From NCBI GenBank assembly GCA_021775325.1, contig JAJFID010000253.1, forward strand, positions 1 to 37,687: 37,687 bases of DNA, in the 5' to 3' direction. Source of the stretch: Rhodospirillales bacterium (lineage in GTDB: Bacteria; Pseudomonadota; Alphaproteobacteria; Rhodospirillales; Casp-alpha2). Positions 1 through 37,687 of this stretch are shown in pieces. The stretch's first letter is position 1, and every line of letters starts with the position of its first letter. The position numbers were made by a program, and so were the translations under genes. The notes below the pieces were generated by a model that was not told where the DNA came from, ran no database searches, and was given only the letters and a program-made list of their open reading frames with translations.

Positions 1-39
1 ACTTGAGATACCGTCGCGCGTCCGGGAGTTCAGTTTTTT

Positions 40-2772
40 ATGTTCGAAGCCATCGCTAAGAAAATCTTTGGCAGCGCCAATGACCGCTATCTCAAGGACT
101 TGTCCAGGCGTGTTGACGCTATTAATGCGCTGGAACCTGAGCTCGAAAAGCTGTCCGACGCAGACCTCAAAGCAAGATCTGAAGAGTTCCGTACCCGCCT
201 GGAAGGCGGTGAAACTCTGGACAGCATTCTGGAAGAGGCCTTCGCCACCGTACGTGAAGCAGCCAAACGAACCCTGGGACAACGTCATTTCGATGTCCAG
301 TTGCTGGGCGGCATGGTTCTGCACAATGGCATGATATCCGAAATGAAAACCGGCGAAGGCAAGACCTTGGTTGCCACGTTGCCGGTCTATCTGAATGCCG
401 TCAGCGGCAAAGGTGCCCATGTGGTGACCGTGAATGATTACCTTGCCAGCCGTGATGCCGAATGGATGGGGCAAGTGTATGGATTTTTGGGTCTGACTTC
501 TGGCTGCATCGTGCATGGCTTGAGCGACAAGGAAAGGCAGGCCGCCTACAATTGCGATGTTACCTATGGCACCAATAACGAGTTTGGGTTTGATTATCTG
601 CGCGACAACATGAAGTTTCGTCTGGAAGATATGGTCCAGCGCGAGTTCAACTTTGCTATCGTCGACGAAGTCGACTCCATCCTCATCGATGAAGCCCGGA
701 CACCGCTGATTATCTCAGGTCCTACCGAAAACAATTCCGAACTCTACACGGCTATCGACAAATTGATCCCGAGCCTCGTTGAGAGCGATTTCGAAAAAGA
801 TGAAAAGGCGCGTGGTGTCACGTTCACCGATGACGGTGCCGAACATGTGGAAGAATTGCTGACCACTGCCGGGTTACTCACCGAAGGTGGATTGTTCGAT
901 ATCCAAAATATCAATCTGGTCCACCACGCCAATCAGGCGCTTCGGGCCCATACGCTGTTTTCCCGTGATACGGACTACATCGTGCGGGATGACAAAGTCA
1001 TCATCATTGACGAGTTCACCGGACGTATGATGGAAGGCAGGCGTTATTCTGATGGCCTGCACCAGGCACTGGAAGCCAAGGAGCGCGTCACCATCCAGAA
1101 TGAAAACCAGACTCTGGCGTCCATTACCTTCCAGAACTACTTCCGGCTGTATCCCAAGCTGGCTGGCATGACGGGTACGGCCATGACCGAGGCCGGCGAA
1201 TTCTCCGAGATATACAAACTGGATGTGATCGACATCCCCACAAACGTTCCATGCATTCGCAAGGACATGGATGACGAGGTTTACCGTACTGCCGCCGAAA
1301 AGTACGAGGCAATCGTTGCCCAGATTGAAGAATGCCGCGAGCGCGGCCAACCGGTGCTGGTTGGTACGGTCAGTATCGAGAAATCCGAAATTCTCGCCAA
1401 GCTGCTGAAAGATCGCAAGATCAAGCACAACGTACTCAACGCCCGTCATCACGAGCAGGAAGCCTATATTATCGCCCAGGCTGGTGAGCCCGGTGGCGTA
1501 ACCATTGCCACGAACATGGCCGGTCGCGGCACCGATATCCAGATGGGTGGCAACGTGGACATGATGGTCAAACAGAAACTGGACGGTATGTCCGGCGATG
1601 CAAAACGCGCCACAGCCGAAGAGACACTGCGGGCTAAAGTCGCCGTCGACAAACAGTCTGCTCTGGCCGCCGGGGGGCTATTTGTGCTGTGTACCGAACG
1701 TCACGAAAGCCGCCGCATCGACAACCAGTTGCGTGGCCGCTCCGGCCGTCAGGGCGATCCGGGTGGATCAAAGTTTTATCTGTCACTGGAAGACGATCTG
1801 ATGCGCATTTTTGGATCGGAACGGATCGATTCCATGTTGCAGAAACTGGGCCTCGAAGATGGTGAGGCCATTGTACACCCGTGGGTAAACAAGGCACTGG
1901 CCAAGGCTCAGGAAAAGGTTGAGGCGCGCAACTTCGAAATTCGCAAAAACCTGCTGAAATTTGATGACGTCATGAATGACCAGCGCAAAGTCATCTATGA
2001 CCAGCGTAAAGAACTCATGGCCACTGACGATGTGTCACAAACCGTTCAGGGCATGCGGGAAGAGGCCGTGCTGGACATCGTCAGCACATGTATTCCCGAA
2101 AAAGCCTATGCTGAACAGTGGGATATCGATCTGCTACACGAAGAATGCATGAGGATCTTTGGTCTTGATCTGCCGGTGGCGGATTGGGCTAAGGAAGAAG
2201 GTATTGCGGACCAGGAAATTCTTGAGCGGGTAACCGATGCCTCAAATCGCAAAATGGCTGAAAAAGCTGCCCGGTTCGGACCCGCTGTCATGCGTGATGT
2301 TGAAAAAAACCTTTTGCTGCAGATCCTTGATCAAATGTGGAAAGAGCATCTTCTGACACTGGATCATCTGCGTCAGGGTATCGGTCTGCGGGCCTATGGA
2401 CAGCGCGACCCGCTTCGCGAATACCAACGCGAGGCCTTCAATCTGTTCCAGGAAATGCTCGATAGTCTGCGCCAGCGCGTCACAATGATTCTATCCCATG
2501 TGGAGATTCAGGCCAATCCGGCAGAGTCCATCTTCCAACCCCGCCAGCAGGAGATGCATGAGACCCGGCAGGATCCGGCGCTAGCTGATGGCGCTTCAGC
2601 TGGCGACGCGGAAGTGACGACACCGCCCGCCAAGCTTACCGTCGCATCCCGGGTGAAACCTGAAGATCGCAATCCTGATGATCCGTCCACTTGGGGACGC
2701 GTTGCGCGCAACGGTCCCTGCCCGTGTGGCTCCGGCAACAAGTTCAAGCACTGTCATGGCAAGGTTGCGTAA
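40..2772 (+). CDS. secA: Preprotein translocase subunit SecA
   Basis: 910-aa ORF; N-term [16 protein letters not shown], Walker [35 protein letters not shown]-terminal zinc motif [14 protein letters not shown]. Confidence 0.98.
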
Positions 2773-2775
2773 GGA

Positions 2776-3570
2776 TTAACTGAACCGCGCCTCAATCCGA
2801 CCAAGGCCATCGATCTCGGCAATGATAGATTCACCGCGGTTGACCCAGTGGGTTTTCACGATGCTGCCGAGCAGAACAAATTCATCGGCTTTCAATATCT
2901 GACCCGTTTTTGCCAGTTCACTGGCTAACCAGCTCAACGCATTTAGCGGATGCCCCAGGATTGCTGATCCCTGGCCTGCACCGACCTCGGTCTCGTCAAC
3001 AAGCATCCTGCCGCCAATATTTTCGAGATCGAGGTCACGCCAACTGGTTATTTCTTCCCCCAGGACACAACTGGCACCAAAAAAATTGTCTGCGATCAGC
3101 GTAGGTGTGCTGGTAGTCGCATAATCCGCGTAGCGGTCATCAACAATTTCGATCGCGACCATGCATGATCCTACCGCACGTGCTACTTCAGCAGAGGTTG
3201 TCTTGCGACCGGGTGAAATCACTACGTCTTCCGACATCCGGACGGCGATTTCACATTCAACACCCACGTGTTGGAAGTCATCGAACCGTGTATCACCGAC
3301 CTGATGGTGAACCGTGCCAGCCATGATTCCTCCCGCACAGGGATGATCAATTTCAAGAAATTCCTGCATGACCGACGTTGTGCAACCGATCTTGTAACCG
3401 GTCCTTGGACCAAGCCCAAGGGTTTCCAGTCGCGCATTGAGTAGAGATTGTATTTCGTAGGCCTGAGTCTCTGTTTCGGGTCGACAGGTTTCCGGCAGGA
3501 AATCCAGCGGCGTGCGATCCAGCCGCCCACGGGCAAGAATCTCTGCAGCCTGATCCAGATCGAGAGGCAT
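2776..3570 (-). CDS. 2-keto-4-pentenoate hydratase / fumarylacetoacetate hydrolase-family protein
   Basis: 264-aa ORF; YKIGCTTSVMQEFLEIDHPCAGGIM, ECEIAVRM, VAIEIVDDRYADY, GSILGHPLNALSWLA-type hydratase pattern. Confidence 0.8.
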   Translation of the reverse strand: MPLDLDQAAEILARGRLDRTPLDFLPETCRPETETQAYEIQSLLNARLETLGLGPRTGYKIGCTTSVMQEFLEIDHPCAGGIMAGTVHHQVGDTRFDDFQHVGVECEIAVRMSEDVVISPGRKTTSAEVARAVGSCMVAIEIVDDRYADYATTSTPTLIADNFFGASCVLGEEITSWRDLDLENIGGRMLVDETEVGAGQGSAILGHPLNALSWLASELAKTGQILKADEFVLLGSIVKTHWVNRGESIIAEIDGLGRIEARFS

Positions 3571-3581
3571 CTTCGGGCCAG

Positions 3582-3953
3582 TCAGTTCTGAATACGAGCG
3601 GATCGCCCACCGCGTCGCTGACCATTGTTTGCCACGGGTGTATGAACCTGGTTGGCAGACTGCCGCAACAATTCGGCCAGTTTCCGGCTCTCATCTGATG
3701 CGTCATCATCAATAGTGCCAACAATGGTATCCAGAACGCTCCGTGCCGCTACCGACTGATCCACACTGGGTGAAAGCCGCATGAGCCAGGACAACAGCAC
3801 GTCTTCCGCAGGCCCGACAAAACTTGCGGAATCGTCAAAAATCTGTGTCATCAGATTGACCGGGTCGAATTCAGGGCCCGGCTTCAGGCGACGGGCGACA
3901 TCGGATTCGACTGTAGTCTTGTGCGTGTCTTCTGGTTTTGCGCCGTCGGTCAT
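3582..3953 (-). CDS. Hypothetical protein (123 aa)
   Basis: ORF directly upstream of and co-oriented with the hydratase; no family recognised. Confidence 0.5.
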   Translation of the reverse strand: MTDGAKPEDTHKTTVESDVARRLKPGPEFDPVNLMTQIFDDSASFVGPAEDVLLSWLMRLSPSVDQSVAARSVLDTIVGTIDDDASDESRKLAELLRQSANQVHTPVANNGQRRGGRSARIQN

Positions 3954-4096
3954 GCCTGTATCTCCACCGTGGGCTACTCATGCGGGCCAACATTCTCATA
4001 CATGATAGCGGCCAATCAACAAGGATGTGCGCAAAATAAATTTGGTTTCTGGTTTGAATGCGTCTTGATCCATTCTAAAGAGGACAATCAAGCTGA

Positions 4097-5035
4097 ATGA
4101 ATGACAGGTGCACCAGCGATGGAAAGACGGCAATGAGCAAACCGAACCGTTTGTCGGGAAACGCGCTTGCCATGGGCAGCATGATCCTGTGGTCGACGTC
4201 GTTCCCGGCCACTGATGAAATCCTGCAGACGTGGCACCCGCTGGTTACAGCCATGGGGAGACTGGTTATCGGTGGTCTGGCTTTGTTGCCATTCATGTGG
4301 TGGCAGGGCAATCTGTCCGATGTTATGCACGCGCCGTGGAAAAAGCTGTTAATCGTCGGCGGAATCCCTCTGAGTATTGCGACCGTGTGCCTCAACGTGG
4401 GCATGATGTATTCCAATCCTGTTACAGCAGCCATCCTTGTAACGATGATGCCGCCAATAGCCTTTCTGCTGGCGGTGGTAGATGGCGAGCAGCGTGTAAC
4501 GCTGAAATGGACATTCGGCATTGCACTTGCGGTCACTGGCGGCGTCTGGGCCAGTGTTTACGGTGATCTCGATGACATTGGATTTCAGGGCGGGGAGATT
4601 TTGCTGGTCGTCGCCGTGACCTGTTTCGCCTGGTACTCCCGCGCCACAGTAAAACACATGAAAATGTTAAGTACCGCCAGTATTACGGCGCTGACACTGA
4701 TTGCCGGCGGCCTGATTGCATGCGTCATCATTGTCACGGCGCATCTCGTTGGGCTGGTGAACCTCTATTATGTGCCAACACCGAGGTCTGTAGGGCTTAT
4801 GGTCTGGATTGCGGCGATTTCAAATGGTTGTGGCATGTTGATGTGGCTGTCCGCAGTCTCGCGGATCGGGGTGACAATCAGCGCCTTCCACCAGAACATG
4901 GTGCCGTTCTACGTCATGGTAATGGCGGTGGCCCTCGGCGGTCTTATTGTTATGCAGCAGGTATTTGGTGCGTTGCTGGTGATTGGCGGCGTCCTGATCA
5001 CACAGTGGCCATTTCGCGAAAAACAACTGGATTAG
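4097..5035 (+). CDS. DMT superfamily (EamA-type) transporter; start may be Met at 4133
   Basis: 312-aa multi-TM protein, EamA-like pattern GNALAMGSMILWSTSFPATDEIL. Confidence 0.8.
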   Translation: MNDRCTSDGKTAMSKPNRLSGNALAMGSMILWSTSFPATDEILQTWHPLVTAMGRLVIGGLALLPFMWWQGNLSDVMHAPWKKLLIVGGIPLSIATVCLNVGMMYSNPVTAAILVTMMPPIAFLLAVVDGEQRVTLKWTFGIALAVTGGVWASVYGDLDDIGFQGGEILLVVAVTCFAWYSRATVKHMKMLSTASITALTLIAGGLIACVIIVTAHLVGLVNLYYVPTPRSVGLMVWIAAISNGCGMLMWLSAVSRIGVTISAFHQNMVPFYVMVMAVALGGLIVMQQVFGALLVIGGVLITQWPFREKQLD

Positions 5036-5130
5036 CTTAGGCGGGCAGCCGAAACAGCTTAGATGGGTTTCACCATGAAACGTATGCCCTATAATTATCC
5101 CATGATCATCAAACACAAAGAAACAACACT

Positions 5131-6390
5131 ATGAATTTGCCAAACCACGCGCAGATTACGGAGTCCGTCCTGGGCACTACCAAACATGCGTGGCGACGAT
5201 TCAAGGCTGATCGCGGGTGGCGCATGGCAGCCGGGCTTAGTTATACCTCGCTCCTGGCAATCGTACCGCTCGCTGCGATCACCTTTTCAATGCTGGCCGC
5301 ATTCCCGGTTTTTGAGGGCATGCGTGAACAAATTCAGGATGTGATTTTTTCCAACCTCATGCCGCAGTCAGCCGATTCCATGCGGGACCAGTTTGACCTT
5401 TTCATTGCCAATACCACGTCGCTGTCTTCCGTTGGCATCATCGGCATTATGGCAACAGCAATTCTGCTGTTTGTGACCATCGAGGCTGATCTGAACGTCA
5501 TTTTCCGGGTCAGTAAACCGCGGCCACTGATACCACGCCTGTTGGTGTTCTGGGCGATGATGACACTGGGGCCAGTTCTGGTCGGCGCAGGTCTGTCACT
5601 GGCCACCTATGTCTTCGTTGCATCCCGCTGGATTGGTGTGGATGCTATCGGTGGCATCGTTGGCTGGTCCGTGCTGGGACGCGTTGTGTCGTCGTTGCTG
5701 ATGGCCGCAGCCTTCACTGTGTTCTATCTGGTTATTCCGAACAGAGCAGTTTCACCTAAGGCCGCATTGATTGGCGGTTTGTCCGCCGGTGTACTGTTCA
5801 CGGTCCTGCGCCAGTTGTTTGGCTGGTATGTGGCAACATTTCCCACCTATCAGAGCATATACGGTGCGCTCAGCGTGGTTCCTATCTTTTTGATCTGGAT
5901 GTTCCTGTCATGGACCGTCGTGCTGTTGGGCGCATTTATCACCACCGCCGTCACAGAATGGCGGCGGGCTTTACGGGCCAACGAGTTTGCCAGTGCCAGC
6001 CCGGATGAACGCATAACCATCGCCGTTGCGATCCTTTCCGTCCTGTACAGCGGTACGAAGACGGGCCAAGCCACCGCCCGTGCACGCTTGATCAAACGGT
6101 CTCTGTGCGACGAGGAACAGGTAGACATGACGCTCGCCCGGTTACGGGAATTCGGGTTCGTGGAAACCACGTCGGACGACGCGTGGTTGTTATCCCGAGA
6201 TATGAATACCGCCACGTTGTTTGATCTGTATGAATCTCTGGGGTTGGCACTATCGGACGATCAGGGTTGCCAAAACGATACTGGATGGCGCAAGAGGTTA
6301 GCCAATCATCTCGGTGCTGCCCGCAACAGAAACCAGGAATCCATGGCCGTGCCACTACGCAATATTCTTCAGGATCAACTGGAACAGTAA
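5131..6390 (+). CDS. YihY/BrkB-family inner-membrane protein
   Basis: 419 aa; DRGWRMAAGLSYTSLLAIVPLAAITFSMLAAFPVF and QSIYGALSVVPIFLIWMFLSWTVVLLGAFIT are typical YihY motifs; extra C-terminal domain. Confidence 0.9.
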   Translation: MNLPNHAQITESVLGTTKHAWRRFKADRGWRMAAGLSYTSLLAIVPLAAITFSMLAAFPVFEGMREQIQDVIFSNLMPQSADSMRDQFDLFIANTTSLSSVGIIGIMATAILLFVTIEADLNVIFRVSKPRPLIPRLLVFWAMMTLGPVLVGAGLSLATYVFVASRWIGVDAIGGIVGWSVLGRVVSSLLMAAAFTVFYLVIPNRAVSPKAALIGGLSAGVLFTVLRQLFGWYVATFPTYQSIYGALSVVPIFLIWMFLSWTVVLLGAFITTAVTEWRRALRANEFASASPDERITIAVAILSVLYSGTKTGQATARARLIKRSLCDEEQVDMTLARLREFGFVETTSDDAWLLSRDMNTATLFDLYESLGLALSDDQGCQNDTGWRKRLANHLGAARNRNQESMAVPLRNILQDQLEQ

Positions 6391-6430
6391 CCGTTCAGAT
6401 CAGAATTCAGATACAAATTCAGGCCGGATT

Positions 6431-7387
6431 TCAGGAAAGCCCCTGTTTACCCATTTCAAGAAACTTTTCGCGACGCTTGGCTTTGATGATACCACCATCC
6501 AGGCCAGCGAATTGTTCCAGCGCACTTTCAATTCCGTCCCCCACCGCAGCAATAGCCGTTCCGGAGTCCCGGTGCGCACCACCCAGGGGCTCATCAATCA
6601 CGGCATCAATCACCCCAAGTTTAAGCAGGTCCTGAGCGGTAAGCCGCAGGGCCTCGGCTGCCGCCTGGGTCTGATCTTTGTCGCGCCATAGAATTGAAGC
6701 ACAGCCTTCTGGCGAGATTACTGAGTAAATGGAGTGCTCCAGCATCAACACGACATTTGCCGTAGCCACTGCAATAGCACCACCTGATCCACCCTCGCCA
6801 ATAATTACACTGACCATGGGCACTTTCAGACCGAGGCATACCTCAATACTGCGGGCAATTGCTTCCGCCTGACCACGCGCTTCCGCATCAATACCGGGAT
6901 AAGCACCGGGTGTATCAACAAATGTGATGACCGGCAGATGGAACTGGTCCGCCAGATGCATCAATCTCTGAGCCTTCCGATAGCCTTCGGGCCTGGCCAT
7001 ACCAAAGTTGTGCCGGATACGGCTATCCGTATCAGCGCCCTTTTCGTGTCCGATCACCACGACGGATTGTCCGCGGAATCGGCCCAGGCCACCCATGATC
7101 GCAGAATCTTCTGCATAGGCGCGATCGCCCGCAAGTGGTGTGAATTCGGTAATCAGGTCACGAAGATAATCGACCGTGTGGGGCCGGTTGGCATGTCGTG
7201 CAACCAGCGCCTTTTGCCAAGGCGACAGTTTGGCGTAAGTGGACTTGAGCAGCTTTTCCACCTTGGTCTGCAGTTTGCCGACTTCTTCGACAATATTGAC
7301 TTCTTCCGACCCGGTCAGGTGGCGCAGTTCCTCGACTTTGCCTTCCAGTTCGGCGATCGGTTTCTCAAAATCCAGATAGTTATGCAT
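6431..7387 (-). CDS. accA: Acetyl-CoA carboxylase carboxyltransferase subunit alpha
   Basis: 318 aa; [74 protein letters not shown]. Confidence 0.97.
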
Positions 7388-7446
7388 GCATCTGCCTTAA
7401 TTATGTGGTTGGCAATAAAATACTATCCTGCCACCAAAGCCACAAG

Positions 7447-7478
7447 ACAAAGGCGGTACTTCGTAGTACCGCCTTTGT
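7447..7478 (-). terminator. Hairpin, likely terminator of the 7513-8496 gene; may act bidirectionally
   Basis: Perfect 14-bp stem ACAAAGGCGGTACT-TCGT-AGTACCGCCTTTGT in the intergenic gap. Confidence 0.75.
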
Positions 7479-7512
7479 TTATTCCTGTGGAGTCCAAGTC
7501 AGGCCGGGATTA

Positions 7513-8496
7513 TCAGTTTGCCGCAATCTGAGCCGCTTTTTCCACCATGACTTCGGCCTGACGGATAGACGCAATATCAATCAACCGACCATCAAGGGCA
7601 ACAGCGCCCTGACCGTCTTTTTTGGCCTGCTCCATGGCTTCCAGAATACGTTTCGCCTTGCTGACTTCTTCGTCGCTGGGACTGAACAGATCGTTCGCCT
7701 GATCAATCTGGCTGGGATGAATGGCCCACTTGCCTTCACACCCCAATGTGGATGCGCGCATGGCCTGCGCAGCATAACCATCTGAGTCAGAGAAATCACC
7801 AAACGGTCCGTCAATAGGACGAAGGCCGTTGGCACGTGCGACCACAACCATCTTGGCGATGGGGTAGTGCCACATATCGCCCCAGTGGACGTCACGATTA
7901 CCATTATCATCAGCATCAGTCAGGACAGCATAATCCTTGTTTGGCCCACCAATAACGGTGGTACGTGCCTTGGTCGACGCAGCGTAATCGGCAACACCGA
8001 AGTGCAATGACTCGTTGCGTTTTGAAGCTGCGGCAATTTCGGTCAGGTTCTGCATACCCAACGCAGTCTCGATAATCAGCTCGAAACCGATGCGCTTGCC
8101 AATCTTCATGTTGTCTTCGATCTGGGTACACATCATGTCAATGGCGTACACGTCAGACGCTGTACCCACTTTGGGTATCATGATCATATCCAGGTTATGA
8201 CCGGCCTGCTCCACCACATCTACAACATCGCGGTACATGTAGTGTGTATCCAGGCCATTGATGCGTACTGAGACAGTCTTGCCAGACCAATCCAGATCGT
8301 TCAGGGCTTCAATGATGTTTTTACGTGCCTGAACTTTATCGTCCGGAGCGACAGCATCTTCCAGGTCCAGGAAGACCACATCTGCGGTACTATTGGCGGC
8401 TTTTTCCATAAAAGTAGGATTTGACCCGGGGACGGCCAGTTCAGAACGGTTGAGGCGTGCTTGCGCCTGCTCGACAATGTGAAAACTCATACTCAA
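7513..8496 (-). CDS. HpcH/HpaI aldolase/citrate lyase family CoA-ester lyase (malyl-CoA lyase-like)
   Basis: 327 aa; LAVPGSNPTFMEKAANSTADVVFLDLEDAVAPDDK, IIETALGMQNLTEIA, GCEGKWAIHPSQIDQAN. Confidence 0.88.
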   Translation of the reverse strand: MSMSFHIVEQAQARLNRSELAVPGSNPTFMEKAANSTADVVFLDLEDAVAPDDKVQARKNIIEALNDLDWSGKTVSVRINGLDTHYMYRDVVDVVEQAGHNLDMIMIPKVGTASDVYAIDMMCTQIEDNMKIGKRIGFELIIETALGMQNLTEIAAASKRNESLHFGVADYAASTKARTTVIGGPNKDYAVLTDADDNGNRDVHWGDMWHYPIAKMVVVARANGLRPIDGPFGDFSDSDGYAAQAMRASTLGCEGKWAIHPSQIDQANDLFSPSDEEVSKAKRILEAMEQAKKDGQGAVALDGRLIDIASIRQAEVMVEKAAQIAAN

Positions 8497-8702
8497 ACTC
8501 CTTGAGTGTCAATAGGATCATAAGGATGGAAATACCGCCACAAATTGTCGTGTTGCCAGCCCGTCCCAAGACTTGCAGCGGTGAAACCGGCGCGACAATG
8601 CGATAATTATTTCACCTATTCAAGCATTCAACACAAACATGTAAGGTGTTTCTGTCAAGTCACTCCAAAACCGCAGCCAACCCGTATAATCAGGAAAAGT
8701 AA

Positions 8703-9668
8703 ATGTTATCAAAACCAACTGTTTTCGTTACCAGAAAGTTGCCGGATGCTGTACATGACCGATTGAACAGAGATTACGTTGCTGATCTGAACCCTGACGA
8801 TAAATTGTACGGTGCCGATGAGATTCTTGAGCGCGCCCGGTATGCTGACGCCATCCTGCCCTGCCATACAGAACACTTCACCGAAGATCTCGTCGCCGCG
8901 TTACCAGACTGCGTCAGGATCGTGGCAAACTTCTCTGTTGGTGTGGATCATTGTGACCTGGAGGCATTCAGGGCCAGGGGCATTGTGGTCACGAACACCC
9001 CGGATGTCCTGAGCGACGCCACGGCTGAAACCGCCATGTTGCTGATGCTGGGTGCCGCACGCCGCGCCGGCGAAGGCGAGAGAATGATGCGCGACGGTTC
9101 ATGGAAAGACTGGAGCCCCGCGTTCATGGTCGGAACGGCTATTACTGGCAAAACATTGGGAATCATTGGAATGGGTCGGGTTGGCCAGACGCTGGCCCAG
9201 CGCGCGCGCGGGTTTGACATGAACATTCTGTATTATAACCGCTCGCGTCTTTCTCCAGAACTGGAACAGGGCGCCCGGTATTGTGCCACTTTGGATGAAC
9301 TGTTGCCGGCATGCGATGTTCTCTCGCTGAATTGCCCGGCCACACCCGAAACACGGGGGTTTTTTGATGCTGCCCGCATGAAACAGCTTCCCGCAGGTGC
9401 CATTGTCATCAACACGGCACGCGGCGCGCTCATTGATGAACCGGCCCTGATCGAGGCGCTCAAGTCCGGCCATATTGCCGCTGCGGGTCTAGATGTTTAT
9501 GTGACCGAGCCCGGCGGAAATACGGACATCGCTGCTTTGCCCAATACATTTCTCCTGCCCCACATAGGCAGTGCCAACAGAGAAACACGCGATGCCATGG
9601 GTTTCCGCGCGCTGGACAACATGGACGCATATTTTTCCGGTGCCCCGCCCGGTGACCGCGTTGCCTAA
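8703..9668 (+). CDS. D-2-hydroxyacid dehydrogenase (D-glycerate/glyoxylate reductase-like)
   Basis: 321 aa; GKTLGIIGMGRVGQTLAQRARGFDM Rossmann motif, INTARGALIDEPALIEAL, LLPHIGSA catalytic His. Confidence 0.92.
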   Translation: MLSKPTVFVTRKLPDAVHDRLNRDYVADLNPDDKLYGADEILERARYADAILPCHTEHFTEDLVAALPDCVRIVANFSVGVDHCDLEAFRARGIVVTNTPDVLSDATAETAMLLMLGAARRAGEGERMMRDGSWKDWSPAFMVGTAITGKTLGIIGMGRVGQTLAQRARGFDMNILYYNRSRLSPELEQGARYCATLDELLPACDVLSLNCPATPETRGFFDAARMKQLPAGAIVINTARGALIDEPALIEALKSGHIAAAGLDVYVTEPGGNTDIAALPNTFLLPHIGSANRETRDAMGFRALDNMDAYFSGAPPGDRVA

Positions 9669-9697
9669 ATGGCGATCATGGGATGAATAACCCCGCC

Positions 9698-9735
9698 TAC
9701 CCGTCCGGGTTCTCTTGTGACCACCCGAATGGGTA
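9698..9735. other. Imperfect inverted repeat downstream of the dehydrogenase gene (possible terminator)
   Basis: TACCCGTCCGGGT ... ACCCGAATGGGTA, two non-Watson-Crick positions; no clear T-tract. Confidence 0.35.
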
Positions 9736-9915
9736 AATAATTCTGAATTTCGCGAAAAAACTACTACCGATTTTCTGTGGTATACCATACACTCACCTCC
9801 AATGTCCGGATGTAATCTGGACTGGAAGAATGGATTCAGCGGCTCATTGGCACACCGAACGATGCCCATGGACTGGTGAAATGACCATACCAAAAAGATA
9901 ACAGGGAGATTACTG

Positions 9916-11049
9916 ATGTCAGACAAAAAAAGGCCCTTAACCACGCCCAAAAAGGATGTGTCACGTCGCAAGTTCCTTCGTAATGCAACCGTCGCAGGCG
10001 CAGGCGCGGCGGCAACCGCTGTTGCAGCACCGCATGTTGCCAAGGCTGCTACTGTACTGAAAGTTCAGGCAGCATGGGGCGGCGGAATTTTTCTGGAAAA
10101 CGCCAAAAGCTACGTTGACCGTGTTAACAAAATGGCCGGCAGCGGCCTGAAAATCGACCTGTTGTCGGTTAATTCAGTTGTCAAAACCAGCCAGATGCAG
10201 GATGCCGTCCACCGCGGTGTTCTTGATGGTGCCCATTATGTACCAGCTTACTGGTATTCCAAGTCTCCTGCGGCGTCTCTGTTTGGTACCGGCCCGTGTT
10301 TCGGCTGGTCAGCGCAGGAAATGCTCGGCTGGATCCACTATGGCGGCGGCAAGGACCTCTTCAATGAACTGATGGGAACCCTCGGTCTCAATCTGGTCAG
10401 CTTCTTCAACAGCCCCATGCCAGCGCAGCCACTCGGGTGGTTCAAGGAAGAAATTAAAGATTCCAGCCAAATGACAGGCCTGAAGTACCGTACGGTTGGG
10501 CTTGCGGCTGACGTCTTGAACGAAATGGGCATGTCCGTCGTTCAGCTTCCCGGTGGCGAAATTCAGCCCGCCATGAAGAGTGGCCTGATTGATGCAGCCG
10601 AGTTCAACAACCCCACCTCCGACAGTGATTTCGGTATGCAGGATGTATCCAAACATTATCATCTGGCCAGTTTCCACCAGTCCCAGGAATGTTTCGAAGT
10701 CACATTCAACAAGAAAAAATTTGATTCCCTGGCACCAGAACTTCAGAGCATCCTGGAGTACGCGTCAGAAGCCGAAAATTCCAATTTCTACTGGAATAAC
10801 ACGCTTAGTTATGCCGACGATCTGATCAAATTGAAGGAAGAGCATGGTGTCAACGTCTACCGCACACCGGACTCTGTTATGTCCGATCAATTGAAGGCAT
10901 GGGATGTGGTTGTTGACCGGATTTCTGCGGAAGATCCGTTCTTTGCCAAAGTTGTTGCATCGCAGAAAGTTTATGCCAAGAAGGTGATGAACTACCTGCT
11001 TCTGAACCAGCCGGATTACGGCATCGCTTACAAGCACCACTTCGGTTGA
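9916..11049 (+). CDS. TRAP transporter substrate-binding protein (DctP-type) with Tat signal
   Basis: 377 aa; twin-arginine SRRKFLRNATVAG followed by Ala-rich cleavage region; followed by DctQ and DctM genes. Confidence 0.9.
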   Translation: MSDKKRPLTTPKKDVSRRKFLRNATVAGAGAAATAVAAPHVAKAATVLKVQAAWGGGIFLENAKSYVDRVNKMAGSGLKIDLLSVNSVVKTSQMQDAVHRGVLDGAHYVPAYWYSKSPAASLFGTGPCFGWSAQEMLGWIHYGGGKDLFNELMGTLGLNLVSFFNSPMPAQPLGWFKEEIKDSSQMTGLKYRTVGLAADVLNEMGMSVVQLPGGEIQPAMKSGLIDAAEFNNPTSDSDFGMQDVSKHYHLASFHQSQECFEVTFNKKKFDSLAPELQSILEYASEAENSNFYWNNTLSYADDLIKLKEEHGVNVYRTPDSVMSDQLKAWDVVVDRISAEDPFFAKVVASQKVYAKKVMNYLLLNQPDYGIAYKHHFG

Positions 11050-11099
11050 TCTGATCAATCAAGCCTTGCGACACGATGTCGCGGGAACAACCAGTTTTG

Positions 11100-11125
11100 G
11101 AGGGACAGCCCACGGGCTGTCCCTC
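11100..11125 (+). terminator. Hairpin between dctP and dctQ (partial terminator or mRNA-stability element)
   Basis: GAGGGACAGCC-CACG-GGCTGTCCCTC, 11-bp perfect stem; no downstream U-tract. Confidence 0.65.
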
Positions 11126-11145
11126 TAGTATCTGGTCCGGTTGGT

Positions 11146-11181
11146 AATACCTAACATTTGGTCACTCGTGTGTTAGGTATT
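11146..11181 (+). promoter_or_regulatory. Second hairpin in the dctQ leader
   Basis: AATACCTAACA (11146-11156) and TGTTAGGTATT (11171-11181), perfect 11-bp arms, 14-nt loop. Confidence 0.55.
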
Positions 11182-11214
11182 GCGTAGCAGGCCCAGAAGG
11201 CGGGAGACCAATCC

Positions 11215-11787
11215 GTGATATCGATTATTCATGCAATTGAAAGTTTAAGCATCTGGGTAGGCCGTGCTTTTGGCTGGTGCATCCTGATTTTGACCTTTTC
11301 GGTCGCTTACGAAGTCTTTGTCCGATATGTGCTCAACTCCCCGACTGTGTGGGTGTTCGACATGATGGTGCAGATGTATGGTGCGCTGTTCCTGATGGCC
11401 GGACCGTACGCGCTGGCGCAGGATACCCACGTGCGGGCCGATGTGATTTACCGGTTCCTGCAACCGCGCGGGCAGGCCAGGCTGGATTTGCTGTTGTATA
11501 TCGTTTTCTTTTTCCCTGGCATGGCTGCCCTGTTCTGGTTTGGTTGGGAAATCGCCTCTGACTCGTGGCGCTACAAGGAAGTTAGCTGGAACAGCCCGGC
11601 CCGAATTCAGGTTTACTACTTTAAAACCCTGATCCCGCTGGCCGGTGCTTTGTTCATTGTACAGGGCGTAGCGGAATGCATGCGCTGCTACCTCGCCATA
11701 AAGACCAATCGGTGGCTACCCCGTCTTGAAGATTCCAGGGAAACTGAAGACCTTCTCAAAGGCCAGGCAACAGGACTCGAAATCTGA
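11215..11787 (+). CDS. TRAP transporter small permease (DctQ)
   Basis: 190-aa four-TM protein; AFGWCILILTFSVAYEVFVRYVLNSPTVWVFDM typical of DctQ. Confidence 0.9.
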   Translation: MISIIHAIESLSIWVGRAFGWCILILTFSVAYEVFVRYVLNSPTVWVFDMMVQMYGALFLMAGPYALAQDTHVRADVIYRFLQPRGQARLDLLLYIVFFFPGMAALFWFGWEIASDSWRYKEVSWNSPARIQVYYFKTLIPLAGALFIVQGVAECMRCYLAIKTNRWLPRLEDSRETEDLLKGQATGLEI

Positions 11788-11836
11788 TGACCTTCCATTC
11801 AGTAACTCAATTTGTTGAGACGGAGAATCCGGCCAG

Positions 11837-13204
11837 ATGACGAACCCCGAAGTAGCAATCCTGATGCTGTCCCTGTTTATTGTGATGGTGTTGTTCGGAT
11901 TTCCGGTCGCCTTCACCCTGCTCGCCATGGGTGTCGGTTTTGGCTATTACGCCTACATGGACGCGGGCAGCATCCAGACCATTGCAGATGCCTTTAGCAA
12001 TAACATTTTTTATCTGCTGAACCAGAACACCTATTCCGTGATGGAAAACGATACGCTGGTTGCCATACCGTTGTTTCTATTTATGGGCTACGTGGTCGAA
12101 AGGGCCAACATCGTCAACAAGCTTTTCTACTCGCTGCAGATGGCAGCGCGTAATTTGCCGGGCTCCATGGCCATTGCAGCGCTGATCACTTGCGCCGTAT
12201 TTTCAACGGCCAGTGGTATCGTTGGCGCGGTTGTAACCCTGATGGGATTACTGGCATTTCCAGCTATGGCCAAGGCCCACTATGACAAGAGTTTTGCGTC
12301 CGGCGTCATCTGCGCCGGTGGCACGCTTGGCATCCTTATACCGCCTTCGATCATGCTGATCGTCTATGCGGCAATTGCTGAATTATCACCGTTGCGCCTG
12401 TATGCGGCGGCCATGCTGCCGGGACTGTTGCTGGCAGGATCGTATATTGTCTATGTTATTGTTCGGGTCATGATTAATCCTTCCATCGCGCCCAAGCCGC
12501 GCGAGGAGGATGTGCCGCCACGCCGTGTTGTTTACTGGCAATTGTTAACCTCATTCGTTCCGCTGACCGCCCTGATCATGCTGGTTCTTGGTTCCATTCT
12601 GGGCGGCCTTGCAACGCCGGCCGAAGCGGCAGCGATGGGCGCGTTTGGCGGACTCATTCTGGCCGGGCTATACCGCTCCCTCAGTTGGGGAATGCTGAAG
12701 GACTCCGTTTATTTGACTGCCAAGGCGACGGCAATGGTCTGTTGGCTGTTTGTTGGTTCCTGGACATTTGCCTCAGTGTTTTCATACCTGGGTGGTCACG
12801 AAATTATCGAGCATTTCATTCTCGGATTTAACCTGGCACCCTGGCAGTTCCTGGTCCTCGTGCAACTCATTATCTTCCTGTTAGGGTGGCCGCTGGAGTG
12901 GTCGGAAATCCTGATCATCTTTGTACCGATCTTCCTGCCCATGCTGGATACCTTTGGCGTGAACCCCTATTTCTTTGCCATGTTGGTGGCGCTTAACCTC
13001 CAAACGTCATTCCTCACGCCGCCTATGGCCATGTCCGCCTACTACCTGAAGGGGGTTTTGGGAAACTTGATCGAATTGATGGATATCTTCAGAGGCATCA
13101 TGCCGTACCTCGCCATCGTGATATCGATCATGGTCCTGATGTATCAGTTCCCCGGAATTGCCTTGTGGTTACCAGACGTTCTGTTCGGTAAATACATCCC
13201 GTAG
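11837..13204 (+). CDS. TRAP transporter large permease (DctM)
   Basis: 455 aa; GFPVAFTLLAMGVGF, GTLGILIPPSIMLIVYAAIAE, LNLQTSFLTPPMAMSAYYLKG. Confidence 0.95.
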   Translation: MTNPEVAILMLSLFIVMVLFGFPVAFTLLAMGVGFGYYAYMDAGSIQTIADAFSNNIFYLLNQNTYSVMENDTLVAIPLFLFMGYVVERANIVNKLFYSLQMAARNLPGSMAIAALITCAVFSTASGIVGAVVTLMGLLAFPAMAKAHYDKSFASGVICAGGTLGILIPPSIMLIVYAAIAELSPLRLYAAAMLPGLLLAGSYIVYVIVRVMINPSIAPKPREEDVPPRRVVYWQLLTSFVPLTALIMLVLGSILGGLATPAEAAAMGAFGGLILAGLYRSLSWGMLKDSVYLTAKATAMVCWLFVGSWTFASVFSYLGGHEIIEHFILGFNLAPWQFLVLVQLIIFLLGWPLEWSEILIIFVPIFLPMLDTFGVNPYFFAMLVALNLQTSFLTPPMAMSAYYLKGVLGNLIELMDIFRGIMPYLAIVISIMVLMYQFPGIALWLPDVLFGKYIP

Positions 13205-13239
13205 GAACTGCGCGACCTGAATAATGGAGTACACAAACC

Positions 13240-13440
13240 ATGTCACCAGAACTCATTGAAAAACTTTCCGCCTTAACCGGGACCTTTTTGGTTTCTGTGT
13301 TTGTTCTCGGATTGGCCTATAGCATATCCACTGGTGCGGCCGGTTTTTGGGGCGGCCTTCCGTTCTGGGTAATCTGCTTCGGTATACTGCCACTGATCCT
13401 TTTTGATTTCTGGGATACATGTTACCGCAAGAAGCCCTGA
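13240..13440 (+). CDS. Small two-TM hypothetical protein encoded behind the TRAP genes
   Basis: 66 aa with two hydrophobic segments; GGAG upstream of ATG; 35-bp gap after dctM. Confidence 0.6.
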   Translation: MSPELIEKLSALTGTFLVSVFVLGLAYSISTGAAGFWGGLPFWVICFGILPLILFDFWDTCYRKKP

Positions 13441-13501
13441 TGAATTTACCGCCAGCAACTATAAAAAATACATTATCCGGCGAAGACAGGACCTGCTGCG
13501 C

Positions 13502-14827
13502 ATGTCATTGATCGAATTGTCTGCTACCGACGCCGTTGAAAAGATACGCAACGGCGAAATTACATCGGAAGAGCTGGTCCAGGCCTGCCTCGAAAGAATC
13601 GATCAGGTGGACGGCGATGTCCAGGCATGGGCACACCTGAAACCTGAGTATGCCCTTGAACAGGCGCGCCAACTGGATCAACGGAGGAGTGCGGGCGGCC
13701 CAATGGGCCTGCTTCACGGCATTCCGGTTGGTATAAAGGATATTTGCGACACCAAACTGTTGCCGACTGAAAACGGTACAGTCCTTGATTCAGGCCGTCT
13801 ACCCATGGAAGACAGCCGTGTCGTCAGCCTGCTTCGGGAAGCTGGCGCGGTCATCATGGGTAAAACCGTGACGACGGAACTCGCCGTGTATGGACCGGGC
13901 AAAACCCGAAATCCGCACAACACCGAACATACACCGGGGGGCTCGTCCAGCGGCTCGGCGGCGGCGGTCGCATCCTACATGGTGCCACTGGCCATCGGCA
14001 GCCAAACCAACGGGTCCATCATTCGTCCTGCGTCCTATTGCGGTGTTGTCGGTTTCAAGCCAACCCACGGATTGATTCCCAGATCGGGCGTCCTTTGCCA
14101 GTCACCGCCGCTTGACACCATTGGAACATTCGCGCGCGGCCTCGAAGACATTGCATTGATATCCGAGGTGCTCGTGGCTTACGACCCGGACGACCGGCAC
14201 ACCGTCGTTAGGGCACGCCCGCCGCTCAGGGACGTATTGGCCACCGAGCCGCCCATGCGGCCTATGGTCGCTTTCGCCAGAACTGCTGTGTGGGACCAGG
14301 CGGACGACGCAACGCAGGAAGCGTTTGAGGAACTCGTTGAGGTCCTGGGTGATGACTGCAGTGACCTGCCACTGTCAGAACCATTCAACGGCCTTGTCGG
14401 TATGCACCGCAATATTATGTACGCCGATCTTGCGAAAAATTTCTCCCACTACTACAAGCGTGGAAAGGACCAGCTAACCGACACACTCTGTGAGATGATC
14501 GAGGCGGGTCAAAAGGTTAGCGCCGTTGATTACAATACGGCAATTGACGGCCAAGCCCTGCTCAATGCCGGCCTGGACCTTGTGTTTGAGCACTATGACA
14601 TGATTATTACACCTGCAACGACGGGCGAAGCACCACTTGGTCTGGATGCAACGGGCAGCCCTGTCTTCAATACTCTGGCAACCTACTGCGGTGTTCCAGC
14701 CGTCACTCTGCCGCTTATGGACGGCCCGAACGGCCTCCCCCTTGGTGTCCAGGTTATCGGTCCTCGTGGCGACGATGCCCGGTTGCTGCGCAACGCCAAA
14801 TGGCTTATGCAGCGGGTATTGGGTTGA
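13502..14827 (+). CDS. Amidase (amidase signature family), start refined from ORF 13403
   Basis: HGIPVGIKDI, GAVIMGKTVTTEL (catalytic Lys), PGGSSSGSAAAVAS and GSQTNGSIIRPASYCGVVGFKPT; internal Met at 13502 aligns with the next amidase. Confidence 0.9.
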   Translation: MSLIELSATDAVEKIRNGEITSEELVQACLERIDQVDGDVQAWAHLKPEYALEQARQLDQRRSAGGPMGLLHGIPVGIKDICDTKLLPTENGTVLDSGRLPMEDSRVVSLLREAGAVIMGKTVTTELAVYGPGKTRNPHNTEHTPGGSSSGSAAAVASYMVPLAIGSQTNGSIIRPASYCGVVGFKPTHGLIPRSGVLCQSPPLDTIGTFARGLEDIALISEVLVAYDPDDRHTVVRARPPLRDVLATEPPMRPMVAFARTAVWDQADDATQEAFEELVEVLGDDCSDLPLSEPFNGLVGMHRNIMYADLAKNFSHYYKRGKDQLTDTLCEMIEAGQKVSAVDYNTAIDGQALLNAGLDLVFEHYDMIITPATTGEAPLGLDATGSPVFNTLATYCGVPAVTLPLMDGPNGLPLGVQVIGPRGDDARLLRNAKWLMQRVLG

Positions 14828-14863
14828 TCCGCCTGACCGGGTGAAACGAGCGGGAATACTGAT

Positions 14864-16204
14864 ATGTTCAAGAGTCGCATGGGTCTGTGCAAGATGAGCC
14901 TGGCCGAAGGTGTCGAAACTGTCCGTAGCGGAAAATTTCAAGCTGTTGATTTTGTAAAAAGCTGCCTGTCAAGAATCGACGACAAAGAGGTCGAGATTGG
15001 CGCATGGGCTTACCTGAACGAGGTCGCGGCCCTGGAGGCCGCAGAATCCCGTGACAGTTATAATCAGCAGGGAGCCTCACTGGGTGCGCTTCATGGCATG
15101 CCTATCGGTATCAAGGATATTATTGATACCGCCTACATGCCGACCGAGTATGGATCAACGCTCTATGCCGGACGCCTTCCTAAAACCGACGCTGTGGTCA
15201 TCGAACGCCTCCGCCTTGCCGGTGCTGTCATCATGGGCAAGACTGTAACGGCGGAACTGGCGAACTGTGGTCCTGGCAAGACTCGTAATCCCCACAATCC
15301 TGATCATACCCCGGGTGGATCCTCAAGTGGATCGGCGGCCGCAGTGGCATCTTTCATGGTACCGGGTGCGTTGGGCACACAAACCGGTGGCTCGGTCATT
15401 CGACCGGCATCTTATTGTGGTGTTTACGGCTTCAAGCCTACATATGGCCTGATTCCGCGCACCGGTGTATTGATGCAATCCTTTTCCCATGACCAGATCG
15501 GCACGTTTGCCCGAACTGTCGAGGACATTGCCATGTTGACCGAAGTGCTGATCGGGCCAGACGTCGGTGACGATGCGACCACCACCCTCAAAGCGCCAGT
15601 AAAGCTCTCGGACATTGCCACGTCCGAGCCGCCAGCGAGCGTCAGACTGGCCTTTGCCCGGACACCTATGTGGGAACATGCCGAACCAGCAACGCAAACC
15701 ATCTTCGAGAACCTGCGCGAGACACTTGCTGATCATGCGGATGAGGTGGACCTGCCCGATGCCTTCAACAACCTCATGGCATGGCACCGGACTGTCGTCG
15801 AAGCGGAATGCGCCGAAGCCTACATCAAGGAGTATGAAGCGGGTGAAGGATATATCCATGCGGACCTGCGCGCGCAGATCGAACGCGGACGTGATATCCG
15901 GGCCGCCGATTTTATTGCCGCGCTCAAGAAACGCACATATCTGAATGCCCTGCTGGACGAAACTTTTGACACATACGACGCCATTCTGACGCCTGCCGCA
16001 ACGGGTGAGGCCCCCGAGGGGCTGGAGAGCACCGGCGATCCGGTGTTTTGCTCGACATGGAGTTTCTGCGGCACCCCTGCTATTTCCCTGCCGTTGTTAG
16101 AGGGTGAAACGGGCCTGCCGATCGGCGTTCAGCTTGTCGGTCGCTGGGGTGATGATGCCCGCCTGCTCAGAACCGCCAACTGGTTAGCCAACAAACCGGC
16201 GTGA
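14864..16204 (+). CDS. Amidase (amidase signature family), paralog of the preceding gene
   Basis: 446 aa; HGMPIGIKDIIDT, GAVIMGKTVTAEL, PGGSSSGSAAAVAS, GTQTGGSVIRPASYCGVYGFKPT; start may be a Met at 14879 or 14894. Confidence 0.9.
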   Translation: MFKSRMGLCKMSLAEGVETVRSGKFQAVDFVKSCLSRIDDKEVEIGAWAYLNEVAALEAAESRDSYNQQGASLGALHGMPIGIKDIIDTAYMPTEYGSTLYAGRLPKTDAVVIERLRLAGAVIMGKTVTAELANCGPGKTRNPHNPDHTPGGSSSGSAAAVASFMVPGALGTQTGGSVIRPASYCGVYGFKPTYGLIPRTGVLMQSFSHDQIGTFARTVEDIAMLTEVLIGPDVGDDATTTLKAPVKLSDIATSEPPASVRLAFARTPMWEHAEPATQTIFENLRETLADHADEVDLPDAFNNLMAWHRTVVEAECAEAYIKEYEAGEGYIHADLRAQIERGRDIRAADFIAALKKRTYLNALLDETFDTYDAILTPAATGEAPEGLESTGDPVFCSTWSFCGTPAISLPLLEGETGLPIGVQLVGRWGDDARLLRTANWLANKPA

Positions 16205-16212
16205 CGAGAAAC

Positions 16213-16989
16213 CTAACCCGTGTGCTTTAGCAAAAAATCGCGCACGGGCGGCCCGACCCGCTCCGGCCCCTCAATGAGGATGGAGTGTTTGATGTTATCC
16301 AGAATAACCAGTTCAGAATCCGGCAATAGTTCCGCCATGAACATGTTATGGCGCGGGCTGCAGGCGCCGTCCAGTTCGCCCGTTAGCACCAGACAGGGAC
16401 ACGCTACCTCGTGTAGCCAGGGGGCCATTTCAGTTTCCGCATAAATATGAAAAACGCTGAGGAAAACGTCATCGGGTGTGTCATTAACCTGCTTGATGCG
16501 CGTCTCGATCAGATCGGGACGGGCGGCAATAAATTCATCCGTATACCAGCGCGCGACCAGTGTGCTGAGTACGGGTACAATCCCCTGCTCCTCCATAGCG
16601 GAAATTACGCCCTGTAATTTGGCCCGGTCTTCATCTGTACGACCGGCTGCCGTGCTGAGCAGTCCCACACTGAGTGTGCGGTTCGGGTGGGCATGGGCAT
16701 AAGCAGGACCAATCATGCCACCCAGTGAGTGACCGACCACGTGAATCTGCTCATGTCCCAGTTTCGCGCGCAGCGCTTCCAGGTCTTCTACCAGTTGAGT
16801 CAACGTATAAGGCACCGGCGGCACGGGGCTTTCGCCATGGCCACGCAAATCATAACTGACGCAGGTAAAATGATCGCGCAGAACGGGGATGATGCCATCC
16901 CAGGTTATTTTGCGCGACCCGATCCCGTGTACCATGTAGAGCGGTGGCCCCGCCCCTTCGATCCGGTATGAAACGTCTACCGCAACCAT
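16213..16989 (-). CDS. Alpha/beta-fold hydrolase
   Basis: 258 aa; PLYMVHGIGSRKITWDGIIPVL, GHSLGGMIGPAYA nucleophile elbow, LTGELDGACSP, IKHSILIEGPE. Confidence 0.9.
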   Translation of the reverse strand: MVAVDVSYRIEGAGPPLYMVHGIGSRKITWDGIIPVLRDHFTCVSYDLRGHGESPVPPVPYTLTQLVEDLEALRAKLGHEQIHVVGHSLGGMIGPAYAHAHPNRTLSVGLLSTAAGRTDEDRAKLQGVISAMEEQGIVPVLSTLVARWYTDEFIAARPDLIETRIKQVNDTPDDVFLSVFHIYAETEMAPWLHEVACPCLVLTGELDGACSPRHNMFMAELLPDSELVILDNIKHSILIEGPERVGPPVRDFLLKHTG

Positions 16990-16992
16990 CGT

Positions 16993-17187
16993 CTAGTCTG
17001 GATACTTATCAATGGCATGAACACCGCCGATACCCACGTCTTCTTTTTCGAACTCATTGATGAAAATGTAGATACCATCCGGTTTACCACCAACGGCGCG
17101 CACATAACCCTCGGTCAGTTCCTTGACGAGAGCTTTTTTTTGCTCGCGGGTTTTTCCGGCGAGCATCTCAACATTGATAGAGGGCAT
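16993..17187 (-). CDS. 4-oxalocrotonate tautomerase-family protein
   Basis: 64 aa; Met-Pro N-terminus MPSINVEMLAGKTREQKKALVKELTE, IFINEFEKEDVGIGG. Confidence 0.88.
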   Translation of the reverse strand: MPSINVEMLAGKTREQKKALVKELTEGYVRAVGGKPDGIYIFINEFEKEDVGIGGVHAIDKYPD

Positions 17188-17207
17188 TCAAATATCCTTT
17201 TCGCGTA

Positions 17208-18245
17208 TTAAACGATGGCCAGCTTCGCTGGCGCTGTTTGAAAACGAGGCATGACGTCACTGGCAAAACGTTGCATGGATTCAAGTGTTTCCGCCTGTGA
17301 TTCACCAATATTGAAATTAAAGATGACTTCGTCAATGCCGATATCATCATAGGTGGACAAGCGGTCAGCCATTTCGTCAGGTGGGCAGATCAGCAGGTTC
17401 TTTTCCAGCTCCTCTATGGTCTGTTCCCTGGGTAACGCCTCGATACAGCCATTTTTGACAATGCCCGGTCCCGTAAAGACGTTGTCGAAACGGGAGTAAT
17501 AATCGTAGGCCAGTTCCAACTTTTCTCTGGCATCTTTCTCGTTGCGGGCGCAATAGCCGACTCGCGATAACAAAATTCTGAGATCGGCACCGGTCACGCC
17601 CATTTCCGTCTTGGCGTTTTTATGCGCCATGACCTGATTCCGAAACACTTCGGGTGTTGCCGACAACGGTGTGGTCTGAATACTGAACCCGCGTCTGGTA
17701 CAGGCCTCAATCGCCTTTTCGTGCAGCGCCGCTATCATAATGGGCAGAGGACGCACGGGTCTGGGCATGATGGTTATGGGGTCGAAATTATAATATGTAC
17801 CTTGCCAGGAGACTTCTTCTTCGCTCAGCAATGCCAGCAGAACATTGAGAGACTCATCAAACTTCTCCCGCGTGTCTTCAATCGGTACGCCCATGCGGGC
17901 TGTCTCATAGGCAAATGCGCCGCGCCCCACACCGAGTATCAGGCGCTCATCGGTCAGAATATCCGCCTGCACGATCTCGCCTGCAAAAACACGCATGTCA
18001 TGCAGCGGCAGGACGACCACGGATGTGGTAATCTCCACGTGTTCGGTTACCGCCGCAACCTTGACCGCCATCTGTAGCGGTGATGGGGTAATCAACACAT
18101 TGATCAGGTGGTGCTCAGGGATGGTAACACCCCGATAACCAAGTTTTTCAGCCAAAATTGCCTGCTCCACCATGTCGGCATAAAGCCGCCTCCCGCCATA
18201 TGCGGGATCAGGGTAATAGCTGGATAAGAAGTGATTGAAATCCAT
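17208..18245 (-). CDS. LLM-class flavin-dependent oxidoreductase (luciferase-like)
   Basis: 345 aa; ILAEKLGYRGVTIPEHH, VVLPLHDMRVFAGEIVQADILTDERLILGVGRGAF. Confidence 0.9.
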   Translation of the reverse strand: MDFNHFLSSYYPDPAYGGRRLYADMVEQAILAEKLGYRGVTIPEHHLINVLITPSPLQMAVKVAAVTEHVEITTSVVVLPLHDMRVFAGEIVQADILTDERLILGVGRGAFAYETARMGVPIEDTREKFDESLNVLLALLSEEEVSWQGTYYNFDPITIMPRPVRPLPIMIAALHEKAIEACTRRGFSIQTTPLSATPEVFRNQVMAHKNAKTEMGVTGADLRILLSRVGYCARNEKDAREKLELAYDYYSRFDNVFTGPGIVKNGCIEALPREQTIEELEKNLLICPPDEMADRLSTYDDIGIDEVIFNFNIGESQAETLESMQRFASDVMPRFQTAPAKLAIV

Positions 18246-18336
18246 TCACGTGACTCCTGATGATGTCGCTTGTCCAAGTGCATACTGACGCAAATTGACT
18301 GAAAGAAAAAACGAATTATATTGCTATATATCTTCG

Positions 18337-18350
18337 ATTATTTCGATAAT
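18337..18350. promoter_or_regulatory. Small palindrome in the LLM/LysR divergent region, candidate regulator site
   Basis: ATTAT-TTCG-ATAAT just upstream of the lysR start. Confidence 0.3.
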
Positions 18351-18366
18351 TCTATAGGGCGAAATC

Positions 18367-19209
18367 ATGCAACTTGCCGCGATTGAGACATTTCTGATTA
18401 TTGTGGAGACCGGCTCGCTGACCCGTGCGGCCGAACGACTGAACGTCACACAATCCACTGTCAATGCACGCCTCAACGGGCTGGAAGATACGCTGGGCCA
18501 AAAACTGTTCACACGGCGTAAGTCCGGTACCGAACTGACCTATGCCGGTTTCAGCTTCGAGCGTCATGCCCAGCTCATGAGTGATGTCTGGAGTCTTGCA
18601 AGGCGGGAATCATCGCTGCCACCAGATACCACAAGCGTCTGTAATATCGGTTGTCACTGGGATCTGTGGCCGGGCCTCGGAAAGAGTTTTCTTGATTCCA
18701 TCGCCGTTACGCACCCGGATGTAGCCCTGTCCGCCTGGCCCGGCGAACAACGCGACATGGATCATTGGCTGGACATTGGTCTGGTGGACGCCGCCATCTG
18801 CTTTTCACCCACGGTCCATGACAACACCGCCGCTCATCATCTGATTGAAGACGAGCTGGTTCTGGTATCGACCCTGCGTCATCAGGACGATTACGCGGCC
18901 CATATGCACGATGCGGCATTTGTGTATGCTGACAATGGTGAAGAGTTTCGTCGCCAGTACGCTGCCACGTTCCCCGACAACAGGAATCCCGCCATCACCT
19001 TTGGCTGTGCCGCATGGGCACTGGAACACATGCGCACCCATGGCGGGGCGGCCTATCTTCCGCGTCGACTCGTAACAAACGAAGGCTGGGCCACCATTCT
19101 TGAAACCGCACCACAGTTTCGGCGCGCCGCATCTCTCGTCGTCAACCATCGCGTGGCACGTGAGTGGCCCTGGCTTACGCCAATTCTGGAGAAAGTAATG
19201 GCTGCCTAA
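18367..19209 (+). CDS. LysR-family transcriptional regulator
   Basis: 280 aa; N-term HTH MQLAAIETFLIIVETGSLTRAAERLNVTQSTVNARLNGLEDTLGQKLFTRRKSG. Confidence 0.93.
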   Translation: MQLAAIETFLIIVETGSLTRAAERLNVTQSTVNARLNGLEDTLGQKLFTRRKSGTELTYAGFSFERHAQLMSDVWSLARRESSLPPDTTSVCNIGCHWDLWPGLGKSFLDSIAVTHPDVALSAWPGEQRDMDHWLDIGLVDAAICFSPTVHDNTAAHHLIEDELVLVSTLRHQDDYAAHMHDAAFVYADNGEEFRRQYAATFPDNRNPAITFGCAAWALEHMRTHGGAAYLPRRLVTNEGWATILETAPQFRRAASLVVNHRVAREWPWLTPILEKVMAA

Positions 19210-20189
19210 AAATCCCTTGTGGGATTAACCATCGCCAGCGGGTGCGCCGATTCCACCAGTGACTTGAGCCGTTCATCCAGCACGTGGGTATAGATCTGTG
19301 TGGTCGATACGTCAGAGTGCCCTAACATTTGCTGCAGTGAACGCAGGTCGGCACCATGCGCCAGCATGTGGCTGGCGAAAGAATGGCGTAGTACGTGTGG
19401 GGATACCTTGCGCGGGTCCAGTCCGGCACGGACGGCCAGTTCTTTCATGAGTTGGCCAAACCGGGCACGGGTGAGATAGCCACCCTTACCTCGCGAAGGA
19501 AACAGAAAACTGCTGGCTAGTCCCGCACGTCCTTTTGGAAGGAATCCCTCGCGGACCTCCCTATAGGCCTCAATCGCGTCCATTGCAGGCTCACTCAGCG
19601 GCACCATGCGTTCTTTGCCACCCTTGCCACGAACAATCAGCATGCGTCCGTCACCGGTCACAGCCGAGAGCGGAAGACCGACCAGTTCTGTTACGCGCAG
19701 GCCAGTGGCGTACAGGACTTCAAGCAAAGCGACCAGACGAAGACCGTCACGTCCTTCGTAGTTTTCTGCCGCTACCAGCAGCGCGTCCACATCGTCCTCG
19801 CTCAGGTACTTGGGCAGGCTCTTACCGACCACGGGACTGTCGACGGCATCTACCGGATTATCTGTGCGAATGCCTTCAGCAAACAGAAATCGAAAAAACA
19901 TTCGGATGGATGACAGATGTCGCGCCGCCGTTCGTGAAGACATCCCCCTTGACGACAACTCTTTCAGATAAGCCTTTATCACGCGGGTATCAGCATCCTC
20001 CGGCAACTTTCGACGCGCCGTCGCAAAGTCGGCAAATTGCACCAGGTCTCGCTCGTATGACTCGATTGTATTGTTGCTTGAATTGCGCTCGACCATAAGC
20101 ATTTCCAGATAGGCATCGATCCAGCGCCGGGAAGGATTTCGACGTGAGCGGGTCGCCCCATCGTTGTCATCGCCCCGCTGCCTGTTCAC
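19206..20189 (-). CDS. xerD: Tyrosine recombinase XerD-like
   Basis: 327 aa; LEVLYATGLRVTELVGLPL, SPHVLRHSFASHMLAHGADLRSLQQMLGHSDVSTTQIYTHV catalytic R-H-R-H-Y set. Confidence 0.92.
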   Translation of the reverse strand: MNRQRGDDNDGATRSRRNPSRRWIDAYLEMLMVERNSSNNTIESYERDLVQFADFATARRKLPEDADTRVIKAYLKELSSRGMSSRTAARHLSSIRMFFRFLFAEGIRTDNPVDAVDSPVVGKSLPKYLSEDDVDALLVAAENYEGRDGLRLVALLEVLYATGLRVTELVGLPLSAVTGDGRMLIVRGKGGKERMVPLSEPAMDAIEAYREVREGFLPKGRAGLASSFLFPSRGKGGYLTRARFGQLMKELAVRAGLDPRKVSPHVLRHSFASHMLAHGADLRSLQQMLGHSDVSTTQIYTHVLDERLKSLVESAHPLAMVNPTRDF

Positions 20190-22060
20190 AGTCCACCTGC
20201 GATAGCCGCTTCGATGGCCAGTGTCCGGGCTTCCTGATACAGCCCTGTTGCGCTGAGGCTACGAACCACATGCCCCATGGTTATGGAATCCACCATGCCC
20301 GGGCCGCCATCGCCCAGCACCAGTGAAGCCAGCAAAACCGTTTCACCAACACGACCACCATTGGACGAGGCGGCCAGCCTGTACCAGAGTGCCGGGTCGG
20401 GCAGCGCCCGCGGTTCCCGGGCATCTTCAAATCCCAGAATTTCCCAGGAACCGGGGTCGACAGGTTCGCCCAGGTTATCGAGCAACGAGAACAACAAAGC
20501 GGCGCGTTGGCGCCATCCGTCCTGCACGCCAGCGGTGATGAGCCAGTCTCCCAAACCGACCTGAGAGGGAAGTCCGTCACTTTGCAGGCTCGCGAGACGG
20601 ACAATCGGTATTAACGAAGTCAGTGCGTCCAAGGCGTCAACTGACCGTGTTGCATTCAGCTCCAGCATCTTTAACCAGCCTTGGGCAGCATTGGCATTTC
20701 CTGTCAGCACGAAAGCCCGAACGGCATCGCCTGCGAACCAGATCAGATCGGACCGCGGTGCCACACCCGCAATGATGTCGAGAAACGCATCCGCTGTAGA
20801 TGCATATCGATCATCCCGCCGAGCTATCTCAAGCGCCAATGCTGCCGCCTCAGCCTTGGCACCGTGAACGGTTTGCTGACGTGCCGCCTGATAAAGCAAG
20901 GCCCGCGCCATAGGGCCATCCAGTGTCTCTGCCGTACTGATAGGACTTTCCAGCTCGTCTGTGGTGAACGGCACACTGAGATAGAGATTGCGATGGTCCT
21001 GTACAGGTAAAGCCGCCGATGCAGCCGCCAGTTCACCGGCTTCCAGCCGTGTGGCGATATCCAGATCCTGATTTGATGCAATTGCGGCCAGAATAACAGG
21101 TGACGGCACATCAACGGCATCCTCGGCGAGGCGGGCATTGCTGGAGCGAAGGACAGCCATGTGCAATGGCGACTGGTCACTCAATGAGTTCAGCACCGGA
21201 GTTTCACCCCGGATCATGGAATCCAGCATCAGCAGAAGCGTATCTTCCTCCGCTCCCAGTTCCCGCATGAGTGCCAGCCCCAAGTCAGCCTCCGCAGATG
21301 CTCCGGCCAAAATCTGGCAGAAAATGAATAGCTTCTGCCAATAATCACCGCCGCCCTCACTGACCACGCTGCTGGCCGTACCACATGCTTCGACAAATTT
21401 GCCGCCATTCAGTGCAACCTCGGATTCAATGCGGAGCAGTCGTTCATTGGCGTTGCGGCCAGGCGTAACGGCAAGCAATTCTCGCGCGGCAGCCACTTCA
21501 CCCATGGCCGATAGCACTTCCAGGCGGTGGGCTATAAAATCACCTTCTCCCGTTGTATTGTCCGGCAGTGCCGCTTCACTGATAAGTAAACGTCGCATGA
21601 CACGACGCAATGCCGGTGACGTCGTACTGACCGGCAATCGATCCATCAGATCATAAACGGTTTCATATCGCGTGCCCCGCCACACACTGTAGGGAAGGCC
21701 GCCTTCCTGTTCGGTCAGCAATCCGACAGAGTCCGCAGTCACCACCGTCAGTTGGTCGATCTCAATTGAGTTATCGCCGCTTCCGACACTACCGACAGGT
21801 TGATCGCTTGGTGTCCACTTGTCCTCATTTGTCCCGGAAGGCGGCACCAGTTCCACATCATCAAGGACCAGAGGTTCCAGCGATTGTGGCGCTACATCAG
21901 CAGGCTGATCTGTAACTGGAGGCGCGATTGGTTGGCCGTCCGGATCGGTCAGCACAGTTTGCCCCGACGCGTGATGCGAGAAGATCGTCAAAATCACGAC
22001 AAGAGCCGACAAGATTTTCGGCGGCCGGCTCAGCCAGGCACTAGCCCGGAAAATTGTCAT
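20186..22060 (-). CDS. Hypothetical exported protein, Ala/Leu-rich helical repeat-like
   Basis: 624 aa; N-terminal hydrophobic signal ILSALVVILTIFSHHASGQ; overlaps xerD start by 4 bp. Confidence 0.75.
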   Translation of the reverse strand: MTIFRASAWLSRPPKILSALVVILTIFSHHASGQTVLTDPDGQPIAPPVTDQPADVAPQSLEPLVLDDVELVPPSGTNEDKWTPSDQPVGSVGSGDNSIEIDQLTVVTADSVGLLTEQEGGLPYSVWRGTRYETVYDLMDRLPVSTTSPALRRVMRRLLISEAALPDNTTGEGDFIAHRLEVLSAMGEVAAARELLAVTPGRNANERLLRIESEVALNGGKFVEACGTASSVVSEGGGDYWQKLFIFCQILAGASAEADLGLALMRELGAEEDTLLLMLDSMIRGETPVLNSLSDQSPLHMAVLRSSNARLAEDAVDVPSPVILAAIASNQDLDIATRLEAGELAAASAALPVQDHRNLYLSVPFTTDELESPISTAETLDGPMARALLYQAARQQTVHGAKAEAAALALEIARRDDRYASTADAFLDIIAGVAPRSDLIWFAGDAVRAFVLTGNANAAQGWLKMLELNATRSVDALDALTSLIPIVRLASLQSDGLPSQVGLGDWLITAGVQDGWRQRAALLFSLLDNLGEPVDPGSWEILGFEDAREPRALPDPALWYRLAASSNGGRVGETVLLASLVLGDGGPGMVDSITMGHVVRSLSATGLYQEARTLAIEAAIAGGL

Positions 22061-22223
22061 CAGGCAATACCCTCTCTACCGGCGCAGAAGGTGCCGGGAT
22101 ATCCCAGGTCGCCAAAAACAGGGCACCGCCAGCCAAACTGGTCAATAGAAACAGAATCAAAACGGTCGAAATTCGCAACATAGCGTTTTCAAATCCCTGA
22201 TTGAGATTAGCACGAATGGTCAT
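22041..22223 (-). CDS. Small single-TM hypothetical protein, start refined
   Basis: 60 aa MTIRANLNQGFENAMLRISTVLILFLLTSLAGGALFLATWDIPAPSAPVERVLPDDNFPG; overlaps the next gene by 20 bp. Confidence 0.6.
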   Translation of the reverse strand: MTIRANLNQGFENAMLRISTVLILFLLTSLAGGALFLATWDIPAPSAPVERVLPDDNFPG

Positions 22224-22270
22224 TATAGGTCTTCTGTGAAGACCCTTGGTATTTGTGGTACCTGTTCTGT

Positions 22271-22294
22271 TGTATAGAATAGGCTGTATAGAAT
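22271..22294. repeat. Tandem direct repeat in the divergent promoter upstream of aroK
   Basis: TGTATAGAAT at 22271-22280 and 22285-22294. Confidence 0.6.
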
Positions 22295-22375
22295 TCAACT
22301 GTGACAATATTGCGGCAGTCTACCGGGTGAGCAGGTCGCATTCAACAACGTGCCCAAACGAGCGACATTTTCGAC

Positions 22376-22918
22376 ATGACTGGTCCGAAAACGATACAGA
22401 ACTCTGTCATTCTGGTAGGATTAATGGGGGCAGGGAAAACAAGTGTAGGCCGAAAACTGGCGGCTTTGCTGGATTTTCCCTTTGTCGATGCCGATCAGGA
22501 AATCGAAATGGCGGCGGGCTGTACCATCGAGGACTTTTTTGAGTTGCACGGCGAAGCTGAGTTTCGCAAGGGCGAAGAAAAAGTGATTCGCCGACTGCTG
22601 GAGTCGGGCCCGCAAGTCCTGGCGACTGGTGGTGGTGCCTATATGAACCCATCGATTCGCGAAGTCATTGCACAACATGGCATTTCTGTATGGCTCCGGG
22701 CCGACCTGGATATTCTGTGTAAACGAACCGGCAGACGTGGTGGCAGGCCTTTGTTGAAAGCAGGCAACCCAGAGGACGTGCTTCAGAAACTCATGGACGA
22801 ACGCTATCCCATATACGCAAAAGCGGATATTGTCGTGGATACGAGTCAGGAAAGTATCGACCTGACGGCCAATAACATTCTGGAATCGCTGGTCGCCTTC
22901 AATCCTGAAACAAAATAG
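22376..22918 (+). CDS. aroK: Shikimate kinase
   Basis: 180 aa; ILVGLMGAGKTSVGRKLAALLDFPFVDADQEIE, GGGAYMNPSIRE. Confidence 0.96.
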   Translation: MTGPKTIQNSVILVGLMGAGKTSVGRKLAALLDFPFVDADQEIEMAAGCTIEDFFELHGEAEFRKGEEKVIRRLLESGPQVLATGGGAYMNPSIREVIAQHGISVWLRADLDILCKRTGRRGGRPLLKAGNPEDVLQKLMDERYPIYAKADIVVDTSQESIDLTANNILESLVAFNPETK

Positions 22919-22942
22919 AAAGTCCGAGATAGTCTGTCCCCA

Positions 22943-24091
22943 ATGAGCAATCCTGTTTCTTCCAATTCAGAGTCATTGAAAAGTTGCGATACTATTGCCG
23001 TGGCGCTTGGTGATCGCGCTTACGACATTCACGTGGGCGGAGGACTGATTGCGTCGGCTGGCGGACGAATTGCACCGCTGTTGGCAAAACCGGAAACCGT
23101 GATTGTTACCGACGCGAACGTGGCAAAGCACTGGCTTGATCCACTACAAACGTCCCTTACCGCCGCTGGTGTATCTTCTCAGGCTCTTGTCATGCCGGCA
23201 GGTGAGCCCACCAAGAATTTTGAAAATTTGGCAAAGGTCATTGACTGCTTTCTCCAGGTACCCGTTGAAAGGAGTTCGGTCGTCATTGCTCTCGGCGGTG
23301 GTGTTGTTGGCGATCTGACTGGGTTCGCAGCAGCCTCCACGCTGCGTGGCATAAACTTCGTTCAAATTCCCACGACTCTGTTGGCCCAGGTTGACAGTTC
23401 GGTTGGTGGTAAGACCGGAATCAATGCCATACAAGGCAAAAACCTGATTGGTGCATTTCATCAACCCGCTATGGTACTGGCTGATACGGATGTACTCGGT
23501 ACGTTGCCGGAACGCGAGATGCAGGCGGGTTACGCAGAGATTGTGAAATACGGCTTGATTCGCGATGCCGCCTTTTTTGGCTGGCTTGAAGATAATGCCA
23601 GCAGGGTCTTGTCTGGTGACACCCAGGCGCTGCGACACGCCATTCTGGAAAGTTGCCGGGCAAAAGCCCGGATTGTGGGTGCTGATGAACGCGAAAAAGG
23701 TCAGCGTGCCCTGTTGAACTTCGGGCATACTTTTGGACATGCTCTGGAGGCCGAAAATGCATATGGCCCGGCACTTCTCCACGGTGAAGCCGTAGCCATC
23801 GGTTCGGTACTGGCACTGGAACTCTCAGAACGCATAGGCTTGTGTCCGCAGGACCGCGCCCGTCAACTGATCGCTCATCTGACACACCTGGGCATGCCAA
23901 GCCGTATATCACAGATTGATAATGCCAATACATGGTCTGCGGATGACCTGTTGGAGCACATGCGTTCGGACAAAAAGGTATCGGGCGGAAAACTTACCTT
24001 CATCCTTGCCAACGACATCGGGGATGCTTTTGTCACGACTGACGTCCAGGAAGAAGATGTACTGGCTGTTCTGGAAGAGAGTTTGCGTTAG
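22943..24091 (+). CDS. aroB: 3-dehydroquinate synthase
   Basis: 382 aa; IALGGGVVGDLTGFAAASTLRGINFVQIPTTLLAQVDSSVGGKTGIN, LNFGHTFGHALEAE, HGEAVAIG. Confidence 0.98.
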   Translation: MSNPVSSNSESLKSCDTIAVALGDRAYDIHVGGGLIASAGGRIAPLLAKPETVIVTDANVAKHWLDPLQTSLTAAGVSSQALVMPAGEPTKNFENLAKVIDCFLQVPVERSSVVIALGGGVVGDLTGFAAASTLRGINFVQIPTTLLAQVDSSVGGKTGINAIQGKNLIGAFHQPAMVLADTDVLGTLPEREMQAGYAEIVKYGLIRDAAFFGWLEDNASRVLSGDTQALRHAILESCRAKARIVGADEREKGQRALLNFGHTFGHALEAENAYGPALLHGEAVAIGSVLALELSERIGLCPQDRARQLIAHLTHLGMPSRISQIDNANTWSADDLLEHMRSDKKVSGGKLTFILANDIGDAFVTTDVQEEDVLAVLEESLR

Positions 24092-24093
24092 AC

Positions 24094-25371
24094 ATGTTTA
24101 TTACGCTGATCATCATATTCCTGCTGTTGTTGTTGTCAGCATTTTTCTCCGGCTCGGAAACTGCGCTCACTGCAGCATCCCGCCCGGCAATGCATCAACT
24201 TGAGCAGGATGGAAATCACCGCGCCGTCATTGTTAACAAATTACATAGCCGGAAAGACCGGTTAATCGGCACCATCTTGCTCGGCAACAATCTGGTCAAC
24301 ATCCTGGCGTCAGCGTTGGCCACCAGCATCATGATTGCGACGTTTGGCGAAGCAGGTATCGCCTACGCCACGATCGCCATGACCGTACTGGTGCTGGTGT
24401 TTGCCGAAGTCCTGCCGAAAAGCTATGCCATCGACAATGCAAACCGCATGGCCCTGGCAATTGCACCGACCGTTCGTTTTCTGGTGATCGCCCTGCTGCC
24501 GTTCACCCAGACCATAAACGGCGTGATCTGGTGCATCTTCAAGATGTTTGGCCGGGACTATGGGGCCAGGGACTCCCTTGGCCGTGGCGATGAAGAACTT
24601 CGCGGGGCAATTGAGTTACATGATCGCGACGACGCAGATGTAAAATCTGAAAGGGCAATGTTGCGCAGTGTTCTGGAGCTTGCCAATGTTCAGATTGGTG
24701 AGGTTATGACCCATCGCAAAAATGTCGCCACCATCGATGCGACATTGCCGCCAGAAGAAATTGTCACGCAGGTGCTGGAAAGCCCCTACACACGCATTCC
24801 CCTGTGGCGTGAGGATCCTGATGACGTTATTGGCGTCCTCCATGCCAAGGCATTACTGCGGGCGCTGTACAAATCGCCCAACAAGCCACCCGCGGACATT
24901 GATATCGTCGCGCTGGCCGCTGAACCGTGGTTCGTACCCGAAACGACGACGCTTGATGACCAACTGGAAGCATTCCGAGAGCGGCATGAGCATTTTGCGC
25001 TGGTCGTTGACGAGTATGGCGCACTCATGGGTATTGTTACGCTTGAAGATATTCTTGAAGAGATCGTTGGGGAGATTGAAGACGAGCATGATGTGGTCGT
25101 AACCGGTGTTCACCAGCACGCCGACGGTCGATATGTTGTTGAGGGCACCGTCACCATCCGCGATCTCAACCGCGAGTTTGAATGGAACCTGCCGGACGAA
25201 GATGCGTCAACCATTGCCGGGTTGGTGTTGCACGAGTCGCGCCGCATTCCGGAGGTCGGACAGGCCTTCATGTTCCATGAATTCAGGTTTGAAATCCTGG
25301 AGCGGCAACGCAACCAGATCACCTCGGTAGGCGTAACGCCCCCAGGCGGACATATGCTTTACGGTGGATAA
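24094..25371 (+). CDS. CNNM/CBS-domain transporter of the HlyC/CorC family
   Basis: 425 aa; LLLSAFFSGSETALTAASRPAMH, EVMTHRKNVATIDA, DEYGALMGIVTLEDILEEIVGEIEDEHD. Confidence 0.95.
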   Translation: MFITLIIIFLLLLLSAFFSGSETALTAASRPAMHQLEQDGNHRAVIVNKLHSRKDRLIGTILLGNNLVNILASALATSIMIATFGEAGIAYATIAMTVLVLVFAEVLPKSYAIDNANRMALAIAPTVRFLVIALLPFTQTINGVIWCIFKMFGRDYGARDSLGRGDEELRGAIELHDRDDADVKSERAMLRSVLELANVQIGEVMTHRKNVATIDATLPPEEIVTQVLESPYTRIPLWREDPDDVIGVLHAKALLRALYKSPNKPPADIDIVALAAEPWFVPETTTLDDQLEAFRERHEHFALVVDEYGALMGIVTLEDILEEIVGEIEDEHDVVVTGVHQHADGRYVVEGTVTIRDLNREFEWNLPDEDASTIAGLVLHESRRIPEVGQAFMFHEFRFEILERQRNQITSVGVTPPGGHMLYGG

Positions 25372-25479
25372 TAAGAAAAATTTGACAGACGGTACAATTT
25401 TAACATTTTTAGGTCTATGATACGTATTATACCAAATGCCGGATGAAGTAGAATCAACCCCGGCCAAGGGAGTGGAACC

Positions 25480-25926
25480 ATGAACCAGAAGATCATTCCT
25501 GATGTCGTGAGCAATCAGACTGTCTGTTCTGTCGCCGTGTCAGATACAACGCGCGCTGCGGCGGAGGCAATGACAAAAGATAACATCTCGGCCGTCATCG
25601 TCGCCGGCGACAATGGCAATCTAATCGGAATTCTTACTGAACGTGACCTTGCCCGTCACGTCGTAGCCAAGGGCGCCGACGCCACCAAGGTCTTGGTTGG
25701 CGATATTATGACCGCCAATCCGGATACGCTGACGCCTGATGATTCTGCGGGCGACGCATTGGAACTCATGCACTCGCGCAACTATCGGCACTTGCCAGTC
25801 GCTGTTGACGGCAAGTGTGTGGCCATGGTTTCCATCCGCGATTTGTACAGGGTGATGAAAGCGGCACTGGAAGAAGACATCCGGGAAACCGAGGCGTTTG
25901 TCTTCGGTGATCGCTACGGCGCCTGA
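25480..25926 (+). CDS. Stand-alone CBS-domain protein
   Basis: 148 aa; paired CBS motifs GILTERDLARHVVAKG and DIMTANPDTLTPDDSAGDALELMHSRNYRHLPV. Confidence 0.93.
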   Translation: MNQKIIPDVVSNQTVCSVAVSDTTRAAAEAMTKDNISAVIVAGDNGNLIGILTERDLARHVVAKGADATKVLVGDIMTANPDTLTPDDSAGDALELMHSRNYRHLPVAVDGKCVAMVSIRDLYRVMKAALEEDIRETEAFVFGDRYGA

Positions 25927-26019
25927 TCTACGCGTAAGGCACACCACATCACAACACAGCGTTGACTTCAGCCACCGGATCGCAAGACCGGATGGCGTAC
26001 ATTTGTTCAGGACATTCCC

Positions 26020-26574
26020 ATGGCTCTTTCCAAACCAGTTGCTCGCACCCTCGCCCACACACGCGAAATCAAATGCTGCGGTTATGAGCGGGATGACGGT
26101 CTGTGGGACATCGAGGCATCTCTGACGGACCGCAAAGCATACTCTTTCTCCAATCACGACCGGGGCAGCATCAACGCGGGAGAAGCCATACACGAAATGC
26201 ATGTTCGCCTGACTATCGACAATGACTTCATTGTTCATGATGCGGAGGCTGCAACGCTCAACAGCCCCTTCAATGCCTGTCCAAACGTCGCGGATTCATA
26301 CAAATCACTGGTTGGCCTGCGAGTGGGACCCGGCTGGCGAAAAGAAGTCTATGCCCGTTTCGGTCACGCCAAAGGGTGCACACATCTGACAGAAATGCTG
26401 TTGGGTCCGATCGGAACAACGGCGTACCAAACCATTGGTGGCAGCAAGCTCAAGGCCTCTATCAAGGAGCGCTCGGGTGCGGGAAATCGTCTGGTCAACA
26501 CGTGCCACGCGCTGGCCAGCGACGGCGACGTCATCAAACGAGATTGGCCGGATTTGTACACGGGTGCCTCGTAA
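26020..26574 (+). CDS. DUF2889-like protein
   Basis: 184 aa; HTREIKCCGYERDDGLWDIEASLTDRKAY, GPGWRKEVYARFGHAKGCTHLTEML. Confidence 0.85.
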   Translation: MALSKPVARTLAHTREIKCCGYERDDGLWDIEASLTDRKAYSFSNHDRGSINAGEAIHEMHVRLTIDNDFIVHDAEAATLNSPFNACPNVADSYKSLVGLRVGPGWRKEVYARFGHAKGCTHLTEMLLGPIGTTAYQTIGGSKLKASIKERSGAGNRLVNTCHALASDGDVIKRDWPDLYTGAS

Positions 26575-26617
26575 CGAGGTTAACCAGACCCGGCTTCTGT
26601 AATTATCTGAAAATTTC

Positions 26618-26893
26618 CTACTCCGCAGGTTTCAACAACCCCGAGGCGATGCCGCCCTGCATCTCACCGGCCGCGTTTGCTGCCGTTCGAAAATACGAGA
26701 CAATAAATGCCCGGACCATGGCCGTCCGGCTGGCACCCTGACGCAATTTATCGATCAAGGTGCATAGATCATGAACCGAACTTCCCTCGACAGCACAAAT
26801 CTGGTCCAGTGCAGCCCAACTCTCTCCCTCAAGTCTCAGGCTGGTTCTGTGGCCGTCGACTGTCACATTTCGGCTTATGAGTTTGCCGCGCAT
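26618..26893 (-). CDS. Ribbon-helix-helix domain protein
   Basis: 91 aa; ISRNVTVDGHRTSLRLEGESWAALDQICAVEGSSVHDLCTLID. Confidence 0.8.
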   Translation of the reverse strand: MRGKLISRNVTVDGHRTSLRLEGESWAALDQICAVEGSSVHDLCTLIDKLRQGASRTAMVRAFIVSYFRTAANAAGEMQGGIASGLLKPAE

Positions 26894-27067
26894 TCAGACG
26901 TCCCCACACATCAAAACCATTCCCAAATTAACCAAGCGTATTATGGGGGTTACATTGACGATGGTCACTCGCAATCAGGCGTCAGAATGTAACAATTTGT
27001 TGTAGAGACAACTTGTAACGCACGTGGCAGTAACTACCGTGGATGCTGGCAGTGCTCTGTTTCCGGG

Positions 27068-27343
27068 TTAGGCTTCCGCAGCATACTCTGCCGGTGTCAG
27101 TGTTCGCATGGCCAGCGCATGCAATCCGCGCGCAAATGCTGCATCTAGTTGAGCATAGACGGATTGCTGCCGGGCAACGCGACTGAGATTTGAAAAGTGA
27201 TCAGAAACCACAAGAATCCTGTAATGGGTCTCGCCGCCTGGCTGAGCACCGGCATGGCCCGCCTGAAGAGCGGATTCGTCAATAATCTCAAGATGCGTCG
27301 GACTTAGGCCTGACTCAATGGCTTCCTTAATCAATTTTTCCAC
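27068..27343 (-). CDS. BolA-family protein
   Basis: 91 aa; LSPTHLEIIDES...GGETHYRILVVSDHFSNLSRVARQQSVYAQL..GLHALAMRTLTPAEY. Confidence 0.95.
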   Translation of the reverse strand: MEKLIKEAIESGLSPTHLEIIDESALQAGHAGAQPGGETHYRILVVSDHFSNLSRVARQQSVYAQLDAAFARGLHALAMRTLTPAEYAAEA

Positions 27344-27461
27344 GATTTCTCCGCCTCATTATCAACTGTAAACCAATACATGGGAATGAAAGTAGCTGTT
27401 GGCGTTCACTGGACCCCGGCAAAGCCTTGCAGCCATCGAATTCAGCTACCATAGTTATGGG

Positions 27462-28031
27462 ATGAAAAGAAAATACTCACTGGATGACATGCAGAGCAAG
27501 CCGGAACTGGATCGCCGCGCATGTGAATGGCCCGGATGTGACGGGACCGGCGAACATCGTGCGCCCAAATCACGTGAGGAACTGAACACCTACCTGTGGT
27601 TCTGTATTGAACATATTCGGCAATACAACAAAACCTGGAATTATTATGACGGCATGAATGATTCGGAAGTGGAGCAGGACAAACGCCACGACACAGTGTG
27701 GAACCGGCCGTCATGGCAATTGGGAACCAATGCTGGGGCATTCGGATTTGGCGCGGGCGCAGACCCGTTTGATCTGTTTGGCGAAAACGGCGGCAACGGC
27801 TCAGATAATGGCGGGGTCAATGCCCGGCCGCCCGTCAGCAAAGAGGAAGAACGGGCATATCTGACACTGGGTCTGGAGTATCCGGTTACCGCAGTTGATA
27901 TCAAGACCCGCTACAAGGCGCTGGTCAAAGAACACCATCCTGATGCCAACAAAGGGGCCAAGGCCTCTGAAGAACGCCTGAAGGACATTAATCAGGCGTA
28001 CCATTTGCTGCGGGATTCTATGACCGCTTGA
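27462..28031 (+). CDS. J-domain (DnaJ-like) protein, start refined
   Basis: C-terminal J domain YKALVKEHHPDANKGAKASEERLKDINQAYHLLRD with HPD; N-terminal Cys-containing region. Confidence 0.9.
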   Translation: MKRKYSLDDMQSKPELDRRACEWPGCDGTGEHRAPKSREELNTYLWFCIEHIRQYNKTWNYYDGMNDSEVEQDKRHDTVWNRPSWQLGTNAGAFGFGAGADPFDLFGENGGNGSDNGGVNARPPVSKEEERAYLTLGLEYPVTAVDIKTRYKALVKEHHPDANKGAKASEERLKDINQAYHLLRDSMTA

Positions 28032-28054
28032 TTGTACGAGGCCCTATTGGGGCG

Positions 28055-28666
28055 TTAGCCCCGCAATCCCGCAACAATCGTTGATACGGACCGTTTTATC
28101 CGGGCCTCTACCCAGGCCCACGGGTGTTCCCGGGCGATTTGTTGGTGAAACACAGCCATACTGATATCCGATAGCAGGTCTACAGTCGCAGAAACGTCGA
28201 TATTTGTTGAGATATCACCCCGGCTCTGCAGTACGCCCAGTAGCTGCGCAACAGGCTCGTCAAACACCCGGTTGTTCAGTTTGTCCAGGGCTGGCTGATA
28301 CTCGCCCGCGGCCCGAATGCCCGTCGCCACGACCTCACGCCAGAGCGAATTGTCCAGATAGTCAAATCCGTTCTGGAGCTCAGCCAGAATCATGGCGCTG
28401 ATCGCATCAGCGGCATCACTTGGTGGGTTGCTGATAATCGCGTTCTTGTCGGTTTCGATTACTGCCCTGTCGGCTTCATAAATGGCGACAATCAGATCCG
28501 CCTTGGCCGGATAATACGCATACACGGTCGGCACAGATACGCCAGCTTTACGGGCGATATCGTCCATGGCTGTTGCCGCGTAACCACGTTCAGCAAACAA
28601 CGTCGCTGCTGCCTTGAAAATAGCGCTGCGACGCTCCGCTTTCTGACGCTCACGTAGTGTACTCAT
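28055..28666 (-). CDS. TetR/AcrR-family transcriptional regulator
   Basis: 203 aa; AIFKAAATLFAERGYAATAMDDIARKAGVSVPTVYAYYPAKADLI. Confidence 0.95.
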   Translation of the reverse strand: MSTLRERQKAERRSAIFKAAATLFAERGYAATAMDDIARKAGVSVPTVYAYYPAKADLIVAIYEADRAVIETDKNAIISNPPSDAADAISAMILAELQNGFDYLDNSLWREVVATGIRAAGEYQPALDKLNNRVFDEPVAQLLGVLQSRGDISTNIDVSATVDLLSDISMAVFHQQIAREHPWAWVEARIKRSVSTIVAGLRG

Positions 28667-28680
28667 GCTATAAACTTACA

Positions 28681-28724
28681 TGATTAAAAAACTTTAATCA
28701 CTAAAATAATTTTGCTATAGTGAT
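28681..28724. promoter_or_regulatory. Overlapping inverted repeats, candidate TetR operator(s) with a possible -10
   Basis: TGATTAAA-AAAC-TTTAATCA (28681-28700); AATCACTA (28696-28703)/TAGTGATT (28718-28725); TATAGT at 28716-28721. Confidence 0.6.
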
Positions 28725-28759
28725 TTTATCAAAGCGGTGGGCACAGGCAGGAGGCAGCT

Positions 28760-30796
28760 ATGGCGAGAGACCCCAGACACGATATCCTTTTCGAGCCTGT
28801 CAAAATTGGCCCTGTTACAGCCAAGAACCGTTTTTATCAGGTGCCGCACTGTACCGGCATGGGGTACGCCATGCCCGAAACCGTTGCGGCCATGCGCGAA
28901 ACCAAGGCCCAGGGTGGGTGGGCTGTCATCAATACAGAATACTGTTCCATTCATCCATCCAGTGACGATGGACCGTTTGCCTTCTGCACACTATGGGACA
29001 ATGACGACATACGGAACATGGCGCACATGAGTGAGACCGTGCACCGCCATGATTCGCTTGCGGGCGTAGAGTTATGGCACGGCGGCATGCATTCCAATAA
29101 CCGAACCACGCGCATGTCCCCTATTTCCGTATCGGGAGAACCCCTGATCCACATGGGGCCCATTCAGTCCCGGGCTATGGACAAGACCGACATCCGTAAC
29201 CTGGTCCGCTGGCAGGCCGATGCGGCCAGACGGGCCCGTGAAGCCGACTTCGATGTGGTTTACGTTTACGTGGGCCACGACTACCTGCCCTTCCAGTTCC
29301 TGTCACCGCGTCACAATCAACGTACGGACGAGTACGGCGGTTCACTGGAAAACCGTACACGCCTGATCCGGGAGATGATTGACGCCACGCGCGATGCTGT
29401 CGGCGACAGGTGCGCCGTTGCGATCCGGTTTGCCGTGGACGAGTTAATGGGACCCCAGGGCATCACCTGTGACGAGGAGGGCCGGGCCGTTATCGAACTT
29501 CTGGCCGAGTTACCCGATCTGTGGGATGTCAATGTAAGCGGCGTTGCCAACGATTCCAAAAGTGCCCGGTTCTCTGATGAAGGGTTTCAGGAAGAATACA
29601 TATCATTCGTGAAATCCGTCACCACCAAGCCCGTCGTCGGTGTCGGTCGGTACACCAGTCCTGACCGCATGGCCGGTCTGGTCAAAAAAGGCATTCTGGA
29701 TTTCATCGGAGCCGCCCGCCCATCCATAGCAGACCCATTCCTGCCCCGAAAGATTGAAGAAGGGCGCAGCGATGAAATCCGCGAATGCATCGGCTGTAAT
29801 ATCTGCCGGTCCGGCAACAACGAAGGTACTCCAATTCGCTGCACCCAGAACCCTACCATGGGTGAAGAATGGCGTCGCGGATGGCATCCGGAAAACATCG
29901 ATCCAAAAGGTTCTGATGATCAAATTCTGGTAATCGGTGGCGGTCCTGCTGGCCTTGAGTGTGCTCGTGCGGCTGGCCAGCGTGGATACAACGTTGTCCT
30001 CGCCGAAGCATCAACTGAACTGGGCGGTCGTATCAACAGGGATTGCCGCCTGCCCGGACTATCCACCTGGGCGCGGGTGCGCGACTGGCGCACGGGACGT
30101 CTCAATCAGATGCCCAATGTGGACATTTATCTGGATAGCGCGCTCACCGCAGACGACGTGGCAGAATTCGATGCACAGCAGGTGATTGTCGCGACCGGTG
30201 CCCGCTGGCGACGCGATGGCCTTGGTGCATACACCCCGTTTGGTATTGAGAACATTGAACAGGCCTGCGCTGTAACGCCTGATGATATCCTCATAGACGG
30301 GATAGAACCGGAGGGGCCGGTTCTGATTTACGATGATGATCACTATTACATGGGCGGGGCGCTGGCGGAGCAGCTACGGGCAACCGGCCTCGACGTCACG
30401 CTGGTCACACCGGCCTCCTACGCGTCGGCATGGACCGAGATGACCGAAGAGTTGGAATTTGTTCAGGCCCGCCTGCTGGGGCTCGGCGTTACACTGATCA
30501 CACAGCACTACATGGCTGGTGTTAAGGATGGGACGGCCCGTCTGGCGTGCCGGTTCACACATCGTGAAACCCTACAGGGTTTCGGTAGTCTGATACTGGT
30601 GACAGCGCGCACCCCGGTCGACAGCCTTTATTCAGAACTCGTGGGCCGTGGCATGGGCAACGTACACCGGATCGGGGACTGCGAAACGCCTGGCTCACTA
30701 GTGCACGCCATCCACGCCGGTCATCGTCTGGCCCGTGAACTGGATAACGCACCTGATCCTGACATGCCATTCCGCCGCGAACGGGTCGTCGTCTGA
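28760..30796 (+). CDS. TMADH/DMADH-like NADH:flavin oxidoreductase with Fe-S and FAD/NAD domains
   Basis: 678 aa; MARDPRHDILFEPVKIGPVTAKNRFYQVPHC, RTDEYGGSLENR, CIGCNICRSGNNEGTPIRC (C-x2-C-x2-C-x11-C), ILVIGGGPAGLECARAA. Confidence 0.93.
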   Translation: MARDPRHDILFEPVKIGPVTAKNRFYQVPHCTGMGYAMPETVAAMRETKAQGGWAVINTEYCSIHPSSDDGPFAFCTLWDNDDIRNMAHMSETVHRHDSLAGVELWHGGMHSNNRTTRMSPISVSGEPLIHMGPIQSRAMDKTDIRNLVRWQADAARRAREADFDVVYVYVGHDYLPFQFLSPRHNQRTDEYGGSLENRTRLIREMIDATRDAVGDRCAVAIRFAVDELMGPQGITCDEEGRAVIELLAELPDLWDVNVSGVANDSKSARFSDEGFQEEYISFVKSVTTKPVVGVGRYTSPDRMAGLVKKGILDFIGAARPSIADPFLPRKIEEGRSDEIRECIGCNICRSGNNEGTPIRCTQNPTMGEEWRRGWHPENIDPKGSDDQILVIGGGPAGLECARAAGQRGYNVVLAEASTELGGRINRDCRLPGLSTWARVRDWRTGRLNQMPNVDIYLDSALTADDVAEFDAQQVIVATGARWRRDGLGAYTPFGIENIEQACAVTPDDILIDGIEPEGPVLIYDDDHYYMGGALAEQLRATGLDVTLVTPASYASAWTEMTEELEFVQARLLGLGVTLITQHYMAGVKDGTARLACRFTHRETLQGFGSLILVTARTPVDSLYSELVGRGMGNVHRIGDCETPGSLVHAIHAGHRLARELDNAPDPDMPFRRERVVV

Positions 30797-30835
30797 GGTA
30801 CACCATTTATCTGAACTCTCAACCGGAGAAACACC

Positions 30836-32392
30836 ATGAGCATCGAAACCAGTGCACGCCCGGCGCGTCAGCGTCGCCGAGGCGGTGGTGGCACCGCCAG
30901 AACAGTCGGTGCAATTCAACAACGACCGTGGGCGGAGGTATCGAACCCCTACGCGCCGACGGAAATCATCAATGCTGAACGAATTGAGGATATTCACACG
31001 GCGTCGTTGCGCGTGCTTAGTGAACTGGGAGTCGAAGTCCTGCATGCGCCCCTGCGTCAGACCCTGTCAAAAGCCGGCGCCGAAGTCGACGGTGATCGCG
31101 TGCGGCTTGACCCAGCCATGGTTGAGGAGAAAGTCGAACTTGCACCCGATTCTGTCACCTTGCACGCCAGAAATCCGGCCCGTAATGTTACGCTGAAAGA
31201 GGGCAATATCGCGTTCTGCTCCACGGGTGGCCCCGCGTTTTCCACCGATCTGGACCGTGGCAGACGTGCCGCAACGTTTGAGGACATGAAGGACTTCACC
31301 CGTCTTGTACACATGTTGAATGTGATCCATCTGGAAGGCGGCGGGGCTGTGGAACCAACGGACCTGCCTGTGGAAAACCGTCATCTCGATATGTACCGGG
31401 CGTTTATTACACTGACGGACAAAGTCTGGACGGGATACGGCCTGGGCACGCAACGCGCCAATGACGCCATTGATCTGGCGGCAATAGTACTGGGCACTGA
31501 CCGGGGTGGATTGGCGGAACGACCAGGAGCGCTGACGGTCATCAATTCGAACTCGCCCTTGCGGGTGGATGGCCCCATGTCCGAAGGTCTGACCGCCTTC
31601 GCGCTTGCGGCCCAGCCCTTTGCCGCCACCCCATTCACCCTCTCGGGTGCCATGGCACCGGCGACCATCGGCGGTGCACTGGTGCAGCAAAACGCGGAAG
31701 CCCTGGCCATGATAACCATGGCCCAATGTGTCCGGGCAGGCGCGCCTGTCATTTATGGCGGTTTTACCAGCAATGTAGATATGAAAACCGGCGCACCGGC
31801 GTTTGGTACGCCTGAGTACTCGCAGGCCGTTCTGATCGGCTGCCAGCTCGCCCGCCGGTACGGCGTGCCCTACCGCAGCAGTAACGTGACCTCGTGCAAT
31901 ACGGTCGATGCGCAGGCCGCCTATGAAAGCGCCATGTCCCTGTGGCCAGCCTGTATGGGTCAGGCCAATATTATCAAACATGCTGCGGGTTGGCTGGAGG
32001 GCGGTCTCACGGCCAGCTTCGAGAAATTCATCCTGGATGCCGAGATGTTACAGATGATGTCGGCATTCATGGTACCGCCGGCCATCGATGAAGACGCTTT
32101 TGGATTCGAGGCCATGGCGGAAGTTGGTCCCGGCGGTCATTTTTTCGGCACCAGCCACACCCTGGAACGGTATGAGAATGCGTTCTACCAGCCGATTCTG
32201 TCTGACTGGCGTAATTTCGAGACTTGGCAGGAGTCCGACAGCCCCACTGCCGCCCAACACGCCAATCGCATCTGGAAGCAGTTGTTATCCGAATACGAAG
32301 AGCCCGCTATTGACCCGGCCGTTCTGGAAGAAGTGGATGCATTCATCGCGCGCCGCAAGGAGGAACTTAAAGTAACAGGTGTAGACTCATGA
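30836..32392 (+). CDS. MttB-family (trimethylamine methyltransferase superfamily) protein, non-pyrrolysine type
   Basis: 518 aa uninterrupted; NPYAPTEIINAERIEDIHTASLRVLSELGVEVL, CSTGGPAFSTDLDRGRRAATFEDMKDFTRL, GGHFFGTSHTLERYENAFYQPILSDWRNFETW. Confidence 0.92.
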   Translation: MSIETSARPARQRRRGGGGTARTVGAIQQRPWAEVSNPYAPTEIINAERIEDIHTASLRVLSELGVEVLHAPLRQTLSKAGAEVDGDRVRLDPAMVEEKVELAPDSVTLHARNPARNVTLKEGNIAFCSTGGPAFSTDLDRGRRAATFEDMKDFTRLVHMLNVIHLEGGGAVEPTDLPVENRHLDMYRAFITLTDKVWTGYGLGTQRANDAIDLAAIVLGTDRGGLAERPGALTVINSNSPLRVDGPMSEGLTAFALAAQPFAATPFTLSGAMAPATIGGALVQQNAEALAMITMAQCVRAGAPVIYGGFTSNVDMKTGAPAFGTPEYSQAVLIGCQLARRYGVPYRSSNVTSCNTVDAQAAYESAMSLWPACMGQANIIKHAAGWLEGGLTASFEKFILDAEMLQMMSAFMVPPAIDEDAFGFEAMAEVGPGGHFFGTSHTLERYENAFYQPILSDWRNFETWQESDSPTAAQHANRIWKQLLSEYEEPAIDPAVLEEVDAFIARRKEELKVTGVDS

Positions 32393-32418
32393 ACCAGCGA
32401 GGTTAGTCAAAACCGCGC

Positions 32419-32790
32419 CTATTTTTGTGTCCAGCTTCCGTTCTCGCTGAGGAACCACGTACCTGGCGCGGCCTTGCCCCTGATTTCACCGGCATAAACG
32501 CGCCCGACCAGATCCACCGATGTGCCCTGTTCCGTAGCCCTGCTGGTATAGAGCGCCTGTCGTTTGGCATTGATGGCCGCAATGACACTCGCCACGCTGC
32601 TGCCACCATCGCGCATGTGGACAAATCCATCATATCCCTCACCTACAGCACCAGATGCACGAAGGTCCTGAAGGCTTTGGGCCATGGCGGGTCCCGATGG
32701 CAGGACACCGGCAGAAACAGCAATCAGGGAAAAGAACGCCGCGAACAGGAAGGCCCGATACTTCCTATGAATTGATTGTGCTCGTGTCAT
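32419..32790 (-). CDS. YdbL-family (DUF1318) periplasmic protein
   Basis: 123 aa; signal peptide; LQDLRASGAVGEGYDGFVHMRDGGSS...INAKRQALYTSRATEQGTSVDLVGRVYAGEI. Confidence 0.9.
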   Translation of the reverse strand: MTRAQSIHRKYRAFLFAAFFSLIAVSAGVLPSGPAMAQSLQDLRASGAVGEGYDGFVHMRDGGSSVASVIAAINAKRQALYTSRATEQGTSVDLVGRVYAGEIRGKAAPGTWFLSENGSWTQK

Positions 32791-32993
32791 CAGAATATCT
32801 CCGGATTTTCGTCTATATCGTCCTTGGCCTTTTCCTCCAGCAGAAGGCGTACTTCGGCATCAAGCTTGATGTTCAGGTTTATGGTTATGGGTTCCTGCGG
32901 CGCTTCGACTTTAACGGTGGGCGTGCACGCCACCACAAACAGGGCCAGCAAGGCAATCGTGGGAACGACGGGTGATGCAGTAACCTGTTTCAA
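32790..32993 (-). CDS. YnbE-family lipoprotein, likely TTG start (ORF track start at 33080)
   Basis: Lipobox VVAC; CTPTVKVEAPQEPITINLNIKLDAEVRLLLEEK; GGGGAG Shine-Dalgarno just upstream of TTG. Confidence 0.8.
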   Translation of the reverse strand: MKQVTASPVVPTIALLALFVVACTPTVKVEAPQEPITINLNIKLDAEVRLLLEEKAKDDIDENPEIF

Positions 32994-33076
32994 CGAATTT
33001 TCTCCCCACAAACGGACAATGAACAATGATAGAGCGTACCAGTGTGGCAACATTATGTCAGCTTTCCACCCTCGTA

Positions 33077-35608
33077 TCAAAACACACCCCGAACGGCAGC
33101 CTTCAAAGCGTGATCTGACAATCGGTACGCTTCAATCAGCGGCCCCAGAATCTTGTCCAGATCAGCCGACAGGTTGATATCCAGAATAATGGGGTGGCCG
33201 TCCTTGACCGCCGGATTGGCCCCTTCCATGTAAAGCCGGACTTCAGCATCGGTATTCAGTTTTTTATTCAGATAGAGCGCCAGTTTTTCATAATGAAAGT
33301 CCTCCAGAACCTGAATCAGCAATTCCGCCTGCGACCCACCGCGCGACAATGTTTCCACCGCCGCAGCAGAGTAAATTTTCAACACACCCGGTCCGGCCGC
33401 TTCGAGCACACCATTATTAATCCAGATATTGTCGACACCTACGTCCAGTGGAATGGCACCGTTCAGAATGCCATCGCCGGTGACGCCTTCCATACCAAGG
33501 GTGCCCAAGACCTGCGCCAGATCAATGCCCCTGACGCCCAGAGTGACAGAATTGACCGCTTCCGTTCTGTCTATCACGGCATCATTGACGACCAGCCGCC
33601 CCCCGGACACGCCAACGGAAGCATGGTGAACGAGCAGCACGTCCGGCACAACGCTGCCCTCGTGATGCAGCAACCGAAACTGAAGGACAGGTGTATGGAA
33701 CGGTACAACACTGTCAATTCGATCAAGGGTGATTTCCTGTACCGTGTTCATGTGCAGCGGATAAAGTTGGTCGAAATGAATATGCGCGTTCATGCCATGC
33801 GCTACGTTTGTGTCGAACGAGAAATCAAACCCATCCAAATTTATGTCTGCAACACCATCAAAACCTTCAGGTGACCAACTGATGTCTGATGTACTGTTTA
33901 GGTGGCCCTGCACATTTGTCAGCAAATCAAACAGCGATGTGATATACGCAGGCGATGCACCACCCGCAGAAAAGGTCTGCGGTGTGAACTGCACCGCCGC
34001 GCCGCCGCTGCCATCCCGCAAACTATGTCGGCCCTGAATATTCAGGTCGCTGCCGTCACTGGCACGCGTGACCATGGTCAGGTTCACACCGAAGTCGAGC
34101 CCCGCGTCGTCACCGGCAAAGTCGGCCATTACCGTGAACGGCTCGATGACGCGCTTGTCTGAGCCTTCCGTGACGGAGAGAACCGCAAGGTTTGCCTTCA
34201 GGGTCTTCGCCATTGGTTCCAGCACTGCCCTGACACTGGTATCTCTCAAATCAAACGTGAAGCCGCCCATCTGCAGGCTGGAATTTTCCGCGCGTACCTC
34301 AACGTCGATGGGGTCTCCGACGATGCTCTCCGACATGTGCATCCGACCCGATGGTATGCGGAATTCCATAACACCCTGATGAACAGCGAGATCGTTCACG
34401 TTGGCTGTAGCCCCCGCTATGAATTCGCCATCATTCCAGGCCAGGCGCCCTTTTGTGGCGATTTGGCCTGCCACATGTGCGGGTACCGCCAGTAAGGAAC
34501 TCAGATCATCGGGTTGCAGTCCGTCCGCCGAAAACACAACAGGTGCAATGTCCGTATCCATCTGACCAGACCTGCTTTCAAACTCATGCGTAACAGAAAC
34601 CTGGGCCTGAACAGCACCTAAGCCGTACTCCACATGATAGGTTCCGTTCACAGCATCAGGATTAGCGGCCCCACGGCCAGAAACAATGACTGGGCTCGAC
34701 AAGATCCGCTCCGGTGACTGATCAGTAATCGTCATTCCAGCGAGTACATAGTCGACGTTTTCTGTCTCAGGCATCCACGAAACAAAAACATCTGTATTGG
34801 ACACCAGAAAAGCGCGGCCATCGCCCGCGACCGATACCTCTGCATCCGCGATTTGGATATCAGTCCGTCCGTTTGTTTGCTGATCGACGAGGGCATAAAG
34901 CGACAGGTTGCCGGCCGCGGTTTTATTGCCCTGCCACTCAAAGTTAACATCGGACATCGCAATGGTTGCAGAATTCAGCCCCGCTGCGAGGTCGGCCTGA
35001 ACCTTGCCGCGTGCAACAGACTGGCGATCATCGCTGGCTCCCAATGCCGCCTCAAACACAACACTGATCCGGCCCGACAGGTCCGGCTGAATGCTGGCGT
35101 CTCCATGAACCTTTGCGGAAGTACCATCCGCAACGCTATGAACCACGAAATCAGATAATGTTATCTGTGGCATCGTGAAACTACCGGGTGCAGAGCTGTC
35201 AGTCGAATTCAACCGTCCGATAATCAGGCCTACAGTGCCGCTCTGCCGTGTTGATACATCCACAACCAATCCACCGACAATGACGTGGTGTATTCCACCG
35301 TTTAACAGTTCCGAAAATGTGTAATCGACATCAACACGCCTGGCCTGCAGGTCGGTTCCAAGCCTGATATCAGTCAAGATAATCCGATCAACAGTAAACT
35401 CGTCGATGTAGAGTGACGGTGATTCAACGCCCTGGCCGCGCAGCACCTGAATGATCACCGTTTTCAGCAGGAAATCGCGATTGAGCCAGGCACCGCCGGA
35501 CACCAGGCACACCACCAGGATGACACCAGCAGCCAACCATGCCATTCCACGCCGTTTTCCACTGTTGCCGAGCGGATTACCGCTCATTCTGTTCTCATTG
35601 GTCGACAT
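33077..35608 (-). CDS. YdbH-family AsmA-like envelope protein
   Basis: 843 aa; N-terminal TM anchor, long beta-rich body; operonic with YnbE and YdbL homologs. Confidence 0.88.
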   Translation of the reverse strand: MSTNENRMSGNPLGNSGKRRGMAWLAAGVILVVCLVSGGAWLNRDFLLKTVIIQVLRGQGVESPSLYIDEFTVDRIILTDIRLGTDLQARRVDVDYTFSELLNGGIHHVIVGGLVVDVSTRQSGTVGLIIGRLNSTDSSAPGSFTMPQITLSDFVVHSVADGTSAKVHGDASIQPDLSGRISVVFEAALGASDDRQSVARGKVQADLAAGLNSATIAMSDVNFEWQGNKTAAGNLSLYALVDQQTNGRTDIQIADAEVSVAGDGRAFLVSNTDVFVSWMPETENVDYVLAGMTITDQSPERILSSPVIVSGRGAANPDAVNGTYHVEYGLGAVQAQVSVTHEFESRSGQMDTDIAPVVFSADGLQPDDLSSLLAVPAHVAGQIATKGRLAWNDGEFIAGATANVNDLAVHQGVMEFRIPSGRMHMSESIVGDPIDVEVRAENSSLQMGGFTFDLRDTSVRAVLEPMAKTLKANLAVLSVTEGSDKRVIEPFTVMADFAGDDAGLDFGVNLTMVTRASDGSDLNIQGRHSLRDGSGGAAVQFTPQTFSAGGASPAYITSLFDLLTNVQGHLNSTSDISWSPEGFDGVADINLDGFDFSFDTNVAHGMNAHIHFDQLYPLHMNTVQEITLDRIDSVVPFHTPVLQFRLLHHEGSVVPDVLLVHHASVGVSGGRLVVNDAVIDRTEAVNSVTLGVRGIDLAQVLGTLGMEGVTGDGILNGAIPLDVGVDNIWINNGVLEAAGPGVLKIYSAAAVETLSRGGSQAELLIQVLEDFHYEKLALYLNKKLNTDAEVRLYMEGANPAVKDGHPIILDINLSADLDKILGPLIEAYRLSDHALKAAVRGVF

Positions 35609-35745
35609 GCCATCAAACTACTGTATATCCGGTGACCTGTCCGCCCTTGAGGTTTGAGTACTGCCTGATCTACCATTCACATGTCAGTGACGACCGATGA
35701 CAGTCATTTCGTGATAAACCGGCATGGGTCCTGTTCCACCAAAAA

Positions 35746-35762
35746 ACTGTGCCAGACACAGT
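35746..35762. repeat. Short palindrome upstream of cobS
   Basis: ACTGTG-CCAGA-CACAGT. Confidence 0.4.
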
Positions 35763-35855
35763 CCACCCCCCTTGAGGCCTTGACCTTCGGCGCATTTAGC
35801 CCTACGCCATAGCTTCGCAAATTGACGTGTTTCACTTACTTTTGGTTTCCTGCCC

Positions 35856-36860
35856 ATGAATGTTCAGACCTCCATGGATGCCAGCCCGGCATTCCCGCTC
35901 GATAAACCGGACATAACGGTCTCTGTCAGAGATACGTTTGGCCTGGACAGTGACATGCAGGCACCTGCATTCAGCGTCGCCGACGAGCACGTGCCGGATA
36001 TGGATACCACCTATCGCTTTGATCACGATACAACCATGGCCATTCTGGCCGGGTTTGCCTACAATCGCCGGGTCATGATTCAAGGGTATCACGGCACAGG
36101 CAAATCCACCCATGTGGAGCAGGTTGCCGCACGCCTCAACTGGCCCTGTATTCGCATCAATCTGGACAGTCACATCAGCCGTATTGATCTGGTCGGCAAG
36201 GACGCCATTGTTCTGCGTGACGGCAAACAGGTTACGGAGTTCCGTGAAGGTATCCTGCCTTGGGCTATCCAGCACCCGACGGCGCTGGTATTTGACGAAT
36301 ATGATGCGGGCCGCCCCGATGTTATGTTCGTTATTCAGCGTATTCTGGAAGTCGAAGGCAAACTGACACTGCTTGACCAGAACCGGGTCATGCGTCCGCA
36401 TTCCCATTTCCGTCTGTTCTCGACCACCAACACAGTGGGACTGGGCGACACCACTGGCCTTTACCACGGCACGCAGCAGATCAACCAGGGTCAGATGGAC
36501 CGCTGGAATATTGTGACCACGTTGAACTATCTGGAGACAGAAGCAGAGGAAGCCATCGTTCTGTCCAAATTGCCCGCCTATAACACGGAGCAGGGCCAGG
36601 CTGATGTCCGTAACATGGTCGAACTGGCCAATCTGACCCGTGCGGGCTTTATGGCAGGTGATATATCCACTGTTATGTCACCGCGAACCGTCATTACCTG
36701 GGCTGAAAATGCCAGCATCTTCGCTGACCGGGCTTTTTCCTTCCGGGTTACGTTCCTCAACAAATGTGACGAGCACGAACGTCCGTTGATTGCCGAATAC
36801 TATCAGCGTTGTTTTGGCGAGGACCTGCCCGAATCCATTGGTAACATCGCAATCACCTGA
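35856..36860 (+). CDS. cobS: Aerobic cobaltochelatase subunit CobS
   Basis: 334 aa AAA+ ATPase; [68 protein letters not shown]. Confidence 0.97.
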
Positions 36861-36881
36861 ACAGCGAACTGAGGGGATGTG

Positions 36882-37687
36882 GTGAGCCAAACGGAACAAC
36901 CGCATGATCTGGTAAAACGGGTAACAACGGCCGCCCTGAAGGCACTGGCCGATAAACCCGGAACCGAAGTCAGCTTCTCGCAGGGCTCCGCCGGCATTGC
37001 TGGCAACACTGCCCATATGCCTGCACCACCGCATCAGATGACCGCTGACGGCGTTGCCCGCTATCGTGGCATGGCCGACGCGCTGGCAACCCGGATGCAT
37101 TACCACGATGAAAGCATTCATCGGCGCCGCCTGCCACCGAGCCCTGAAGCCCGCGCCGTATTCGAAGCGGTGGAGCAAGCCCGGTGTGAGAGCCTGGGTT
37201 CTCGGCGTCTCGAAGGCGTGGCAGCCAATCTCAACAACCTGACTGACGAACGCTGCAGAGCCAAAGGATATGCGGCGCTGCAAGAACGCAAGGAAGAAAT
37301 GTTGCCGGACGTGCTGGGTTTATTGATCCGCCAGCAGTTAGGCCATACAGAAATGCCGGAGGCCGCGCAAAATCTGTTTGGCCTGTGGCAGGACTGGCTT
37401 GATGAACGCGTCGGTGAACAAATCAATGATCTGGAAGGCTGCATGAACGATCAGGCCCAGTTTTCGGAAAAAATCATGAAGATGCTGCAGTCCCTGGATC
37501 TCATGGATGCTGCGGATGATCTGGATTCCGACGAGAGCAACCCGGACGATGAGGGCGACGACGAAGACGCCGGTAGCGATGACATGGATACGGAAAATGG
37601 CGAGATGGATGCTGAATCTGCCGCCGCCATGGAATCCGCCATGGGCGAAACCGATGATGACGCGGATGGCATGTCAGACGACGGTGA
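36882..37687 (+). CDS. cobT: Aerobic cobaltochelatase subunit CobT, truncated by the window edge, GTG start
   Basis: Translated by hand: (M)SQTEQPHDLVKRVTTAALKALADKPGTEVSF...; ends in a Asp/Glu-rich stretch; directly follows cobS; not in the supplied ORF track. Confidence 0.92.
   Translation, partial: MSQTEQPHDLVKRVTTAALKALADKPGTEVSFSQGSAGIAGNTAHMPAPPHQMTADGVARYRGMADALATRMHYHDESIHRRRLPPSPEARAVFEAVEQARCESLGSRRLEGVAANLNNLTDERCRAKGYAALQERKEEMLPDVLGLLIRQQLGHTEMPEAAQNLFGLWQDWLDERVGEQINDLEGCMNDQAQFSEKIMKMLQSLDLMDAADDLDSDESNPDDEGDDEDAGSDDMDTENGEMDAESAAAMESAMGETDDDADGMSDDG

Follow-up and report, generated by a model that had tools for sequence, protein, structure and literature searches.

Trimethylamine dehydrogenase (TMADH) binds FMN covalently at Cys30 and holds the trimethylammonium group in a bowl formed by Tyr60, Trp264, and Trp355; like amine dehydrogenation by flavin enzymes in general, its reaction requires a free lone pair. 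Pno, another enzyme of the TMADH family, acts on a different amine, 6-hydroxypseudooxynicotine, releasing methylamine and passing electrons to an electron-transfer flavoprotein (ETF). Where substrates are known for MttB-superfamily proteins that lack pyrrolysine (Pyl), they are quaternary amines, to date all acidic: glycine betaine, proline betaine, carnitine, γ-butyrobetaine, and phosphocholine. In aerobic bacteria, the corrinoid route of glycine betaine demethylation has been shown only lately (PMC12478193). In the MtgBCD system of Ruegeria pomeroyi, mtgC and mtgD mutants fail to grow on glycine betaine (Mausz et al. 2025, PMC12478193), mtgC is needed for methionine synthesis as well, and several pfam06253 paralogs have been proposed to act on other methylated compounds. 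Most MttB paralogs of aerobic bacteria are without an assigned substrate.

The window analyzed here, a stretch of 37,687 nucleotides from a Rhodospirillales bacterium, carries a TMADH-like gene next to an MttB-like gene, with the following features in and around the pair.

28032..35768, no strand: segment of ~7.7 kb absent from relatives at the dnaJ–cobS site (TetR, TMADH, MttB, YdbL-like, and YdbH-like genes)
28055..28666, minus strand: TetR-family regulator, 203 aa (PF00440, E 8e-17), divergent from the operon
28692..28706, no strand: putative TetR operator, near-palindrome CTTTAATCACTAAAA, which aligns in all four TetR–TMADH gaps
28760..30796, plus strand: TMADH-family flavoprotein dehydrogenase, 678 aa (FMN domain, 4Fe-4S cysteines, ADP/FAD-like domain)
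30836..32392, plus strand: MttB-superfamily methyl donor:corrinoid methyltransferase without pyrrolysine, 518 aa (PF06253)
32419-32790, minus strand: DUF1318/YdbL-like gene, in the ~7.7-kb segment
33077-35608, minus strand: YdbH-like gene, in the ~7.7-kb segment

The TetR, TMADH-like, and MttB-like ORFs are all open at these coordinates, with 93 bp between the divergent TetR and TMADH genes and 39 bp between the TMADH and MttB genes on the same strand. AGGAGG precedes the TMADH start, and the TMADH and MttB genes form one probable transcription unit. A first-pass annotation had described a TetR gene divergent from a TMADH-like gene with an MttB gene 39 bp further on, and the ORFs, domains, and structure matches bear this out. 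Homology and recurrence are well above chance level. In NCBIfam, neither the TMADH-like nor the MttB-like protein reached a named equivalog, the best flavoprotein families scoring below their cut-offs. We read the locus, with a probability of roughly 0.58, as a TetR-controlled two-gene operon for the stepwise N-demethylation of a quaternary amine.

The TMADH-like protein combines PF00724 with a pyridine-nucleotide-disulphide domain and matches PDB entries over its full length, with E 1e-210 for histamine dehydrogenase and E 2e-172 for TMADH. In an alignment with TMADH (1djn), C30, Y60, W105, Y169, H172, Y174, R222, D267, and the four 4Fe-4S cysteines were retained, among them the marks of the TMADH/histamine dehydrogenase family (FMN Cys30, 4Fe-4S cysteines, and Tyr169-His172-Asp267). 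Of the aromatic bowl that characterizes TMADH proper, Tyr60 is the sole survivor; W264 is replaced by V, and the position of W355 falls in a gap (1djn numbering). Judged from these residues, the amine-dehydrogenation machinery is intact and the trimethylammonium pocket is altered. Because two of the three TMA-binding aromatics are gone, trimethylamine (TMA), which the first-pass annotation had listed among the amines to assay, is unlikely to be a substrate, and a TIGR02369 score under the cut-off also disfavors it.

By sequence score, the closest solved structures are the histamine dehydrogenases (3k30 and 6de6) and the related 6l6j, not TMADH. This ranking favors a different division of labor, in which the two proteins would share a pathway without consecutive demethylations of one nitrogen: the TMADH-like enzyme would cleave a C–N bond of a larger amine, in the manner of Pno and histamine dehydrogenase, and the MttB-like enzyme would demethylate the precursor or the released methylated amine. 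The release of methylamine from 6-hydroxypseudooxynicotine by Pno points the same way, and the two-step reading is weakened because TMADH relatives such as Pno cleave C–N bonds of other amines, not N-methyl bonds. However, the window enzyme has Y60, W105, and Y174 of TMADH, whereas positions 60/105 are Q/A in 3k30 and 6de6 and E/A in 6l6j. We consider such C–N cleavage unlikely, though worth keeping in view.

The MttB-like protein matches PF06253 over its full length with 622.9 bits (cut-off 25; E 3e-187), and its PDB matches are 4yyc and MtgB (2qne/9yce), with E about 1e-102. The gene has no in-frame stop or amber codon, and Val stands at the position of Pyl334 of MttB; the full-length PF06253 match without an amber codon places the protein in the pyrrolysine-free MttB superfamily. 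Assignment as a trimethylamine:corrinoid methyltransferase (TIGR02369) was rejected because its score of 283 bits falls short of the 525-bit cut-off and it has no Pyl. Other MttB paralogs of the same genome adjoin DMGDH-like or DAO genes and are better candidates for glycine betaine.

Besides sequential demethylation, the first-pass annotation had suggested an alternative branch. Under such a scheme, both enzymes would demethylate the same substrate, the corrinoid route serving when oxygen is low and the flavin route when respiration is strong. Membership of one probable transcription unit would suit this arrangement, but a single shared promoter cannot separate the two conditions. Moreover, a common substrate is unlikely because the Pyl-free MttB proteins of known substrate use quaternary amines, whereas flavin dehydrogenation needs a lone pair. 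We therefore regard alternative branches as distinctly improbable.

The first-pass annotation had also seen no MttC-like protein or RamA-like activase and had left the methyl acceptor as unknown. The former is true of the window; a search of the genome (3.96 Mb, 427 contigs, 89% complete), however, found counterparts of both in trans. The sole PF02607 corrinoid protein (contig C340, 10543-11259) has PF02607 and PF02310 and contains the sequence GDIHDIG; downstream of its gene lie DUF1638, a PF13769 protein, an MTHFR C-terminal-domain protein, MTHFR, and a pterin-binding methyltransferase, and a RACo-type activase is encoded on contig C395. With an MtgC-like corrinoid protein, an MtgD-like methyltransferase, MTHFR, and an activase in the genome, the absence of a methyl acceptor is ruled out. 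At the gene level, the cognate partners of an MttB-superfamily enzyme (a corrinoid protein and a reductive activase) are thus present, as is the aerobic MtgBCD-type set (mtgC with DUF1638, MTHFR, mtgD, and activase, with MetH usually absent). No classical MetH was detected in the genome at 89% completeness because the corrinoid protein is its only PF02607 match. In loci L046, L066, L068, L070, and L084, MttB genes likewise have most of the corrinoid/MTHFR/activase set in their vicinity. Because at least 17 full-length MttB-family genes in the genome share one corrinoid protein, its use by the MttB-like enzyme of the window is something that we can only infer.

We examined how often the pair recurs. 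Upstream sequence was sufficient in 65 MttB-seeded loci, and in 21 of them a TMADH homolog lay directly upstream of the MttB homolog (within 500 bp, same strand); beyond these 21, L019 and L021 have the two genes separated by one α/β-hydrolase ORF. Because the 65 loci had been gathered through MttB, a second count started from TMADH only; it covered 385 genomes of the class plus three loci from the search for relatives and gave 62 homologs. MttB was adjacent to 7 of the 15 homologs with Trp105 and to none of the 47 without it (Fisher p 1.3e-5, kinship ignored). All six W105 homologs with Val, as in the window, or Ala at position 264 were MttB-adjacent, on the opposite strand in L175. The remaining W105 homologs without MttB nearby (8/15) belong mostly to a Phe264 subgroup, which has W105 and no MttB, and W105 alone was rejected as too loose a marker of linkage.

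The MttB-adjacent TMADHs form one clade (SH-aLRT 92), with the unlinked paralogs outside it, and their MttB partners are spread over several MttB clades in the tree. Pairwise distances of the partner proteins correlate (r 0.58; 0/5000 permutations as high). One sub-branch of the MttB-linked TMADHs (L067, L078, and L090 types) carries other residues in place of Y60 and H172, and the chemistry may therefore vary across the linked enzymes. The closest relatives of the window locus, L019, L020, and L021, have all kept TetR, TMADH, and MttB, the last with 72-75% identity, and the linkage is conserved across Alpha- and some Gammaproteobacteria. In a literature search covering few subscription journals, no published account of the TMADH–MttB pair or of 6l6j was found.

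In most rhizobial loci among L022-L037, TMADH and MttB lie ~9 kb apart in one cluster, which also has an Opp-type transporter and a CocE/NonD-type hydrolase; on the Mesorhizobium plasmid pB2-1-8, the two genes adjoin each other, and next to them are a TetR gene, an Opp-type transporter, and a CocE/NonD-type hydrolase. The presence of CocE/NonD-S15 or α/β hydrolases and Opp-type transporters near several pairs suggests larger conjugated substrates, as expected for C–N cleavage of a larger amine. Naming the substrate by neighborhood was rejected, as these genes recur near some pairs (rhizobia, L048-type MAGs) and are absent in the window.

TetR homologs with 54-57% identity occupy the equivalent divergent position in L019, L020, and L021. 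Within the TetR–TMADH gap, the near-palindrome is CTTTAGTCACTAAAG in L019 and L020 and CTTTAATCACTAAAA in the window, and in L021 its right half is kept and its left half altered. No sequence in the 3.96-Mb genome other than the copy in the window matches it with 0-1 mismatches, and 0.06 chance matches with ≤2 mismatches are expected in the window. A wider regulon was rejected since the genome has no other 0-1-mismatch match and fewer two-mismatch matches than the reversed control. The unique match suggests that TetR is a dedicated local regulator of the pair, and the near-palindrome is its predicted binding site.

The alignment of the window to the genome of the same genus (G001) ends at 28031 and restarts at 35769. 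The dnaJ-like gene stands immediately before cobS and cobT in G001, and likewise in seven relatives that are more distant, which indicates that the ~7.7-kb segment between the dnaJ-like gene and cobS is accessory in this lineage. Vertical descent of the pair in the genus was rejected, G001 having an uninterrupted dnaJ–cobS site and no close ortholog. The accessory segment fits lateral gain, though loss elsewhere may also explain it. The YdbL-like and YdbH-like genes are probably unconnected with the demethylation module; no YdbH match was found in G001. Conservation of the pair in homologous genomes, an expectation of the first-pass annotation, is thus seen in more distant lineages and fails in its own genus.

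A segment that looks laterally acquired and also carries the unrelated ydbL and ydbH would suit a passive co-transfer of the two genes, with a non-amine methyl donor or another role for the MttB-like protein. Metaproteomics implicates MttB-family proteins in dichloromethane fermentation (PMC9768040). However, the same TMADH clade is paired with several MttB clades in many taxa, and passive transfer would not preserve both adjacency and a common near-palindrome, leaving this explanation a very slim chance.

In the stepwise demethylation that we favor, the substrate of the MttB-like enzyme would be a quaternary amine, which by family precedent probably bears an acidic group. The enzyme would transfer one of its methyl groups to the single MtgC-like corrinoid protein of the genome, which the RACo-type activase would keep active. 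The MtgD-like enzyme would pass the methyl group to tetrahydrofolate, and MTHFR would then oxidize it. The TMADH-like flavoprotein would dehydrogenate the resulting tertiary amine, yielding a secondary amine plus formaldehyde and handing the electrons to ETF, and TetR would repress the pair until the substrate or product binds. Substrate class, step order, use of MtgC in trans, ETF as the acceptor, and TetR repression are all elements that we infer. The sequential demethylation suggested by the first-pass annotation thus draws support, apart from its substrate and order, from the linkage, the near-palindrome, and the acceptor pathway in trans. Related MttB genes are also found beside other candidate demethylating oxidoreductases: the MttB neighbor is DMGDH-like in 9 of 92 tree rows and a Rieske protein or a DAO enzyme in others, which fits a methyltransferase acting first and an oxidoreductase second. 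The reading is weakened because the operon has neither a transporter nor a corrinoid gene and because G001, of the same genus, lacks the segment.

The module is real, conserved, and biologically sensible, and it is made of known enzyme families with largely predictable roles. Tentatively, and with some doubt, it may be a conserved hybrid pathway of corrinoid transmethylation followed by TMADH-type dehydrogenation that handles a quaternary ammonium compound new to the characterized MttB and TMADH members and has spread as a regulated cassette. The partner enzyme, the local regulator with its candidate operator, and the pocket signature make one group of MttB paralogs testable: the TMADH partner predicts a tertiary amine intermediate, and TetR offers an inducer assay.

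Compared with Methylophilus TMADH (1djn), the window enzyme shares the cofactor and active-site residues listed above and differs in having Val for Trp264, no Trp355, and an MttB partner. It resembles the histamine dehydrogenases and 6l6j in domain order and in the loop deletion at 355. MtgB of Desulfitobacterium hafniense (2qne, 9yce) belongs to the same MttB fold family, is Pyl-free, and matches the MttB-like protein over the full length (E 2e-102), but the clade formed by the window protein and its relatives does not include it. The likeness to the R. pomeroyi MtgBCD/split methionine synthase system extends to a pfam06253 methyltransferase, a shared corrinoid protein, a pterin methyltransferase, an MTHFR paralog, and several pfam06253 paralogs per genome, with no classical MetH detected in the window's genome; unlike in that system, the MttB-like gene of the window has a TMADH-type dehydrogenase gene as its partner and a TetR regulator of its own.

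The genome that contains the window encodes several further TMADH-family paralogs (53 to 61% identity; contigs C415, C274, C58, C302, C332, and C277), two of which are truncated at contig ends. In these proteins, positions 60 and 105 of the pocket (TMADH 1djn numbering) hold different residues, and position 264 is mostly Trp. The paralogs are possibly amine dehydrogenases with other specificity. TMADH-family genes were also observed in tandem pairs, without an adjoining MttB gene, in three family relatives (G001, the same-genus genome, G009, and G020):

G001, contig C42, 43617-47771, TMADH-family tandem pair
G009, contig C10, 32621-36743, TMADH-family tandem pair
G020, contig C157, 325-4536, TMADH-family tandem pair

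One sub-branch of the MttB-linked TMADHs, comprising those of loci L067, L078, and L090 and Mesorhizobium relatives, has Ala30, Ala60, and Met172. The site of covalent FMN attachment is therefore lost, as are two residues of the active site; given these losses, the chemistry of this sub-branch may be different. Four other loci (L048, L056, L064, and L071) share a conserved seven-gene cluster encoding an S15/CocE hydrolase, TMADH, MttB, a Rieske oxygenase, a 2-hydroxyacid dehydrogenase, an HpaB-type monooxygenase, and RidA. This cluster has the appearance of an extended pathway that breaks down a methylated amine of aromatic or conjugated type.

Close downstream of the module in the window lie the following genes, which belong to the ancestral dnaJ-cobS-cobT block and not to the module:

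35856-37685, cobS and cobT (cobaltochelatase, B12 synthesis)

In the corrinoid-protein operons (for example, L100, 11323-12283), DUF1638 was found as a companion, as was the PF13769 "virulence factor" family in five of the six loci. The window's genome, at 4 Mb, carries at least 17 full-length MttB-family genes (contigs C68, C222, C47, C184, C185, C172, C348, C112, C29, C384, C72, C355, C323, C242, C287, C76, and C151), and one corrinoid protein was detected. Marine bacteria are reported to possess "up to seven" MttB-family genes (PMC12478193), a number exceeded by the count of at least 17 obtained here.
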